Shown here one piece after another: positions 1-59,410 of a stretch of DNA of 59,410 bases. A model generated the notes under the pieces. The model saw only the letters and a program-made list of their open reading frames with translations. It did no database searches and had not been told where the DNA came from. Numbering within the stretch: position 1 is the stretch's first letter; every line of letters starts with the position of its first letter. Position numbers and translations under genes: made by a program. Source of the stretch: an uncultured Bacilli bacterium (GTDB lineage Bacteria > Bacillota_I > Bacilli_A > RF39 > UBA660); assembly GCA_944358705.1 (NCBI GenBank), contig CALVRR010000010.1, forward strand, positions 1 through 59,410. Direction: 5' to 3'.

Positions 1-743
1 ATTTATGTAAAAAAATATATATTTTTGCCAAAAAAGTAATGACTATTTTAAAAGAAGTATATCAGGCAGAAAGTATTTATTTATGCACAATGTGTGACGG
101 ACCAATGAATCATTTTCACATTCAACTAATACCAAGATACAAAGAAGAAAAAAGAGGATCGAAAAATTTCACAAAGCCAAGACAAGAGTATATCGAAGAT
201 AAAGAAAAAATAAAAAGAATAAGAAAAGAATTAAATTGGTCTTCTACAATAAATATAAAAGAATTAAAAAGAAAAGACAAAATAGATTTAGATAAATATA
301 TAGAATTTAGAGAAAAAGTAAAAGAAAATATGGAATATCCAGAGTGGTTAGGAGATTTTACCAAAAAAGATTTAGAAAATTTACTACAAAATAACTCTAA
401 AATATGGATATATTATAAAGATGGTATTCCAGTATGCTCTATGATGTTAATACCAGCAACTAAGAACACGCTAAAAAAATTCGACTTAAATTATAAAGAA
501 CAAGAAGTAATAGATTATGGACCAATGTTTGTAAATCCACATAATATAGGAATGAACTTACAATATCAAATGTTACAAGAACTAGATAAAATATCGAAAG
601 AAAAGGGATATAAATATGCAATTGTAACAGTACATCCAGAGAATATCTATTCGATTCGAAATTTAGAAAAAGATAATTTTAGCTATTTGGCAACCAAAAA
701 GCTAAACAGAGGACCACGAAAAATATATGTAAAAGAATTATAA
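1..743 (+). CDS. HIT-domain / GNAT acetyltransferase fusion protein, 5' end outside window
   Basis: The frame is open to the left edge (no stop from base 3 upstream of the ATG at 39), so the gene almost certainly starts outside the window. The N-terminal part reads as the end of a HIT nucleotide-hydrolase domain, with the histidine motif NHFHIQLIPRY; the third HIT histidine is replaced by Gln. The C-terminal ~150 residues resemble a GNAT fold, with a central YGPMFVNP strand, a long helix (LQYQMLQELDKISKEKG) and a final HPEN...SIRNLEKDNF segment typical of the acetyl-CoA-binding half. HIT domains hydrolyse dinucleotide polyphosphates or nucleoside phosphoramidates. The acceptor of the acetyltransferase half cannot be told. 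Confidence 0.7.
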   Translation, partial: LCKKIYIFAKKVMTILKEVYQAESIYLCTMCDGPMNHFHIQLIPRYKEEKRGSKNFTKPRQEYIEDKEKIKRIRKELNWSSTINIKELKRKDKIDLDKYIEFREKVKENMEYPEWLGDFTKKDLENLLQNNSKIWIYYKDGIPVCSMMLIPATKNTLKKFDLNYKEQEVIDYGPMFVNPHNIGMNLQYQMLQELDKISKEKGYKYAIVTVHPENIYSIRNLEKDNFSYLATKKLNRGPRKIYVKEL

Positions 744-763
744 AATGAATAGGAAATAGAAAA

Positions 764-1132
764 ATGAAAAAATTAATAACAGTAATATTAATAATAATTG
801 TAACAACAGCCTGTAATAATAAATTAGATGGATTCGAGGGAACATGGATTGCTTACCCCAGAAATCAAATCATAACCAAAGTAGATAAAGAGAAAACAAT
901 TGGTGGAAAAAAAGCATATTATTTAAAAATCGATGGAAAAGGAAATTATACTCTAGAATTGGAACAAGGAATACAAAAAGGAACGTATATAATAAAAGAA
1001 GATAATAAAGGAGTAATATTAAAAGAGGAAGATGGTTTGATATCAGAAAATTGTACATTAGAAAATGAAACAGAACTACATTGTGATAGATACGCTTTAC
1101 TATATAAAAAAACAAATAAAAAAATCAAATAA
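764..1132 (+). CDS. Small secreted lipoprotein, function unknown
   Basis: This is a 122-residue protein with a short Lys start, a hydrophobic stretch (LITVILIIIV) and a lipobox-like TTAC, so Cys17 is the likely lipidated residue and the mature protein sits on the outer face of the membrane. The rest is small, polar and beta-rich (KIDGKGNYTLELEQGIQKGTY), reminiscent of lipocalin-like or META-like small lipoproteins, but I do not recognise the family. A further CxxxxxxxxxC pair (NCTLENETELHC) could form a disulphide outside the cell. It lies 20 bases after the HIT-GNAT gene on the same strand. Confidence 0.6.
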   Translation: MKKLITVILIIIVTTACNNKLDGFEGTWIAYPRNQIITKVDKEKTIGGKKAYYLKIDGKGNYTLELEQGIQKGTYIIKEDNKGVILKEEDGLISENCTLENETELHCDRYALLYKKTNKKIK

Positions 1133-1136
1133 TATA

Positions 1137-1165
1137 TTGACAAGAGAATATATTAATGATAAATT
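1137..1165 (+). promoter_or_regulatory. Sigma-A type promoter
   Basis: TTGACA (1137-1142), a 17-base spacer and TAAATT (1160-1165) precede the small membrane-peptide ORF at 1194. The -35 is perfect and the -10 is weak. Confidence 0.45.
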
Positions 1166-1193
1166 GATAACTAATATAAAAAGAGGTAAAGTT

Positions 1194-1298
1194 ATGAGTG
1201 TGAGATGGAATGAGAAATTTATTATAAAATCTATTTTTAATATAATAACAATTTCTTTTGTCATGCTTTCATGCTCAATACTTTGCCTAATAAAATAA
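1194..1298 (+). CDS. Possible 34-residue single-pass membrane peptide
   Basis: A short ORF starts with ATG at 1194, eight bases after AGAGGT, and encodes a peptide with a positively charged start and one hydrophobic helix (IFNIITISFVMLSCSILCLI). A good promoter lies just upstream and a strong terminator starts at its stop codon, so it forms its own small transcription unit. No family is recognised. It could be a small membrane regulator, a type I-toxin-like peptide or a chance ORF; the surrounding signals favour a real gene. Confidence 0.4.
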   Translation: MSVRWNEKFIIKSIFNIITISFVMLSCSILCLIK

Positions 1299-1335
1299 AA
1301 AGACGCACAGCAACAATGCTGTGGCGTCTTTTTTG
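1299..1335 (+). terminator. Rho-independent terminator
   Basis: AAGACGCACAGCA and TGCTGTGGCGTCTT form a 13-bp stem with one bulge, followed by a run of T. It closes the transcription unit that ends at 1298. Confidence 0.85.
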
Positions 1336-1357
1336 TTTACAAAATAAGGAGGTGTAT

Positions 1358-2812
1358 ATGAATACTTTAAAATTAAATGATTTGCTTTTAAAAGTTTCTG
1401 AATACAATAATGATGAAAAAGATTTAATTAAAAAAGCCTACGCTTTTGCTGAAGAAATACATAGGGGACAAAAGCGTCAAAGTGGAGAAGATTATATCCA
1501 ACATCCTTTAAATGTTGCCTACATTCTAGCAGATATGCATGCGGATACAGATACAATATGTGCAGGTTTACTGCATGATACGATAGAAGATGCAAGAGAA
1601 GATCCTAATGTTGTAAAACAACATATTATAGATACTTTTAACAGTGATATAGGTTTTTTAGCCGATGGTGTAACAAAAATTAGAAGAATGAATTTCCTAC
1701 CAAAACAAGATCAGAATATGGCTAATAAACAAAAACTACTGGTAAGTATGGCAAAAGATATTAGAGTTATCATCATAAAATTAGCAGATAGACTTCATAA
1801 CATGAGAACATTACAATATAAATCAGAATTTAAACAAAAAGAAAATGCTGCTGAGACTTTAAGTATGTTTGTACCATTTGCCTATTATATCGGTGCCTAT
1901 ATAATGAAAAATGAACTAGAAGATTTATCTTTCCGTTATCTGAAACCTGAAGAATATAAAAGAATGGAAGAATTAAGACAAAAAATAGATAATGATAGTA
2001 ATCATTGTCTAATAGAAATGCTATCAAAAATAAACGAAGTATTAAGTGACAACAATATTCCTCATGAAATAAAAGTCAGAACCAAAAATATCTATGGAAT
2101 ATATAAAAGATTACAACAAGGATATAGATTAGCCGATATTCATGATTTATTATCACTTAAGATAATGGTAAATGACATTCTGAATTGTTATCAGACATTA
2201 GGATTAGTTCATTTAATATATCATCCAATCCCTAGAAGATTTAAAGATTATATATGTAATCCAAAAACGAATTTGTATAGTTCTCTTCACACGACAGTCT
2301 TCGGAGCAGATGAGAGATTAGTACAAACTCAGATTAGAACTTTTGAAATGGATAAAATAGCTTCCTACGGACTAACGACATACTGGGATATTCATAAAGG
2401 TAATGCAAGAGAAGTAATGCAAGAAGAACTAAAAAACAAATTCCAATTTTATGAATCACTAGATGAAATCTTACATATGTCTAAAGACACCAAAATATTT
2501 ATTAATCAAGTAAAAAGTGAATTGTTAAATGATAAAATATATGTATATACACCAAGTGGAGAAAAACTAGAATTACCAAAAAATGCAACACCAATTGATG
2601 TGGCTTATAGAATTCACTCAGAGATAGGAAATACCATGGTTTCAGCAACGGTAAATGAAAATATAGTAGATATTGGACAAACGCTTAAAACAGACGATAT
2701 TGTTAGAATAATTACAGATAGAAATGCCGAAGGGCCAAAAGAGGACTGGTTAAACCATGTAACAACAGCAAAAGCTAAAAGAAAAATAAAAGAAGCCATT
2801 AGAAAAGCATGA
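1358..2812 (+). CDS. rel: RelA/SpoT family (p)ppGpp synthetase/hydrolase, short form
   Basis: This enzyme makes and degrades the stringent-response alarmone (p)ppGpp in the cytoplasm. The ATG at 1358 is chosen because AAGGAGG lies seven bases upstream; the open frame back to 1271 runs through the preceding terminator. Residues ~25-180 are the HD hydrolase, with HP at 49-50 and the HDTIED motif at 73-78 intact. The synthetase follows (IYGIYKRLQ, IHDLLSLKIMV, YSSLHTTVFG, QIRTFEMDKIASYG), then a TGS domain (IYVYTPSGEKLELPK, from about residue 393). It stops at 484 residues, about 250 shorter than full Rel proteins, and lacks the zinc-finger and ACT regulatory domains, so ribosome sensing is probably altered or supplied by another RSH. 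Confidence 0.9.
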   Translation: MNTLKLNDLLLKVSEYNNDEKDLIKKAYAFAEEIHRGQKRQSGEDYIQHPLNVAYILADMHADTDTICAGLLHDTIEDAREDPNVVKQHIIDTFNSDIGFLADGVTKIRRMNFLPKQDQNMANKQKLLVSMAKDIRVIIIKLADRLHNMRTLQYKSEFKQKENAAETLSMFVPFAYYIGAYIMKNELEDLSFRYLKPEEYKRMEELRQKIDNDSNHCLIEMLSKINEVLSDNNIPHEIKVRTKNIYGIYKRLQQGYRLADIHDLLSLKIMVNDILNCYQTLGLVHLIYHPIPRRFKDYICNPKTNLYSSLHTTVFGADERLVQTQIRTFEMDKIASYGLTTYWDIHKGNAREVMQEELKNKFQFYESLDEILHMSKDTKIFINQVKSELLNDKIYVYTPSGEKLELPKNATPIDVAYRIHSEIGNTMVSATVNENIVDIGQTLKTDDIVRIITDRNAEGPKEDWLNHVTTAKAKRKIKEAIRKA

Positions 2813-2821
2813 AATTAGAAT

Positions 2822-2850
2822 TTGACAAATAAATAAAACTATAATATAAT
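2822..2850 (+). promoter_or_regulatory. Promoter of the pheST T-box transcript
   Basis: A consensus TTGACA (2822-2827), a 17-base spacer and TATAAT (2845-2850) lie directly upstream of the T-box leader. Confidence 0.75.
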
Positions 2851-2855
2851 CAAAA

Positions 2856-3080
2856 AGAAATTTGTTGATGAAGAAATTATCCAAGTAGTTAGTTTCAAAC
2901 TCTATACAGGAATTTGTGGTCAGCGACTGAGAGCCACAATAGATAAGGAAACATAATGAATTTCAATAATGGAGTCAAATCGTGTAAGAGCGTTAATCGA
3001 AATAAGGTAGTAGAAATACTATAAATAAAGGTGGTACCACGAACAATTCGTCCTTTTGGATGATTGTTCGTTTTTTATTT
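2856..3080 (+). promoter_or_regulatory. T-box leader (Phe-specific) controlling pheST
   Basis: The leader holds the conserved T-box element AAAGGTGGTACCACGAAC (around 3030-3046), whose UGGU loop would pair with an ACCA tRNA end as expected for tRNA-Phe (A73). It is followed by a terminator hairpin built from CGAACAAT...ATTGTTCG and a T-run (3040-3079). A TTC triplet at 2962-2964, inside GAATTTCAATAATGG, is the likely specifier codon. Uncharged tRNA-Phe would stabilise the antiterminator and allow transcription of pheS and pheT. Confidence 0.9.
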
Positions 3081-3102
3081 ATAAGGAAAGGAAGTGATTG
3101 GT

Positions 3103-3153
3103 TTGAAAAATGATTTTAATAGTGATTTTAGATTAATCACTTTAAATAGATAA
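3103..3153 (+). CDS. Possible 16-residue leader peptide between T-box and pheS
   Basis: A TTG at 3103 follows a purine-rich AGGAAAGGAAG, 9 bases before it, and opens a 16-codon frame (MKNDFNSDFRLITLNR) with two Phe codons. It may be a translated leader that tunes pheS expression or a chance ORF; no conservation can be judged here. Confidence 0.2.
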   Translation: MKNDFNSDFRLITLNR

Positions 3154-3178
3154 TTACAAATTAGAAAGGGTTAAGAAT

Positions 3179-4216
3179 ATGAAAGAAAAATTAGAAGAAA
3201 TTAAAATAAAAGGGTTAGAAAAAATAGAAAAAGCAAAAAACAAAGAGGAACTAGAAATTGTTAGAAAAGAATTAACTGGTAAAAAGAGTGATCTATCAGA
3301 AATTTTAAAATCAATGAGTAGTCTATCTCCAGAAGAAAAAAAATCGATAGGTATGTTAACTACTGAAATAAGAATGGATTTTACCAATAAAATAAATCAA
3401 AAAGAAAAAGATTTAATTGCTTCCATGAGTGTCTTAAAAGAACCCATAGATTTAACAATACCAGGAAGAAAAATAAATAGTGGAGCACTTCATCCAATAA
3501 CACAAATGCGTTACGATTTAAACGATGCATTTTTATCCTTAGGTTTTGAAGTATATAGTGAAGATGATATTAGTAGTGAAAAATACGCCTTTGATAATTT
3601 AAACTTTGCCAAAGATCATCCAGCTCGTCAATCTATGGATACTTATTGGATTAAAGGAACGGAAGAAAAAGAAGGAGCAGAAAGATTGTGTCTAAGACCG
3701 CACTTAACAGGAGGGTCCGTTCGATATTTACAAAAACATGGAGCACCAGCGAGATTTGTATATCCTGGAGGAGCTTATCGAAACGAAACAACGGATGCTA
3801 GACACGAAAGAGCCTTTGTACAATACGAAGCATTAATAGTAGATAAAGATATTTCTTTTTCTTCAGGAATGGTTCTTATTCAAACAATTTTAGAAAAAGT
3901 GTTTGGAAGAAAAATTAATACAAGAATGAGAGAAGGTTTCTTCCCATTTACAGAACCAGGATATGAAATCGATATGGAGTGTCTAGTATGCGGAGGAAAA
4001 GGTTGCAAGGTATGTAATCATAATGGATGGATTGAAGTTATGCCAGGTGGTGTCATTCATCCTAATGTATTAAAATCAGCAGGTCTAGACCCAGAAGAGT
4101 GGACAGGATTTTATATTAATATAGGATTAGATAGATTAGTAATGATGAGATATGGAGTAGATGACGTAAGGCTATTCCATAGTACAGATTTAAGATTTTT
4201 AAAGCAATTTAAATAG
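3179..4216 (+). CDS. pheS: Phenylalanine-tRNA ligase alpha subunit
   Basis: PheS is the catalytic subunit of the alpha2-beta2 class II synthetase that charges tRNA-Phe. At 345 residues it is of normal length. It has an N-terminal coiled-coil arm (residues 1-90), class II motif 2 (YRNETTDARHERAFVQYE) and motif 3 (GLDRLVMMRYGVDD) near the C-terminus. The Cys-rich insertion CLVCGGKGCKVC is the usual Bacillota zinc-ribbon-like loop. It is expressed with pheT from the T-box promoter; pheT starts 14 bases downstream. Confidence 0.97.
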   Translation: MKEKLEEIKIKGLEKIEKAKNKEELEIVRKELTGKKSDLSEILKSMSSLSPEEKKSIGMLTTEIRMDFTNKINQKEKDLIASMSVLKEPIDLTIPGRKINSGALHPITQMRYDLNDAFLSLGFEVYSEDDISSEKYAFDNLNFAKDHPARQSMDTYWIKGTEEKEGAERLCLRPHLTGGSVRYLQKHGAPARFVYPGGAYRNETTDARHERAFVQYEALIVDKDISFSSGMVLIQTILEKVFGRKINTRMREGFFPFTEPGYEIDMECLVCGGKGCKVCNHNGWIEVMPGGVIHPNVLKSAGLDPEEWTGFYINIGLDRLVMMRYGVDDVRLFHSTDLRFLKQFK

Positions 4217-4230
4217 AAGGGAAGAATAAT

Positions 4231-6654
4231 ATGAGAGTATCATTAAATGAAATAAAGAAATATGTAGAGTTACCTAATAGTTTAACTGATAAACAAATTG
4301 CCTATGATATGACACTTAGAACCGTCGAGGTAGAGAATATTGAGGATGTTAGTAAAAAATATCATGATATCGTCGTGGGAAAAATTTTAGAAGTGAAAAA
4401 ACATCCTAACGCTGATAGATTAAAAATATGTATAACAGATATTGGAGAAGAAAAACCAGTACAAATTGTATGTGGTGGTTCCAATCTTTATGAAGGAGAA
4501 TATGTTGTTGTATCAAAACCAGGAGCAGAAGTAGTTTGGCATGGAGAAGGAGAACCAGTAAAAGTAAAAGAAGCTAAAATGAGAGGAGAAACCTCTTACG
4601 GGATGATTTGCTCCTCATCAGAAGTATATTTAATGGATTTCTTTCCAATGGATAATGAAGATGAAATAATTGATTTAAAAGGAATCACCTGCAAACCAGG
4701 AGATAACATTAGTGATATTGTAGAAATGAACGATACCGTATTAGAAATAGATAATAAATCTCTTTCCAACAGACCGGATTTATGGGGACACTACGGAATC
4801 GCCAGAGAATTATCAGCTATTTATAATGTTCCATTAAAAAGCTTACCAAAATATGAACTAGATAAAAACATACCAGAGTATTCCGTAGAAATAGAAGAAC
4901 AAGAAAAATGTAATAGATATGTTGCGATAGAAATAGAAGGAATTTATGAGAAAGAATCTCCAATATGGATGAAATCACTACTATCAAAAGCAGGACAAAG
5001 ACCAATAAATGCTATCGTAGATATAACAAATTATGTCATGATGGTAGTAGGTCAACCACTTCACGCTTTTGATAGAACCCATGTCCGTGGAGAAAAAATA
5101 ATAGTAAGAAACGCGAAAGAAAAGGAAGAATTATTATTACTGGATAATAATACAATTAAACTTACTACAGAAGATTTAGTAATTTGTGATGAAAAGGATG
5201 CGATGGCTTTAGCTGGTATTAGAGGTGGAAAAAAAGATTCTATCTTACCAGATACCAAGGGAATTGTGCTAGAAGTAGCGAACTTCTCTGCTAGTACAAT
5301 TAGAAAAACAGGAAAAAGATTTGCGGAAAAGACAGATGCATCCATCAGGTATGAAAAAGGAATAGATACGCAAAGAGTAGACGAAGGACTAAATTTAGCA
5401 TTAAGATTAATAAAAGAAATATTTCCAGATAGTAAAATAATAAAATACAAAGACAACTACCCAAGTGAAACGAAAAAAAATAAGATTAAAATAACGGAAA
5501 AGTTTTTAGATACGAGATTAGGTAAAAAAATTCCACAAGACAAAATAGACCAAATTCTAACTTCTCTTGGATATGAATTATCCTATCATAATGGAGAATA
5601 TGAAGTAATAGTACCAACTTGGAGATCAACTGGTGATGTAACAATAAAAGACGATGTAATGGGAGATATAGCAAGAATCCTTTCTTTTGACAGTTTTGAA
5701 CCAAAGCCAATAAATATAACTATTGACCATTCGATAATTCAAAATAATGTCTTATTAGATAGAAGAATAAGAGAATATTTATCTTATTGTTGTGGATTCT
5801 ATGAAATTTATACATACCCATGGATTGCTGAAAAATATATTCATGCAGCAAAAGTAAATACAGAAACATCTTTAAAACTGGCAACACCACCAGCACCAGA
5901 GTTATCTTATTTAAGAAGTTCTCTAATTCCAGGAATATTAGAAGCAATTGCTAAAAACTTAAGATATTATGATGAATTTAAATTATTTGAATGTGCAGAG
6001 GTTTATCAAAAAGGAGATTATAGACCATCCTCAAACAAAGAAATATTACCAATTCAAAATAACTATTTGACCGGATGTATTGTAGGTAAAGATGCCAAAG
6101 AAATATTCTATGACATAAAGGGTGTTATTGAAAATATGGCCAGATTCTGTCATATGGAAAATATAAATTTAGAAAAAAAAGAAAAGCCTTCCTGGGCAGA
6201 CAAAAATGCTTATTTAAATATCGTAAAAGATAATGAAATTATTGGATCTTTAGGATTGTTATCTGTAGAGGCAATGACTGAATCTAAAATAAAAAGAACG
6301 AATGTAGCTATTTTTGAAATTAATTTTGATAAACTTACTCCATACGATTCTAGAACAAACAAATATCAAAAATTACCAGAGTTACCATTAGTAGAAAAAG
6401 ATTTATCCATTATAGTCGATGAAGAAATAAGTTGGCAAAAAATTGAAGACAGTATCAAAAAGCAAGTAAAAGAAGTAGAATTTATTGACGAATATAAAGG
6501 AAATCAAATACCTAGTGGCAAAAAATCAATCACATTGAAAGTAAAGATTATGAATGAAGATACCACGATGACATCAGAACAAATAAATAAAAAGATAAAT
6601 AATATATTAAATATTTTAGATAAAAAATGTAATGCAAAACTTCGTGAAGAATAA
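4231..6654 (+). CDS. pheT: Phenylalanine-tRNA ligase beta subunit
   Basis: PheT is the structural, editing and tRNA-binding partner of PheS. The 807 residues show the expected order: an N-terminal EMAP/Myf-like tRNA-binding domain (VVGKILEVKKHPNADRLK, about 48-65), B3/B4 editing domain, B5 domain, class II-like core (YTYPWI...; PELSYLRSSLIPGILE) and the C-terminal FDX-ACB anticodon-binding domain (LPLVEKDLSIIVDEEISW). It is the last gene of the T-box operon and ends before a clear terminator. Confidence 0.97.
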   Translation: MRVSLNEIKKYVELPNSLTDKQIAYDMTLRTVEVENIEDVSKKYHDIVVGKILEVKKHPNADRLKICITDIGEEKPVQIVCGGSNLYEGEYVVVSKPGAEVVWHGEGEPVKVKEAKMRGETSYGMICSSSEVYLMDFFPMDNEDEIIDLKGITCKPGDNISDIVEMNDTVLEIDNKSLSNRPDLWGHYGIARELSAIYNVPLKSLPKYELDKNIPEYSVEIEEQEKCNRYVAIEIEGIYEKESPIWMKSLLSKAGQRPINAIVDITNYVMMVVGQPLHAFDRTHVRGEKIIVRNAKEKEELLLLDNNTIKLTTEDLVICDEKDAMALAGIRGGKKDSILPDTKGIVLEVANFSASTIRKTGKRFAEKTDASIRYEKGIDTQRVDEGLNLALRLIKEIFPDSKIIKYKDNYPSETKKNKIKITEKFLDTRLGKKIPQDKIDQILTSLGYELSYHNGEYEVIVPTWRSTGDVTIKDDVMGDIARILSFDSFEPKPINITIDHSIIQNNVLLDRRIREYLSYCCGFYEIYTYPWIAEKYIHAAKVNTETSLKLATPPAPELSYLRSSLIPGILEAIAKNLRYYDEFKLFECAEVYQKGDYRPSSNKEILPIQNNYLTGCIVGKDAKEIFYDIKGVIENMARFCHMENINLEKKEKPSWADKNAYLNIVKDNEIIGSLGLLSVEAMTESKIKRTNVAIFEINFDKLTPYDSRTNKYQKLPELPLVEKDLSIIVDEEISWQKIEDSIKKQVKEVEFIDEYKGNQIPSGKKSITLKVKIMNEDTTMTSEQINKKINNILNILDKKCNAKLREE

Positions 6655-6667
6655 ATGAATATTATTA

Positions 6668-6704
6668 AATAACTTTCTTAAAAAAAGAAGGTTATTTTTT
6701 TATT
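6668..6704 (+). terminator. Terminator of the pheST operon
   Basis: AATAACTTTCTT pairs with AAGAAGGTTATT (one G-U pair) and is followed by seven T residues. Confidence 0.85.
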
Positions 6705-6790
6705 TACAATTATCATTTCTCTATATTAACATGAACCCATGAATAGTATTATAATAAAAAATATAAAGTGTTTAAGAAAAAAGGAGTATT

Positions 6791-7726
6791 ATGAAAGCAA
6801 AAGAACAGTTAGAATATGTAGTAAAAAATAGCAAGTATGTAAAAATTAATTCTGTTTGTTTAGATGATTTTATAAATAATTTGGAGGAGGTAAATTATCA
6901 ACATTGGTATAATTTTACTTCTTTAGATTTAAACGAAAAGGAAAAGATTATTCTAACATTTATAATAGAAAGTCTTAATTTTTGTTTTTGGCAAAAGCCG
7001 AAATTTCAGATTGAATATAAAGGTAATATTATGAAAGGATCCGAGGCACTATTTTATTCAATCATAAAAGAAGTAGAACGAAATAAGCTTTTTTTAAATA
7101 TTGAATATTTAAATAAATTAACAAAAGATAATTTTGAAAAAATATTTTATTCATCCAATAGTAAAATATCTTTAACTGATTTGAGATATAACCTTTTTAA
7201 AGATACGGTTAATATAATATATAAGAAAGGTCAATATTTTTTTGATGAATTATTTAACATTAAATCAGACATTGATTTATTAAAGTATATTGTATCAGAA
7301 TTTAAATATTTTAATGATACAAGTATCTATAAAGGGGAAAAAATAGAGTTTCATAAACGTGCTACTTTGCTTGTTAATGATTTGTATTATATGTCACCAA
7401 CAATACATAATAATTTAGGAAATGTTGATAATTTAACAGGATGTGCTGATTATGGTATACCGAGAACTTTAAGAACATATGGAATTTTAGAATATAATGA
7501 AGAATTAGCAGATATTGTGGATAATGAGATTGAGTTAGAGCATGATAGTAATATGGAAATAGAAATTAGGGCTAATATGCTTTATGTATTAGAGTTAATT
7601 AGAGGAAAATTAAAAGATAAGGACATTAAAATTAATTCTGTAGAATTAGACAACGTTATTTGGCAGATGGGAGCAAAAAAGAAAAATACAAGTCCATATC
7701 ATCATACGATTACAATATTTTATTAA
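6791..7726 (+). CDS. Queuosine salvage protein, DUF2419/Qng1-like nucleoside 5'-monophosphate glycosidase
   Basis: Members of this family release queuine from queuosine 5'-monophosphate so that the base can be re-inserted into tRNA. The 311-residue protein carries the family landmarks: NFCFWQKPKF near residue 70, KRATLLVNDLYY near 198, the catalytic-region motif LTGCADYGIPRTLRTYGILEY near 216-236, EIEIRANMLYVLE, and the C-terminal PYHHTITIFY. The start has AAAAAGGAG upstream. It stands alone between two terminators. No queuine transporter or TGT is visible nearby. Assignment rests on motif recognition; Asp in CADYG is the presumed catalytic residue. Confidence 0.8.
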   Translation: MKAKEQLEYVVKNSKYVKINSVCLDDFINNLEEVNYQHWYNFTSLDLNEKEKIILTFIIESLNFCFWQKPKFQIEYKGNIMKGSEALFYSIIKEVERNKLFLNIEYLNKLTKDNFEKIFYSSNSKISLTDLRYNLFKDTVNIIYKKGQYFFDELFNIKSDIDLLKYIVSEFKYFNDTSIYKGEKIEFHKRATLLVNDLYYMSPTIHNNLGNVDNLTGCADYGIPRTLRTYGILEYNEELADIVDNEIELEHDSNMEIEIRANMLYVLELIRGKLKDKDIKINSVELDNVIWQMGAKKKNTSPYHHTITIFY

Positions 7727-7791
7727 GTTTCATATAAAAAATATTTTAGGTAAGTTGGTAACATACTATAACGTAATATTATTGTATAAAG

Positions 7792-7826
7792 ATAGCCTTA
7801 ATGATAAAAGTAATAAGGCTATTTTT
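7792..7826 (+). terminator. Terminator after the queuosine-salvage gene
   Basis: ATAGCCTTA pairs with TAAGGCTAT across a 13-base loop, then TTTTT. Confidence 0.85.
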
Positions 7827-7909
7827 AATTTGTAAATTTTCCTACTAGTGTATTTAATTTAGTGGCAAAATCGCCTATCTTTACATATTTTAATGTAGAG
7901 GTGAAAAAG

Positions 7910-8183
7910 ATGAATGAAAGGAAAATAACTGGTGTTGTAGTAGATTCTGGTCATGGAGGAAGTGACCCAGGAGCTATTAGTGGAAATTTAAGAGAAAAAG
8001 ATTTTAATTTAGAGGCAGCGAATTATATGACAAGAAGATTACAAGAGTTAGGTATTCCTGTAGTATCAGTAAAAACTACGGATGAAGATATATCAAGAAC
8101 AGAACGATTAAGAAGGGCAAATCAAGCTTTTGATGGAGATCCTAATGCAATCCTGATTTCCAATCACATAAACTCCGGAGGAG
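7910..8183 (+). pseudogene. N-terminal half of a LysM N-acetylmuramoyl-L-alanine amidase, interrupted by an integrative element
   Basis: This is the beginning of an Amidase_3 peptidoglycan hydrolase. ATG 7910 is preferred because AGAGGTG precedes it; the open frame from GTG 7862 has no ribosome site. The fragment holds all three zinc ligands: His in DSGHGGSDPGA, Glu in the EKDFNLEAANYM segment and His in ILISNHINSGG. The frame then runs into the element and stops at 8212. The remaining catalytic Glu ([10 protein letters not shown]) and the LysM repeats lie 12.45 kb away at 20632-21570. Joining 8176 to 20632 gives a continuous 401-residue protein, so this gene may be interrupted rather than dead. 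Confidence 0.9.
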
Positions 8184-8202
8184 CGGAGTTCAGTTACCAT
8201 TA
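8177..8202 (+). repeat. Left attachment site (attL) of the serine-recombinase element
   Basis: GGAGGAG core followed by the arm GAGTTCAGTTACCATTA (8186-8202), which is the reverse complement of the right arm with one mismatch. Confidence 0.8.
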
Positions 8203-8357
8203 CATAATTTAATTGGGTATTTAGACGGTTATATTTAAGCTAAATAAATTTATTGATAAATTATACTAAAATTGAATTTTTGGCTTGAATAAAGGCATAA
8301 AATAAAGAATTTTTAATATATTTCACTTCAAATGTTAAAAAATGGCTATTTTTGCTG

Positions 8358-8416
8358 TATAATGTAGTTAAGAATAGCAGTATCATTCTTTTTTAAGATG
8401 GATACTGCTTATTTTT
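8358..8416 (+). promoter_or_regulatory. -10 element and intrinsic attenuator hairpin before the cyclase operon
   Basis: TATAAT at 8358-8363 (weak -35 upstream) is followed by AGCAGTATC (8376-8384) pairing with GATACTGCT (8401-8409) and then TTATTTTTT. The hairpin would stop transcripts started at this promoter before the cyclase start at 8437, unless read-through is controlled. The rest of 8213-8436 shows nothing recognisable. Confidence 0.5.
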
Positions 8417-8436
8417 TGAAGTGAGGTGTAATTTCA

Positions 8437-9807
8437 ATGGGATTTATGCGTGATGATTTTGATAAAATGGATGAACAAATAAAAAAAATAACGTTACAAA
8501 AAGTGGAGGAAATTAATATTAATAATAATATTCCTACAGTTGCAGATCTAAAGGATAATAATCAGGTGCATGTGATTGATGCTACAATATTGTTTATTGA
8601 TATTAGAAAATCAACAGAACTTACTGATTTAAGCTTGCCAAAAACAATGGTTAAAATTTACCGTTCTTTTATTAGAATGGCAGTAGATTGTGTTAGAAAA
8701 AATAACGGTGTTACTAGGCAATTTTTAGGCGATAGAATAATGGGAGTATTTTATGATGAGATAGACGAAGCTGGAAATGTTCTTTGTAGTGCAGTTGATA
8801 ATGCTATAAATTGTGCTAGAGCATTACAAACGTGCATTGTATTTTCGCTAAATAAAAATCTAAAGAAAAACGTATGTGATAAAATGATTTCTTGTGGTAT
8901 AGGAATAGATACTGGAAAGGTTTTAGTTTCAAAAGTTGGCATGTATGGTTTGGAGTCTAATGCTAGCAAAGAAAATGAAACTGATTGTGTATGGGTGTCT
9001 AAAGTAACTAATTATGCCAGCAAATATTCTGATATAAGTAATGGAAATGAAATATTTGTATCGGAAAAAGTGTATGAAAAATTAACTGATAGCTTTAAAC
9101 AAAATGTTGAATGGAATAAAGTAATAAGAATCAAAAATGGTCAAAAATATATAGGATATTGTGTGTCAGATTTTTATTTAGATTATTATAAAGATCTTGG
9201 AGAACAATTTAAGCTAAGTTCAAATAATGTAGCTACTGAGGAATTAGTATTAAGTACTATTGTTGATAAATTAAACCAAACGTATGATAAATTATTGCTT
9301 AAAGAGAAAAAATTAATGGAACGGGAGAATGAAATCAATTCAGACGCCCAAAAAAATTTAGAAGAAAAAAGCAGAAATTTAGACTTGCTCAATAATTTGT
9401 ATGACTATTGTGATAGTATTATACGCAGTTTATTTTTACAAGGAGAGTTAATAAAAGAATTAGGATTTAGAAAAATCATGGAACTATTAGGTTTATTTTA
9501 TAAAGTTGGTGAACTTAAAGGGGAAGATATATATGAAGTTGAAAATTCAATACTCGCTCAATTAATTGATATCTATAATATTCTTGGCTCATATGTAGAT
9601 AGTTTTAATTATATGATAAGAATGATCGAAAATAGCAGTTGGGTTTTGATAAGAGAAGAAACTGTCATATGGGCTAGAAATAATAATAAATCATATAAAA
9701 TAAGGCATGAAATAGAAAAACGAATAAATGAAAATAAAGGTACAGCCAAAGAAAAAGAATGGGGAAGATATTTAGATGAAGTTTTAAAAATATTGGAGGA
9801 AAAGTAG
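8437..9807 (+). CDS. pycC: Class III nucleotide cyclase with C-terminal helical domain, Pycsar PycC-like
   Basis: The protein is predicted to make the cyclic nucleotide signal of a Pycsar-type anti-phage system. Residues ~45-240 are a class III cyclase homology domain: metal-binding Asp55 in ILFIDIRKSTELTD and Asp99 in FLGDRIMGVF, at the 44-residue spacing usual for the two metal aspartates. Residues ~275-320 look like a coiled coil (LLLKEKKLMERENEINSD), followed by a helical C-terminal domain of ~140 residues that I do not recognise. The strong ribosome site GTGAGGTG precedes the ATG. It is coupled to the effector gene: stop at 9807, next ATG at 9809. Whether the product is cCMP, cUMP or cAMP cannot be read from the sequence. 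Confidence 0.78.
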   Translation: MGFMRDDFDKMDEQIKKITLQKVEEININNNIPTVADLKDNNQVHVIDATILFIDIRKSTELTDLSLPKTMVKIYRSFIRMAVDCVRKNNGVTRQFLGDRIMGVFYDEIDEAGNVLCSAVDNAINCARALQTCIVFSLNKNLKKNVCDKMISCGIGIDTGKVLVSKVGMYGLESNASKENETDCVWVSKVTNYASKYSDISNGNEIFVSEKVYEKLTDSFKQNVEWNKVIRIKNGQKYIGYCVSDFYLDYYKDLGEQFKLSSNNVATEELVLSTIVDKLNQTYDKLLLKEKKLMERENEINSDAQKNLEEKSRNLDLLNNLYDYCDSIIRSLFLQGELIKELGFRKIMELLGLFYKVGELKGEDIYEVENSILAQLIDIYNILGSYVDSFNYMIRMIENSSWVLIREETVIWARNNNKSYKIRHEIEKRINENKGTAKEKEWGRYLDEVLKILEEK

Positions 9808-9808
9808 T

Positions 9809-10366
9809 ATGAAAATAAAAAATAATAATGCATATAGCATAGATGATGCATACAAGAGTTTAGATAATATTAATTCATGGATTATTAATTCAGATACAAA
9901 AGCATCTATTGTTTTAGGATTATTAGGTGTATTATTTACAATAATATTTAGCAATTCGGATTTTATAAATATATTGAATAAGTTAATTAATGAAATTTTT
10001 AATGATATTATGTTTTGTGACATATTTTATTTAATCATAATGTTTTTTTCATTAGTTTTATTTATAAATGGAATTTATAATTTAATATTAGTTTTAATTC
10101 CAAAATTAAAATTAAATATTAACAAAAGAAAGTCTATATTGTACTTTGGGGACATTTGTAGTTTTGAATCTGTTAACGAATTTAAATATAAAGTTTATCA
10201 TACAAAAAAGGGAGAACTGTTAGATGACGTTTTAAATCAAGTTTACATTAATTCTAGCATATGTACAAAAAAGTTTAATAATTATAAAGTTGGGCTTAGT
10301 CGTATCTTCCTTGGTGTTTTAATATTTTTTGTTTTTTATATGTTGGGGATATTAGTTTATTTGTAA
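9809..10366 (+). CDS. pycTM: PycTM-like membrane effector of the Pycsar operon
   Basis: In Pycsar, the PycTM effector senses cUMP or cCMP and damages the membrane, aborting phage growth. This 185-residue protein has the arrangement of that family: an N-terminal helix (IDDAYKSLDNINSWI), a conserved-looking DTKASIVLGLLGVLFTIIF first membrane segment (about 31-49), a second long hydrophobic segment (about 68-92), a YFGDICSF cytosolic segment (about 111-118), and a last TM helix at 165-184. Its ribosome site GGAGGA lies inside the end of the upstream cyclase gene, and a second cyclase follows 12 bases after its stop, so it sits between two cyclases. Confidence 0.75.
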   Translation: MKIKNNNAYSIDDAYKSLDNINSWIINSDTKASIVLGLLGVLFTIIFSNSDFINILNKLINEIFNDIMFCDIFYLIIMFFSLVLFINGIYNLILVLIPKLKLNINKRKSILYFGDICSFESVNEFKYKVYHTKKGELLDDVLNQVYINSSICTKKFNNYKVGLSRIFLGVLIFFVFYMLGILVYL

Positions 10367-10378
10367 GGAGTAATAAAA

Positions 10379-11113
10379 ATGATGTACGATTATAAAAAAG
10401 GAAAAGAAGATGTTGAAAAGATTTTAAAAAATGACACTGAAATATTAGAAAAAGATATACCCAGCAATGATGATAATTTCACTTATGGTAATGGAATAAA
10501 AAGCTGGGTTGGATCTATTTTTGTTGATATTGTAGGGTCAACAGAGCTTATTAAAAACAATGATGAATTAGAAGTTTCAAAAATTTTAAGATCTTTTTCT
10601 TCAGAAATTATAACAATTATGAATAGCAGTGTTAATGTTAGAGAAATTGGAATTAGAGGTGATTGTGTTTATGGCGTGTTTTTTTGTCCAACGAAGCAAT
10701 CTACTTATGAGTTGGCTAATATAGCTTTTCATATTAATACATTAGTTAAAATGTTAAATAAATTATTTATACAAAATGGATATCATCAAATTGAAGTTGG
10801 AATTGGTGTATCAATAGGAGAACACAAAGATTTGATTATTAAAGCTGGAAAAAAAGGAACTGGAATTAATGATAAAATATGGATTGGTGATGCGGTAGTA
10901 AATGCCTGCAATATTGCTAATTTAGCTGGTAGAAATTCAAAAGAAAGAATAGGATTTTCTTCTAATACATATGCTAATTTTATTGATATATTACAAAAAA
11001 ATAATCCAGGAGAAAATGTAAAAAATTGGTTTAATTATGACATAAATGATAAAGCATATTATGCAGATATAGTAAAAACTGAATTTAATAATTGGATAAA
11101 TGATAATATATAA
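10379..11113 (+). CDS. Second, shorter class III nucleotide cyclase of the Pycsar-like operon
   Basis: This 244-residue protein is another cyclase homology domain, with metal Asp50 in SIFVDIVGSTELIKN and Asp95 in GIRGDCVYGVF. It then has VGIGVSIGEHKDLIIKAG and WIGDAVVNACNIANLAG, matching the late beta strands and the dimer-site NxxxR-type helix region of class III cyclases. It lacks the coiled-coil and C-terminal domain of the first cyclase and is only distantly similar to it. Its position 12 bases after the effector gene indicates one operon. Class III sites form between two subunits, so it may pair with the first cyclase or make a second signal. Confidence 0.72.
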   Translation: MMYDYKKGKEDVEKILKNDTEILEKDIPSNDDNFTYGNGIKSWVGSIFVDIVGSTELIKNNDELEVSKILRSFSSEIITIMNSSVNVREIGIRGDCVYGVFFCPTKQSTYELANIAFHINTLVKMLNKLFIQNGYHQIEVGIGVSIGEHKDLIIKAGKKGTGINDKIWIGDAVVNACNIANLAGRNSKERIGFSSNTYANFIDILQKNNPGENVKNWFNYDINDKAYYADIVKTEFNNWINDNI

Positions 11114-11266
11114 ATATGATTTTGCATCATATAATATACTTTTTTTATGGATTATAATGAATAATAGTAAAATAAATATTGCAGAAATTTAAGGCATTTT
11201 GAAAAAAGTGTCTTTTTTCATGATATAATATTAAATATTGTTAAAACCAGCTCAGGGAGGTGCAAT

Positions 11267-13216
11267 ATGCAACAAGATAATTTACAATTAACTATTTTAG
11301 AATTACTTAATAAAATTCAAGAAATAATATATAATTATAAGAAAAATGAATTATCAGTAATTAGTAGAATGTATAATTATAATGATTTTAATAATATGTT
11401 TGGAAATAAGCTTTCTATGGATGATTACTCTAATTTAAAAGAAAAAATAGATATACTCAAATTTAAAGATTTAGAAAATAAGTTAAATGAAATAGAGCAT
11501 ATTGTAATTGATTATAAAGAAAAGTGTGAAAATAATTGGGGTGAATATAATAACAATTTTAAAAAACATTTAAAAAATAAATTTAGTAATCTTTTAAATT
11601 CTGTAAATATAAACAATGTTCATAATTTTGGAACAGATTCTCCGGAACTTTTAATAAATAGATATGCTGATTTTTCAAATAATATTTTAAAGATTAATAC
11701 AAATAAAGAGATAATGGAGTCTTTTTCTTATGGGGCTAAAAACTATGTCATTTTTGGAAAAAATGGTGCTGGGAAAACAAGACTATTAAATTATATAAAA
11801 GATAATTATTTTAATTCAAATTCTTTTGTTGCTCCATCAGATAGGGAAATTAGGTTTGGAAAATTAAATTATATAAATATGGCTTATCAGTCTCAATATC
11901 CACTATCTAAAATTTTTGGTAATTTATCCAATATTTATACCAATGACGTTTTAACACTATTGTTTAAAGATAGAATGATAGAAGAGTTGCAAAAAGATGA
12001 AACTACAATATCTGATGGTAAAGGAAATAGAATTGCACTTAGTTATAATAAGTTTGTAAAAATATATAACTATTTAGGATTGGATAGGAACGTTTTTCTA
12101 GATACAAGTACCAATAAAATAATGCTATATAATGAAGAACTAGGAATAGAACCATACTATATACAATCTGGTAGTGATGGAGAAAAAAGTATTGTTCAAT
12201 TTATTTTATTTATTCTGCTTTGCCCAGAGAATTCTTTTGTTTTTATAGATGAACCAGAAAGCCATTTTAATACGGCATTATTAAATGAATTATTTAATGT
12301 TTTAGAAAAAGAGCGTGATGATATTGTTTTTATATATTGCACTCACAATGTTGATTTTATAGAATTAAGGTCAAACGCAAAACTGATATATCTAGAAAAA
12401 TTTGATGGAAAAGATTGGTATATTAACGAATTTAATTCTTTTGATGAAATTTCTATTGAAAACATTATTAATGTTGTTGGAACTAAAAAAGATATATTAT
12501 TTATTGAAAGTGAAAAAGGAAAATTAGATTATAAATTTTATTGTTCGCTATTTGAAGAATTTAAAGTAATACCTGTTTCATCCTGTGATAGGGTTATCGA
12601 TTATTGCAAAATGTTGAATGGTGATAATTATCTTAATTTAAATAGAAATGCTTACGGAATTATAGATAATGATTTTAGAATAAAGAGCGAAATTGATAAA
12701 TTAAAGCAAAAGAAAATATTTACTTTAAAGTACAATGAGATTGAAAATATGTTATTATCCCCTTGCATTTTAGAATATATATGCAAGAAGTATAGCTTGG
12801 AATGCAATTTAGAAAAATTTAAAAATGCAGTAATTGAGCAGGCGATAAGAGATAAACATGGAATAGTAAAGGATTATATTAATAAGGCATATCCAAAGTA
12901 TCAAAAATCAACGAAACTCGATTTTGATAATGATATACAAGAATTCAGTAGTAAAATTAATTTAATGAATGAAGAAAATAAAAGTAATTTTTTAAAAGTG
13001 TTTGAGAATTTTATTGAAGAATTAGATAAAACATTAGAATCGAAAGATTATGATATGATAGTAAGAAAGTATCCAAATAAAGGTTTTGTAAGCTGTTTGG
13101 GTAATTTTGGTATAACTAAGAATTTATATTTCTCTTGGGTCATAGATTCTTTAAAGAAAGATGCTGAATTTAAAGAAAAAGTTATACACGAATTGTTTGA
13201 TAATTTTTTTGAATAA
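11267..13216 (+). CDS. AAA ATPase fused to a DUF4435/TOPRIM-like domain, merged-PARIS-like defence protein
   Basis: The N-terminal ~150 residues are helical, then comes an ABC/SMC-like ATPase: Walker A FGKNGAGKT near residue 163, signature-like SGSDGEKS near 305, Walker B FVFIDEPESHF near 323 and the switch His in YCTHNVDF. From about residue 405 a DUF4435-type TOPRIM-like nuclease domain follows, with acidic residues in ILFIESEKGK and GIIDNDFR and the motif YNEIENMLLS. In PARIS the ATPase (AriA) and the DUF4435 effector (AriB) are separate or merged; this resembles the merged form, but OLD-type ATPase-TOPRIM proteins are an alternative. The ribosome site GGGAGGTG is strong, and a TATAAT-like -10 lies in the upstream gap. 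Confidence 0.65.
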   Translation: MQQDNLQLTILELLNKIQEIIYNYKKNELSVISRMYNYNDFNNMFGNKLSMDDYSNLKEKIDILKFKDLENKLNEIEHIVIDYKEKCENNWGEYNNNFKKHLKNKFSNLLNSVNINNVHNFGTDSPELLINRYADFSNNILKINTNKEIMESFSYGAKNYVIFGKNGAGKTRLLNYIKDNYFNSNSFVAPSDREIRFGKLNYINMAYQSQYPLSKIFGNLSNIYTNDVLTLLFKDRMIEELQKDETTISDGKGNRIALSYNKFVKIYNYLGLDRNVFLDTSTNKIMLYNEELGIEPYYIQSGSDGEKSIVQFILFILLCPENSFVFIDEPESHFNTALLNELFNVLEKERDDIVFIYCTHNVDFIELRSNAKLIYLEKFDGKDWYINEFNSFDEISIENIINVVGTKKDILFIESEKGKLDYKFYCSLFEEFKVIPVSSCDRVIDYCKMLNGDNYLNLNRNAYGIIDNDFRIKSEIDKLKQKKIFTLKYNEIENMLLSPCILEYICKKYSLECNLEKFKNAVIEQAIRDKHGIVKDYINKAYPKYQKSTKLDFDNDIQEFSSKINLMNEENKSNFLKVFENFIEELDKTLESKDYDMIVRKYPNKGFVSCLGNFGITKNLYFSWVIDSLKKDAEFKEKVIHELFDNFFE

Positions 13217-13234
13217 TTATGGAGGTAATAATAA

Positions 13235-14086
13235 ATGATTAAAGGAAAACCATTTGTAAAATGGGCCGGTGGAAAAAGACAAATAATAGATAAATTAAAA
13301 CAATATATTCCAGATGAGTTTAATACTTATTATGAACCATTTGTTGGTGGTGGTGCATTACTGTTTGAACTTTCACCTAAAAAAGCAGTTATAAATGATT
13401 ATAATAAGGAACTTATTAATGTATATGAATGCATTAAAGATGAGAAAAAATTTGAAGCAATGTGTAGAGAATTAAATCATCATGAAACAGAACATTCTGA
13501 AGAATATTATTATGAAATTAGAAATTTAGATAGGGATAAAAAGAAATTTAATAGGTTATCAGATTACAAAAGAGCAGCAAGGACTATTTACTTAAACAAA
13601 GCTTGTTTTAATGGTCTGTATCGAGTTAATAGTAAAAACGAATTTAATGTACCTTTCGGCAAAAAAACTAAAGTAAATACTTATGAAGGACAAAATTTAG
13701 GTATTATATGTGGATACTTAAATTATAATAATGTTAAATTGTTATCCGTTGATTTTGAAGAAGCAGTAAAAGATGCTAAAAAAGGAGATTTTATTTACTT
13801 CGATCCCCCTTATGATTCTGATACTTCTACATTTAATAGTTATACTGAAGAAGGTTTCGGAAAAGAAGAACAAAAAAGACTTGCTAAAGTGTTTAAAGAA
13901 TTATCTGATAGAGGTTGCTATGTGATGCTTTCTAATCATAATACAACACTAATAAATGAACTTTATAAGGATTTTAATATTCATGTAATTGAAGCGAAAA
14001 GAAATATAAATGCCAATGGAAAGAAAAGAGGAAAAGTAGAGGAAGTTATTATTACAAATTTTGAAAATAAAAAAGGATTTGAATAA
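13235..14086 (+). CDS. dpnM: DpnM-type DNA adenine-N6 methyltransferase (GATC)
   Basis: This is a Dam/DpnM-family alpha-type methylase of 283 residues that protects host GATC sites from the linked endonuclease. VKWAGGKRQ (8-16) and EPFVGGGALLFEL (about 32-44) form the AdoMet site, and IYFDPPYDSDT near residue 187 is the catalytic DPPY. It is the first gene of a three-gene DpnII-like cassette, 18 bases after the ATPase gene. The gene order dpnM-dpnA-endonuclease is that of the pneumococcal DpnII locus. Confidence 0.92.
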   Translation: MIKGKPFVKWAGGKRQIIDKLKQYIPDEFNTYYEPFVGGGALLFELSPKKAVINDYNKELINVYECIKDEKKFEAMCRELNHHETEHSEEYYYEIRNLDRDKKKFNRLSDYKRAARTIYLNKACFNGLYRVNSKNEFNVPFGKKTKVNTYEGQNLGIICGYLNYNNVKLLSVDFEEAVKDAKKGDFIYFDPPYDSDTSTFNSYTEEGFGKEEQKRLAKVFKELSDRGCYVMLSNHNTTLINELYKDFNIHVIEAKRNINANGKKRGKVEEVIITNFENKKGFE

Positions 14087-14122
14087 TAAACATAGTATAA
14101 TATATATGAGGAGGTTTTTTGT

Positions 14123-14893
14123 ATGAGTAAAAAATATTATTATGAAAATAAAGATTTTAAACTTATACAAGGCGATTCATTAAAAATACTTAAAGGTATT
14201 GAGCCTAAAAGTATTGATATGGTATTTGCAGACCCTCCATATTTTTTGTCAAGTGATGGAATATCATGCAGTGGTGGCAAAATGGTATCAGTTAATAAAG
14301 GTGATTGGGATAAATCTATTAGTATAGAAGAAAAACACAAATTCAATAGAAAATGGATTAAACTATGTTATCAAGTATTAAAAGATAATGGTACTATTTG
14401 GGTTAGTGGTACTATGCATAATATTTATTCAATAGGAATGGCATTAGAACAAGAAGGATTCAAAATAATAAATAATATAACTTGGAAAAAGTTAAATCCT
14501 CCACCAAATATTAGTTGTAGATATTTTGTTCATTCTACTGAAACTATTTTATGGGCAAGAAAAGATATAAAAAATGCAAAACATAAATTTAATTATTCTC
14601 TTATGAGAGAATTAAATGGTGGCAAACAAATGAAAGATGTTTGGGAGTCGTCTTTAACTAAACCTAGTGAGAAAAAATGCGGTAAACATCCTACTCAAAA
14701 ACCAATAGAAATATTAGAAAAAATAATCTTGTCTTCTACTGATGAAGGGGATTTAATATTGGATCCTTTTAATGGTAGTGGTACTACGGGAATAGTTGCT
14801 AGTAGATTAAATAGAAAATATATTGGTATAGAAAAAGAAAAAGAATTTTTGGATTTAACAATAAAAAGAAAGGAAAATGATAATAATGGCTAG
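14123..14893 (+). CDS. dpnA: DpnA-type DNA adenine methyltransferase
   Basis: This 256-residue beta-class methylase has its catalytic motif first (MVFADPPYFLSS, about 34-45) and its AdoMet motif late (LDPFNGSGTTGIVASRL, about 212-228). DpnA enzymes methylate GATC, also in single-stranded DNA, which protects incoming transforming plasmid DNA. The ribosome site GAGGAGG is strong. Its 3' end overlaps the endonuclease start by 8 bases, a usual feature of these cassettes. Confidence 0.92.
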   Translation: MSKKYYYENKDFKLIQGDSLKILKGIEPKSIDMVFADPPYFLSSDGISCSGGKMVSVNKGDWDKSISIEEKHKFNRKWIKLCYQVLKDNGTIWVSGTMHNIYSIGMALEQEGFKIINNITWKKLNPPPNISCRYFVHSTETILWARKDIKNAKHKFNYSLMRELNGGKQMKDVWESSLTKPSEKKCGKHPTQKPIEILEKIILSSTDEGDLILDPFNGSGTTGIVASRLNRKYIGIEKEKEFLDLTIKRKENDNNG

Positions 14894-15740
14894 AAATTTT
14901 AACGAATGGTTAAGTAAATTCAAAACAAGTATATCAGATTATACTTATTATGTAGACTTTGAAAAAATATATAAAAATGTAGATAAAGTAAAAGTGGAAC
15001 TTAATATTTTAAATTCTTTAATTGGTAGTAAAAACATTGAAGAAGAGTTTCAAGACATCTTAATTAAATATCCTGAAACTCTAGAATGTATTCCATTGTT
15101 GCTTGCAGTTCGTTCTAGAGAGATATTTGTAAAAGATGAAATAAATGAATATTTATTTAAATTTGATAAAATGGTTTATTCTATAAAAGACTATATTAGG
15201 TTTATGAAAGAAAGCGGACTATTTAATTTATTACAAAATCATATTATAAATAACTTATATGATTATGTACTAGGAATAGAAGTTGGACTTGATTCAAATG
15301 GAAGAAAAAATCGTGGCGGACATTTAATGGAAAATTTAGTTGAATCATATATCATAAAAGCAGGTTATAAAAAAGATGTTAATTACTTTAAAGAAATGTA
15401 TTTAAAGGATATAGAAAAGAAATGGAATCTTGATTTGAGTGAAATGTCCGGAAATAATACTTCAACAAAAAGATTTGACTTTGTTATTAAAACTGATAAA
15501 CAAGTATATGTTATAGAAACTAATTTTTATTCTGGTGGTGGTTCTAAATTAAATGAAACTGCTAGAAGTTATAAGATGTTAGCACAAGAATCTAAAAAGG
15601 TTGATGGCGTAACATTTATATGGTTTACTGATGGTACTGGTTGGAATAGTGCTAGAAAAAATTTAGAAGAAACATTTAATGAATTAGAAACAATGTATAA
15701 TATTGATGATCTTGAAAATGGAATTTTAGAAAATTTATAA
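14886..15740 (+). CDS. dpnB: DpnII-type restriction endonuclease (GATC)
   Basis: The product should cut unmethylated GATC DNA. I chose ATG 14886 over the in-frame ATG 14877 because AAAGGA then has normal spacing. The 284-residue protein shows the DpnII/MboI family features: an N-terminal helical region, GRKNRGGHLMENLVE, and a PD-(D/E)xK-like core with FDFVIKTDKQVYVIETNFY and the following SGGGSKLNETARSYK. Together with the two upstream methylases it makes a complete system. A terminator follows directly. Confidence 0.9.
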   Translation: MARNFNEWLSKFKTSISDYTYYVDFEKIYKNVDKVKVELNILNSLIGSKNIEEEFQDILIKYPETLECIPLLLAVRSREIFVKDEINEYLFKFDKMVYSIKDYIRFMKESGLFNLLQNHIINNLYDYVLGIEVGLDSNGRKNRGGHLMENLVESYIIKAGYKKDVNYFKEMYLKDIEKKWNLDLSEMSGNNTSTKRFDFVIKTDKQVYVIETNFYSGGGSKLNETARSYKMLAQESKKVDGVTFIWFTDGTGWNSARKNLEETFNELETMYNIDDLENGILENL

Positions 15741-15745
15741 AAAAA

Positions 15746-15797
15746 TTATCATCCTACTATTTTTAATAAAAATTAGAATAAAGGATGATTTTTGTTG
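15746..15797 (+). terminator. Terminator of the DpnII cassette
   Basis: ATCATCCT (15748-15755) pairs with AGGATGAT (15782-15789), followed by TTTTTG. Confidence 0.65.
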
Positions 15798-15830
15798 TTT
15801 TAAAGTCCTAGATTACTTATGTTTAACCTT

Positions 15831-15950
15831 TATATCAACCTACAAAGTAGGATGAATTTCGTAAGTACGAAATAAGAATGGCACCACTAAGTTTCCTTAT
15901 TTTATAAGGTTTTTTTTACTTTGTGGCGCCATCTTCTTATCCTGCTTATT
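15831..15950. other. Highly structured intergenic sequence (nested stems)
   Basis: AGGAT...ATCCT closes a region holding the hairpin TTTCG-taagta-CGAAA and a long stem in which AAGAATGGCACCAC (around 15872) pairs with GTGGCGCCATCTT (around 15922), with an inner CCTTATTTTATAAGG. It lies between the restriction cassette and the repressor gene. It may be a structured RNA, a replication or transfer site, or a strong bidirectional terminator. Confidence 0.45.
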
Positions 15951-15998
15951 TAAGAATGTAATTTTTGTATAAAAAAATCAGATAAAGTGGGATAGTTA

Positions 15999-16529
15999 TT
16001 AAAATAGATCTTTGGGTAATTTATCTTTATCAAATTTTTCCATATTTTTGTTTATTACTCTTGATGCTTCCTTTAGTTTTTCTGAAATATCTTTTAAAGT
16101 TATTTCTGATGAGTAATATCCAGGGTTATCAATTCTATCTATAATATCAGCGAATATGCCTTTACATTCAAATGCACTTTTTCTTCTAATCTCTATATCT
16201 TCTAACACATCAAAATAAAACTTTTCATAACTTTCAATTTGTTTTTGATAATCAGTAGTTGATCTTTTATTTGAAAAATCAGTACCCCAATTTATTTCTA
16301 CATCACTATATCCAGCAAGTTTCATTAATTCTACTAAACTAATATTAAGTGTTTCAGATATTCCTTTTAAGTACAGAATATTAGGTTTTTGTCTTTTGCC
16401 AGCTTCAATTCGCGAAACTTCAGCACAGTCCATATTAACTTCACGAGCAAGAGCTCTTTGTGAAATACCCAATTCTTCTCTTTTATTTTTAATTAATTCT
16501 CCTAATTCAGTTGTATTATTTTTACGCAT
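15999..16529 (-). CDS. XRE/Cro-family transcriptional repressor
   Basis: This 176-residue protein has an N-terminal HTH_3 domain (about 8-65: LGELIKNKREELGISQRALA, SRIEAGKRQKP). The C-terminal ~100 residues are polar and helical, without a Ser-Lys LexA-type protease motif, so SOS-type self-cleavage is not evident. It is transcribed away from the replication/recombination genes across a divergent promoter region with GATGTAAAA/TTTTACATC operator-like half sites, which suggests that it controls maintenance and excision of the element. The ribosome site AGAGGTG is good. Confidence 0.85.
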   Translation of the reverse strand: MRKNNTTELGELIKNKREELGISQRALAREVNMDCAEVSRIEAGKRQKPNILYLKGISETLNISLVELMKLAGYSDVEINWGTDFSNKRSTTDYQKQIESYEKFYFDVLEDIEIRRKSAFECKGIFADIIDRIDNPGYYSSEITLKDISEKLKEASRVINKNMEKFDKDKLPKDLF

Positions 16530-16558
16530 AAAAATACACCTCTTTCAAATACAAGTTA

Positions 16559-16587
16559 ATAATATCATAATGTGATGTAAAAGTCAA
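16559..16587 (-). promoter_or_regulatory. Repressor promoter (leftward)
   Basis: On the minus strand TTGACT (16587-16582), a 17-base spacer and TATTAT (16564-16559) face the repressor gene. The spacer contains TTTTACATCA, the half-site that recurs in the rightward leader. Confidence 0.6.
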
Positions 16588-16596
16588 CAAAATGTA

Positions 16597-16649
16597 TTGA
16601 CAAACTCAAAATGTAATAGTATAGTAATTGCAGTTGATGAGTTTTACAT
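16597..16649 (+). promoter_or_regulatory. Rightward promoter with repressor-operator-like half site
   Basis: TTGACA (16597-16602), 17 bases and TATAGT (16620-16625) drive the HTH genes. GAGTTTTACATCA just downstream is the inverse of GATGTAAAAGTCA at 16574-16586, giving a pair of half sites that bracket both promoters, as expected for an XRE switch. Confidence 0.6.
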
Positions 16650-16675
16650 CAATAGAAAGGAGGCAGATATAGTAG

Positions 16676-16933
16676 ATGAGAATGAGGTGTCTAGAAGTAC
16701 CAAAAGATATTTGGAAGAATAAAAATATTCCAAAAGAGACCAAATATATCTACTCTTACATTTACACCAAGGGATTCGGAAGAATAATAACAGATATAAA
16801 TGTAGGAGAGATACAGCAAGTAGTTAACATCAAAAACAAAGGTTTGAGAAAAAGTCTTAAGATATTAGAAGAGTTAAATTATCTAATATATCAAGAATAC
16901 TCAAACGGAATGTATACAGTAACACTTAACTAA
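16676..16933 (+). CDS. Small winged-helix/HTH protein of the element
   Basis: This 85-residue protein reads as a replication-initiator or HTH_36-type winged helix: PKETKYIYSYIYTKGFGR, then a recognition region (VGEIQQVVNIKNKGLRKSLKILEELNYL). AAGGAGG is 13 bases before the ATG. It is the first gene downstream of the rightward promoter and may regulate replication or excision. No enzymatic motif is seen. Confidence 0.55.
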   Translation: MRMRCLEVPKDIWKNKNIPKETKYIYSYIYTKGFGRIITDINVGEIQQVVNIKNKGLRKSLKILEELNYLIYQEYSNGMYTVTLN

Positions 16934-17211
16934 AGAGTCAAAGGACGTTAGTTATAAGAGGCTCAGTAAGATATAAGGCTTATGTTAGAACCTATCTTAT
17001 AGAAATATAAGATGAATACAGTTTAAACTATAACATATTTCAAAGAACTAAAATGAAATATGAAAAGGGGTAAAAAACATATGTTATAGTTTAAACATAT
17101 TAAAGGAGATTTTCTCCTTTAGAGGGATTTTGTTTGCTATTTTATGTAATTAGACTTATAAAATGTAAGTCTTTTTTGTTGTTTAATTTAAATAAAGATA
17201 GGAGGAATGTT
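16934..17211. other. Dyad-rich noncoding region, candidate origin of replication or transfer
   Basis: Perfect 18-bp inverted repeats GTTTAAACTATAACATAT lie at 17021-17038 and 17079-17096 around a 40-base spacer. Upstream is the small hairpin ATCTTATAgaaaTATAAGAT (about 16993-17012). Downstream is TAAAGGAGAttTCTCCTTTA-type pairing near 17100-17120. Such stacked dyads between small DNA-binding genes are typical of oriT or double-strand origins, but no relaxase is encoded in the window. Confidence 0.45.
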
Positions 17212-17382
17212 ATGAGAATATTTAAATTATATTTACCAATAGAACTATTTGATAGAATTAAATTAATGGCAGATTTCTACCAAATATCTATTTCTAAAAT
17301 GATGACTCAATTATTGGAAATGGGTTATTTAGAAATGTTAAAAATTAATACAAAAGAATTAAGAAAGGAGACTGATAAATGA
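17212..17382 (+). CDS. Small ribbon-helix-helix-like DNA-binding protein
   Basis: ATG 17212 is used because AGGAGGAATGTT precedes it; the longer frame from 17134 has no ribosome site. The 56-residue product has a beta-strand (RIFKLYLPIELFDRIK) followed by two helices (FYQISISKMMTQLLEMGYLEML), the pattern of Arc/CopG-type repressors. The stop overlaps the start of the next gene by four bases (ATGA), so the two are translationally coupled. Confidence 0.55.
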   Translation: MRIFKLYLPIELFDRIKLMADFYQISISKMMTQLLEMGYLEMLKINTKELRKETDK

Positions 17383-17678
17383 ATTTTGACAAATATTTAA
17401 AAATCCCAATGTTTTTAGCTGATGATAAGAACATAGGACATAGTGGTAAATTGTTATACGCTAGACTATTATTACTTACACATAAAGAAGGCTATTGCTA
17501 TGCTGATAATAGTTACTTAGGTAATTTAATAGGGGTAGGATCTAGAAGAATAACTAAACTATTAAAAGAATTATCAGATAATAATTATATAACTATGGAA
17601 TATAAACATAAATTTCAAAGAAAAATTTATATTAACAAAGATAAATATACATCCGTTAGTTTAGAAGAATTGTTCTAA
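17379..17678 (+). CDS. HTH_36/replication-initiator-like winged-helix protein
   Basis: This 99-residue protein has the layout of an N-terminal RepA/HTH_36 domain: a short start (YLKIPMFLADDKNIGHSGKLLYARLLLLTHKEGYCYA), then NSYLGNLIGVGSRRITKLLKELSDNNYITM, a winged-helix recognition unit. It is coupled to the RHH-like gene. Phage and plasmid replication proteins often carry this domain alone or fused; here it may regulate the element. Confidence 0.6.
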   Translation: MNFDKYLKIPMFLADDKNIGHSGKLLYARLLLLTHKEGYCYADNSYLGNLIGVGSRRITKLLKELSDNNYITMEYKHKFQRKIYINKDKYTSVSLEELF

Positions 17679-17815
17679 TTAATTGGATGTATATTTTACA
17701 TTCAATGGATCTTTATATCCATAATAATATAATAAATAGAATATAAAAAATATTAATATTATATATTAAATATAAAATTATTTTATATATTTAAAAAGAG
17801 AAAGGAAGTTGATAT

Positions 17816-17890
17816 ATGCATGATAAAAAAATAATTTTAAACATAAATTTAAATAGGTGGTTTAAATATGGAAGGAGCCTATTTGAATAA
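17816..17890 (+). CDS. Possible 24-residue peptide
   Basis: ATG 17816 follows GAAAGGAAG with good spacing and encodes MHDKKIILNINLNRWFKYGR plus four residues. Nothing is recognised. It overlaps the next small ORF, so it may be a leader. The remainder of 17679-18044 is extremely AT-rich and holds only these two small frames. Confidence 0.25.
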   Translation: MHDKKIILNINLNRWFKYGRSLFE

Positions 17891-17966
17891 AATTTCATTT
17901 AAAGATCTTATTTTGAAGTACTTAATCGAAGAGATAATGAAAGAAGAAGGAGTAAATAATAATTAA
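17868..17966 (+). CDS. Possible 32-residue peptide upstream of the recombinase
   Basis: ATG 17868, preceded by AGGTGG, encodes a charged amphipathic helix (ISFKDLILKYLIEEIMKEEG). Small acidic ORFs are common just before TnpX-type recombinases. No function is proposed. Confidence 0.35.
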   Translation: MEGAYLNKISFKDLILKYLIEEIMKEEGVNNN

Positions 17967-18044
17967 TGATTTGCAATTATTCATCAATGATGTTATCATT
18001 CATTTGTCTAAATACCCAATTAAGTAAGAGGATTGGAGGAATGA

Positions 18045-19703
18045 ATGAATAATACTTACTTATATGGATTAGATTTTAATGTTGGAATCTATATAAGATT
18101 ATCTCAAGAAGATAAGGACAAAAAATATGAATCTGATAGTGAAAGTGTAATAAATCAAAAAGAATTATTAAGAAATTATGTTAAAAATAATAATTTTAAT
18201 TTAGTTAAAGAATATGTTGATGATGGATTTTCTGGAACTGATTTTGAAAGACCTGGATTTAAAAGTTTGTTAGAAGATATTAATAATAAAAAAATTAATT
18301 GTGTAATAGTAAAAGATTTATCAAGACTTGGTCGTGATCATGTTATGACTGGTTACTATATTGAAACATTTTTTCCAGAGAATAACATAAGATTTATTTC
18401 TATATTAGAATCTTTTGATAGTTTTAAAAATCAAGCTAGTAATGATTCATCAACATTTATAATTGCTTGTAATGATTATTATAGTAAACAAAATTCTATT
18501 AAAATTAGAAATGTTTTAAATGAAAAAAGAAAAAGTGGTAAATTTGTAGGAAGTCTTCCATGCTATGGATATATGAGAGATCCAAAAGATAAAGGACACT
18601 TAATCCCTAATCCAGAAACAGCTCCAATTGTTAAAAAGATATTTAAATGGCGAGCAGATGGTATTGGACCTACCGAAATAGCAAATAGACTTAATAAAGC
18701 ACATATAGTTACTCCTAGCGGTTATAAAAAGACTAATTATTCATCTAGATTAATTGATAGAGATAATTGGAATATTTCCACAGTAAAAAAGATTTTAATT
18801 AATAGAATTTACACAGGAGATTTAGTTCAGCACACTCAGACTAAAGTAAGTTATAAATCCAAAAAGAAAATAACATTGGATGAAAAATTATGGATAGTGG
18901 TAGAAAATACTCATGAACCATTAGTTGATAAAGACACTTTTGATTATGTTAATAATTTAAGAAAAAGAAACACAAGAAATTATGAAATAAAAACTGATAG
19001 AGAAAAAAGATTATTAGAAGGTAAATTATTTTGTAAGGAATGTGGAAATAAACTTACTGTACTTTATAGAAAAAAACAAGATTACTGGTCAGTTAATTGT
19101 AATAGATATTCAAGAGATCCAGTTAGAGGTAGATGTTATTCACACTTTTATCCATATAATTATTTAGAAGAACAAGTATTAGAACAAATAAATAAATCTA
19201 TTTCTAAGTTAATGAAAGAATTAGATCTAAAACAATTAAATGATGAGGTTGTTAAAAGTGTTTACAAGGAAACTAATAACATAGATAAAGTTATTAAAAG
19301 TTTGGAAATAGAAAAAGAAAAAATAACTAAGAGAATTACAACTTTATATAATGATAGATGTGATGGGGTAATATCTACTGAAACTTATAAAGAACTGGCT
19401 AAAGAGTCTGAAATTAAATTAAAAGAAATTAACAATTTAATAGACAATGAAAATATAAAAAAGTACAAAATAAAAAATAAAGCAAATGTTTTACCAGACT
19501 ACACTAAAAAGATAAAGAAACTATTGGATTTAAATAAACCTAAAAAAGAATTAATAGATACATTAATAGATAAAATAGTTATTGATAAAGATAGGAATAT
19601 TACTATATATTTTAAATACAATATTGTACCAGTAGTTTCTTTCAAATATGAAAAAACAAATTTAGTTCGAAACCCTTATGGTAGAAAAGGTAAAAAATAT
19701 TAA
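18045..19703 (+). CDS. Large serine recombinase (TnpX/integrase-like)
   Basis: This 552-residue site-specific recombinase should integrate and excise the element. Ser20 in VGIYIRLSQED is the nucleophile. The resolvase domain continues with YVDDGFSGTDFERPGF, VKDLSRLGRDH and a conserved Arg region. The recombinase domain (GSLPCYGYMRDPKDKG...IANRLNKA) follows, then a zinc ribbon (CKECGNKL with a later CN and C) and a C-terminal coiled coil (about 380-460). The ribosome site GGATTGGAGGA is strong. Short att cores and symmetrical attP arms, as found at both ends here, are what such enzymes use. No recombination directionality factor is identified with certainty. Confidence 0.95.
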   Translation: MNNTYLYGLDFNVGIYIRLSQEDKDKKYESDSESVINQKELLRNYVKNNNFNLVKEYVDDGFSGTDFERPGFKSLLEDINNKKINCVIVKDLSRLGRDHVMTGYYIETFFPENNIRFISILESFDSFKNQASNDSSTFIIACNDYYSKQNSIKIRNVLNEKRKSGKFVGSLPCYGYMRDPKDKGHLIPNPETAPIVKKIFKWRADGIGPTEIANRLNKAHIVTPSGYKKTNYSSRLIDRDNWNISTVKKILINRIYTGDLVQHTQTKVSYKSKKKITLDEKLWIVVENTHEPLVDKDTFDYVNNLRKRNTRNYEIKTDREKRLLEGKLFCKECGNKLTVLYRKKQDYWSVNCNRYSRDPVRGRCYSHFYPYNYLEEQVLEQINKSISKLMKELDLKQLNDEVVKSVYKETNNIDKVIKSLEIEKEKITKRITTLYNDRCDGVISTETYKELAKESEIKLKEINNLIDNENIKKYKIKNKANVLPDYTKKIKKLLDLNKPKKELIDTLIDKIVIDKDRNITIYFKYNIVPVVSFKYEKTNLVRNPYGRKGKKY

Positions 19704-19785
19704 TTTAAAACTAGCAAAAAGATTTAAAGATATTTATTTTTATAAAGATATGTACTATAATAAGTAGCCAAGGAAGTGAGAGCGT

Positions 19786-20556
19786 ATGAAAGAAATATTT
19801 CATTTTTTTACCGGAAATTGGAGTAATATTTTAATGATTGGAGTAGGAACTTTAGCATTAGTAGTATATAAATTACAAAAAAGAAGTGAGAAAAGAAATG
19901 CGGCTATTTTAGTTATATCTCAAATAAATGAATTAAAAGAAAAAATTGGCAAAATAGTTGAAATAATAAGCAATAATCAATTAAATGCAACTGGAATATA
20001 TGAAACACTTGATATATTAGATGATAATCAATGGAATAAATATAAACATCTTTTTGTAGGAAATATTGATTCAAATAGTATCAGAATTATAAATGACTTT
20101 TATGAAGGTGTATCATTAATTAGAGAGCAATTGGTATTGGCAAAAAAACTACAACAACAAGCTTTTTTTAATAATCAACAAATGTTGACAAACAACTGTA
20201 ACTATTTTTTGATGCAAGAATATGAGAATAATACTAAAATTTTAAGTTCTAATTATAAAGAATTGTTGGAATCTATTCCTACAACTAATGAAAATGAAGA
20301 AAAATTAAAAAAAGCTTCAATTCAAATATTTGATACACAATTTTCAGTAAACAATTCAAAACCACAAATTTTAAACAGATATTTTCAAAAAGTGAACGAC
20401 ATTAAAGCTTTGTTTGGTACAGACGGTTTATTTATATCGTATTTACCAGAACAGATTCATGTAACAATAGAAAAGGAATTAGATAAACTTGCGCAAATTG
20501 AAATAATTGGTTGCGAAGGATTTAGAAATTTAAAAAAAATAGCAAAAATAAAATAA
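19786..20556 (+). CDS. Membrane-anchored protein of unknown function next to attR
   Basis: The 256-residue product has one N-terminal TM helix (ILMIGVGTLALVVYKL, about 15-30), then a long helical cytosolic region rich in Asn, Gln and Lys, and a final EQIHVTIEKELDKLAQIEIIG segment. I see no catalytic motif. The single-TM-plus-helical-domain plan resembles accessory or effector proteins of defence islands, and the gene occupies the cargo position beside the right attachment site. The ribosome site is AAGGAAGTGAG. Confidence 0.6.
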   Translation: MKEIFHFFTGNWSNILMIGVGTLALVVYKLQKRSEKRNAAILVISQINELKEKIGKIVEIISNNQLNATGIYETLDILDDNQWNKYKHLFVGNIDSNSIRIINDFYEGVSLIREQLVLAKKLQQQAFFNNQQMLTNNCNYFLMQEYENNTKILSSNYKELLESIPTTNENEEKLKKASIQIFDTQFSVNNSKPQILNRYFQKVNDIKALFGTDGLFISYLPEQIHVTIEKELDKLAQIEIIGCEGFRNLKKIAKIK

Positions 20557-20610
20557 ATTTTTACTTTTATACCGCAAACGGTATGATTGACATTAAAAGA
20601 GTATAATAAC

Positions 20611-20638
20611 TAATGGTAACTAAACTCACGAGGAGGAG
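20611..20638 (+). repeat. Right attachment site (attR) of the serine-recombinase element
   Basis: TAATGGTAACTAAACTC (20611-20627) is the inverted partner of the left arm, followed by ACGA and the GGAGGAG core (20632-20638). Confidence 0.8.
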
Positions 20639-21570
20639 AAGGTGCAGAAATTATTTATGCACTGCGTAACGATGATACATTAGCCAGTATGGCTTTAGAA
20701 AATATTGGTGATGCAGGTCAAAAAATGAGAAAGATTTATCAAAGAAGACTTCCAGAAAATCCTAGTAAAGATTACTATTATATTATAAGAGATACTTCTC
20801 CTATGCAATCACTTTTAGTAGAATATGGATTTATCGATAATGCCCAGGATCAACAAAAACTACAAAATAATCTAACGGATTATGTAGAAGGGGTTGTAAA
20901 AGCAATTGCTGATTACGGAGGCTATACCTATATTCCTCCTGGAATGAGTACAGAAAAGAATACTTACACAGTAGCAAAAGGAGATACCTTATCAAAAATT
21001 GCCACTATGTTTAATACTACGGTTGCAGAATTAAAAAGATTAAATAATTTAACATCAGACATACTTCAAATAGGACAAGTATTATTTATCCCAGAAACAA
21101 AAGTTCCTCCAACTTATGGAACTTATACGGTTCAAAAAGGAGATACACTATATGGAATTGCCAGAAAATATAACCTTTCTGTAGACGAATTAAAAGGATT
21201 AAATAATATAACCAGTAACAATTTATACATAGGACAACAATTAAAAGTCCCTAGACAAGAAATAATAGAGGATGAAAATTACGAAATCTACACGGTAGTA
21301 AAAGGTGATAGTTTATGGTTAATATCTCAAAAATATGAGGTTTCTGTAGATGATTTAATTGAAATAAATGATTTAGAAACCGTAAATTTACAAATAGGAG
21401 ATAAATTGAAAATTCCTAAAAAAGACAACAAAAAAACATACACAGTTCAAAAGGGAGATAGTCTATGGTCAATTGCCAAAGATAACAATACTACAGTAGA
21501 AGAATTAAAATTATTAAACAGTCTAACCTCCAATTTATTATCCATTGGACAGGTATTAATTATTCCATAA
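20632..21570 (+). pseudogene. C-terminal half of the interrupted amidase, with four LysM repeats
   Basis: This fragment continues the amidase begun at 7910. [12 protein letters not shown] (codons from 20632) completes the family sequence, [20 protein letters not shown] and [10 protein letters not shown] carry the rest of the Amidase_3 fold with its second active-site Glu. Four LysM peptidoglycan-binding repeats follow, each starting YTV.KGDTL or KGDSL. The first in-frame ATG is 20689, with no ribosome site, so it is probably not translated alone. A bidirectional terminator follows the stop. Confidence 0.88.
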
Positions 21571-21600
21571 AAAAATTGCTTTTAAAAAGCAATCTTTTTA
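21571..21600. terminator. Bidirectional terminator
   Basis: AAAATTGCTTTT pairs with AAAAAGCAAT and has T-runs on both strands. It serves the amidase fragment and the leftward ABC operon. Confidence 0.75.
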
Positions 21601-22380
21601 TTCTAAATTTAATTTTTTATCCAATACTTTAACAGTAAGGACATAACAAATAATGGTAAAGATTAAAGACACAATAAGAGCAAGAATTAAATAACCATTT
21701 ATTAATTCAAAACTTCCAAGATTAGTGCCATCAATATAGGACTGATAATTAGGATCAAATAACATAAAAGGAAGTAAGATAATAACCGATAAAATTTGAA
21801 TAACATTATAAATTACTACTCCGTAGATAATAGAATATAAAATTTTATTATTATGTTTTTGTCCTAAAGCGATGGATACATAAACCATAACTTGATTAAA
21901 TACCACACTAATCAAAATAGAAAGTAAAATAAGAATTAAAAATAATGTGTCAATTTGTCCAAGAAAATCAAAACATAAAGATAAAAACTTAGAATCAAAC
22001 CAAATACCATAGACTCCAACAAATAGGAATAGAATGGTAAAAAGGAAAGATAAACACATAAATGCAATAGAGCTAATTGTTTTAGATAATACCAAACTAT
22101 TTTTAGAAACTGGTAAGGTATGCATTAAGTATCCTTCATCTTTAATTAAATTTTGATAAAATTTTACAATAGTAAAAATAAATGTTGCGATAGGAATAGC
22201 GATAAGTACAACAATAAAAATACCACTAAGAAATCCACTTGGTACGGAAAAGATAGAAAACTTCTCCGCTAACATATTAGCAACTCTTACAACAACAGCT
22301 AATAATAAAGTTACTAAATAAACAGGAATTAATAATTTTGATAAAGATTTAAAATCATATTTTAATAATTTACTTAGCAT
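21598..22380 (-). CDS. ABC-2 type exporter permease
   Basis: This 260-residue protein has six hydrophobic segments (for example LLIPVYLVTLLLAVVVRV near residue 15 and LILALIVSLIFTIICYVLTV near the C-terminus) and a cytosolic YEGYLMHTLPVSKNS-like loop (here DEGYLMHTLPVSKNSLVLSK) found in YtrC/EcsB-like permeases. It overlaps the ATPase gene by 7 bases, so the two are coupled. With the GntR gene it forms a three-gene operon like ytrAB or bceAB-type stress exporters. The substrate is unknown. Confidence 0.85.
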   Translation of the reverse strand: MLSKLLKYDFKSLSKLLIPVYLVTLLLAVVVRVANMLAEKFSIFSVPSGFLSGIFIVVLIAIPIATFIFTIVKFYQNLIKDEGYLMHTLPVSKNSLVLSKTISSIAFMCLSFLFTILFLFVGVYGIWFDSKFLSLCFDFLGQIDTLFLILILLSILISVVFNQVMVYVSIALGQKHNNKILYSIIYGVVIYNVIQILSVIILLPFMLFDPNYQSYIDGTNLGSFELINGYLILALIVSLIFTIICYVLTVKVLDKKLNLE

Positions 22381-23069
22381 TTAAATTCCTCCCGAAACAA
22401 CTTATCAATCGTTGTTTTTTTCTTTTTACGAATCGTATCGGCATCTTCATTTAAAACAACTTTTCCTTGGTTAATAAAGATGACTTGATCTAATATTTTC
22501 TCAATATCAGCAATTAAATGAGTAGAAATAAGAATAGAAGAACCTTCGTTGAAATTTGTAAGAATGGTTTCTAAGATATAGTCACGACTTGCAGGATCTA
22601 CTCCACCAATAGGTTCATCCAAAATATATAAATCAGCCTTTCTACTCATAACCATAACCAATTGAACTTTTTCTTTCGTACCTTTTGACATGTTTTTAAG
22701 TTTATCTTGTTCCTTAATTTTTAATCGCTCTAGTAATTTTCTTGCTTTTTTCTCATCGAAATCTTCATAAAAGTCTTTAAAAAACTGAATTAATTCGGAA
22801 ACTTTCATATTCATGTTTAAATAAGTTCTCTCTGGCAAGAAGGAAATTACCTTCTTACTTTCTATTCCAGGGCGATGACCTTGAACTAAAATTTCTCCAG
22901 AGGTAGGCTGTAATAAACCATTAATAATTTTAATCATGGTAGTTTTTCCACTACCATTTGGACCAAGAAGTCCATAGATTTTCCCCGGTTCAATTTTAAG
23001 ATTAACATTTTTTAATACTTCTTTTGTTCCATAACTTTTAGATAAATTTTTAAACTCTACAAATTCCAT
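22374..23069 (-). CDS. ABC transporter ATP-binding protein
   Basis: This 231-residue ATPase energises the adjacent permease. It has Walker A LLGPNGSGKTTM near residue 35, the signature in the variant form NMSKGTKEKVQ near 128, Walker B LYILDEPIGGVDP near 152 and the switch His in ISTHLIADIE. The variant signature and GGVDP are usual in YtrB-type exporters regulated by a short GntR protein. It starts on the last base of the regulator gene. Confidence 0.92.
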   Translation of the reverse strand: MEFVEFKNLSKSYGTKEVLKNVNLKIEPGKIYGLLGPNGSGKTTMIKIINGLLQPTSGEILVQGHRPGIESKKVISFLPERTYLNMNMKVSELIQFFKDFYEDFDEKKARKLLERLKIKEQDKLKNMSKGTKEKVQLVMVMSRKADLYILDEPIGGVDPASRDYILETILTNFNEGSSILISTHLIADIEKILDQVIFINQGKVVLNEDADTIRKKKKTTIDKLFREEFKC

Positions 23070-23431
23070 TATGAACGCATCCTTTCTTGTAATAATGTAA
23101 TAACATCCTCTATTTCCAATCCCATAGTTTTCATATCAGAAATAAAAGTATCTATTTTTTCTTGTGCTAATTCATGTTTTACTTGATGAATGATATTTTT
23201 CTCTTCCGTGACAAATTTTCCGGAAGTTCGCTTCGTATAAATCAAATTTAAATTCTCAAGTTCAGCAAGGGAACGCTGAATCGTATTTGGGTTTACACAA
23301 AGCATAGTTGAAAGTTCTCGAACTGAGGGAAGTTTATCTCCACTTTTAAAATGTCCCAGGACAATTTCCAATTTCAGTTTTTCTACCAGTTGTTTATAGA
23401 TGGGTTTATCATCATCAAACTCAAACTTCAT
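23069..23431 (-). CDS. GntR-family (YtrA subfamily) transcriptional repressor
   Basis: This 120-residue protein is a GntR winged helix (DKPIYKQLVEKLKLEIVLGHF, VRELSTMLCVNPNTIQRSLAELE) with only a short C-terminal dimerisation tail, as in the YtrA group. It probably represses its own operon (GntR-ATPase-permease) through the dyad at 23444-23463 and responds to cell-envelope stress. The ribosome site AAAGGAGG is strong. Confidence 0.9.
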   Translation of the reverse strand: MKFEFDDDKPIYKQLVEKLKLEIVLGHFKSGDKLPSVRELSTMLCVNPNTIQRSLAELENLNLIYTKRTSGKFVTEEKNIIHQVKHELAQEKIDTFISDMKTMGLEIEDVITLLQERMRS

Positions 23432-23443
23432 AACTACCTCCTT

Positions 23444-23492
23444 TGTATCAATTGGTTAATACAGTTATACAATAAAACCGAAAAAAAGTCAA
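23444..23492 (-). promoter_or_regulatory. Promoter and operator of the GntR/ABC operon
   Basis: On the minus strand TTGACT (23492-23487), 17 bases and TATAAC (23469-23464) are followed directly by the imperfect palindrome TGTATTAACCAATTGATACA (23463-23444), placed where a bound GntR repressor would block transcription. Confidence 0.65.
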
Positions 23493-23493
23493 T

Positions 23494-23521
23494 AAAAAAA
23501 ACTGCTAAAATTAGCAGTTTT
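23494..23521 (-). terminator. Terminator of the thioredoxin-like gene
   Basis: AAAACTGCTAA pairs with TTAGCAGTTTT. The T-run on the minus strand serves the gene ending at 23546. Confidence 0.75.
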
Positions 23522-23545
23522 CTATATAAAGATTTCTATTAATTC

Positions 23546-24094
23546 TTAACTAGCTTTACTTCTAGCATACCAAATTCCAAGACCTACGCCTGAAACAACA
23601 AGTAAGATAGCAATTACAGCAGCAATATCACCAGCGTAACTTTCTTCATTAGAAGAGATAGTAGGATCGATACCATCCACATAATTCATAATATCGTATC
23701 GATTGTCTACAGCAACTTTATATTCAGCTTCGATTTTATCAATAATTTCATCATTATAAGTTGAATCATAACCTTGCCAAGATTGATCACCAATAATAAT
23801 ATATGGAACGCCTTGAGGTTCTTCTTTACGTGCATCTGCAACTGCATCCATCAATTCAGCATTATCAGTATCATTCCAAGTTTCATACATAACAAGATTA
23901 AATTTATCCCCATACTCTTCCTGAATACTTTCGAAAAATTCTTCCGCAGAAGCACAATATCCACAACCATCTCCATAGAAGAAATATATATTAACTTTTT
24001 GATTTTCTTCTTCCTTACTTTCTTCTGCAAAAACAGTATTTGGTATCAATAAAATTCCAACAAATAATATAATCAGAAATTTAAATATCTTCAT
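23546..24094 (-). CDS. Secreted, membrane-anchored thioredoxin-fold protein (CGYC)
   Basis: The 182-residue precursor has a signal peptide ending near VFAEE and a thioredoxin-like active site GDGCGYCASAEEFF (Cys-Gly-Tyr-Cys, about 44-47). The cis-Pro loop is GVPYII, and a C-terminal TM anchor (AAVIAILLVVSGVGLGIWYA) ends the protein. It probably reduces or forms disulphides on the outer membrane face. The active-site dipeptide GY differs from thioredoxin GP. It lies 130 bases downstream of a small Fe-S protein resembling the FTR catalytic chain. Confidence 0.85.
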   Translation of the reverse strand: MKIFKFLIILFVGILLIPNTVFAEESKEEENQKVNIYFFYGDGCGYCASAEEFFESIQEEYGDKFNLVMYETWNDTDNAELMDAVADARKEEPQGVPYIIIGDQSWQGYDSTYNDEIIDKIEAEYKVAVDNRYDIMNYVDGIDPTISSNEESYAGDIAAVIAILLVVSGVGLGIWYARSKAS

Positions 24095-24225
24095 TTGTAT
24101 TACCTCCCCTATAAATATACCATAGATTTAAACATCTACAAAAGAAAAAGAGGCAATAAATAGGCAATTTTCATATAATTTTCACAGAACTTCATCAAAA
24201 ATTAAAATTTATATAATCTGTAAGA

Positions 24226-24444
24226 CTATTCTTTTTCTTTCATTTTTCTTAACTTTTCTTCTGCTTCTTCCATCGGAATATATAATTTACATTTACAAAT
24301 ACCATCACGTATAAATTCATCACAAGGACATAGTGTAGTATCATCAACATTTACACGACAAGGACAGTGTCCGTCTTTTTTTTGCAAACCTTCCATAATA
24401 GCAGAAACATATTTTTTATCTGGATTAATTCTATAATTTTTCAT
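24226..24444 (-). CDS. Ferredoxin-thioredoxin reductase catalytic-chain-like Fe-S protein
   Basis: This 72-residue protein has the FTR-beta cysteine pattern CPC-x9-CPC-x8-CKC (residues about 28-52: HCPCRVN, LCPCDEF, ICKCKLY). In FTR these residues hold a 4Fe-4S cluster and a redox disulphide that transfer electrons from ferredoxin to thioredoxin. The first spacer is shorter than in plant FTR and the third pair is CKC rather than CHC. It probably shares a transcript with the radical-SAM gene 18 bases upstream and lies close to a thioredoxin-fold gene. Confidence 0.8.
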   Translation of the reverse strand: MKNYRINPDKKYVSAIMEGLQKKDGHCPCRVNVDDTTLCPCDEFIRDGICKCKLYIPMEEAEEKLRKMKEKE

Positions 24445-24462
24445 AACAACCTCCTATTAATA

Positions 24463-25353
24463 TTATATCTTAGAACAATCAAAATTTGGTATAAAACTTT
24501 CACTTTGTGTTTCACCTTCTTGAATAAAAGCATATTTAACTCCCAAATCCAACGCATAATCAATAACTTCCTGATATTCTTGATCAGTAACTTTTCGATT
24601 TAAATTGGGATATTTATCAAATTTTTTCAACGGAGTATACTGATTCATCAAACTAATAATAATAGTATCATGATAAGTAGTATATAAGTAATGTACTAAT
24701 TTTTTAGCATCTTCTACATGACCTGGTAAAACAAGTATTCTAACAATGACCCCTCGCTTCATTAAATTATTCTTAAGAACGAAAGGACCAACTTGCTTTA
24801 CCATTTCACAAATAGCAAAACTAGCATAATGAAAATAATCTTTTACATGAGAATAATTACAAGCAAAATTATCATTATAATATTTTAAATCTGCCAAGTA
24901 AATATCGACAATACCATCTAACATTTGAATAGTAGATACATTTTCATAACTACTAGTATTATAAACAATAGGTATTTTTAACTCCTTACCTTTAATTTTA
25001 TGAATAATATTTACAATTTGCGGAACATAATGTGTCGGAGTAACAAGATTAATGTTATTAGCTCCTTGTTGTTGCAATTCTAAACATAATTCCTGGAATC
25101 TTTTTTCTGTGATTTCTTTTCCATACCCTTCCGCACTAATTTTATAATTCTGGCAAAAAATACATTTTAAATTACAATAGGAGAAAAAAATAGTACCACT
25201 ACCAGATTCTCCAGAAATAATTGGTTCTTCCCACATATGCAAACCATAATGAGCAACTTTTATTTTATCACCTGCCCCACAAACACCAACACTCTTATAA
25301 CGATTGACTTTACAATTTCTAGGACATAAAGTACACATCTCTAATTCTTTCAT
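24463..25353 (-). CDS. Radical SAM protein, PFL-activase-like (COG1313 type)
   Basis: The 296-residue enzyme has an N-terminal Cys-rich stretch (CTLCPRNCKVNRYKSVGVC) and the radical-SAM cluster motif CNLKCIFC followed by QNYKIS (about residues 60-73). The GESGSGTIFFSYCN context is that of pyruvate-formate-lyase-activating-enzyme relatives (PflX/COG1313), which use AdoMet to generate radicals on a partner. No glycyl-radical enzyme is encoded nearby, so its partner is unknown. Downstream is the FTR-like gene. Confidence 0.85.
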   Translation of the reverse strand: MKELEMCTLCPRNCKVNRYKSVGVCGAGDKIKVAHYGLHMWEEPIISGESGSGTIFFSYCNLKCIFCQNYKISAEGYGKEITEKRFQELCLELQQQGANNINLVTPTHYVPQIVNIIHKIKGKELKIPIVYNTSSYENVSTIQMLDGIVDIYLADLKYYNDNFACNYSHVKDYFHYASFAICEMVKQVGPFVLKNNLMKRGVIVRILVLPGHVEDAKKLVHYLYTTYHDTIIISLMNQYTPLKKFDKYPNLNRKVTDQEYQEVIDYALDLGVKYAFIQEGETQSESFIPNFDCSKI

Positions 25354-25446
25354 AAACTCGCCTCAAGCCTATCATATCATAAATCAAAAAATTGAAAAAT
25401 AGTAGATACTATGATAAAATAACAACCCAAAGAAAGCTGTGATAAT

Positions 25447-26379
25447 ATGTCAAAAGAATTATATCTAAAAATACCTAAGAAAATTAATTATTTTCTCAAT
25501 CAGCTAAAAGATCAAGATCCATTCATGTATAATTTTATGGATCAAGTTTATATGACAATAAAAGAGGCAGAAATACCAATAGAAGAAGGGGTAGTAGAAG
25601 GACCGCTTCCCTCTCTATCAGAAGAAGACAGTATATTATTAGTTGCCGAATTTTTGGAACTTTGTAATCCAACTTATAAAGAAACCCTATTAAATGATTA
25701 TAAAAACAGCAAAGTCATATTTAATCCTGTAAAAGAAAGCGGTATAAGAAGATGGGCAAAAAGTGGAGATTATCAAGTAACTATAAATAAAAATAATACC
25801 ATTATTCAGGCAAGAGAATTAGTCCATGAATTTTTTCATCGATTAAATCTAAATAATCATATTATGAATTTAGTATTTACAGAAACAGTTTCTATAACAG
25901 CGGAATTAATGTTTATAGATTTTTTAAGAAAAAAGGGATATAGTGAATATGATTTGAATTTAACGATGCAGGGACGTAAACAAATATATGCCAACAATTT
26001 AAGATATTTAAAATTAATGTTACCATTATATCTAGAACAAAAAGAGAAAGGAACAATAGAGGATGATTTTTACAATAAATTAATACAACAAGAACACATA
26101 TCTCCCAAGGATCTAAAAAACAATTTATTTTTTCTCTTAGAAACAGATAATCATGAATTACGAATATATCGCCAAACGATGGGTTATGTTTTAGCAAAGA
26201 CCTTTCTAAGTAACAGCCCAACACCAGAAGACTTAGCAGAAATTAATGAGTTATTGCATAATGATAAAATTACAGAATTTCAAAGAAAAATAATGGGAAA
26301 TAATACTATCGAAGAAGTTCATAAATTTGCAACAAAAGAAGATTTCACTTATCGACCAGCAGAATTTATAAAAAGATAA
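25447..26379 (+). CDS. Putative HExxH zinc metallopeptidase
   Basis: This 310-residue protein carries HEFFH (in ARELVHEFFHRLNL, near residue 125) and a downstream Glu in FTETVSITAELMF, giving a possible gluzincin zinc site like the M3 oligopeptidase family. There is no signal peptide or TM helix, so it is cytosolic. The rest is helical. Substrate unknown. Confidence 0.65.
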   Translation: MSKELYLKIPKKINYFLNQLKDQDPFMYNFMDQVYMTIKEAEIPIEEGVVEGPLPSLSEEDSILLVAEFLELCNPTYKETLLNDYKNSKVIFNPVKESGIRRWAKSGDYQVTINKNNTIIQARELVHEFFHRLNLNNHIMNLVFTETVSITAELMFIDFLRKKGYSEYDLNLTMQGRKQIYANNLRYLKLMLPLYLEQKEKGTIEDDFYNKLIQQEHISPKDLKNNLFFLLETDNHELRIYRQTMGYVLAKTFLSNSPTPEDLAEINELLHNDKITEFQRKIMGNNTIEEVHKFATKEDFTYRPAEFIKR

Positions 26380-26429
26380 ATTGGCATAAACAATACCTTC
26401 CTATCATACACTTTGTTAGGAGGAAATTT

Positions 26430-29012
26430 ATGGCAAATGGACTAACGAACAAAGAAGTGATAGAACAAAGAAAAAAATATGGAAGTAATGAAATCAGTAG
26501 ACAAAAACAAAAAAGCATTTTTAAATTATTTATAGAATCACTAGGAGATCCAATTATTAAGATATTACTAATTGCCCTAGGAATGAAAACAATATTTTTA
26601 TTTCATGATTTCGATTGGTTTGAAACGCTAGGAATTGTAATCGCAATTCTAATTGCCTCTTTAATATCAACCGTTTCTGAGTATGGCAGCGAAACAGCCT
26701 TTAAAAAGTTACAGGAAACTTCATCCAAACTAAAATGTAAGGTAATAAGAGAGAAAAAAATCAAAGAAGTTTCCATAGATGATATTGTTGTAGGTGATCT
26801 TGTCCTCTTACAGACAGGCGATAAGATACCAGCCGATGGAATAATAAAAGAAGGTTCTGTCTTAGTAGACGAATCTAGTATGAATGGAGAGGCGAAAGAA
26901 ACAGAAAAGACAGTAGGAGATAAATTGTTCCGAGGAACCGTTATTTATGCGGAAGAAGCTTACATGGAAGTAACAGAAGTGGGGGATAAGACCTTCTATG
27001 GGAAAATGAGTAAGGAACTGCAAGAAACAAGTGGAGAAAGTCCTTTAAATATAAGACTAAAAGAATTAGCGAAGTTTATTAGTAAAATAGGATATATAAG
27101 TGCAATTTTAGTAGCCATATCTTATCTATTTTCAGAAATAGTCGTAGCCAATTCTTTTAATATGGAAAAAATATTAGAAAGCATAACCAATATACCTGTA
27201 TTAGTAAATAATCTGATTTACGCACTAACATTAAGTGTCACAATTATTGTAGTAGCTGTCCCAGAAGGTCTTCCCATGATGATTACTTTAGTTTTATCAT
27301 CCAATATGAAAAGAATGCTAAAAAACAATGTGTTAGTAAGGAAAATGGTAGGAATAGAAACAGCAGGGAGTTTAAATATATTATTTACAGATAAAACAGG
27401 AACACTAACGAAAGGAAAATTAGAAGTAGTAGGGTTCTTAGACGGAGATATTACTGAATATAGAACGGAACGAGAAATAGAGCAACATAAATTTCTTCAT
27501 GAACATCTAAAAAACAATTGCTTATATAATAACGGAAGTTATTTAGATGAACAAAATAATGCTGTAGGAGGCAATATTACAGATCGAGCAATATTAGAAT
27601 TTATCAAATCCGATAGAAGAAAAAAATATCATAAACAAAAAATAATCCCTTTTGATAGTAAAACCAAATATTCAGGAGCAATAATTGATATAGGAAAGAA
27701 GATAAATTATATTAAGGGAGCTCCAGAAAAGCTACTGCCACTATGCAAAACGTATGTAACAAAAACGGGAGGAAAAGAACAATTATTAAATAAAAATATA
27801 CTAGAACAAGAAATAAGAAAAAAAACAAAAGAAGGGATTCGAGTAATTTTACTTGCCTATAATGATAGTTATAACCTAGAAAGGTTAGAACGTCTAACTT
27901 TAATTGGTATCTTATACATAAAAGATGAAGTAAGAAAAGAAGCAAAAAAAGGGATACAACTTGTGGAAAAAGCTGGTATCCAAACCGTCATGATTACAGG
28001 AGATAATAAAGATACCGCAATAAGTATAGGAAAAGAAATAGGATTAATTAATAGTGAAAAGGATAAAGTATTAACAAGTGAAGAGTTAAATAGAAAACCG
28101 GATGAAGAAATAAAAGCAATTCTTCCAAACTTAAAGATAGTTGCCAGAAGCATGCCACAAGATAAAAGTAGACTAGTACGTATAGCAAAAGAAGAAAACT
28201 TAGTGGTAGGTATGACAGGAGATGGAGTAAACGATGCCCCGGCCTTAAAAAAAGCGGATGTTGGATTTTCTATGGGAAGTGGAACAGAAGTAGCAAAAGA
28301 AGCAAGTGATATTGTCATATTAGACGATAATATTTTATCTATTACAAAAGCCATATCCTATGGAAGAACAATTTTTAAAAGTATCAGGAAATTTATTATC
28401 TTTCAGTTAACCATTAACTTATGTGCCGTGAGTCTATCGATTATTGGACCATTTATAGGAATAGAAAGTCCAGTAACCGTAATGCAAATGTTATGGATTA
28501 ATATGATTATGGACACCTTAGCTGGAATTGCTTTTTCCTATGAAGCACCACTGGACTCCTATATGGAAGAAAAACCGAAACCAAAAGATGAAAAAATTAT
28601 GAATTCATACATGTATAGTGAAATTTTATTCACAGGGATTTATTCCTCAGCACTATGTATTTTCTTCTTAAAAAGTCCTTGGATTTCTTCCATTTACCGA
28701 ATGAATGGAACAGATAAATATTTAATGACCGCCTTTTTTGCTTTATTTATTTTCATGGGAATATTTAATTGTTTTAACGCTAGAACACCTAGACTAAATC
28801 TATTATCAAATCTAAAAAAAAATAAAGCCTTTATTATAATTATTTTATTTATTATAATTGTCCAACTATATTTAATATATTATGGTGGAGATTTATTCAG
28901 AACCTATGGATTAACAGGAAAAGAGTTAGGAATAACTATAGTAATAGCAGCAACGGTAATTCCTGTGGATTGGTTAAGAAAATTAATAACTAAGAAAAAA
29001 AGAATAGTTTAA
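26430..29012 (+). CDS. P-type Ca2+-transporting ATPase (PMCA-like)
   Basis: The 860-residue pump exports Ca2+ across the membrane. Visible landmarks: actuator motif SMNGEAKETEK (TGES-like, altered to NGEA), TM4 VAVPEGLPMMITLVL with the ion-binding PEGL, phosphorylation motif DKTGTLTKG near residue 320, hinge GDGVNDAPALKKADVG, and TM6 NMIMDTLAGIAFSYE, which is closer to plasma-membrane Ca2+ pumps than to SERCA. The TGES loop substitution is notable, because this Glu drives dephosphorylation; Glu is kept. A GGAGG site precedes the ATG. Confidence 0.93.
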   Translation: MANGLTNKEVIEQRKKYGSNEISRQKQKSIFKLFIESLGDPIIKILLIALGMKTIFLFHDFDWFETLGIVIAILIASLISTVSEYGSETAFKKLQETSSKLKCKVIREKKIKEVSIDDIVVGDLVLLQTGDKIPADGIIKEGSVLVDESSMNGEAKETEKTVGDKLFRGTVIYAEEAYMEVTEVGDKTFYGKMSKELQETSGESPLNIRLKELAKFISKIGYISAILVAISYLFSEIVVANSFNMEKILESITNIPVLVNNLIYALTLSVTIIVVAVPEGLPMMITLVLSSNMKRMLKNNVLVRKMVGIETAGSLNILFTDKTGTLTKGKLEVVGFLDGDITEYRTEREIEQHKFLHEHLKNNCLYNNGSYLDEQNNAVGGNITDRAILEFIKSDRRKKYHKQKIIPFDSKTKYSGAIIDIGKKINYIKGAPEKLLPLCKTYVTKTGGKEQLLNKNILEQEIRKKTKEGIRVILLAYNDSYNLERLERLTLIGILYIKDEVRKEAKKGIQLVEKAGIQTVMITGDNKDTAISIGKEIGLINSEKDKVLTSEELNRKPDEEIKAILPNLKIVARSMPQDKSRLVRIAKEENLVVGMTGDGVNDAPALKKADVGFSMGSGTEVAKEASDIVILDDNILSITKAISYGRTIFKSIRKFIIFQLTINLCAVSLSIIGPFIGIESPVTVMQMLWINMIMDTLAGIAFSYEAPLDSYMEEKPKPKDEKIMNSYMYSEILFTGIYSSALCIFFLKSPWISSIYRMNGTDKYLMTAFFALFIFMGIFNCFNARTPRLNLLSNLKKNKAFIIIILFIIIVQLYLIYYGGDLFRTYGLTGKELGITIVIAATVIPVDWLRKLITKKKRIV

Positions 29013-29047
29013 GAATCCACAAAAACTGTGGAAAAAAGGAGATTTTT

Positions 29048-29983
29048 ATGAATAGAATAGATGAAAAGTTTCAAGAGTTAATAACAGACCTAAAAAGAAA
29101 AAGTAAAGAAGAAATCTTTACAGAAATAAAAGATACTTATATAAAACAATCCCCGGAAATAAAAATTGGATTAGAAAACTATTTTCAAACCTTTAATTAC
29201 TGGGGAAAATTAAAAGAAAGTAATGGGGAATACGAAACTTTATATAATAGAGCGAAATCCCTAAAAGAACACGTAGAAGATTATGAATGGTTGTATCAAA
29301 AACTAAAAGATTATCGCTCCAAGAAGCTTCTATATGCGATATTAAATAACTGGTATCATTTTGATACTACGATAACAAAGACTTCCCTAGAAGGAAATTT
29401 TAATCAATATTGGGACTTAGATATAATAAAACCCACCGAAGAGGAAATAATAGTAGATATAGGAGCCTTCACAGGAGATAGTATTTTAACATATATAGAT
29501 AATTATGGAATAACAAAGTATAAAAAAATTTATGCTTATGAAATTACTCCAGAAAGTATAGAATTATTAAAAAATAATACTAGATATTATCCAAATATCG
29601 AAATTAGAAAAAAAGCAGTATTAGATAAAATGCAAAAGGTATATATGAGTATGAATGAAGAGGGGGCATCAGCAAATCAAATTTCCGAAATAGGAGATGA
29701 GATATTAGACGGGACGAGTATAGATTTAGATATCGATGAGCCAATTAGTATGATAAAAATGGATATTGAAGGATCGGAATCGAAGGCCCTAATTGGTTGC
29801 CAGAACCATATTAGGAAAACTTCTCCAAAACTATTGCTTTCGGTTTATCATAATCATGAGGATTTATGGAAAATACCTAGAATGATAGAAGATATAAATC
29901 CGAATTATAAGTTTTATCTTCGATGTTACGGAAGAGAATTATTCCCTACAGAGATTGTTCTATATGCAATAGCTAATAATTAA
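29048..29983 (+). CDS. FkbM-family AdoMet-dependent methyltransferase
   Basis: The 311-residue enzyme has a helical N-terminus (1-120) and a class I methyltransferase core: motif I EEIIVDIGAFTGDSILTY near residue 137, acidic loop YAYEITPES, and the FkbM pattern MIKMDIEGSESKALIG near 238. FkbM enzymes O-methylate sugars and polyketides. It follows the Ca2+ pump with a ribosome site AAAAAGGAG, possibly on the same transcript. Confidence 0.8.
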   Translation: MNRIDEKFQELITDLKRKSKEEIFTEIKDTYIKQSPEIKIGLENYFQTFNYWGKLKESNGEYETLYNRAKSLKEHVEDYEWLYQKLKDYRSKKLLYAILNNWYHFDTTITKTSLEGNFNQYWDLDIIKPTEEEIIVDIGAFTGDSILTYIDNYGITKYKKIYAYEITPESIELLKNNTRYYPNIEIRKKAVLDKMQKVYMSMNEEGASANQISEIGDEILDGTSIDLDIDEPISMIKMDIEGSESKALIGCQNHIRKTSPKLLLSVYHNHEDLWKIPRMIEDINPNYKFYLRCYGRELFPTEIVLYAIANN

Positions 29984-30020
29984 AATTTTATGTTATACTA
30001 AAAAAGAAAGGATGTATAAC

Positions 30021-30449
30021 ATGAAAAGAGAAAAAATATTAATTAGTGCTTGTCTAGTAGGATTAAACTGCAAATACGATGGTGGAAATAATGAAACACC
30101 TAAACTAATGGAATTAATGAAAGAATATGATTTTATTCCAGTCTGCCCAGAACAGTTAGGAGGTCTAAAAACTCCAAGACCAGGAGCAGAAAGAAAAGAA
30201 GATAAAGTTATAACAAAAGATGGAACAGATGTAACGAAAGAATATCAAAAAGGAGCCGAAGAAGTTTTACGTTTGGCAAAAAAATTAGGTGTGAAAAAAG
30301 CAATATTAAAATCTAGAAGTCCTTCTTGTGGCTGTGGAGAAATAGAAGATGGAACATTTACTCATCATATGACTGAAGGAGATGGAGTAACCGCAGAGCT
30401 ATTAAAAAAGAATGGAATTGAAATTATTCCATCAGACAATTATTTATAA
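30021..30449 (+). CDS. DUF523 family protein
   Basis: ATG 30021 gives AAAGG a spacing of nine bases; the ATG at 30012 would touch it. The 142-residue protein has the family motifs ISACLVGLNCKYDGGN, VCPEQLGGLKTPRPGAE, and SRSPSCGCGEIEDGTF. The conserved cysteines (ACL..NC, VCP, SCGCG) suggest a metal or Fe-S site. Family members act in small-molecule or nucleoside metabolism in a few characterised cases, but no function is certain. Confidence 0.85.
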   Translation: MKREKILISACLVGLNCKYDGGNNETPKLMELMKEYDFIPVCPEQLGGLKTPRPGAERKEDKVITKDGTDVTKEYQKGAEEVLRLAKKLGVKKAILKSRSPSCGCGEIEDGTFTHHMTEGDGVTAELLKKNGIEIIPSDNYL

Positions 30450-30458
30450 AAGGAAAAT

Positions 30459-30499
30459 AAAAAAAGTGGTTTACTATTTACAAGTAAAACCACTTTTTT
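30459..30499. terminator. Bidirectional terminator between convergent genes
   Basis: AAAAAGTGGTTTTAC-type stem pairs across 30459-30499 with A-runs and T-runs on both sides. It overlaps the end of the YehR-like gene. Confidence 0.8.
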
Positions 30500-30926
30500 C
30501 AGCTTGTTCTTTTACACTATCGTAAGTACCTTCAGCATCAGCAAGACCAGATAAACTATATTCTGCTAAATCGTCATCGTTAGCTTTAGTAACATCTACA
30601 TCAATAACGATTTTATAATTATGTTTATCTTTATTGTTTTCTTTTGTAACTTTAATTCCTTCTTTATCAGAATCAGGGAATTGTTGATCTAACATACTAG
30701 CAAAAGTGTCCCAGTTATCTTTAATAGTATCATCAGTAGCATCACTATCTACAGTCATTTTAACATTCGTTACTTTATCATCTGAAAAAGTGACGTCAAC
30801 AATTTGCTCCATATTCAATCCACTCTGTTCTTGTGTCATAGAGCAAGTAAGAACCTTTTCGCTCCCACATCCAGCTAATAGTAAACAAGAAAGACAAGCA
30901 AACCCGAATAATGCAATTTTTTTCAT
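30474..30926 (-). CDS. YehR-like lipoprotein (DUF1307)
   Basis: This 150-residue protein has a signal sequence with lipobox LLAGC (Cys20), followed by a domain starting LTCSMTQEQSGLNMEQIVDVTFSDDKV, the DUF1307/YehR pattern. The mature part faces outward. Two cysteines (LTC near the start and TCK at the end) could pair. Function is unknown in this family. It stands alone with AAGGAG upstream. Confidence 0.8.
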   Translation of the reverse strand: MKKIALFGFACLSCLLLAGCGSEKVLTCSMTQEQSGLNMEQIVDVTFSDDKVTNVKMTVDSDATDDTIKDNWDTFASMLDQQFPDSDKEGIKVTKENNKDKHNYKIVIDVDVTKANDDDLAEYSLSGLADAEGTYDSVKEQAEKSGFTCK

Positions 30927-30995
30927 CTCAATACTCCTTCCTACTTTTAGGATATTCTATTAGAGAAAAAAAAGCAAGTAAAAATTAGTAAAAGA

Positions 30996-33059
30996 TTAAT
31001 TTTCAGAAGTAACTTTTTCTAAATCAAAATAATAACCATATTCTAAATAATCCTCTTCACCAATATGTGCCATTTTTTCTTCTACTTTAAGTCCACCTAA
31101 ACCTTCATAGAATTGAATAGCATTGGTATTATCAGCAAAACACCATACAATCATATTATTTTTTCCTAAGGAATACAATTCTTTGGCGGTAGCAATAAGT
31201 AAAGAAGAACCAATTCCGCGACCAGATTCACTTTTTTTGATATATAAGCTAACAAGTTCAGAATCATATTTATTACTTTTATCCCTTGGAGAAAAACAAG
31301 CATATCCTAAGACTTCATCACGACGGACAGCAACGAAAACAAGATCTTTATACTCTTCAAAACTACTCAAATATCGCTGAGTTTGTTCCTCATAATCTAG
31401 AGATTTTAAATATTTAGAAGCGATAATTTTATCATAAGCACAGCGCCAACCATCAATTTTAATATGCGCTATTTGAACTTGATCTTTCCGTAGATTTTTA
31501 CGAATGATATAGTCTTCTCCTGGTGTTAATAAATGAAGAGATAAATTCATCTGGGTCAATGCAGAAATAATTTTCTCATCTTCCAAAGCAAAAGTAACTC
31601 GACCTACAAGTTCATTAGGATAAGGCCAACTAATAGATTGTCCAACCAAAAATCTAGTACGATAAGTACGATAAAAGAAGGTTAGTAAATCTCTTTCTGT
31701 ATTAATAATCATGTTTTGATATTTCATTCCACGAACTTTAGTGAAATCTAAAATAGCAAAAAAGCCGGATTCTGGTTCCAAATTATCTGGGAATTTTGTA
31801 TAAGGAAGACCTTGAAGTACTTGCTTTTGTAATTTTTTATCCGAAATAATGCTAGTAATCTTTTGAAGGATAGAGTCTTTTAATTTATTATCTGTAATAG
31901 TATCAATACCTTCTACCAAAGCTTTTAATAATTGATATTTATCCTGATAAATTTTTCGTAATTTAGAAAAATAATCTTGATAGATATGATCCCTTTCTGG
32001 GCGAACATTAAAAGCACCCGCAAGAGCTCGACCAACAATATCAGGAGCAGAATCCATTCCCTGGAAAATACGATTGATAAGCTCTCGGATAATTACTTCA
32101 TCCGCAACAACAAACCCTGCTCGAAGACTTGCCATACCATAGCTTTTAGATAGCCCAAATAAAGAAATAGTATTACGAAACATTCTAGGAATAGTAGCGA
32201 CTGGCTTGGCAAGATTAGAAGAATCGAATGTTAAATCACGGTATACCAAATCATCAATAATAAAGACCCCACGCTTTAAGCAGACTTCACCAATTTCTTT
32301 TAATAATTCTGCCTGTTTTTCTCCCATGACCTTACCAGTAGGATTATTTGGATTAGCATTAACAAATGCGACAACACGAGGAATATAACCCTTTCGTCTA
32401 TGATAAACTTTTTGCAAACTATCATTAACATCATCAATTTTATTAGCTAATTTTTCTGGATTTACGAGCCAATTATCTTCTTTAGAAAGAGGTAGAATAT
32501 CAACTTCTGCTCCCGCACGTTCAGCTCGTATAGTAAACAATCCGTAATTAGGACCAGTAACTAATACAACATCGCCAGGTTTGGAAATAATATTAACAAT
32601 CATATTAAAGGCAATGGAAGTAGAAGGTAAAAAGGTAATATTATGAACACATAATCCTTTATCGTCAATATCAGAATAATTATAAGGTTGAGTATTAATA
32701 AACCCTTCTTTTTCTACATAGTCTAATAAGACTTGACGAATATCATCCGCTCCTTCAGTATATGGATACTTATACATTGAAAGGGAATCCAATGATTTCT
32801 TCATTTCTTCGATAGACATAGGAAAAGGTGGATACTTGGTAGGATTTCCACTTCCTAAGTCAATATCAGGAACGGTTGCGATATCGTCATCCCTAACTTC
32901 AAATCCGTAATATTCAATCGCATCCGCAATCTCTTGTACCGTGGGATTAAAAGAATCTCCATCATCTCTTCCTCCAATTTCAGGAAGACCAAACCGTCTT
33001 TCCCCTAAATTAGGATGCTGCTGTAACATGCGATCAATTGCACTTGATTTAATAATCAT
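30996..33059 (-). CDS. PLP aminotransferase (class I/II) fused to a GNAT acetyltransferase
   Basis: The 687-residue protein has two parts. Residues ~40-520 are a fold-type I aminotransferase: PLP contacts in NANPNNPTGKV near residue 235, Asp-Tyr-like DDLVYRD, and the Schiff-base Lys in GLSKSYGMASLRAGFV near 312. Large inserts around 370-410 are unusual. From ~540 a GNAT domain follows: FVAVRRDEVLGYACFSP, LVSLYIKKSESGRGIGSSLL (acetyl-CoA loop RGIGSSL), and NTNAIQFYEGLGG. A transaminated or decarboxylated amino acid may be acetylated by the second domain. The substrate is unknown. It is 18 bases downstream of the ArsR regulator gene, transcribed the same way. Confidence 0.85.
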   Translation of the reverse strand: MIIKSSAIDRMLQQHPNLGERRFGLPEIGGRDDGDSFNPTVQEIADAIEYYGFEVRDDDIATVPDIDLGSGNPTKYPPFPMSIEEMKKSLDSLSMYKYPYTEGADDIRQVLLDYVEKEGFINTQPYNYSDIDDKGLCVHNITFLPSTSIAFNMIVNIISKPGDVVLVTGPNYGLFTIRAERAGAEVDILPLSKEDNWLVNPEKLANKIDDVNDSLQKVYHRRKGYIPRVVAFVNANPNNPTGKVMGEKQAELLKEIGEVCLKRGVFIIDDLVYRDLTFDSSNLAKPVATIPRMFRNTISLFGLSKSYGMASLRAGFVVADEVIIRELINRIFQGMDSAPDIVGRALAGAFNVRPERDHIYQDYFSKLRKIYQDKYQLLKALVEGIDTITDNKLKDSILQKITSIISDKKLQKQVLQGLPYTKFPDNLEPESGFFAILDFTKVRGMKYQNMIINTERDLLTFFYRTYRTRFLVGQSISWPYPNELVGRVTFALEDEKIISALTQMNLSLHLLTPGEDYIIRKNLRKDQVQIAHIKIDGWRCAYDKIIASKYLKSLDYEEQTQRYLSSFEEYKDLVFVAVRRDEVLGYACFSPRDKSNKYDSELVSLYIKKSESGRGIGSSLLIATAKELYSLGKNNMIVWCFADNTNAIQFYEGLGGLKVEEKMAHIGEEDYLEYGYYFDLEKVTSEN

Positions 33060-33077
33060 AAAATACCTCCTATAAAT

Positions 33078-33458
33078 TTATTTTTCTAAAATATGCATCA
33101 AAGATACTTCTAGAATAGACTTAATATGATCATCATCTAAAGAATAATAAATATTTTTCCCATCACGTCTTATTTTAACTAGTTTTGCATTTCGCAAGGA
33201 CTTTAACTGATGAGAAACAGCAGAAATGGACATATTAAGTAAATAAGCCAAATCACTAACACAAAGTTCTCCATGTTCCAACACCATTAATAGTTGAAGT
33301 CTGGTGCTATCTCCCATAATCTTAAAAAAGTCAGATAGATCGGTAATAGTATTATAAGAATCTAATTTTTGTTTGATTTCATTTACTAAATTTACATCAT
33401 GGATTGTTATATCTGCATTATTTTCCAAGAATATCACCTCAAATTTATTATAAGTCAA
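33078..33458 (-). CDS. ArsR/SmtB-family zinc/cadmium-sensing repressor
   Basis: This 126-residue winged-helix repressor has the recognition helix region CVSDLAYLLNMSISAVSHQLKSL and a C-terminal alpha-5 metal site D-x-H-x10-H-x2-E (DDHIKSILEVSLMHILE), the Zn site of SmtB/CzrA. The alpha-3 site keeps only one Cys (ELCVSDL). It reads divergently from the HMA protein and P1B-ATPase genes, with two TTGAA...TTCAA operators between, so it most likely derepresses metal export when Zn or Cd is in excess. Confidence 0.92.
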   Translation of the reverse strand: MTYNKFEVIFLENNADITIHDVNLVNEIKQKLDSYNTITDLSDFFKIMGDSTRLQLLMVLEHGELCVSDLAYLLNMSISAVSHQLKSLRNAKLVKIRRDGKNIYYSLDDDHIKSILEVSLMHILEK

Positions 33459-33490
33459 GAAAAAAAATTAATCAAACAATTAAAAAAACA

Positions 33491-33547
33491 TTGACATTTG
33501 AATATATATTCAAATATAATAATAGTAACAATTGAATAATTGTTCAA
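33491..33547 (+). promoter_or_regulatory. Metal-export promoter with two ArsR operators
   Basis: TTGACA (33491-33496) and TATAAT (33515-33520) are separated by 18 bases that form the perfect 20-bp palindrome ATTTGAATATATATTCAAAT (33496-33515). A second dyad TTGAATAATTGTTCAA lies at 33532-33547. Both match the SmtB/CadC operator type. Confidence 0.85.
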
Positions 33548-33564
33548 ATGAAAGAAGGAATAAT

Positions 33565-33786
33565 ATGAAAAAAGTTTTTAAATTAGAAAATTTAGATTGT
33601 GCAGCTTGTGCTTCAAAAATGGAAGAAGCTATCCAGAAAATTGAAGGTGTAGAAAGTATCTCGGTCAATTTTATGACTCAAAAGATGAAAGTAGAAGTAA
33701 TTAATCAAAATTATGATACAATTATGACGGAAATAAAAAAAGTATGTAAAAAAATAGAACCAGATTGTACCATACTAGATAAATAG
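33565..33786 (+). CDS. Heavy-metal-associated (HMA) metallochaperone-like protein
   Basis: ATG 33565 is preceded by GAAAGAAGGA. The 73-residue ferredoxin-like HMA domain has the metal motif LDCAACASKMEEAI with Cys-x2-Cys. It probably delivers Zn, Cd or another soft metal to the ATPase encoded eight bases downstream, or acts as its detached N-terminal sensor domain, because that ATPase lacks one. Confidence 0.88.
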   Translation: MKKVFKLENLDCAACASKMEEAIQKIEGVESISVNFMTQKMKVEVINQNYDTIMTEIKKVCKKIEPDCTILDK

Positions 33787-33794
33787 GTGATAAT

Positions 33795-35648
33795 ATGACA
33801 AAAAAAGAGAAAAAAGAACTAGTAAAAATTATTATAACTATAATAATTCTATTATTAATTAGAGTATTACCAGTAATAGACATAGTAAAGTTAATATTAT
33901 ATATAGTTGCATACTTAAGTGTGGGATATCAAGTAGTATTAAAAGCAATAAAAAACATTTTCTCTGGACAAGTATTTGATGAAAATTTTTTAATGAGTAT
34001 TGCAACCATTGGTGCCTTTGGAACTGGTGAATATTTAGAAGCAGTTCTTGTGATGTTACTATATCAAATTGGAGAACTATTCCAATCCTATGCCGTAGGA
34101 AAATCTAGAAAATCCATTGCGGAATTAATGGATATTCGACCAGACTATGCTAATATTGATCAAGATGGACAAATAATCAAGGTGAATCCAGAAAAAATAA
34201 AAGTAGGAGATATCATAATTGTAAAACCAGGGGAAAAAATCCCTTTGGACGGAAAAATAGAAAAAGGAACATCTTTACTGGATACATCCGCTTTAACTGG
34301 AGAATCGTTACCGAAAAAAGTAGCCCCTGAAGATATGGTGCTAAGCGGTTGTATAAATAAAAGTGGAATTCTAACAATCCGAGTTACCAAAGAATTTGGT
34401 GAATCTACAGCTTCTAAAATCTTGGATTTGGTTGAAAATGCAAGTAGTAAAAAGGCAAAAGCCGAAAACTTTATTACAAAGTTTGCAAAATACTATACTC
34501 CTACAGTAGTGATATTAGCATTGTTAGTAGCTTTTATCCCTCCAATATTCATAGAAAACCTAACTTTATTAGAATGTGTGAAAAGAGCAATGACTTTCTT
34601 AGTTATATCTTGCCCATGTGCCCTTGTAATCTCTGTTCCTCTTGGATTCTTTGGTGGAATTGGAGGAGCTTCTCGACAAGGAATTTTAATAAAGGGAAGT
34701 AATTACCTAGAAATTTTAGCAAATACCAATACCATCGTATTTGATAAAACAGGAACATTAACGGAAGGAAAATTTCAAGTAACAAAAATAAAGGCAAAAG
34801 AAAAAGAAAGAATATTAGAAATAGCTGCTCTTGCCGAAACTTTTTCTTCCCATCCTATCGCAATCGCAATAAGAGAAAAAGTAGGAAAAGATTTTGATCA
34901 AAATAGAATAAAGAATGGAAAAGAAATTGCCGGAAAAGGAATCGCAGCCAAGGTAGATGGAAAGCAAATTTTAGTTGGAAATAACAAATTAATGGAAGAG
35001 TATAAAATATCATATCCAAGAGCAACAGAAATTGGAACGATAGTTTATGTAGCAGAAGAAAAAGAATGTTTAGGCTATATTGTTATTGCAGATAAAGTAA
35101 AAGAGAATGCAAGTAAAACACTAAAGGAATTAAAAGCAAGAAATCATATCCAAAACACCATTATGTTAACAGGAGATAAAAATGAAATTGCTAATAGTAT
35201 TGCTAATGAACTTGGAATAGACAAAGTATACTCGGAGTTATTACCCCAAGATAAAGTAGATAAGTTAGAAAGAATTCTAAAGGAACAAAAAGATGAGGAA
35301 AAAGTAGCGTTTGTCGGAGATGGAATGAATGACGCACCAGTATTAGCAAGAGCGGATATCGGAATTGCCATGGGAGCTTTAGGAAGTGATGCCGCAATTG
35401 AAGCAGCAGATGTAGTAATTATGGATGATGACATATCAAAAATAGGAGATGCTATTTATTTATCACAAAAAACAATCCAAATTGTAAAACAAAATATTTA
35501 TTTTGCGATTGGTATTAAAGTATTCTTCTTAATACTTGGAGCCCTAGGAATAGCAAGCATGATGGAAGCGGTATTTGCGGATGTAGGAGTATCGATGATT
35601 GCCATATTAAATTCTATGAGAGCTTTAAATATAAAAAGACCAAAATAG
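33795..35648 (+). CDS. P1B-type Zn2+/Cd2+-exporting ATPase
   Basis: The 617-residue pump removes divalent soft metals from the cell. It shows TGES (TGESLPKKV), the TM6 metal-binding CPC in ISCPCALVIS near residue 272, DKTGTLTEGK near 316, the HP motif SSHPIAIAI and GDGMNDAPVLARADIG, with the C-terminal Lys/Asp helix region ADVGVSMIAILNSMR found in ZntA/CadA. It starts directly with TM helices and has no HMA domain of its own; this is encoded separately upstream. A terminator begins within its stop codon. Confidence 0.93.
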   Translation: MTKKEKKELVKIIITIIILLLIRVLPVIDIVKLILYIVAYLSVGYQVVLKAIKNIFSGQVFDENFLMSIATIGAFGTGEYLEAVLVMLLYQIGELFQSYAVGKSRKSIAELMDIRPDYANIDQDGQIIKVNPEKIKVGDIIIVKPGEKIPLDGKIEKGTSLLDTSALTGESLPKKVAPEDMVLSGCINKSGILTIRVTKEFGESTASKILDLVENASSKKAKAENFITKFAKYYTPTVVILALLVAFIPPIFIENLTLLECVKRAMTFLVISCPCALVISVPLGFFGGIGGASRQGILIKGSNYLEILANTNTIVFDKTGTLTEGKFQVTKIKAKEKERILEIAALAETFSSHPIAIAIREKVGKDFDQNRIKNGKEIAGKGIAAKVDGKQILVGNNKLMEEYKISYPRATEIGTIVYVAEEKECLGYIVIADKVKENASKTLKELKARNHIQNTIMLTGDKNEIANSIANELGIDKVYSELLPQDKVDKLERILKEQKDEEKVAFVGDGMNDAPVLARADIGIAMGALGSDAAIEAADVVIMDDDISKIGDAIYLSQKTIQIVKQNIYFAIGIKVFFLILGALGIASMMEAVFADVGVSMIAILNSMRALNIKRPK

Positions 35649-35658
35649 GTCTTTTTCT
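35634..35658 (+). terminator. Terminator of the metal-export operon
   Basis: AAAAAGACC pairs with GGTCTTTTT around a six-base loop that includes the stop codon. Confidence 0.75.
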
Positions 35659-35707
35659 TGTGAAAAAAAAGAAAAATATATATAATAAAAAACTAAGGAG
35701 TGGTACA

Positions 35708-37039
35708 ATGAGAAGAAATGTAATTTCTGTGATTGATGGTGCCGCCGGTAGTTGTGGAAAAGCGAAAGTAATCGGCGAAATAGCAACGGATCCAGAGATA
35801 AAAATCACAGCATCAATTACCAATAGTATGCCAAACGCTGGACACACTTTTGTAGATAGCAAAGGAAATACAACAGTTTTTCATAACATACCAACAGCCA
35901 TAGTAAATAAAGATACAGAGTTATTTATAGGACCAGGATCCATAATCGATATGGATATGTTAAAAAAAGAGTATCAAGGTGCAGAAAAATATTTAAACGG
36001 AAGAAAAATATATGTCCATGAATTAGTACCACTAGTGGAAGAAAGACATAAAAAAGAAGAAAGAAAAACATTAAAAAGTGGTTCAACTTTTAAAGGAGGA
36101 GGCGTAGCCTCAGCAGAAAAATGTCAAAGAAAAAGGAACTTAGAATTTTTTAAAGGTTACAAAAATATGATTGTATGTCGAAACGATGAATTCTATGATA
36201 GATTGTACGAACAATTAGATAGAACCGACGGGTATGTTCTATTAGAAGGGGCACAAGGGTGTGATTTGGATTTGAACCATAGTGGAAATTATCCCAATAC
36301 TACCAGTAGAGATGTTAGTACAATGAGATTATTATCCGACAGTGCAATCCCACCAGAAAGACATTTGGAAACGATTATGGTTATTCGACCATTTCCAATT
36401 CGAATTAGTAATATTACGGAAACAGGAGAATATATAAATAGTGGAAATTACGGAACTAGTAGAGAACTTACTTGGAGTGAAATAAATCTAGGAGCAAAAT
36501 ATGAGTGCTATCCAACCATGGAAAATATAGAAGAATATCTAGGGGATGTAACATTAACGGAAGAAGAAAAAGAATATTTTTTAAATAGTTTATCAAATGA
36601 TGCTAAATTACAATTATTTGGTCCAAGGAAAATACCAAATAACTTAACCAAACTAGAGCAATTAGAACTAGAAAGATTATATTATAAAGAACAAGGAATA
36701 AGAAAATATAATAGTAAAATCGCAGGAGAAGTCATTGAAGATTTATCAGAATTAACAACAGTAACGAAAAAAGAAAGACGAATCTTCGAGTTAGACATAA
36801 AAAAGTTAAAGAATAATGTTCGATTTAACAAGCCTTATTGTCTATACCTAAATTTTTTTCAACACTTATCTAGTAGATATCAAGGAGTAACTGCCCAAAG
36901 ACAAGATATAAAGTTTAATAGATATATAGAAGAATATCTAAATTGGTTAGAAACAGAAACAAATACTCCCATTGCCACATTAGGAACAGGACCTAGAAAT
37001 AATCAAAAAATTAAAAGACAAGATATGATAAAAAGATAA
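35708..37039 (+). CDS. Adenylosuccinate synthetase-family protein, PurZ-like
   Basis: ATG 35708 has AAGGAG at ideal spacing; 443 residues. PurA joins IMP and Asp; phage PurZ joins dGMP and Asp for the 2-aminoadenine (Z) genome. The nucleotide loop reads DGAAGSCGKAKV, so the catalytic Asp of PurA (GDEGKGK) is replaced by Ser15, the change that marks PurZ. The His of PNAGHTFVD is kept. LLEGAQGCDLDLNHSG, YPNTTSRDVSTMRLLSDSAIP, IRPFPIRISN, RELTWSEI and TTVTKKERRIFELD follow the PurZ/archaeal PurA-like pattern. No phage genes surround it, so it may be a cellular PurZ relative of unknown substrate or an altered PurA paralogue. Confidence 0.75.
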   Translation: MRRNVISVIDGAAGSCGKAKVIGEIATDPEIKITASITNSMPNAGHTFVDSKGNTTVFHNIPTAIVNKDTELFIGPGSIIDMDMLKKEYQGAEKYLNGRKIYVHELVPLVEERHKKEERKTLKSGSTFKGGGVASAEKCQRKRNLEFFKGYKNMIVCRNDEFYDRLYEQLDRTDGYVLLEGAQGCDLDLNHSGNYPNTTSRDVSTMRLLSDSAIPPERHLETIMVIRPFPIRISNITETGEYINSGNYGTSRELTWSEINLGAKYECYPTMENIEEYLGDVTLTEEEKEYFLNSLSNDAKLQLFGPRKIPNNLTKLEQLELERLYYKEQGIRKYNSKIAGEVIEDLSELTTVTKKERRIFELDIKKLKNNVRFNKPYCLYLNFFQHLSSRYQGVTAQRQDIKFNRYIEEYLNWLETETNTPIATLGTGPRNNQKIKRQDMIKR

Positions 37040-37618
37040 TTAATGTTTTCGTAAAAAAATGTTAGAAAGAAATCTTGGATAAATACGAAAGAAATTGATA
37101 AGAATACTTTCAATCCATAAATCAGTAAGAATATCTTCACGACTTGAAAAAAATTCATAACGAAGTAAAAATCTTTGCCTAAAACCAAAGCATTTAAGTA
37201 AAGGAAGATCTTTAGGACTTAACGTCCTATTTTTTTCTTTGACAGAAAAACAATAAAACATTTTACATGTAAAATTACTCGTTATACATCCTCTAGGACT
37301 AGAGTATTTGCATAATCGACAACAACCATTCTTATATTTTCCTTTTCTTCTTTGCACAACACACTGTTCCTGTTGAAAATCACATAGATTTTTTTTACTG
37401 TAAAAAGAGTCTACCTGTTTACATAAAGTATCGTAAATATATACAATTCTTTGTTTTTTGTTTTTTATATTTAAAGCCTTGACAATAGGATCAATAGGAA
37501 GACAACTTCCTTGATTAGAAAAAGAAATAAAGCGACAGAGAAAGGAACGATAGAAAAACAATCGACGTTCTAGTTTTTTTAAATCCCTCATAGATTGTAT
37601 GGAAATTACTATTTGCAT
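37040..37618 (-). CDS. Cys-rich protein of unknown function
   Basis: ATG 37618 is preferred because AGGTGAG lies five bases before it. The ~192-residue basic protein has a central cluster of cysteines (EQCVVQ, NGCCRLCKYSSPRGC, TCKMFYC) that could bind zinc or an Fe-S cluster, flanked by helical, Arg/Phe-rich ends. I do not recognise the family. It is convergent with the PurZ-like gene (adjacent stop codons) and divergent from the helicase gene. Confidence 0.55.
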   Translation of the reverse strand: MQIVISIQSMRDLKKLERRLFFYRSFLCRFISFSNQGSCLPIDPIVKALNIKNKKQRIVYIYDTLCKQVDSFYSKKNLCDFQQEQCVVQRRKGKYKNGCCRLCKYSSPRGCITSNFTCKMFYCFSVKEKNRTLSPKDLPLLKCFGFRQRFLLRYEFFSSREDILTDLWIESILINFFRIYPRFLSNIFLRKH

Positions 37619-37729
37619 ATTACTCACCTAAATTAATTATAAAAAAAGAAAATCTCTCTGTAAATAAGTGAAAGATAGAAAAAATATAGGGACTTTCGCC
37701 AAAATAAGAATTTGCACATCCAAACAATA

Positions 37730-39307
37730 ATGATTATGATAAGAAATATGCAAATTGGAAAATATATATTAGATAAACAACAAGAAGAGATTGTAAGAAA
37801 TGAAGACAACTATCTTTTAGTAACGGCAGGAGCGGGAAGCGGAAAAACATTAACTATCTTAGGAAAAATCTCTTACTTGGTAAAAGAAAAAAAGATATCG
37901 GAAAATGAAATCTTATGTATCTCATTTACAAAATCCTCAGCCGAATCTTTAAAGCAAAAAATAAAACAAGAACTAATATTAGAAGTACCAACATATACTT
38001 TTCATAAATTATCTTTAGAAATAATAAAAGAAGAATATAAAAATTATGAAATAGCAAGCGATTCTTTATTAGAAAATATAGTAAATGAATTTTTTGAAAT
38101 AGACATTTATCATAATCCATATTTATTAATGATAATATGTAAATATTTTAAAGAAAAAACAAAGAAGAAAGAACTTGCTTATCAGAAAATCATGGAAACG
38201 AAAAAAAACGAGATTTTTAAATTAAAACAACTATCGATAACTTTCATTAAATTAATGAAATGTAATAATTATAATTTAAAAGATTTTCTTCTATTTTTAT
38301 CAAAAATAAAAAAATCCTTAAATTATGTTAGATATAAAAAAGAAAAGACTATTTTAACATTAATCTTAAACATCTATCTAAAGTATGAAAATTATTTAAA
38401 AGAAAACAAAGAAATAGATTTTGACGATATGTTATTAACAGCAATAAAAAAAGTAAAAGAAGTAGGAATGAAAAAACAGTTGAAATACATAATTATTGAT
38501 GAATATCAAGATACTTCATACATTCGTTTTCAATTAATAAAAGAAATAATAAAAAAAACAAATGCCAAATTAATGGTTGTAGGAGATGATTTTCAATCCA
38601 TTTATAAATTTACTGGTTGTGATATATCGCTATTTTTAAATTTTAAAAATTATTTTGAAGATGCTAAAATTATGAAAATAGAAAAGACATATAGAAATAG
38701 TAATGAACTAATACAAATTGCCGGGGCATTTATAATGAAAAATAAAAAGCAAATAAAAAAGAAACTATATTCAGAAAAGCACTTAACACGTCCCATAAAA
38801 ATTTTAAAATATAAGAATATAAGAAAAATATTTTTAGAAATCATAAAAGAGCTTGCGAAAAAGAAAGAACAAAAAATCTTAATATTAGGAAGAAATAATA
38901 AAGACATTAATTTATTATTAAATGATGATATTCAAAAGACAAATCAAGATAAAATTAAAATAAAAGAATATGAATATTTGGATATTACTTACATGACTGT
39001 GCATAAATCCAAAGGATTAGAATGTGATAATGTAATTTTAATAAATCTAGACAATAAAATAACAGGGTTTCCTAGTCAATTACCAGAGGAAAAACTAACA
39101 AGATTAGTCACAAGAACGAAGGATACTTATCCATATAGTGAAGAAAGAAGATTGTTTTATGTCGCATTAACTAGAACAAAAAATTATGTGTATTTGTTAG
39201 TTCCTAAAAAAAGCCCCTCTATATTTATAGAAGAGCTAGAAAATATAATGAATTATTTAGAAAAGGAAAATAATTTTTTTAAATCCTTAGGGGTATTCAA
39301 TAAATAG
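37730..39307 (+). CDS. Compact UvrD/PcrA-type SF1 DNA helicase
   Basis: The protein (about 525 residues; the start may be ATG 37730, 37736 or 37748, since no clear ribosome site decides) has all SF1A motifs: Walker A TAGAGSGKTLT near residue 31, LCISFTKSSAESLK, IIDEYQDTS, GDDFQSIYKFTGCD, KTYRNS, MTVHKSKGLECDNVI and RRLFYVALTRTK. It is about 200 residues shorter than PcrA, so the 1B/2B subdomains are reduced. Its last 55 bases overlap the convergent HAD gene. Confidence 0.85.
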   Translation: MIMIRNMQIGKYILDKQQEEIVRNEDNYLLVTAGAGSGKTLTILGKISYLVKEKKISENEILCISFTKSSAESLKQKIKQELILEVPTYTFHKLSLEIIKEEYKNYEIASDSLLENIVNEFFEIDIYHNPYLLMIICKYFKEKTKKKELAYQKIMETKKNEIFKLKQLSITFIKLMKCNNYNLKDFLLFLSKIKKSLNYVRYKKEKTILTLILNIYLKYENYLKENKEIDFDDMLLTAIKKVKEVGMKKQLKYIIIDEYQDTSYIRFQLIKEIIKKTNAKLMVVGDDFQSIYKFTGCDISLFLNFKNYFEDAKIMKIEKTYRNSNELIQIAGAFIMKNKKQIKKKLYSEKHLTRPIKILKYKNIRKIFLEIIKELAKKKEQKILILGRNNKDINLLLNDDIQKTNQDKIKIKEYEYLDITYMTVHKSKGLECDNVILINLDNKITGFPSQLPEEKLTRLVTRTKDTYPYSEERRLFYVALTRTKNYVYLLVPKKSPSIFIEELENIMNYLEKENNFFKSLGVFNK

Positions 39308-39879
39308 TCATAAGTAATCGTATCATCATGATTATCCCAGGCAGCATAAGCAAACGAAACTCCTGCTGAGGCTGCTGCTAGCATATCACTTTTGCTATCT
39401 CCAACATAAATAGTTTCACTAGGATTTAATTTGTTGTTTTCTAAAATAGTTAAAATAGATTCAGGGTTTGGTTTTGGATGAACAACTTGATCAGAAGTGA
39501 CAACACTATCAAAAATAGGTAACAATTCCATAAGATCAGTTATTTCTTCCAATTCTTCTCTAGTTCTAGAAGTAGCAATACCTAAAAAGAATTGTTCTTT
39601 AGACAAAAAATTAAGAACCTCTGGAATATCAGAAAACATGGTAACTGGATTTTCTTCCAATAGTTTTCCCCAATAATGATTAATTCTTTTTAAAGTGTCA
39701 CTATCGGTAATTTTAAGGGATTGAAAGAATTCATCCGTAGTAAGTATGGTTAACTGATCCATAACGCTATCTTCATACTCTCTTCCGGTAGCGAGGAAAA
39801 TAGCTTCCTTTAAAGTCGAAAGTTCGGGAGTATAACTATCCACTAATGTACGATCAACATCAAAAATAATATTTTTCAT
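39253..39879 (-). CDS. HAD-family phosphatase (phosphoglycolate-phosphatase-like)
   Basis: ATG 39879 follows TTGGAGAAA. The ~208-residue enzyme has HAD motif I FDVDRTLVD (Asp-x-Asp-x-Thr), a helical cap, motif II IATSRT, and motifs III/IV PKPNPESI and YVGDSKSDMLAAASAG. It probably hydrolyses a small phosphorylated metabolite. It lies just downstream of the PASTA gene, and its 3' end overlaps the helicase gene on the other strand. Confidence 0.88.
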   Translation of the reverse strand: MKNIIFDVDRTLVDSYTPELSTLKEAIFLATGREYEDSVMDQLTILTTDEFFQSLKITDSDTLKRINHYWGKLLEENPVTMFSDIPEVLNFLSKEQFFLGIATSRTREELEEITDLMELLPIFDSVVTSDQVVHPKPNPESILTILENNKLNPSETIYVGDSKSDMLAAASAGVSFAYAAWDNHDDTITYDYLLNTPKDLKKLFSFSK

Positions 39880-39899
39880 AAATTTCTCCAATCGGTAGT

Positions 39900-40706
39900 T
39901 TATTTTTCTTCTATAATTTCATTATTATTTTCTTCTTCCTCCGAAGAAGAATCATCCTCCGGCACCGAAGAGTCAGAAGATGAATCCTCGTCACCAGAAA
40001 TAGAAATCGTTAAAGTGATACTTTCTGTATTATTAATTTCTTTTCCAGAACGTATACTCTGTTTTAATACGATATTTTCCTCTTCCTCCGATTCCTCATA
40101 AACAACTTGATAAGAGATACCAACTTGATTTAGTGTATGAATGGCCTCTTCTAAAGTTAACCCTAAAACATCAGGAACAATAACACGAGTATCCAAAACA
40201 CCAACGGTTAAAGTAATAACAGCATTTTCATGTGTTTTGCTACCAGCACGTTTACTTTGTTTAAGAACGATACCAACTTCTTCTTCATCGGTAGTTAATT
40301 CTTCTTTCTGCTGAAAACTTAATTTTGCCTCTTTCAAAATAGCAGTAGCTTCTTCATAAGAATAGCCAACAACATTAGGAACTTCAATATTATTTTCTTG
40401 ATAATAATGATAAGCAAATACTCCAACGACACCAGCCAAAGCAATCACAATAAGAAGTAACACAAAAACCAAAAACTTTGAAAAGAAACTAGATTTTTGT
40501 TTTTCCTTTGGAGCTTTTACCTTTTGTACTTTTGTTTTATATTTTGTTTTCGTTTTATTTTTTACCTTCTTCTGCTTTTTTACTTTATCTCTTTTTTTAT
40601 GATCATTTTCTTCTTCTTCTTCTGCTTCAAAAAAAGAGGTAGCACATTTTTTACAGTAAAGAGAATCTTCATCATTTTCCGTATGACAAACAGGGCATAT
40701 TTTCAA
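39900..40706 (-). CDS. Zinc-ribbon membrane protein with two extracellular PASTA domains
   Basis: The 268-residue protein begins with a zinc ribbon (CPVCHTENDEDSLYCKKC), has a Lys-rich linker and one TM helix (FLVFVLLLIVIALAGVVGVFAY, near 80-101). Two PASTA repeats follow (VPNVVGYSYEEATAILK and VPDVLGLTLEEAIHTLN), then an acidic Ser/Glu tail. PASTA domains bind peptidoglycan fragments or lipid II. There is no kinase domain, so it may sense the wall and signal through the cytosolic zinc ribbon. Confidence 0.85.
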   Translation of the reverse strand: MKICPVCHTENDEDSLYCKKCATSFFEAEEEEENDHKKRDKVKKQKKVKNKTKTKYKTKVQKVKAPKEKQKSSFFSKFLVFVLLLIVIALAGVVGVFAYHYYQENNIEVPNVVGYSYEEATAILKEAKLSFQQKEELTTDEEEVGIVLKQSKRAGSKTHENAVITLTVGVLDTRVIVPDVLGLTLEEAIHTLNQVGISYQVVYEESEEEENIVLKQSIRSGKEINNTESITLTISISGDEDSSSDSSVPEDDSSSEEEENNNEIIEEK

Positions 40707-40812
40707 TTTCCATCACCTCATAGTTTATTATATCGCAATGAAACTTATCTTTCAAATAATAAAAAGTATGTTAAAATAGAAATAAATAACGAAACCTAGA
40801 AGAGGGATAAAT

Positions 40813-43131
40813 ATGGAAAAGAAAAAAAGACTAACCGAAGCGGAAAAAGTGGCTCTACAAGAATATTTAAAACTAGGACACCCAGAACTAATAAAATATC
40901 TACCATGTTTTTATGCAAACGAAGAAACCAGTTTCGCAGGCAATACAGCGGTTAGATTATTAAGAAATCTATCTTATCAACTAGAAGAAGCGGATGAAAA
41001 TATACAAGAACAATTATATTTAATTTTAGATAAAATAATGGATGGCCTTGCTACAATAAGATATAAAAAAGATAAAACAACTTTTCGCTTTACCAGTATA
41101 GATCAAATTAACCAAGAATTATTAAAAATGTTTTCAATAGCAGATAAAAAGGATGAATTTGAAAACTTTGCCACTCTTTTAAATTATAAAATAAACAGTC
41201 CAAAATTTTATGATGAGTGTTTGCAAAAAACAAAGGAACTGTTTGAATACTATAGAAAAGAGAAAAACCTTCCTAGAGAACTTACTACCAATTTTTATAA
41301 TCAGATACTAAATAAACAAAGAGATGTTTACATAAAACAAGAAAAAAGTAAGATGATAGATTCTCTAAAAAGAAAAATACCATACACCAAAAAGAAGGAA
41401 GAAAGCCGAATAAGGGGAGCGAAATTGAAAAAAATAGATCAGATTCTAGAAAAGGAAGAATTTGAAAAACTAGGAACGAGTAAAGAAGAGTTAATGAGTT
41501 TAGTAAAAGATTATAAGGAATATTTAAACTCTTTAAAGAAGTTAAAAAAAGAACATATAGTAATTAACCAAACAGAACTAGATAAGATAAATTTATTATT
41601 TATTCAAGGAAAACTAACAGAAGAAACTTTAAGTAGTATTTTGCCTAATGTTTCCAGGGAGATACTTACAATTGTACTAGATAAATATACCCAGATAAAA
41701 TCAAGGTTTTTAGATAACGTATCGGTAACGAAAAAAGACTTAAGGTCTTTGGATTTAGGGTATAACTATAATAATTATCAGATTGGAAATCAAAATAAAA
41801 TAGATGAAAATATAATAAAAATAATAGATACTATTACGGAAGAAGAAGCACAAGATATTTTATACGAAGGACCAGTACCACAAGTACTAAAATATATGTT
41901 ATCTCTGGTTGGATATTTTGAGGATTTTGATATTCCAGAAATGATAGGGATATTAAGAAATTATCCAAGAGTATTAAAACAAATGAAAAAAGAAGGATTA
42001 ATCCAAACTAGTCCAATAGGTGAACCTCGGTCGGCCATTATGAATCGTGCTTTAAAAGAAGCAATTCCTCAATTTGCAAATTTCTTAACAATAATGAAAG
42101 CTTACGATAGCATAGACGATATTGGTGCAAGTATTTTAGGAAAAGATTTATTAGAAAAATTAGAAGAATCCGATAGAACAACTAGTAAAAATCCTGCAGA
42201 GTATCTTAATGTATATCAATGGATGCTAAAACGTGAATACACAACGGTTCCACCAATCGAAGGAGAATTTCTAGACTGCTATTACGAAACAGCAAGGGAT
42301 TCTGATGTAGACAGACTATTAATTGGAAAAATTTATAATATGTGTTGCATAGGCCCAGGAGGAGGGGGAGAAGAAGCCTTTCTCTCTTCCTTAACTGGTC
42401 ATAATGCAGATGTCATAATGATAAAGAAAAAAGAAACAGACCAAGTAGTAGCCAGAAGCTTATGTTTTAGAGCTGGCAATTATGTGGTGCTGGCTCCAAT
42501 TTATAGTGAAAGAGGATTCGCTATAGATTTTTATGATCCAGGATTCCTATCTGTAGTAGCAACGAAAATGTTAAAAAAATCACAAGAAAATAACGATACC
42601 TTAAAATATGTATTTATAAGCCCAGAAGGATGGTTAGTCGATGACTATTATGAAATAGTAGAAGATACTTACTTAGTTGATCCATTTCCTCATGCGGATT
42701 TAAAAGATTTGGCTTATTTAATAGGAAATACCACAGGTTCGAAAGAAGTAGAAATTGATTCTACAGTAGAAATGCCAGTCACATATCCTACAAAAAGAGA
42801 AAAAATAAAGGATAAATCACAAATAACAACCGAAGAAATAACCAGAATAAAAGCACTAGATATCTATTTAACAGAAGCAGGGGAAGAAAAAGAAACAAAA
42901 GCCAGAAACTTTGAAGAAGTAAATATAGAAAAATATGATGAACTATATAAAGGACAAGACTGGTATATAGCAATGACTAATGGACAAATAATAGAAGAAA
43001 TTAGACTACCAATACATCAATTAGCCCAGGAACATGAAATACATCAATTAAAAAATGAGTTGGTAAAAATACAAATGTTAACAGAAGATTTAAATATAGA
43101 CAGGGGAAGTAGTAAGGGAGGAACCAAATGA
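40813..43131 (+). CDS. Large protein of unknown function, first gene of a four-gene operon
   Basis: This 772-residue, mostly helical, charged protein has no TM segment. Residues ~500-640 contain CCIGPGGGGEEAFL and HNADVIMIKKKETDQVVARS, a strand-rich patch followed by YVFISPEGWLVDDYYE, which could be a small ligand-binding or acyltransferase-like domain. I do not recognise a family. Its stop overlaps the next start (ATGA), so at least this pair is translationally coupled. A GAGGG site precedes the ATG. Confidence 0.6.
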   Translation: MEKKKRLTEAEKVALQEYLKLGHPELIKYLPCFYANEETSFAGNTAVRLLRNLSYQLEEADENIQEQLYLILDKIMDGLATIRYKKDKTTFRFTSIDQINQELLKMFSIADKKDEFENFATLLNYKINSPKFYDECLQKTKELFEYYRKEKNLPRELTTNFYNQILNKQRDVYIKQEKSKMIDSLKRKIPYTKKKEESRIRGAKLKKIDQILEKEEFEKLGTSKEELMSLVKDYKEYLNSLKKLKKEHIVINQTELDKINLLFIQGKLTEETLSSILPNVSREILTIVLDKYTQIKSRFLDNVSVTKKDLRSLDLGYNYNNYQIGNQNKIDENIIKIIDTITEEEAQDILYEGPVPQVLKYMLSLVGYFEDFDIPEMIGILRNYPRVLKQMKKEGLIQTSPIGEPRSAIMNRALKEAIPQFANFLTIMKAYDSIDDIGASILGKDLLEKLEESDRTTSKNPAEYLNVYQWMLKREYTTVPPIEGEFLDCYYETARDSDVDRLLIGKIYNMCCIGPGGGGEEAFLSSLTGHNADVIMIKKKETDQVVARSLCFRAGNYVVLAPIYSERGFAIDFYDPGFLSVVATKMLKKSQENNDTLKYVFISPEGWLVDDYYEIVEDTYLVDPFPHADLKDLAYLIGNTTGSKEVEIDSTVEMPVTYPTKREKIKDKSQITTEEITRIKALDIYLTEAGEEKETKARNFEEVNIEKYDELYKGQDWYIAMTNGQIIEEIRLPIHQLAQEHEIHQLKNELVKIQMLTEDLNIDRGSSKGGTK

Positions 43132-43364
43132 AAAAAATAGGAGAAATTAGAAATTTTAATGGTAGATTTGGAGTAATTATGACCAATCAAGAAGAATTTG
43201 ATTTCCATATTTCAGATATAAGTGCAAGCGAACAAAGCCAAAAACTAGAAAGCGGGATGAACGTAGAATTTAGAGCGGAATATCGACCACCTCAAATAAA
43301 ACGTGCGAAAAACATAAAAATATTAAAAAAGAAAGTACCTAGTGAAAAAACATTTGTGAACTAA
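43128..43364 (+). CDS. Cold-shock-domain-like small protein
   Basis: The 78 residues fit an OB/cold-shock fold: GEIRNFNGRFGVIMTN, FDFHISDI, LESGMNVEFRAEY, and a final KRAKNIKIL strand. The RNP1-like segment keeps GRFGVI, while RNP2 is FDFHISDI instead of VFVHFSAI. It may bind RNA or single-stranded DNA. It overlaps the gene before by four bases. Confidence 0.65.
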   Translation: MKKIGEIRNFNGRFGVIMTNQEEFDFHISDISASEQSQKLESGMNVEFRAEYRPPQIKRAKNIKILKKKVPSEKTFVN

Positions 43365-43377
43365 GAAAGGCACAAAA

Positions 43378-44160
43378 ATGAATTTAGTAGCATTATTAAC
43401 ACCAGACAATAAATTATTAAAAGCAACATATCCCAAATTACGTAATATTTGTATAAAAGAATGTTTAAAAGAAGAGAATATAGAAGAATTTATGGAATTT
43501 CAAAAAGAGTATAGTTACTTCGAACCGTATTTTGACTTTATGTTTTTTCGAAAAAAATATTTATTATTGAATCCTTTATATGTAGAATCTTCAGTACTTG
43601 GCGAAAAAAATGGAGAATTATACTTGGTAAAAATTACAGAAATAGACTATGAGAAAATAAGAAGAAAGTTAGAACAAATAAATACACAGGAGCAAAAAAT
43701 ATTTATAACCCAATGTTCGGATAGAAAATTACAATTAAAAAAAGCATCAGTAAAAAATATTGGGAGATGTCTTGTAGACTCTAATTTAATAAGTATGATG
43801 AATTTGCCTGTAGATTCTTTGGATAGTCATATGACAACCGCAAATACAATCTTAAACCAAGTAATGATAAGATGTCCTGAAATTGCAAAAGATTTTTTAG
43901 AAGAAATAAGGATACAACCAGAATACTATAATGATTATCCAGAAAATCTAATAATTGATTATGTCTGTAGAAGGTTAGGTTGCCTACGGATTACAGACAA
44001 TCTAGTAATCTATAGTACTACAAGTATAACAGAGGAAACGCAAGAACTATTAGGGGAATTATTAATACAAAATTATCAAGGAATTCCTATTATGGATTTT
44101 AAAAGTAACAAAATAAAGGAATATAAAAAAATATTGAAGAAAGAAGAAATGAAAATATGA
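43378..44160 (+). CDS. Protein of unknown function, third gene of the coupled operon
   Basis: This 260-residue soluble protein is helical at the start, with an LRNICIKECLKEENIEEF segment, then strand-rich (ELYLVKITEIDYEKI). FDFMFFRKKYLLLNPLYVES and IIDYVCRRLGCLRI stand out, but no motif assigns a function. Its stop overlaps the start of the ART-like gene (ATGA). Confidence 0.55.
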   Translation: MNLVALLTPDNKLLKATYPKLRNICIKECLKEENIEEFMEFQKEYSYFEPYFDFMFFRKKYLLLNPLYVESSVLGEKNGELYLVKITEIDYEKIRRKLEQINTQEQKIFITQCSDRKLQLKKASVKNIGRCLVDSNLISMMNLPVDSLDSHMTTANTILNQVMIRCPEIAKDFLEEIRIQPEYYNDYPENLIIDYVCRRLGCLRITDNLVIYSTTSITEETQELLGELLIQNYQGIPIMDFKSNKIKEYKKILKKEEMKI

Positions 44161-44891
44161 AAAGAGTTATATTAGAAGAGTTAGATAAAGAAAATACTTT
44201 TTTTCATTTTACTAGGAAAGAAAATATAAAATCTATCGAACAAAACGGTTTAATAGCAACCAAAGGACAAAATGCCAAAAACGTAGAAATAACTCCAAAG
44301 ATATTTTTTTCAAAAGGGATAGAAGGTATTCTAGAGTTAACAGATGTTTGGATAAAATGGATGATGAATAATGCTTATAGTATGAAAAATTTATATGGGT
44401 TCTATGATACTCTAAGTAAGCAAGAAATAATGGAAAAAGCAAGTACCTGGGACAAAGAATTTAGAAACAGATCCTATTTAGAAGATAAAGAGAAAAAAGA
44501 AAAAGTTTTTAACATAGTCTATGAAAAAATGAAACAAACAGTATATCTTTCTCTAGAGTTAGAAGAAGGAGTAGATTTTGATTACCGAGATATAGATGAA
44601 AATAAAGAGAAATCATTACAATTAAAAAGAAAAGGTAATATCGTAAATTATCTATATACCAAAGAAATGTATGGATCTTATAGTAATGTAGATAATATAA
44701 AAATGGAAAAGTGGAATATGCATACAAAAATGTATAAGAATATAGATAAGGAAAAAATTTCTCAAGTAGTTACAAAATCTGGGCAGGAAGATATTTTATC
44801 GATAATAAAAACGATTTATCAGAAAGAGAACAATAAAAAGTATGACATATTAAATGACTATATGGAATATATAGAAAAAAGGAACTCATAG
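44157..44891 (+). CDS. ADP-ribosyltransferase-like protein (HFT motif)
   Basis: The 244-residue protein starts with FFHFTRKENIKSIEQNGLIA followed by KIFFSKG, the pattern that opens DarT/PARP-type ADP-ribosyltransferase folds (His in the H-F-T motif binds NAD, with a later F-S/T-K loop). The catalytic Glu cannot be fixed by eye, although LSLELEEGVDFDYRDID near 135-150 is a candidate region. It may be a toxin-like modifier or an RNA 2'-phosphotransferase relative. It is the fourth gene of the coupled operon with the OB-fold protein. Confidence 0.5.
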   Translation: MKRVILEELDKENTFFHFTRKENIKSIEQNGLIATKGQNAKNVEITPKIFFSKGIEGILELTDVWIKWMMNNAYSMKNLYGFYDTLSKQEIMEKASTWDKEFRNRSYLEDKEKKEKVFNIVYEKMKQTVYLSLELEEGVDFDYRDIDENKEKSLQLKRKGNIVNYLYTKEMYGSYSNVDNIKMEKWNMHTKMYKNIDKEKISQVVTKSGQEDILSIIKTIYQKENNKKYDILNDYMEYIEKRNS

Positions 44892-44993
44892 GAAAATATA
44901 AATAAAATGAAAAAGTATCTATAATTTATAACGTAATCTCTTTCTCTAAAAAAGAATATGTGATACAATAACTTAAAATAGGGAGGATTGGCT

Positions 44994-47579
44994 ATGAATG
45001 ATACACAGAAGATGATTAACGATTTAATAGAAAGAGCAAAAATAGCCCAGCAAGAATATACAAAATTATCTCAAGAAGATGTGGATAGAATTGTAAAACA
45101 AATGGCAATGGCAGTATTAGAAAATCATATGATGTTAGCAAGACTTGCTGTAGATGAAACAAAACGAGGAATTTATGAAGATAAAATCACCAAGAATATA
45201 TTTGCATCTGAATATATTTACCATAGTATTAAACACAATAAAACAGTAGGAATTATTCAAGATAATGAAGAAGAAGGATATATGGAAATTGCAGAACCTA
45301 TTGGTATTATTGCCGGTGTTACTCCAGTAACTAATCCAACTTCCACGACTTGTTTTAAATCATTAATTGCTGCCAAAACTAGAAATGTTATAGTGTTTGG
45401 TTTTCATCCCTCTGCTCAAAACTGTAGTGTAAAAACTGCTCAAATCCTATTAGAAGCAGCAGTAAAAGCAGGGGCTCCCAAAGACTGTATCTTATGGATT
45501 GATAAGCCATCAATAGATGCAACAAAAGCACTAATGAACCATCCAGATGTAAGCTTAATTTTAGCAACCGGTGGAAAAGGCATGGTAAAAAGTGCTTATT
45601 CCTGTGGAAAACCAGCACTAGGAGTAGGTCCAGGAAATGTACCTTGCTATATTCATAAAGATGCGAAGTTAAAAACAAGTGTCAATGACCTAGTTATGTC
45701 AAAATCTTTTGATAATGGAATGATTTGTGCTAGCGAGCAAGCAGTAATCGTAGATAGAGAAATCAGTACTGAATTTGAAGAACTAATGAAAAAAGCCGAA
45801 TGCTATTTTGTCACAGAAGAAGAAAAAAGATTACTGGAAAATTATATGTTCACAAAAGAAGAAGATGGATATGACCTAAATTCAGAAGTAGTAGGAAAAG
45901 ATCCATGTGATATTGCTGAAAAAGCAGGCTTTTTAATCCCGTTAGAAACCAAAGTAATTGTTGTAAGAGAACATGGTATAGGAAAAGATTATCCATTCTC
46001 AAAAGAAAAACTTAGCCCTATCTTAACTTATTATATTGTAGATAGTGAAACAGAAGGAATTACCTTAAGTGAAAAATTAGTAGAGTTTGGAGGAATGGGA
46101 CATTCTGCGGTAATTCATACCGAAAATGAAGATACTATAAATCATTTTTCTAGTGTTTTAAAAGTTGGTAGAATCATTGTAAACTCGCCATCAACTCATG
46201 GAGCAATTGGAGATATTTATAACACCAATATGCCATCCTTAACTTTAGGTTGTGGAACATTTGGTGGAAATAGTACCACGGATAATGTTTCCAGTGTCAA
46301 TCTAATTAATTTAAAAAGAGTTGCAAAAAGACAAGTAAATATGCAATGGTTTAAAGTACCACCAAAAATATATTTTGAAGCAGGCTCAATTCAATATTTA
46401 TCAAAAATGCCAGAAATTACGAAAGCATTTATCGTAACTGACCAATCTATGGTAAAGCTAGGATACGTGGATAAAGTAATTTATCAATTAGAAAAACATG
46501 AGAATCATATTCATTTTGAAGTGTTTAGTGATGTAGAACCAGACCCATCTTTTGATACCATTGATCGAGGAGTAGAGGCCATGGGACAATTTACTCCGGA
46601 TGTAATTATTGCTTTAGGTGGGGGAAGTGCTATTGATGCTGCAAAAGGAATGTGGCTGTTCTATGAACATCCAGAAGTAGATAAAGAAGGATTAAAACTG
46701 AAGTTTTTAGATATTAGAAAAAGAACTTATAAATATCCTAGTCTTGGTCTAAAAGCAAAATTTGTAGCTATCCCAACTACCTCTGGAACAGGTAGCGAAG
46801 TGACTTCATTTGCAGTAATTACTGATAAAGATAATAATGTAAAATATCCATTTGCTGATTATGAATTAACACCAGATGTCGCAATCATCGATCCGGATTT
46901 TGTTTTAACCTTACCAAAGGTATTAACTGCAGATACTGGAATGGATGTATTGACTCACGCAATAGAAGCTTATGTTTCTAATATGGCTAGTGACTATACT
47001 GATGGACTTGCGGAAAAATCAGGAGAATTAATCTACAAATATTTACTTCGAGCTTATGAAAGTGGAACAGATAAAGAAGCCAGAGAAAAAGTACATAATG
47101 CAAGCTGTATTGCAGGAATGGCATTTACGAATGCCTTCTTAGGAATTAACCATTCTCTAGCTCATAAATTAGGTGGAGAATTTCATATAGCACATGGAAG
47201 ATGTAATGCTATTTTACTACCATATGTTATCAGATATAATGCATCTAGTCCTACCAAATTTGTATCTTTTCCAAAATATGAATATTACATTGCAGATGAA
47301 AAGTATGCCATGTTTGCTAAAAAGATAGGATTAGATGTAAAAGATACTGAAGATGGTGTTGATAAATTAATAGATATGGTAAATAAAATGAATGAAAAAT
47401 TAGGTATCCCAAAATCTTTCAGAGAATATGGAATCGATGAAGAAACGTATATGAGTAAATTAGATACGTTAGCCAATCATGCCTTTGAAGATCAATGTAC
47501 AACAGCGAATCCAAGGTTACCATTAGTAACAGAATTAAAGAAAATTTTAATTGATGCTTATTATGGAATAAATTTATAA
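44994..47579 (+). CDS. adhE: Bifunctional acetaldehyde-CoA/alcohol dehydrogenase
   Basis: ATG 44994 is preceded by GGGAGG. The 861-residue enzyme reduces acetyl-CoA to acetaldehyde and then ethanol, regenerating NAD in fermentation. The N-terminal aldehyde dehydrogenase has the Cys in DNGMICASEQAVIVD near residue 245. The C-terminal Fe-dependent alcohol dehydrogenase shows GGGSAIDAAKGMW and the metal site region DVLTHAIEAYVS and NHSLAHKLGGEFHIAHGR. AdhE proteins form spirosome filaments. The gene is monocistronic with its own terminator. Confidence 0.97.
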   Translation: MNDTQKMINDLIERAKIAQQEYTKLSQEDVDRIVKQMAMAVLENHMMLARLAVDETKRGIYEDKITKNIFASEYIYHSIKHNKTVGIIQDNEEEGYMEIAEPIGIIAGVTPVTNPTSTTCFKSLIAAKTRNVIVFGFHPSAQNCSVKTAQILLEAAVKAGAPKDCILWIDKPSIDATKALMNHPDVSLILATGGKGMVKSAYSCGKPALGVGPGNVPCYIHKDAKLKTSVNDLVMSKSFDNGMICASEQAVIVDREISTEFEELMKKAECYFVTEEEKRLLENYMFTKEEDGYDLNSEVVGKDPCDIAEKAGFLIPLETKVIVVREHGIGKDYPFSKEKLSPILTYYIVDSETEGITLSEKLVEFGGMGHSAVIHTENEDTINHFSSVLKVGRIIVNSPSTHGAIGDIYNTNMPSLTLGCGTFGGNSTTDNVSSVNLINLKRVAKRQVNMQWFKVPPKIYFEAGSIQYLSKMPEITKAFIVTDQSMVKLGYVDKVIYQLEKHENHIHFEVFSDVEPDPSFDTIDRGVEAMGQFTPDVIIALGGGSAIDAAKGMWLFYEHPEVDKEGLKLKFLDIRKRTYKYPSLGLKAKFVAIPTTSGTGSEVTSFAVITDKDNNVKYPFADYELTPDVAIIDPDFVLTLPKVLTADTGMDVLTHAIEAYVSNMASDYTDGLAEKSGELIYKYLLRAYESGTDKEAREKVHNASCIAGMAFTNAFLGINHSLAHKLGGEFHIAHGRCNAILLPYVIRYNASSPTKFVSFPKYEYYIADEKYAMFAKKIGLDVKDTEDGVDKLIDMVNKMNEKLGIPKSFREYGIDEETYMSKLDTLANHAFEDQCTTANPRLPLVTELKKILIDAYYGINL

Positions 47580-47607
47580 AAAAATACCTATATAAGGTAT
47601 TTTTTTA
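47579..47607 (+). terminator. adhE terminator
   Basis: AAAATACC pairs with GGTATTTT and ends in a run of seven T. Confidence 0.75.
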
Positions 47608-47636
47608 CTGTTAATATAAATGAATCTGAAAAGCAA

Positions 47637-48005
47637 CTATTTTTTATGTACTTTATTACTATGTATTTCGAAATCACCAAGTACTTCGGCAAAAGCTTTT
47701 TCTTGAACTTCTTTTATAATGGGTTTATAGAACTTCATCACTTTTTTATCGCAAGGATTCACTCCAGTTAAATGCGATAAATAGTCAAACATACTTTGAG
47801 ATATGACATATTTATCCCCGTTAGGTTTTAATTTTAATAAAAACTGGGGATAGGTACAAACAATTTCACTTGATCGATTTATGACATACTCTTGATATTG
47901 CTTTGCAATACCATCGAAAAAAAATGGATTTTCATTTTTCATTTCCTCAATTCGATAACTAAATATCATAGTTTGTAAATAAGTTAAAGCAACTTCATTT
48001 TTCAT
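47637..48005 (-). CDS. Small protein of unknown function
   Basis: ATG 48005 follows GGGTGGTT; the TTG at 48023 is less likely. The 122-residue soluble protein begins MKNEVALTYLQTMIFSYR, and has VISQSMFDYLSHLTGVNPCDKKV and a His/Lys-rich tail. No family is recognised. It stands alone, convergent with adhE. Confidence 0.55.
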   Translation of the reverse strand: MKNEVALTYLQTMIFSYRIEEMKNENPFFFDGIAKQYQEYVINRSSEIVCTYPQFLLKLKPNGDKYVISQSMFDYLSHLTGVNPCDKKVMKFYKPIIKEVQEKAFAEVLGDFEIHSNKVHKK

Positions 48006-48146
48006 AATAACCACCCATTTCAATAAAAAAATATACTTGATAAAAAGTATTATAACATTTTTAATATCCTTAAATAATTAAATTTGAAATAAATAAACAA
48101 AAAAGTATGATTTATGGTACAATAACTACAACTCCTGGAGGTATTT

Positions 48147-48800
48147 ATGAAAAGAAAAAATTTGATAAAAACAAGTTTTATATATGGTGGAATAATAGTT
48201 GGGTTAACAGGATGTACAGCCAAAACAGTAGATTGTAATATTGAGGAATCACATGTACATTTGTATGTAAATGAGGATAATAATTTATCGAGATATGTAG
48301 AAAGTGAAAAGGAGTATATTGAAGATTTAATAAGAACAGAAGAATATTTACCAATGACTAAAGAATTATCTGAAATAAGTGAAAATTCTCTCTATCGAAT
48401 AGAAGATAATGAAAAATATTTAGAGCAGGTATCTTTGCAATGTTATCCAAAAAGAGAAGCATATGTATATGATTACGTTTATGGAACTTATTATGGGTAT
48501 CGTTATGGATATAGCTTCAATGGAAAATTTGAATATAGTTATGGACTTACCAGTGGATATCACTGGGATTATGAATGGCAAGAGATACCATTAGATGAAT
48601 ATACAACCGATAAAGTACAAGATATAACATATCAATATCAACTTTATAAAATAAATGAAGACGGAACACTATCAAAAAGATTATTTGAATCTCTTGAAGA
48701 AGTACCAGAAGAATATAAATATTTTACTTCAGACACTTTAGTGAAAGAAAATGTCAGTGATCCTTATTACTTAGATAGTAAAAAAATAAAAACACGCTAA
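48147..48800 (+). CDS. Tyr-rich lipoprotein of unknown function
   Basis: The 217-residue precursor has a signal sequence with lipobox GLTGC (Cys23). The mature part has an unusual Tyr/Gly-rich patch (YGTYYGYRYGYSF, then YSYGLTSGYHWDYEW near 115-148). CNIEESHVHLYVNEDNNLSR near the start gives a second Cys. It could bind the wall or a partner outside the cell. It is 16 bases upstream of the metallopeptidase gene and probably cotranscribed with it. Confidence 0.6.
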   Translation: MKRKNLIKTSFIYGGIIVGLTGCTAKTVDCNIEESHVHLYVNEDNNLSRYVESEKEYIEDLIRTEEYLPMTKELSEISENSLYRIEDNEKYLEQVSLQCYPKREAYVYDYVYGTYYGYRYGYSFNGKFEYSYGLTSGYHWDYEWQEIPLDEYTTDKVQDITYQYQLYKINEDGTLSKRLFESLEEVPEEYKYFTSDTLVKENVSDPYYLDSKKIKTR

Positions 48801-48816
48801 TAAAAGAAGGGATAAC

Positions 48817-49596
48817 ATGTTGAAAAATAATTTTTTATATTATAATCCACAACACCTAGATTACGTACAACATGTAGATTTAGTACTTGAAAGAAGAAAA
48901 AAAGAAATATTAGATTTTTTTAATGAAACAAAAGAAATAAAGTTCAATGTTTACTTATATGATACAATAGAGGAATTAAGAGAAAAGTTAACAGAAAGAG
49001 GATTTAAAGATATCCCTTCATACATGTCAGCTTGTATGAAAGATGAAGATAACTCTATAAATTTATTTATCCCAAAAGAAAATCCAAGTGAAACAGAATG
49101 GAATAGAGAAGAATATGATACTGCTATATTTCACGAATCCGTGCATTTTGTTCAATTTAATATATTCGGTCAACAACCAGAATGGCTAACAGAAGGAGTT
49201 GCGAAAGTATTAGATAAGGAATATGAGGGACAAGAAAAACAATTAATAGAAGAAGTAAACTGTTATAAAATAACGAAAATAGAAGAATTGTCTGGGAAAA
49301 CATTTTGTACAGATTTCTACAATGGAGAAAAATTATCCTATTTAATGATAAAATATCTACTAGAAACAATAGGAAGAGAAAAATTTTTAAAAGTAATTGG
49401 TAAAAAAGAATTGTTAGAAGAAGTAAGTAAGGACTTGCTTCCAAAATCTATAGAATACTTTAATAAAAAATATGATGTAAAAGGATTAGAGAATAGGAAT
49501 AAGAACCCAGCAGAAACTAAAGATTTGATTTCATTTGCATCAAAAGAATATGATGAAAAATCAAAAATATCAGAGGAGAATAAGAAAAGAATTTAA
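48817..49596 (+). CDS. Putative zinc metallopeptidase (HExxH, gluzincin-like)
   Basis: The 259-residue protein has a zinc motif HESVH in DTAIFHESVHFVQFNI near residue 110, and a third ligand region PEWLTEGVAKVLD 22 residues later (Glu). No signal peptide or TM is seen, so the enzyme is cytosolic or released otherwise. It shares the operon with the Tyr-rich lipoprotein. Substrate unknown. Confidence 0.7.
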   Translation: MLKNNFLYYNPQHLDYVQHVDLVLERRKKEILDFFNETKEIKFNVYLYDTIEELREKLTERGFKDIPSYMSACMKDEDNSINLFIPKENPSETEWNREEYDTAIFHESVHFVQFNIFGQQPEWLTEGVAKVLDKEYEGQEKQLIEEVNCYKITKIEELSGKTFCTDFYNGEKLSYLMIKYLLETIGREKFLKVIGKKELLEEVSKDLLPKSIEYFNKKYDVKGLENRNKNPAETKDLISFASKEYDEKSKISEENKKRI

Positions 49597-49667
49597 TAAA
49601 AAAAACACTCATAGAAGAGTGAAAATACAAAAAGAAATAATTCTAGAATCAATAAAGATACCAGCAA

Positions 49668-50198
49668 CTAATTTTGTTTATTCCTTATAAATCCTAAATA
49701 TTTTGGCCATTCCTTTGGTGACTTTAAGATATCTAAAGATGTATACTTATCAACCATAGAAACAATCCAAGATTCTCGATATTTAGGTGGAATAATATTT
49801 AAAGGAAACATATGTCTACGAATAATATTATCTACTTTTTCAGTAATTAATTCAGGAAAGTATTTTGCTGCATTTTTTGCTGCTTGCCTAGCATGAATAA
49901 AACCATGTTTTTCATGGAACTTTTTTGTTATATGCAAATTCTTTTGCCATGGTTCATCATAAAAATCATGTAGAAGACCTCCGATAGCAGCACTCTTATA
50001 ATCCCATCCTAATTTTTTTGCCCAAATATAAGAAAGAATAGATACGATTAAACAATGATCATAAACACTACAACTTTCATGATGAATAAAATCTTTCCTT
50101 TTAATAATTTCAGGATGCTTCAAAATCGGTTCAACAATATCATAATATTCTTTATTTAATTTTATAAATTGTTCTATTTTCTTTTGCAGTCTAGTCAA
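49668..50198 (-). CDS. HD-domain phosphohydrolase
   Basis: The 176-residue protein shows an HD site: SVYDHCLIVSILSY (His), GGLLHDFYDEPW (His-Asp) and a later His in FHEKHGFIHARQA with IIRRHMFPL. TTG 50198 follows AGGAG with good spacing; the frame opens at 50207. Stand-alone HD proteins hydrolyse nucleotides such as 5'-dNMPs, (p)ppGpp or cyclic dinucleotides. The local context does not tell which. Confidence 0.75.
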   Translation of the reverse strand: MTRLQKKIEQFIKLNKEYYDIVEPILKHPEIIKRKDFIHHESCSVYDHCLIVSILSYIWAKKLGWDYKSAAIGGLLHDFYDEPWQKNLHITKKFHEKHGFIHARQAAKNAAKYFPELITEKVDNIIRRHMFPLNIIPPKYRESWIVSMVDKYTSLDILKSPKEWPKYLGFIRNKQN

Positions 50199-50282
50199 CA
50201 GAATCACTCCTATCTATTTGAATATACAATAGACAATAATAATAGTCAATATAAAGAAAAATAATTAGAAGGAATATAAAAT

Positions 50283-51038
50283 TTAAATAGTAATATCTTT
50301 ACTATCCAGTTCTAATAATTCTTTTAAGTAACTTCTCTTTTGATTTTGGAATTTATTTAATTGTCTAATAGCTAAGTCTTTTTTTATAAAATGAATTTTT
50401 TCAAACTCTATTTCGAAATTATTTTTTTGTAAAAAACTCAAATATTTTTCATAATGATTTTGCATTTCTTCTTTTGTCATATTTAATTTTGCTTTCGCTA
50501 TTAATAAATAGGCGTGAGAGGATTCGCTAGGTAAGCTAATATATTTTATTTGAAAGGATTTTACCTGACTATTATCATATAAATCAATATTAATCTCCTC
50601 TTTAACTTCTCTTAATAAGGTATTAACAATATCTATATTATTATTTTGGATATCATTTTTATCAACATTTCCCCCTGGAATTTGTAATCCATTTGGAAAA
50701 GAGGTATTAGAAGCCATTTCTCCAATAACATAATAATTATCATTAGTTTCTAATAAGCATCCTGCTACCAAATTATAACAACCATACTCACTAGATAAAC
50801 CAATTCTCTCATCAAATAAATGATGATTATAATCAGTTATCTGACATGTAATCATCATTTTATTATTATCTTCTTTATAATCGCTGACACAAAGTAATTT
50901 CCCATTCCATAAATTAGGATTATCTAACTTACATTGATTCCAAAAATCGTTAATTTCTTTTTTTATTTTATCCGGTAAATCAAGTTGTTGATTTTCAAAC
51001 TTTACATTTATTATAGTATTTTCAATATTTTTAATCAT
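50283..51038 (-). CDS. Nudix-family hydrolase
   Basis: The 251-residue protein carries a Nudix-type box with PGGNVDKNDI near residue 140 and LLREVKEEINIDL, in which REVKEE matches the metal-binding REUxEE. The spacer between is longer than the canonical 23-residue box. N- and C-terminal extensions of 100 and 80 residues accompany it. It may clear an oxidised or toxic nucleotide. AGGAGATATAAT precedes the ATG. Confidence 0.75.
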   Translation of the reverse strand: MIKNIENTIINVKFENQQLDLPDKIKKEINDFWNQCKLDNPNLWNGKLLCVSDYKEDNNKMMITCQITDYNHHLFDERIGLSSEYGCYNLVAGCLLETNDNYYVIGEMASNTSFPNGLQIPGGNVDKNDIQNNNIDIVNTLLREVKEEINIDLYDNSQVKSFQIKYISLPSESSHAYLLIAKAKLNMTKEEMQNHYEKYLSFLQKNNFEIEFEKIHFIKKDLAIRQLNKFQNQKRSYLKELLELDSKDITI

Positions 51039-51152
51039 ATTATATCTCCTATATAAATAATTTTATCACACTTATGAATAGATAAAAACAAAAGACTATT
51101 AACAAAAATTTGTTAACAGGCTAAAGATTCATAGGATAGTTGGATTTTAAAA

Positions 51153-51827
51153 TCACTTTTTCTTATTTCCTAATGCACCATACATTCTATCCATAGTATC
51201 ATCATATACATGATTTGGATTTTTCTCAGGATCATAACTAGTCATATTTCCATTTCTACTATCAAATGCAATACTTCCACCACTTCCCATACTTATAAAT
51301 GGTTTTTTTTCTTCACAAGAAATAACGTTAATTTTTTTAGAGTTTATTTCATCTATATTCTTTTTGATTGTTGCAACCATTTTTTTATCAGGAAAAGAAC
51401 CAGGAAAAACAATAAATGATAAATTATAAGTTTCATTTCCAGATTCTATATATTTAACGAGTTTCTGAATATGAAGAGAAATAGATGGAGAACCCCATTT
51501 ATCATCTCCACGATATAAAAATGAAAACATAGCCTCACTATGCGATAAAAAGGCAAATTGCTTCTCCAAATCAAAAGCTAGAATTCCAGTACATGAAGCA
51601 AGTGCCCAAGTGGCTAAAATAGGAGTCTCAGGAGTAGCGATAGCCCACTTCCCCATATCTACTTCCTTTACTTGGCTATAATCTTCTATTGATAAGGAAT
51701 CATCACTATTAGAATCTGTAAAAGGATATCTTTCTGTTAACAATTCATCATCAATACTCTTTAACAGCTCTTTTAATTTCTCATAATCCACTCTCTTTAA
51801 AAACTCTTCTACTTTCTCTTTCTCCAT
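51153..51827 (-). CDS. CheD-like stand-alone protein (possible glutamine deamidase)
   Basis: The 224-residue protein contains ALASCTGILAFD and FAFLSHSEAM: the Cys-to-His distance is 17 residues, the spacing of the CheD deamidase pair (GSC...NH). A Ser/Thr region (IAFDSRNGNMTSYDPEK) lies later. CheD converts receptor glutamines to glutamates, but no chemotaxis gene is visible here. The N-terminus is a charged helix (KEKVEEFLKRVDYEKLKEL). It could act on another target or be a distant Cys hydrolase. Confidence 0.4.
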   Translation of the reverse strand: MEKEKVEEFLKRVDYEKLKELLKSIDDELLTERYPFTDSNSDDSLSIEDYSQVKEVDMGKWAIATPETPILATWALASCTGILAFDLEKQFAFLSHSEAMFSFLYRGDDKWGSPSISLHIQKLVKYIESGNETYNLSFIVFPGSFPDKKMVATIKKNIDEINSKKINVISCEEKKPFISMGSGGSIAFDSRNGNMTSYDPEKNPNHVYDDTMDRMYGALGNKKK

Positions 51828-52044
51828 AATGGTTCCTCCGTTTCATCTATTATTATACTAAAAAATCGATATCTTCATATAAATTTATATTAGTAAATAC
51901 CTCAGTTTGACTAAATATTACAAAAAGTTCGACTAGGTAGCGGGTCTATAGATAAAATTCAAATTTTTGTAATTTTATGCATATCATTAGAAGATAAGAA
52001 ATATTACAAAAAAAAGCAGCACCACTGCTGCTTATAATTCTAAA
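51828..52044. other. Noncoding region left of the tRNA-Trp island, including the original tRNA terminator
   Basis: The stretch holds no convincing ORF. 52008-52032 is GCAGCACCACTGCTGC preceded by an A-run, the terminator (minus strand) of the original tRNA-Trp gene. The same sequence recurs at 59300-59324. Confidence 0.6.
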
Positions 52045-52089
52045 TGGCAGGGGATGAGATAATCGAACTCCCAACAGTGGTTTTGGAGA
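52009..52089 (+). repeat. attL direct repeat of the tRNA-Trp island
   Basis: These 81 bases match 59301-59381 with one difference (T versus G within GATGAGA(T/G)AATCG). They comprise the tRNA terminator, 3' CCA end and T-arm up to the anticodon loop. The crossover core is TTTTGGAGA (52081-52089). Confidence 0.9.
52045..52089 (-). pseudogene. 3' half of tRNA-Trp left by integration
   Basis: On the minus strand this carries the anticodon-loop half, T-arm, acceptor 3' strand and CCA, but the sequence beyond TCTCCAAAA is island DNA, so no tRNA can fold. Confidence 0.85.
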
Positions 52090-52280
52090 TTTCATCCAAA
52101 ATACTAGAGTCCCACTATCTGCTAAATCCAAAAAAATATTTCATTATTTGTATAATAATGATTATTTTATATAAATTACATTTATATTATACGAAGAAAA
52201 TAATCTTTACACCAGTAAAATTAAAACTTTTTTGATGAATTTGGAGTACGAAAAAGTCATCAAAAAATTTCGGGCTTCGC
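52082..52280 (+). repeat. Left 199-bp inverted repeat of the CBASS island
   Basis: Read base by base, this is the exact reverse complement of 57599-57797. An imperfect extension to about 52380 (TAGATTCTACTTTTTC, GTGTGGGGAAAGCG) mirrors about 57510-57598. Its outer end is the att core. 52281-52645 holds no gene. Confidence 0.9.
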
Positions 52281-52645
52281 TTAAGATAAATAAGAATTTT
52301 TAGATTCTACTTTTTCTAAAAGTATATAAATAGAAAGAAAAATCAAAACAAAAGAATTGCCAGGGGTGTGGGGAAAGCGATTCTTTTTTTAATTTCTATA
52401 AACCAAGTAACTAAAATGGGGTGTTTTGATATCCGTAAAATACAATTATTTTATTAATTTATACTATGACATCTATTTATTCATACGTTTGATTCCATTA
52501 ATTAATAAATTGCTCTTTTTATAAAAATAAATATAGGATTTATAATTGCAAAGAGTATAGCAAAGGTATTAATATTCCTTATGTTCCATACATGAATAAC
52601 GAAGTATCTGTTTTTATATTTATGTACGCAAAGTTAAAACACGTG

Positions 52646-52674
52646 TTGACAAGTGTAATGCAAGGTGATAAAAT
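52646..52674 (+). promoter_or_regulatory. hicAB promoter
   Basis: TTGACA (52646-52651), 17 bases and TAAAAT (52669-52674) precede hicA. Confidence 0.65.
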
Positions 52675-52711
52675 AAAACCATACATCAAAAAGAAAGGAG
52701 AAGATTTATTT

Positions 52712-52888
52712 ATGTCCTATAAGGACATAGTAAGGGAGCTAAAAAGAAATGGCTGGAAAAAAAGAAGACAAAGTGGCTCTCATGTAATCTATGAGAAAGA
52801 TGGGAAAATTGTTCCTATCCCATATAGAAAAGACATACCACCAGGTACCCTTGCTAGTATTAAAAGGATAACGGGAGTATATTTTTAG
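52712..52888 (+). CDS. hicA: HicA-family mRNA interferase toxin
   Basis: ATG 52712 follows AAGAAAGGAG. The 58-residue double-stranded-RNA-binding-like fold has the HicA pattern VRELKRNGWKKRRQSGSHVI with the catalytic His in GSHVIYEKDG and PIPYRKDIPPGTLASIKR. HicA cuts mRNA when free of HicB. The gene order (toxin first) is usual for hicAB. Confidence 0.93.
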   Translation: MSYKDIVRELKRNGWKKRRQSGSHVIYEKDGKIVPIPYRKDIPPGTLASIKRITGVYF

Positions 52889-52926
52889 CTCCCGAGAGAT
52901 ATCCGTAGGGCATAGTTTAGTATACA

Positions 52927-53319
52927 ATGAAAAAAAATAAATATTTTTATCCTGCAAAATTTAAGTGGGAAGAAACCAAAGTTTTAGTAGAATTTATTGA
53001 TTTTGATTGTGCCTTTACTTATGGCAATAGTTTTGAAGATGCATATTATATGGCACAGGATGTTTTGTTTAATATATTATTAGAATATAAAAAGAAATTA
53101 CCAGCGCCTACACTAAATTATATGAAATATGAAGTTGATGAAAATGAAATAATAAGTATGGTGGAATTAGATGTAATTGAATTTGAAAAAAAGATTTCAA
53201 AAAAAGTTGTTAATACGACTGTCACTATGCCACAGTGGTTAAAAGAAATCGCAGAAAGAAATGGGATTAATTTTTCAAAAGCACTACAAGAAAAATTAAA
53301 GCAAGAATTAGATATATAA
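52927..53319 (+). CDS. hicB: HicB-family antitoxin
   Basis: The 130-residue protein has the HicB partial RNase H fold (YPAKFKWEETKVLVEFIDF, TYGNSFEDAYYMAQDVL) that covers HicA, and a C-terminal ribbon-helix-helix (NTTVTMPQWLKEIAERNGINFSKALQEKLK) that represses the operon. It lies 38 bases after hicA. The pair may stabilise the island. Confidence 0.92.
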   Translation: MKKNKYFYPAKFKWEETKVLVEFIDFDCAFTYGNSFEDAYYMAQDVLFNILLEYKKKLPAPTLNYMKYEVDENEIISMVELDVIEFEKKISKKVVNTTVTMPQWLKEIAERNGINFSKALQEKLKQELDI

Positions 53320-53365
53320 AATAGATTTTTTGTAAAGAAATAATGATGTATAAAAAATCTTCTCC

Positions 53366-53396
53366 AAAAAAAGATAACACTCAAGTTATCTTTTTT
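53366..53396. terminator. Bidirectional terminator between hicB and the CBASS operon
   Basis: AAAAAAAGATAAC pairs with GTTATCTTTTTT around a six-base loop. Confidence 0.85.
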
Positions 53397-54210
53397 AGTT
53401 ATTCTTAATTTTAATAGATGGCTTATCATTAAAAATAAATTTATTTTTACTATTTGCATTATATATATTTAATATAAAGTCGTCTCTCCCTGTATTAAAA
53501 ACGTTGTAATATAATTCTTTATTTGTTTTGGAATTGGTATTAAAAAACAAATTATATTCCTTATGTTCCTTTTTTAATAAATTAATAATATTTGCAATTT
53601 CTTTAATCAAATTTTCAGAGTAAAACCGTCTGTTATTTTTATTATCTTTACGTTTGACGATAATAGTTCTGTTACACATTGTACTTTTAGGTAGTTTGTC
53701 TTTTGTTATTTCATAAGTATCACCTATAACTAAATTAATCGTATCACTTTCTTTATTATCATCTTTATATACATAATCACAATCCTCGCTCGGTATTTTA
53801 TCCTCAATAATATTAAAACAATTATGGTTTTTTAATATTTTAAATTGAAGAGGGATTGGTTTTAATTTTAGGTGAATTTCTTTTATTCCTAAAAATACGG
53901 ACGAAAACCATAAAATAAAATAGGGGATAGAGCCATATAACGTATCAGGTATTAAGTCTTGTTTTATTTTTCTATTGAAACAATAGTACATTGCCCATAA
54001 GCATAAAATAATGATAGCAGTAATTATTCTTCTTGGGTGTTCAGGAGAAATGTTTTCAAAGTTGATTTGTATTAAAAAAATTTCCAACTCTTTTACAGTA
54101 ACAAAAGTGTATGCTCTAATTGAAATAGTGATAATTAAAAAAATTGGTAATATAATTCTAAAAAATATATACATAATTTTCTTAAAATTATTCATTATGT
54201 ATTCCACCAC
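53395..54210 (-). CDS. Three-TM membrane protein, presumed CBASS effector
   Basis: This 271-residue protein has three N-terminal hydrophobic helices (about 12-30, 60-80, 92-110) and a ~150-residue soluble domain (SEDCDYVYKDDNKESDTINLVIGDTYE..., with NRTIIVKRKDNKNNR). It overlaps the E2-like gene by 23 bases, so it is the third gene of the CBASS operon, where the cell-killing effector normally sits. It does not obviously match Cap15, Cap14 (SAVED) or phospholipase effectors. By analogy the soluble part would bind the nucleotide signal and the TM part would disrupt the membrane. The start could also be the Met at residue 6. Confidence 0.6.
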   Translation of the reverse strand: MVEYIMNNFKKIMYIFFRIILPIFLIITISIRAYTFVTVKELEIFLIQINFENISPEHPRRIITAIIILCLWAMYYCFNRKIKQDLIPDTLYGSIPYFILWFSSVFLGIKEIHLKLKPIPLQFKILKNHNCFNIIEDKIPSEDCDYVYKDDNKESDTINLVIGDTYEITKDKLPKSTMCNRTIIVKRKDNKNNRRFYSENLIKEIANIINLLKKEHKEYNLFFNTNSKTNKELYYNVFNTGRDDFILNIYNANSKNKFIFNDKPSIKIKNN

Positions 54211-54625
54211 CTAACCAATGGCCGGTTATTCTCCAGGATTCATAATAGAAAAGCCACTCTATAGCCCAAGGAATAAAATACTCAGAAATATACAAATGTG
54301 GTTCCCATTCTCTATAGCGAGGGTAGAACAAGCACAATTGTACTATCTGGTTATCATCCGCTATGTAATTCGCCTTATAAGTATGTGGAATTTTCTCATC
54401 TTTATAATGTATGATTCCTTGATTATTAACATATACTTTAGGAACAGAACCGTTATATTCAATCTTTATAACATAAGTTTTAGAATTATAAGAAGTTTTA
54501 ACTTTTTGAATCCATACTAGCACATTATGAAAAATACCAGAGCCTGGCAGACATTCAAAACATTTTTTTAAATCATTGAATTGCTCTGCCAAGTTCTTTT
54601 TTTTTCTTAGATACTTTAATTCCAT
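54188..54625 (-). CDS. E2-like ubiquitin-conjugating-type protein of short type II CBASS
   Basis: The 145-residue protein shows the pattern of CBASS E2 proteins: PHTYKANYIADDNQIVQLCLFYP with the candidate catalytic Cys in QLCLFYP, then ISEYFIPWAIEWLFYYESW and the C-terminal GHWLGGGIH. Such E2 proteins, without an E1, load the CD-NTase C-terminus onto cellular targets and prime its synthesis. The start lies 53 bases inside the CD-NTase gene. No E1/JAB gene is present, defining the short type II layout. Confidence 0.8.
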   Translation of the reverse strand: MELKYLRKKKNLAEQFNDLKKCFECLPGSGIFHNVLVWIQKVKTSYNSKTYVIKIEYNGSVPKVYVNNQGIIHYKDEKIPHTYKANYIADDNQIVQLCLFYPRYREWEPHLYISEYFIPWAIEWLFYYESWRITGHWLGGGIHNE

Positions 54626-55763
54626 AAAAAGTGTGGTTTTTTACTTTCATGTCAGTCGTATGATTAGATAATGTTGCTAGTGAATCATGATTTATACATT
54701 TAGTCTTTCCATCTTTATATCGATTGGTACTATTAAAATAAACATTTGTAATGGTACTATCACCAAAAATAGTTTTCAAGTAATTGGCCTGTTCGATACG
54801 TCCTTCTGTTTTTAAAAAGTTATTATCTATAAGCTCTTTTTTAGCCGACTCCACCCATTTGAAAAATGCATCTTTTCTCTCTGGGTACTCTTTCCATTTA
54901 TCGGCAAAGTTTTCTTGTGGATTAACAGGGTTAGAAATTACAAAATTCCCTTCAGAATCAACATCTATGTATTTTTTGTAATCACATACAAACTTGCGTA
55001 GCAATTCATAAATATTTTCTTCACCAGTATACATTTTAGCCACTAACGTTGTAATGATTATAGAAATTGGTTTTTCTTTTTTTCTTTTATCAGACGCATC
55101 TTTATATTTTATATCTCGATGACGTTTTAGTAATTGTACGGCTTTTTGTAACGGTGTTCTTACCTTATATTCTTTTAAACTCTCCACAGAATTTTTATAT
55201 TGCTCTTTATATTCTGCTAGCAAGTTATCGTGAACTTTTCTTTGCTTATTAAGAAACCATTCTGCGTAACCTTTAGGATCGGAAAGTCTAAACTCATAAA
55301 TATTAGTTTTTAAGTTCTTGTTAGTAATTCGTATTCTTGTGGTATGTATTTCATAAGGAGCCGCAGGTAAAACATCGAGATGAAAATTATTACTTTTATA
55401 GTTTAATGTCCAGCATCTCTTCCCTTCTTTATCTAACAATCGGGAGTATCGTTTGCTCTTCTTTAAAACATCTCCAACTATATTTTTTAAAGCAGATGCC
55501 TCTTCGAAAGAGGAGTCTATTTGACAAACTGCATCTAAATCATAATCATCTTTATCTGACACTGGTTTTATTGTGGTGCCAATGCTCATGGAACCTTGTG
55601 GATAAACATCCACTTCAGACTTAATATGATTAGATAAATATTCTCCTAATTCTTCATAACTTCTTTTTGCACTTTCGTATACTGAATCACTAATATTTAA
55701 TTCATCAGCAACATCGTTGTACATACGATTTAATTCTTCTACTATTACTTCTTCTTTCATCAT
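54573..55763 (-). CDS. CD-NTase (cGAS/DncV-like nucleotidyltransferase) of a CBASS system
   Basis: This 396-residue enzyme should make a cyclic oligonucleotide upon phage infection. The nucleotidyltransferase motif reads PQGSMSIGTTIKP followed by DKDDYDLDAVCQI (GS...G(T)...DxD), and the third Asp is in NNFHLDVLPAAPY. KAVQLLKRHRDIKY marks the OAS-like C-terminal helical domain. The C-terminus ends ELGRAIQ, within the overlap with the E2-like gene. The ribosome site AAGGAGG is strong. Product and clade cannot be fixed by eye. Confidence 0.9.
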   Translation of the reverse strand: MMKEEVIVEELNRMYNDVADELNISDSVYESAKRSYEELGEYLSNHIKSEVDVYPQGSMSIGTTIKPVSDKDDYDLDAVCQIDSSFEEASALKNIVGDVLKKSKRYSRLLDKEGKRCWTLNYKSNNFHLDVLPAAPYEIHTTRIRITNKNLKTNIYEFRLSDPKGYAEWFLNKQRKVHDNLLAEYKEQYKNSVESLKEYKVRTPLQKAVQLLKRHRDIKYKDASDKRKKEKPISIIITTLVAKMYTGEENIYELLRKFVCDYKKYIDVDSEGNFVISNPVNPQENFADKWKEYPERKDAFFKWVESAKKELIDNNFLKTEGRIEQANYLKTIFGDSTITNVYFNSTNRYKDGKTKCINHDSLATLSNHTTDMKVKNHTFYGIKVSKKKKELGRAIQ

Positions 55764-55786
55764 TACCTCCTTAAATTATTTTTAGA

Positions 55787-56078
55787 GGTAGCTACAACTA
55801 CTAGATTATAAAATCCTTATAATATCAAATAAAAACGCATACTAATCTCCTTTCTAGAGTTGACTAATATACGTAAATCTGCTAATATAACGCTTGACAC
55901 ATCAAAAAGGTGTGCTAAAATTATAATAGAGACTATGATAAGACGGTCGCTTTCATTGTGTTATAGTCAACTCATATCTCAATTTTTGAAATCTATCTTG
56001 TGGTAGTTGCAGCTACCATTGTAAGAATCATGTCATTTAGGCATGATTTTTTATGCCTTTTTACCTGCTTCTTACAAT
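55787..56078. other. Nested inverted repeats and possible small RNA upstream of CBASS
   Basis: Outer arms GGTAGCTACAACTAC (55787-55801) and GTAGTTGCAGCTACC (56003-56017) pair with one mismatch; inner arms GAGTTGACTA (55857-55866) and TAGTCAACTC (55964-55973) pair perfectly; ATTGTAAGAA/TTCTTACAAT (56018-56027, 56069-56078) is a third pair. On the plus strand TTGACA (55894) and TAAAAT (55916) start a possible RNA ending at the terminator 56026-56056. On the minus strand AAAGGAG precedes a seven-codon ORF (MRFYLIL) before the CD-NTase, a possible leader. Confidence 0.45.
56026..56056 (+). terminator. Terminator of the putative small RNA
   Basis: AATCATG (56026-56032) pairs with CATGATT (56042-56048), followed by TTTTT. 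Confidence 0.55.
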
Positions 56079-56235
56079 CTCCATATTAACACACTCATTT
56101 TAGTTTAGCAACTATTATTTAGCAGTATTTGTGGTATAGTGCCAATTACATTGGCATAGTGGAATATTTTTCTGTTAAAAAAAAGATATTATATAATACT
56201 TATAGGTATAGGAAAATAAATATTAAGGAGGAAAA

Positions 56236-56390
56236 ACGGCAAATAATAAGAAATTGTATGGAACAAAAATGATATCAAAGCAACGACAAATGTGATTGCA
56301 ATTATAATGATGATTACTATAATTCCTATACTTGTCTTTATGAAAATAATTAAATTATTAATTGAGATAATTAAGCATACAAGTAAATAG
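56236..56390 (+). pseudogene. Decayed small membrane-protein gene
   Basis: After AAGGAGG the expected start is ACG at 56236, giving TANNKKLYGTK; a one-base frame change then continues NDIKATTNVIAIIMMITIIP to the stop at 56390. Together they make a ~50-residue single-TM protein with a lost start and a frameshift. The rest of 56080-56507 shows no other gene. Confidence 0.35.
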
Positions 56391-56507
56391 TAATCATCCT
56401 ATTTAAATTGTAATCAGAAAGTTTACATTTCAATAGTTATCATGTATAATAAAGATAAGGAGGAACAGTCAATAAATTAGTTGGATTGATTGCATAGATG
56501 TAGGTAT

Positions 56508-57422
56508 ATGGGAAAATTAATAGTAGTTTCAAGTAATAAAAACAATTATAAGATGGATTTTTTTATAAATAATCAGTTAATATCGAAATTAGCTCCATCA
56601 GAAGAAAAGTATTTTGAAATAGAGCCAGGTATATATCAATCGTATTGCTATTCTTACCACACTCAAAATAAATCGAAACAAGAAAGTCTTGATTTAAGTA
56701 GAAATATAAAAATAGAAATTGTACAAGGGTTTGTGGCACCTAAAATAAATATCGAATATATATCGGTGGAAGAACTGGAAAAATATAGTAAAAATGAGTT
56801 TATAAAATTGAATAATATAGAAATAAATAATCCCATAAATAATATTTCACCTAATAGTAATAATAAATCTGTCAATAATAAAGAATTAATAGGAATAGTC
56901 ATTTTTATGATAATTATTTTAGTAGTTTCACCAATGATATTTTCTATAATAGAAAAAAATAAAAAAACATCTGCAGAAGATAATAATGGCTCCAATCAAA
57001 TAATTCAAAAAAATATAGGTGAAGACATGGATTGTGGAGATTATATTGCCAGAGTAGAGCAGGTAATGATGAAAACTGGAAAAATAGATTCAATTCAATC
57101 TGTACCAGATGGACATGAATGGATAGGATTAATAGTTACGGTTAAAAATACAAGTGAAGAAGAACAAACGATTTATAATGATGATTTTGAAATAATTAAT
57201 TCAAATGGTGAAAGATTGAAGCATTCTGTCATTGTGTACAATGTTTTTGACAATTACGAAAAATTAAGTAGTCCAACTTTGATTTCAGGAGGTTCAAAAA
57301 CGGGATATATTTCTTTTGATAATGATAATCAAGATAATTCTAATATTACAATAGAATTAAAATGCAATAGCGTTAGTTGGTTTGCTGAAGATCAAATTTA
57401 TCAAATTAAATATCAGGAATAG
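56508..57422 (+). CDS. DUF4352-type membrane protein
   Basis: ATG 56508 is chosen over the TTG at 56490. The ~304-residue protein has an N-terminal beta-rich cytosolic domain (VVSSNKNNYKMDFFINNQLI), a single TM helix (LIGIVIFMIIILVVSPMIFSI, about 128-148) and an outer DUF4352 immunoglobulin/telokin-like domain (EWIGLIVTVKNTSEEEQTIYNDDFEI, SGGSKTGYISFD). The function is unknown. It is the last cargo gene before the right inverted repeat. Confidence 0.65.
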   Translation: MGKLIVVSSNKNNYKMDFFINNQLISKLAPSEEKYFEIEPGIYQSYCYSYHTQNKSKQESLDLSRNIKIEIVQGFVAPKINIEYISVEELEKYSKNEFIKLNNIEINNPINNISPNSNNKSVNNKELIGIVIFMIIILVVSPMIFSIIEKNKKTSAEDNNGSNQIIQKNIGEDMDCGDYIARVEQVMMKTGKIDSIQSVPDGHEWIGLIVTVKNTSEEEQTIYNDDFEIINSNGERLKHSVIVYNVFDNYEKLSSPTLISGGSKTGYISFDNDNQDNSNITIELKCNSVSWFAEDQIYQIKYQE

Positions 57423-57598
57423 TATAATTAGAATATAGTGGCAACCAAATTAGGTTGCTTTTATTATGAAAAAGTATTAAATATCACTAAAATAAAACTA
57501 CCGCTTTCCCCACACGATAAAAATTACCTTTTGATTTTTCTTTCTATTTATCTATACTTTTAAAAAGAAGAATCTACAAAAGTCCCAACCTATGACGG
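57423..57598. other. Noncoding flank of the right inverted repeat
   Basis: No ORF is convincing. About 57510-57598 is an imperfect inverted copy of the sequence just inside the left repeat (for example CGCTTTCCCCACAC). Confidence 0.5.
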
Positions 57599-57797
57599 GC
57601 GAAGCCCGAAATTTTTTGATGACTTTTTCGTACTCCAAATTCATCAAAAAAGTTTTAATTTTACTGGTGTAAAGATTATTTTCTTCGTATAATATAAATG
57701 TAATTTATATAAAATAATCATTATTATACAAATAATGAAATATTTTTTTGGATTTAGCAGATAGTGGGACTCTAGTATTTTGGATGAAATCTCCAAA
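57599..57797 (-). repeat. Right 199-bp inverted repeat
   Basis: It is the exact reverse complement of 52082-52280 and ends with TCTCCAAA, an 8-of-9 match to the att core in inverted orientation. Confidence 0.9.
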
Positions 57798-57862
57798 TTA
57801 TCTGACGACTATACATAAAACTAATTTTCAATTCGATATTTTATAAGTGATTAATCTCATAC

Positions 57863-57901
57863 AGGGGATTAGTTAAATGGTATAATAATGGTCTCCAAAA
57901 C
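57863..57901 (+). pseudogene. 5' half of tRNA-Trp in the plus orientation
   Basis: AGGGGATTAGTTAAATGG and the following bases to CTCCAAAAC are identical to the first 39 bases of the intact tRNA-Trp (59410 to 59372, minus strand). It ends at the anticodon-loop core and runs into the integrase segment, so it is not functional here. Confidence 0.9.
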
Positions 57902-57942
57902 TTATATAGGGTGTTCGATATAGACAAGCTGTGTCATAGACG

Positions 57943-57980
57943 AAAAAAGACTCAAATCTTTTTTAGATTTGGGTCTTTTA
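57943..57980 (-). terminator. Terminator of the SymE-like gene
   Basis: On the minus strand GACCCAAATC pairs with GATTTGAGTC, followed by TTTTTT. It overlaps the end of the gene. Confidence 0.7.
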
Positions 57981-58128
57981 CTTTCGTTATGATCAACTTG
58001 TCTTTATACTGCTTTATTTTGACAGTATCATGAAAATGAAAGCCAAGATTTTGTAACCATTTCCCTTTAAGTAGAAGATAAGGAGTATTATGAAAGTCTT
58101 CATATACGAGTATCTTTCTATTTTTCAT
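57952..58128 (-). CDS. SymE/AbrB-like small protein
   Basis: ATG 58128 follows GGTGAG; the Met at 58152 lies within the integrase gene. The 58-residue protein has the SymE-type AbrB fold: PYLLLKGKWLQNLGFHFHD, then VKIKQYKDKLIITKV. SymE relatives are toxin-like RNA-binding proteins. The gene overlaps the integrase 3' end by 11 bases, so it is cotranscribed with it and may regulate or stabilise the island. Confidence 0.6.
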   Translation of the reverse strand: MKNRKILVYEDFHNTPYLLLKGKWLQNLGFHFHDTVKIKQYKDKLIITKVKDPNLKKI

Positions 58129-59152
58129 GATACTCACCAGCTTGTCTATCATTTTCTATATTAGAGATAATAGAATGTTTAGCGTGCTTAGTTTTAAGAT
58201 CTTTTGGAGACATATCTACATAAATCTTGGTAGTTTCAATATTAGTATGTCCTAAAAGATCACGGAGTGAAAAAGGGTCACCTCCATTAATAACAAAGTG
58301 AGTCGCAAAAGTATGACGGAACTTATGTGGATTCATACGAAATCCAGGACCAAATATTTTCTTCGCCTTACGACTAAGTAATCCATAAACCATTTCTGTA
58401 TTTAAAGGTGAATCCAAAATAGGTTCGTTATACTGGCGATGAAACTTTACAAATAGTGGTCCTTTTTCTGCTCCTTTTAAAACTTCACGCTTATAAACAT
58501 TGTATATTCTCTCTGTTTCTTTCGAATAATACACGGTGCGAAAAGTATTTGTTTTAGTAGCATATATGTAGATACTTCTTTCTTTTGTATTAATCTCTTC
58601 CAGTTTGATACGCACAAGTTCACTATTTCTAATACCAGTATCTAAAAGTACCATAACGATTAATAAGTTACGAAGTTCGGACTTGTAGCGTAAATCAAAC
58701 GAAGTAAGGAGTTTTCGCACCTGTTCTACCGTAAAGTAATCGATTTTTTCTTTTCTAACTTTTTTAGGTTTAACATTGCGAGCAGGATTGGCAATCAAAT
58801 AACCATCTCTTTCTAGATAGTTAAAGAAAGCTCTTAGTGCCCTTGCATGACAATTAAAAGTATTAACCTTATTCTTGGAATACTTACTTTCAATATAATA
58901 TTCTAGTTCAGAATGAGTAAGAGTCTCTAAAGCTTGAACTTTCTTAATCTGCACTAAGAACTTTCGAAATGCATTAAGTTTGTCCCTATAAAAATGTTTA
59001 GTCTCACTTGCCAATCCTCGCACTTCCATATTCCTAAAAAAGTAGGTAACGGCATCATCATAAGTGAGATTACTTTGCGGTGGTTGTTTTGTTTCTCCTT
59101 GTTTAAATGTTCTAAAAAAATCTGCAAGTTCATTGATGGTTTGTTCAGTCAT
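58118..59152 (-). CDS. Tyrosine recombinase (integrase) of the tRNA-Trp island
   Basis: The 344-residue enzyme has an N-terminal SAM-like core-binding domain (LTYDDAVTYFFRNMEV to NARNV, about 29-125) and a catalytic domain with Arg in LDTGIRNSELVRI, the box HKFRHTFATHF, LLGHTNIETT and the nucleophile Tyr in KIYVDMSP. There is no N-terminal arm-binding domain of phage type, so it resembles XerC-like integrases. It lies 148 bases from the 81-bp attR repeat and should catalyse crossover in the tRNA anticodon loop. Confidence 0.95.
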   Translation of the reverse strand: MTEQTINELADFFRTFKQGETKQPPQSNLTYDDAVTYFFRNMEVRGLASETKHFYRDKLNAFRKFLVQIKKVQALETLTHSELEYYIESKYSKNKVNTFNCHARALRAFFNYLERDGYLIANPARNVKPKKVRKEKIDYFTVEQVRKLLTSFDLRYKSELRNLLIVMVLLDTGIRNSELVRIKLEEINTKERSIYIYATKTNTFRTVYYSKETERIYNVYKREVLKGAEKGPLFVKFHRQYNEPILDSPLNTEMVYGLLSRKAKKIFGPGFRMNPHKFRHTFATHFVINGGDPFSLRDLLGHTNIETTKIYVDMSPKDLKTKHAKHSIISNIENDRQAGEYHEK

Positions 59153-59299
59153 ATAAATCCTCCTATAATTAAAATATTTCGTAATTTATATAACAAAACA
59201 ACTGAGAAAGAAACTAATATAGAAAATCTTTTAAACTAGACAAAAGGACTACTCGGGCTGACAATAGGTCTAGTTTAAAAGTCATCATCTGCATATCAA

Positions 59300-59324
59300 C
59301 AAAAAAAGCAGCACCACTGCTGCT
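59300..59324 (-). terminator. tRNA-Trp terminator
   Basis: GCAGCA-gtg-GTGCTGC-type hairpin (59308-59323) with a T-run on the minus strand follows the tRNA. Confidence 0.75.
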
Positions 59325-59381
59325 TATAATTCTAAATGGCAGGGGATGAGAGAATCGAACTCCCAACAGTGGTTTTGGAGA
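59301..59381 (+). repeat. attR direct repeat of the tRNA-Trp island
   Basis: Second copy of the 81-bp block (see 52009-52089), supplied by the island, which restores the tRNA. Core TTTTGGAGA at 59373-59381. Confidence 0.9.
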
Positions 59382-59410
59382 CCATTATTATACCATTTAA
59401 CTAATCCCCT
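59337..59410 (-). tRNA. trnW: tRNA-Trp (CCA anticodon)
   Basis: The 74-nt gene folds as a cloverleaf: acceptor AGGGGAT/ATCCCCT, anticodon loop CTCCAAA with anticodon CCA, T-arm GGGAG-TTCGATT-CTCTC, G discriminator and encoded CCA. Its 5' end is the last base of the window. It serves as the island's integration site. Confidence 0.92.

What the first reader, a model, noticed from the sequence alone, without database searches (positions are those of the whole stretch)
35708..37039. PurZ-like adenylosuccinate-synthetase paralogue with Asp-to-Ser change, outside any phage
Replacement of the PurA catalytic Asp by Ser in the GSCGKAK loop and the YPNTTSRD/PFPIRIS pattern are PurZ features. PurZ enzymes make 2-aminoadenine precursors for Z-DNA phages. 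No phage genes, PurZ partner (DatZ/MazZ) or special polymerase lies here, so a cellular role or domesticated gene would be new.
Basis: partly seen in the sequence, partly recalled or inferred. Interest (0 to 1): 0.72.

Follow-up and report, generated by a model that had tools for sequence, protein, structure and literature searches.

The report
Chromosomal PurZ-type enzyme in purine-auxotroph Bacilli
A group of uncultured bacteria that apparently cannot make their own purines carry, in ordinary chromosomes, a cousin of the virus enzyme that starts 2-aminoadenine ('Z') synthesis, but seem to lack the enzyme that would finish it, so the cell probably uses the product for something other than Z-DNA.

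Summary
The ORF at 35708-37039 (+) is an intact 443-aa adenylosuccinate-synthetase-fold protein with Ser instead of the PurA catalytic Asp. It is no lone oddity: 57 related loci turned up in uncultured Bacilli MAGs, under purifying selection. In trees the family falls in the PurZ group, outside PurA, with four IMG/VR phages nested in it. Its dGMP- and ATP-site residues are PurZ-type. It is the only PF00709 protein found in its genome. No adenylosuccinate lyase (PurB, or any Lyase_1 member) or PurH was detected there, so neither the PurA route (IMP to AMP) nor the known Z route (PurZ, host PurB, dZTP) can be completed as described. DatZ and MazZ homologues are absent from every cellular locus. 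Instead, 30 of 53 informative loci carry a GppA/Ppx-like phosphohydrolase gene just upstream, and three short relatives a NUDIX gene; in the window's genome the GppA-like partner lies on another contig. Best reading: a chromosomal branch of PurZ that condenses dGMP with aspartate, working with a guanine-nucleotide phosphohydrolase, with succino-2-amino-dAMP or deoxyguanylate drain as the outcome rather than Z-DNA. Chemistry is inferred; the role is open. New variant of a known kind.

The parts
35708..37039 (+). PurZ-clade (adenylosuccinate-synthetase-fold) gene, 443 aa
   Evidence: ORF; PF00709/PurZ profiles; AF2 pLDDT 89.5, pTM 0.90; VIA Z 35-37 to archaeal PurA, PurZ and PurZ0 structures
35747..35767 (+). 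GSCGKAK nucleotide loop, residues 14-20; Ser15 replaces PurA Asp13
   Evidence: alignments A1 and A3; residue mapping
35834..35848 (+). NAGHT motif, residues 43-47 (catalytic His46)
   Evidence: invariant in A1; matches S-2L PurZ N49-T53 (PMC8342488)
36506..36730 (+). approximately residues 267-341: insert present only in the long (about 440-475 aa) Bacilli subfamily, absent from phage PurZ and short relatives; limits approximate
   Evidence: gap in alignment to PurZ; helices in model
36755..36778 (+). TTVTKKER, residues 350-357: aspartate-binding loop and Arg357, PurZ-type
   Evidence: mapping to S-2L T273-R280
36851..36862 (+). NFFQ, residues 382-385: ATP-type base site (S-2L N305, F306, Q308) instead of the Asp-containing PurA/PurZ0 motif
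   Evidence: PMC8342488
35695..35700 (+). AAGGAG Shine-Dalgarno, 7 nt before ATG
   Evidence: sequence
35658..35686 (+). TTGTGA-17-TATAAT promoter-like site directly after the hairpin of the upstream gene (number of such sites not above shuffles)
35633..35659 (+). AAAAAGACC-aaaata-GGTCTTTTT hairpin plus T-rich tail at the end of the upstream P-type ATPase gene; suggests a separate transcription unit here (read by eye, not listed by the terminator scan)
   Evidence: sequence
33795..35648 (+). upstream neighbour: P-type metal ATPase, syntenic in G006, G007 and G015
37040..37627 (-). downstream neighbour: 195-aa Cys-rich protein of no known family, syntenic in relatives
37712..39307 (+). downstream neighbour: UvrD-type helicase, syntenic in relatives

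Best explanation
The gene encodes a catalytically competent PurZ-type ligase of the cell's own: ATP + aspartate + dGMP (perhaps also GMP) -> N6-succino-2-amino-(deoxy)adenylate. It belongs to a chromosomal branch of the PurZ clade that spread through purine-auxotrophic Bacilli by vertical descent plus transfer, often as a two-gene unit with a GppA/Ppx-like phosphohydrolase (in some short relatives a NUDIX hydrolase). I think the partner shapes or supplies the guanine-nucleotide substrate, as MazZ does in Z-phages, and that the pair acts on the guanylate pool as an accessory (possibly anti-phage) module. Because no PurB or other Lyase_1 enzyme was found in the host, the succino-nucleotide, or the drain on deoxyguanylate, is the likely end point, not 2-aminoadenine DNA. 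Shown by computation: clade membership, active-site residues, purifying selection in relatives, partner association, no lyase detected. Inferred: the reaction, the partner's substrate, the biological role.
For: PurZ-side placement: cellular clade 100/98*, PurA rows separate, four GSCGK phages nested inside. Phage-PurZ active-site positions kept: Ser15, N43-T47, S126, T127, R141, Q183, T199, R232, TTVT350-353, R357, N382, F383, Q385; Val241 is Ile233 (residue roles from PMC8342488). Confident model with Z 35-37 to PurZ/PurZ0/archaeal PurA. dN/dS 0.09-0.26 in eight close pairs of relatives. Only PF00709 protein found in G000; no purB, no PF00206, no purH. No DatZ/MazZ homologue in any cellular locus although the same queries hit about 30-57 ORFs among the fetched loci. 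GppA/Ppx-like gene just upstream (mostly 14-24 bp) in 30 of 53 informative loci, with mostly unshared flanks; genome-level association 12 of 21 versus 12 of 222, Fisher 8e-9, and 1.4e-3 without the adjacent pairs. NUDIX directly upstream in L113, L126, L128.
Against: No biochemistry. The partner is not adjacent in the window (it lies at G000:C37:3022-3903, 70% identical) and G006 lacks it at 95% completeness. No PADLOC hit, and many loci sit among housekeeping genes, so a defence role has no positional support. A non-homologous lyase cannot be excluded. Ten of 15 relatives with canonical PurA also lack detectable PurB, so lyase absence is not peculiar to PurZ carriers. The score stays below the curated NCBIfam PurZ cut-off (174 vs 300 bits). 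Fisher tests are not corrected for relatedness of genomes.
Confidence: 0.45

Rival explanations
1. Divergent PurA: the genome's sole adenylosuccinate synthetase, converting IMP to adenylosuccinate in spite of the Ser.
For: Only PF00709 member found in the genome; same fold as archaeal PurA, Z 37; aspartate and phosphate sites kept.
Against: Catalytic Asp replaced by Ser in nearly the whole clade, ATP-type rather than PurA-type base site, PurZ-side tree position, no PurH to make IMP de novo and no PurB to use the product, patchy presence (21 of 243).
Confidence: 0.12
2. True Z-nucleotide supply: the cell makes dZMP through an unrecognised lyase and puts some 2-aminoadenine into DNA or RNA.
For: PurZ-type active site; phage relatives in the same clade; NUDIX or GppA-like partners could make the guanylate substrate, like MazZ.
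Against: No PurB or Lyase_1 superfamily member detected; no DatZ or MazZ.
Confidence: 0.2
3. Anti-phage module (a specific form of the best explanation): PurZ-like activity drains or poisons the deoxyguanylate pool on infection, and the GppA-like/NUDIX partner senses or feeds it, comparable in logic to dGTPase systems such as Clover (PMC12265719).
For: Two-gene unit in shifting locations, patchy distribution, broken copies in L033, L057, L059 and L060.
Against: No PADLOC family; neighbours often housekeeping genes; stable synteny in four species of the window's genus.
Confidence: 0.25
4. A recently captured phage purZ without cellular function.
For: Phages L134-L136 and L142 lie inside the clade.
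Against: Purifying selection, window gene in a chromosomal subclade without phages (100/100*), GC3 equal to neighbours (0.19), synteny in four species.
Confidence: 0.06

Closest known systems
Phage PurZ (phiVC8, S-2L; PDB 6fm1, 6tnh, 7odx)
   Same: Ser for Asp, dGMP pocket, aspartate loop, ATP-type N-F-x-Q/N site, fold
   Different: Chromosomal; GSCGK not GSTGK; Ile for Val at the 2'-OH gate; about 75-residue insert in the long subfamily; no DatZ/MazZ; host lacks detectable PurB
PurZ0 (Arthrobacter/Gordonia phages; PDB 7vf6)
   Same: Ser for Asp, fold (Z 36.6)
   Different: Branches outside the cellular plus PurZ group here; has the Asp-containing base site (T-M-x-D) as in PurA
Archaeal short PurA (P. 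horikoshii, 5k7x/2d7u)
   Same: Fold, Z 37, similar core length
   Different: Has catalytic Asp and the PurA-type site; groups with PurA
MazZ + PurZ phage gene pair
   Same: A candidate guanine-nucleotide phosphohydrolase next to a PurZ-type gene
   Different: Partner here is a GppA/Ppx-like (or NUDIX) protein, not MazG-like; no DatZ
GppA/Ppx family (partner; PDB 1t6c, 6pc0)
   Same: Pfam Ppx-GppA; only profile match H. pylori GppA; fold match 1t6c E 1.3e-17
   Different: Distinct, strongly conserved subfamily with INMGGKTTEL where typical members have a DIGGGSTE-like motif

Membership tests
PurZ (phage Z-DNA enzyme) | Ser in place of PurA Asp13 | tested here: met
   Ser15
PurZ (phage Z-DNA enzyme) | Groups with PurZ rather than PurA | tested here: met
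   PurA sampling small (2-3 rows)
PurZ (phage Z-DNA enzyme) | dGMP pocket and ATP-site residues | tested here: met
   against residues in PMC8342488; V241 is Ile
PurZ (phage Z-DNA enzyme) | Curated NCBIfam cut-off NF038379 (300 bits) | tested here: not met
   174.2 bits
PurZ (phage Z-DNA enzyme) | Condenses dGMP with Asp | not testable with these tools
   Needs enzyme assay
Z-genome biosynthesis pathway | DatZ/MazZ companions | tested here: not met
   None in cellular loci
Z-genome biosynthesis pathway | PurB available in the host | tested here: not met
   MAG 95% complete
PurA | Catalytic Asp13 | tested here: not met
   Ser15
PurA | PurA-type base site (Asp-containing motif) | tested here: not met
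   N-F-x-Q instead
PurA | Curated NCBIfam cut-off TIGR00184 (395.55 bits) | tested here: not met
   94.6 bits
Adenylosuccinate synthetase superfamily (PF00709) | Pfam gathering score and fold | tested here: met
   91.6 vs 27 bits; fold
PurZ0 | Branches with PurZ0 | tested here: inconclusive
   Arthrobacter phage row falls outside the cellular plus PurZ group, but it is one long-branch row
Known anti-phage systems (PADLOC 2.0) | Match to a listed family | tested here: not met
   No match for the gene or its GppA-like partner

The most novel reading that the evidence does not exclude
Purine-auxotrophic bacteria keep a PurZ that stops at N6-succino-2-amino-deoxyadenylate, using it with a GppA-like or NUDIX hydrolase as a nucleotide signal, poison or DNA-modification precursor: a cellular use of PurZ chemistry separate from Z-DNA.
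Probability: 0.3. Interest if true: 0.82.

Novelty: new variant of a known kind. Interest (0 to 1): 0.62.

Why it matters
The published survey of the PurZ group (PMC12884076) held 147 phage and four archaeal sequences; a bacterial chromosomal branch is not described there. If the chemistry holds, PurZ reactions have a cellular role, phage Z-metabolism and cellular genomes have exchanged this gene, and a two-gene unit joining a GppA-like phosphohydrolase to a deoxyguanylate ligase becomes a clear target for testing.

Tried and rejected
Prophage origin of the locus: no phage structural genes among ten flanking proteins. DatZ/MazZ nearby: none. Hidden PurB: two profiles, both negative in G000. 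MAG contamination as an explanation: gene order conserved with three other genomes of the genus. Known defence system: no PADLOC match; the Cas11a hit of L126 (E 0.008) is chance-level. PurA/PurZ-like mutual exclusion (0 genomes with both) is not significant (p 0.38). Literature searches for chromosomal PurZ, for PurA-type enzymes in phage defence and for purine auxotrophy in this lineage found nothing direct.

Full report
OBSERVATION. The ORF at 35708-37039 (+) is intact, 443 aa, with AAGGAG 7 nt before the ATG. Among NCBIfam models it matches PurZ best (NF038379 3.5e-51, 174 bits, below the curated 300); it also matches phrog_1211 (8e-49) and PF00709 above its gathering score. The best solved relatives by sequence are phiVC8 PurZ, S-2L PurZ and Pyrococcus PurA. 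The AF2 model (pLDDT 89.5, pTM 0.90) aligns with archaeal PurA, PurZ and PurZ0 at Z 35-37. So the fold is certain and the question is which branch it belongs to.

ACTIVE SITE. Using the S-2L PurZ residue roles in PMC8342488, the ligand-contacting positions are of PurZ type: Ser15 (S23), N43-A-G-H-T47, S126, T127, R141, Q183, T199, R232, TTVT350-353, R357, and N382/F383/Q385 of the ATP site. The 2'-OH gate Val241 is Ile233, at least as bulky. The Pyrococcus and G100 PurA rows have Asp at the catalytic position and a different, Asp-containing base site.

FAMILY AND TREE. One scan of genome contigs gave 57 related loci, all in uncultured Bacilli-type MAGs: a long subfamily (about 440-475 aa, about 55% identical, with a roughly 75-residue insert) and shorter ones (about 360-390 aa). 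In a 53-row tree the cellular rows form one clade (100/98*) on the PurZ side. Adding closer IMG/VR phages places four phages with the same GSCGK loop inside the clade (100/98*), next to short cellular copies; the window's subclade holds only chromosomal genes (100/100*). PurA sampling was small. Eight close pairs of relatives show dN/dS 0.09-0.26. GC3 equals that of neighbours. Four genomes of the genus (G000, G006, G007, G015) share the order P-type ATPase / PurZ-like / 194-195-aa gene / UvrD as far as their contigs reach; 6 of 16 genus genomes carry the gene. Disrupted copies exist (L033, L057, L059, L060).

METABOLIC SETTING. The gene is the only PF00709 match in its own genome. In 243 family genomes, 15 have full-length PurA, 21 have the PurZ-like gene and none shows both, though this exclusion is not significant. 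purB passes its cut-off in 5 of 243 genomes and in none of the 21. The whole Lyase_1 superfamily is undetected in G000 and in 24 of 25 PurZ-like genomes examined; G006 has one member that scores poorly as PurB. purH is absent from all 40 genomes tested. Controls rang in 13-14 of 14 well-known genomes. The cells thus look like purine auxotrophs without the step that turns dSMP into dZMP, which in Z-phages is supplied by the host (PMC8342488; that this host enzyme is PurB is from general knowledge of the pathway). A caution: 10 of 15 relatives with normal PurA also lack detectable PurB.

PARTNERS. In 30 of 53 informative loci the gene directly upstream, same strand and mostly 14-24 bp away, encodes a GppA/Ppx-like protein of about 300 aa, 74-92% identical between loci. 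Flanking DNA is shared by few pairs of loci, so the two genes seem to travel together. Profile and fold searches point to GppA/Ppx. The close partner is present in 12 of 21 PurZ-like genomes against 12 of 222 others (p 8e-9; p 1.4e-3 without the adjacent pairs); relatedness of genomes was not corrected for. In the window's genome it is in trans (G000:C37). Three short relatives have a NUDIX gene directly upstream, and L004 has an HD/HD_4/AAA fusion. All these are plausible nucleotide phosphohydrolases; that they act on guanine nucleotides is inference. DatZ, MazZ and other Z-phage companions are absent from all cellular loci, from the four GSCGK phage loci and from the Bacillus phage locus, while the same queries hit 13-57 ORFs among all fetched loci.

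INTERPRETATION. The most likely chemistry is PurZ chemistry on dGMP (inferred, roughly 0.7). The known Z-DNA outcome is unlikely for want of a lyase (roughly 0.75). I favour an accessory guanylate-pool module whose product or drain is the point; an anti-phage role, by analogy with dGTPase systems such as Clover (PMC12265719), is possible but has no direct support (no PADLOC match). By descent it is a branch of the PurZ clade; it is not filed as a member of the phage Z-DNA pathway, because the companions and the host lyase were tested and not found. The published PurZ survey lists phage and four archaeal members only (PMC12884076), so this chromosomal bacterial branch appears to be new, within the limits of the library searched.

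Noticed in passing
window 53395-55763 (-): Compact CBASS operon: oligonucleotide cyclase (9.9e-112), E2-like protein (3.7e-35) and a SAVED/2TM effector (1.9e-38).
   Followed up: partly
window 18045-19703 (+): Large serine recombinase resembling CcrB/XisF, below curated cut-offs; possible end of a mobile element.
   Followed up: no
window 1271-2812 (+): RelA/SpoT protein of only 513 aa, matching positions 1-451 of 687 of the family model: regulatory C-terminus missing or shortened.
   Followed up: no
window 40813-43131 (+): 772-aa ORF with no Pfam, PHROG, NCBIfam or PADLOC match.
   Followed up: no
window 37040-37627 (-): 195-aa Cys-rich protein without known family, syntenic in several genomes of the genus.
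   Followed up: partly
G100, G117, G094, G209, G022, G196, G027, G237, G021, G203: Relatives with full-length canonical PurA but no detectable PurB or Lyase_1 member: PurA without its lyase, unexplained.
   Followed up: partly
L134, L135, L136, L142: IMG/VR phages with GSCGK-type PurZ and no DatZ or MazZ in the fetched flanks, with thyX-like and ssDNA-binding-protein-like genes nearby (by eye).
   Followed up: partly
L113 (G006:C6, 6363 bp): Small contig with NUDIX plus short PurZ and a group II intron-type reverse transcriptase; second PurZ-like copy of that genome.
   Followed up: partly
L004 around 7904-9976: HD + HD_4 (SpoT-like) + AAA kinase-like fusion protein 24 bp upstream of a PurZ-like gene.
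   Followed up: partly
L130 5485-6594 (-): Clade member with GDCGK and NADHS in place of GSCGK and NAGHT and an altered aspartate loop: reverted or degenerate.
   Followed up: no
L111 and L112: The GppA-like partner without an adjacent purZ sits in a conserved neighbourhood with a HerA/TrwB-like ATPase, radical-SAM-like and NlpC/P60-like genes.
   Followed up: partly
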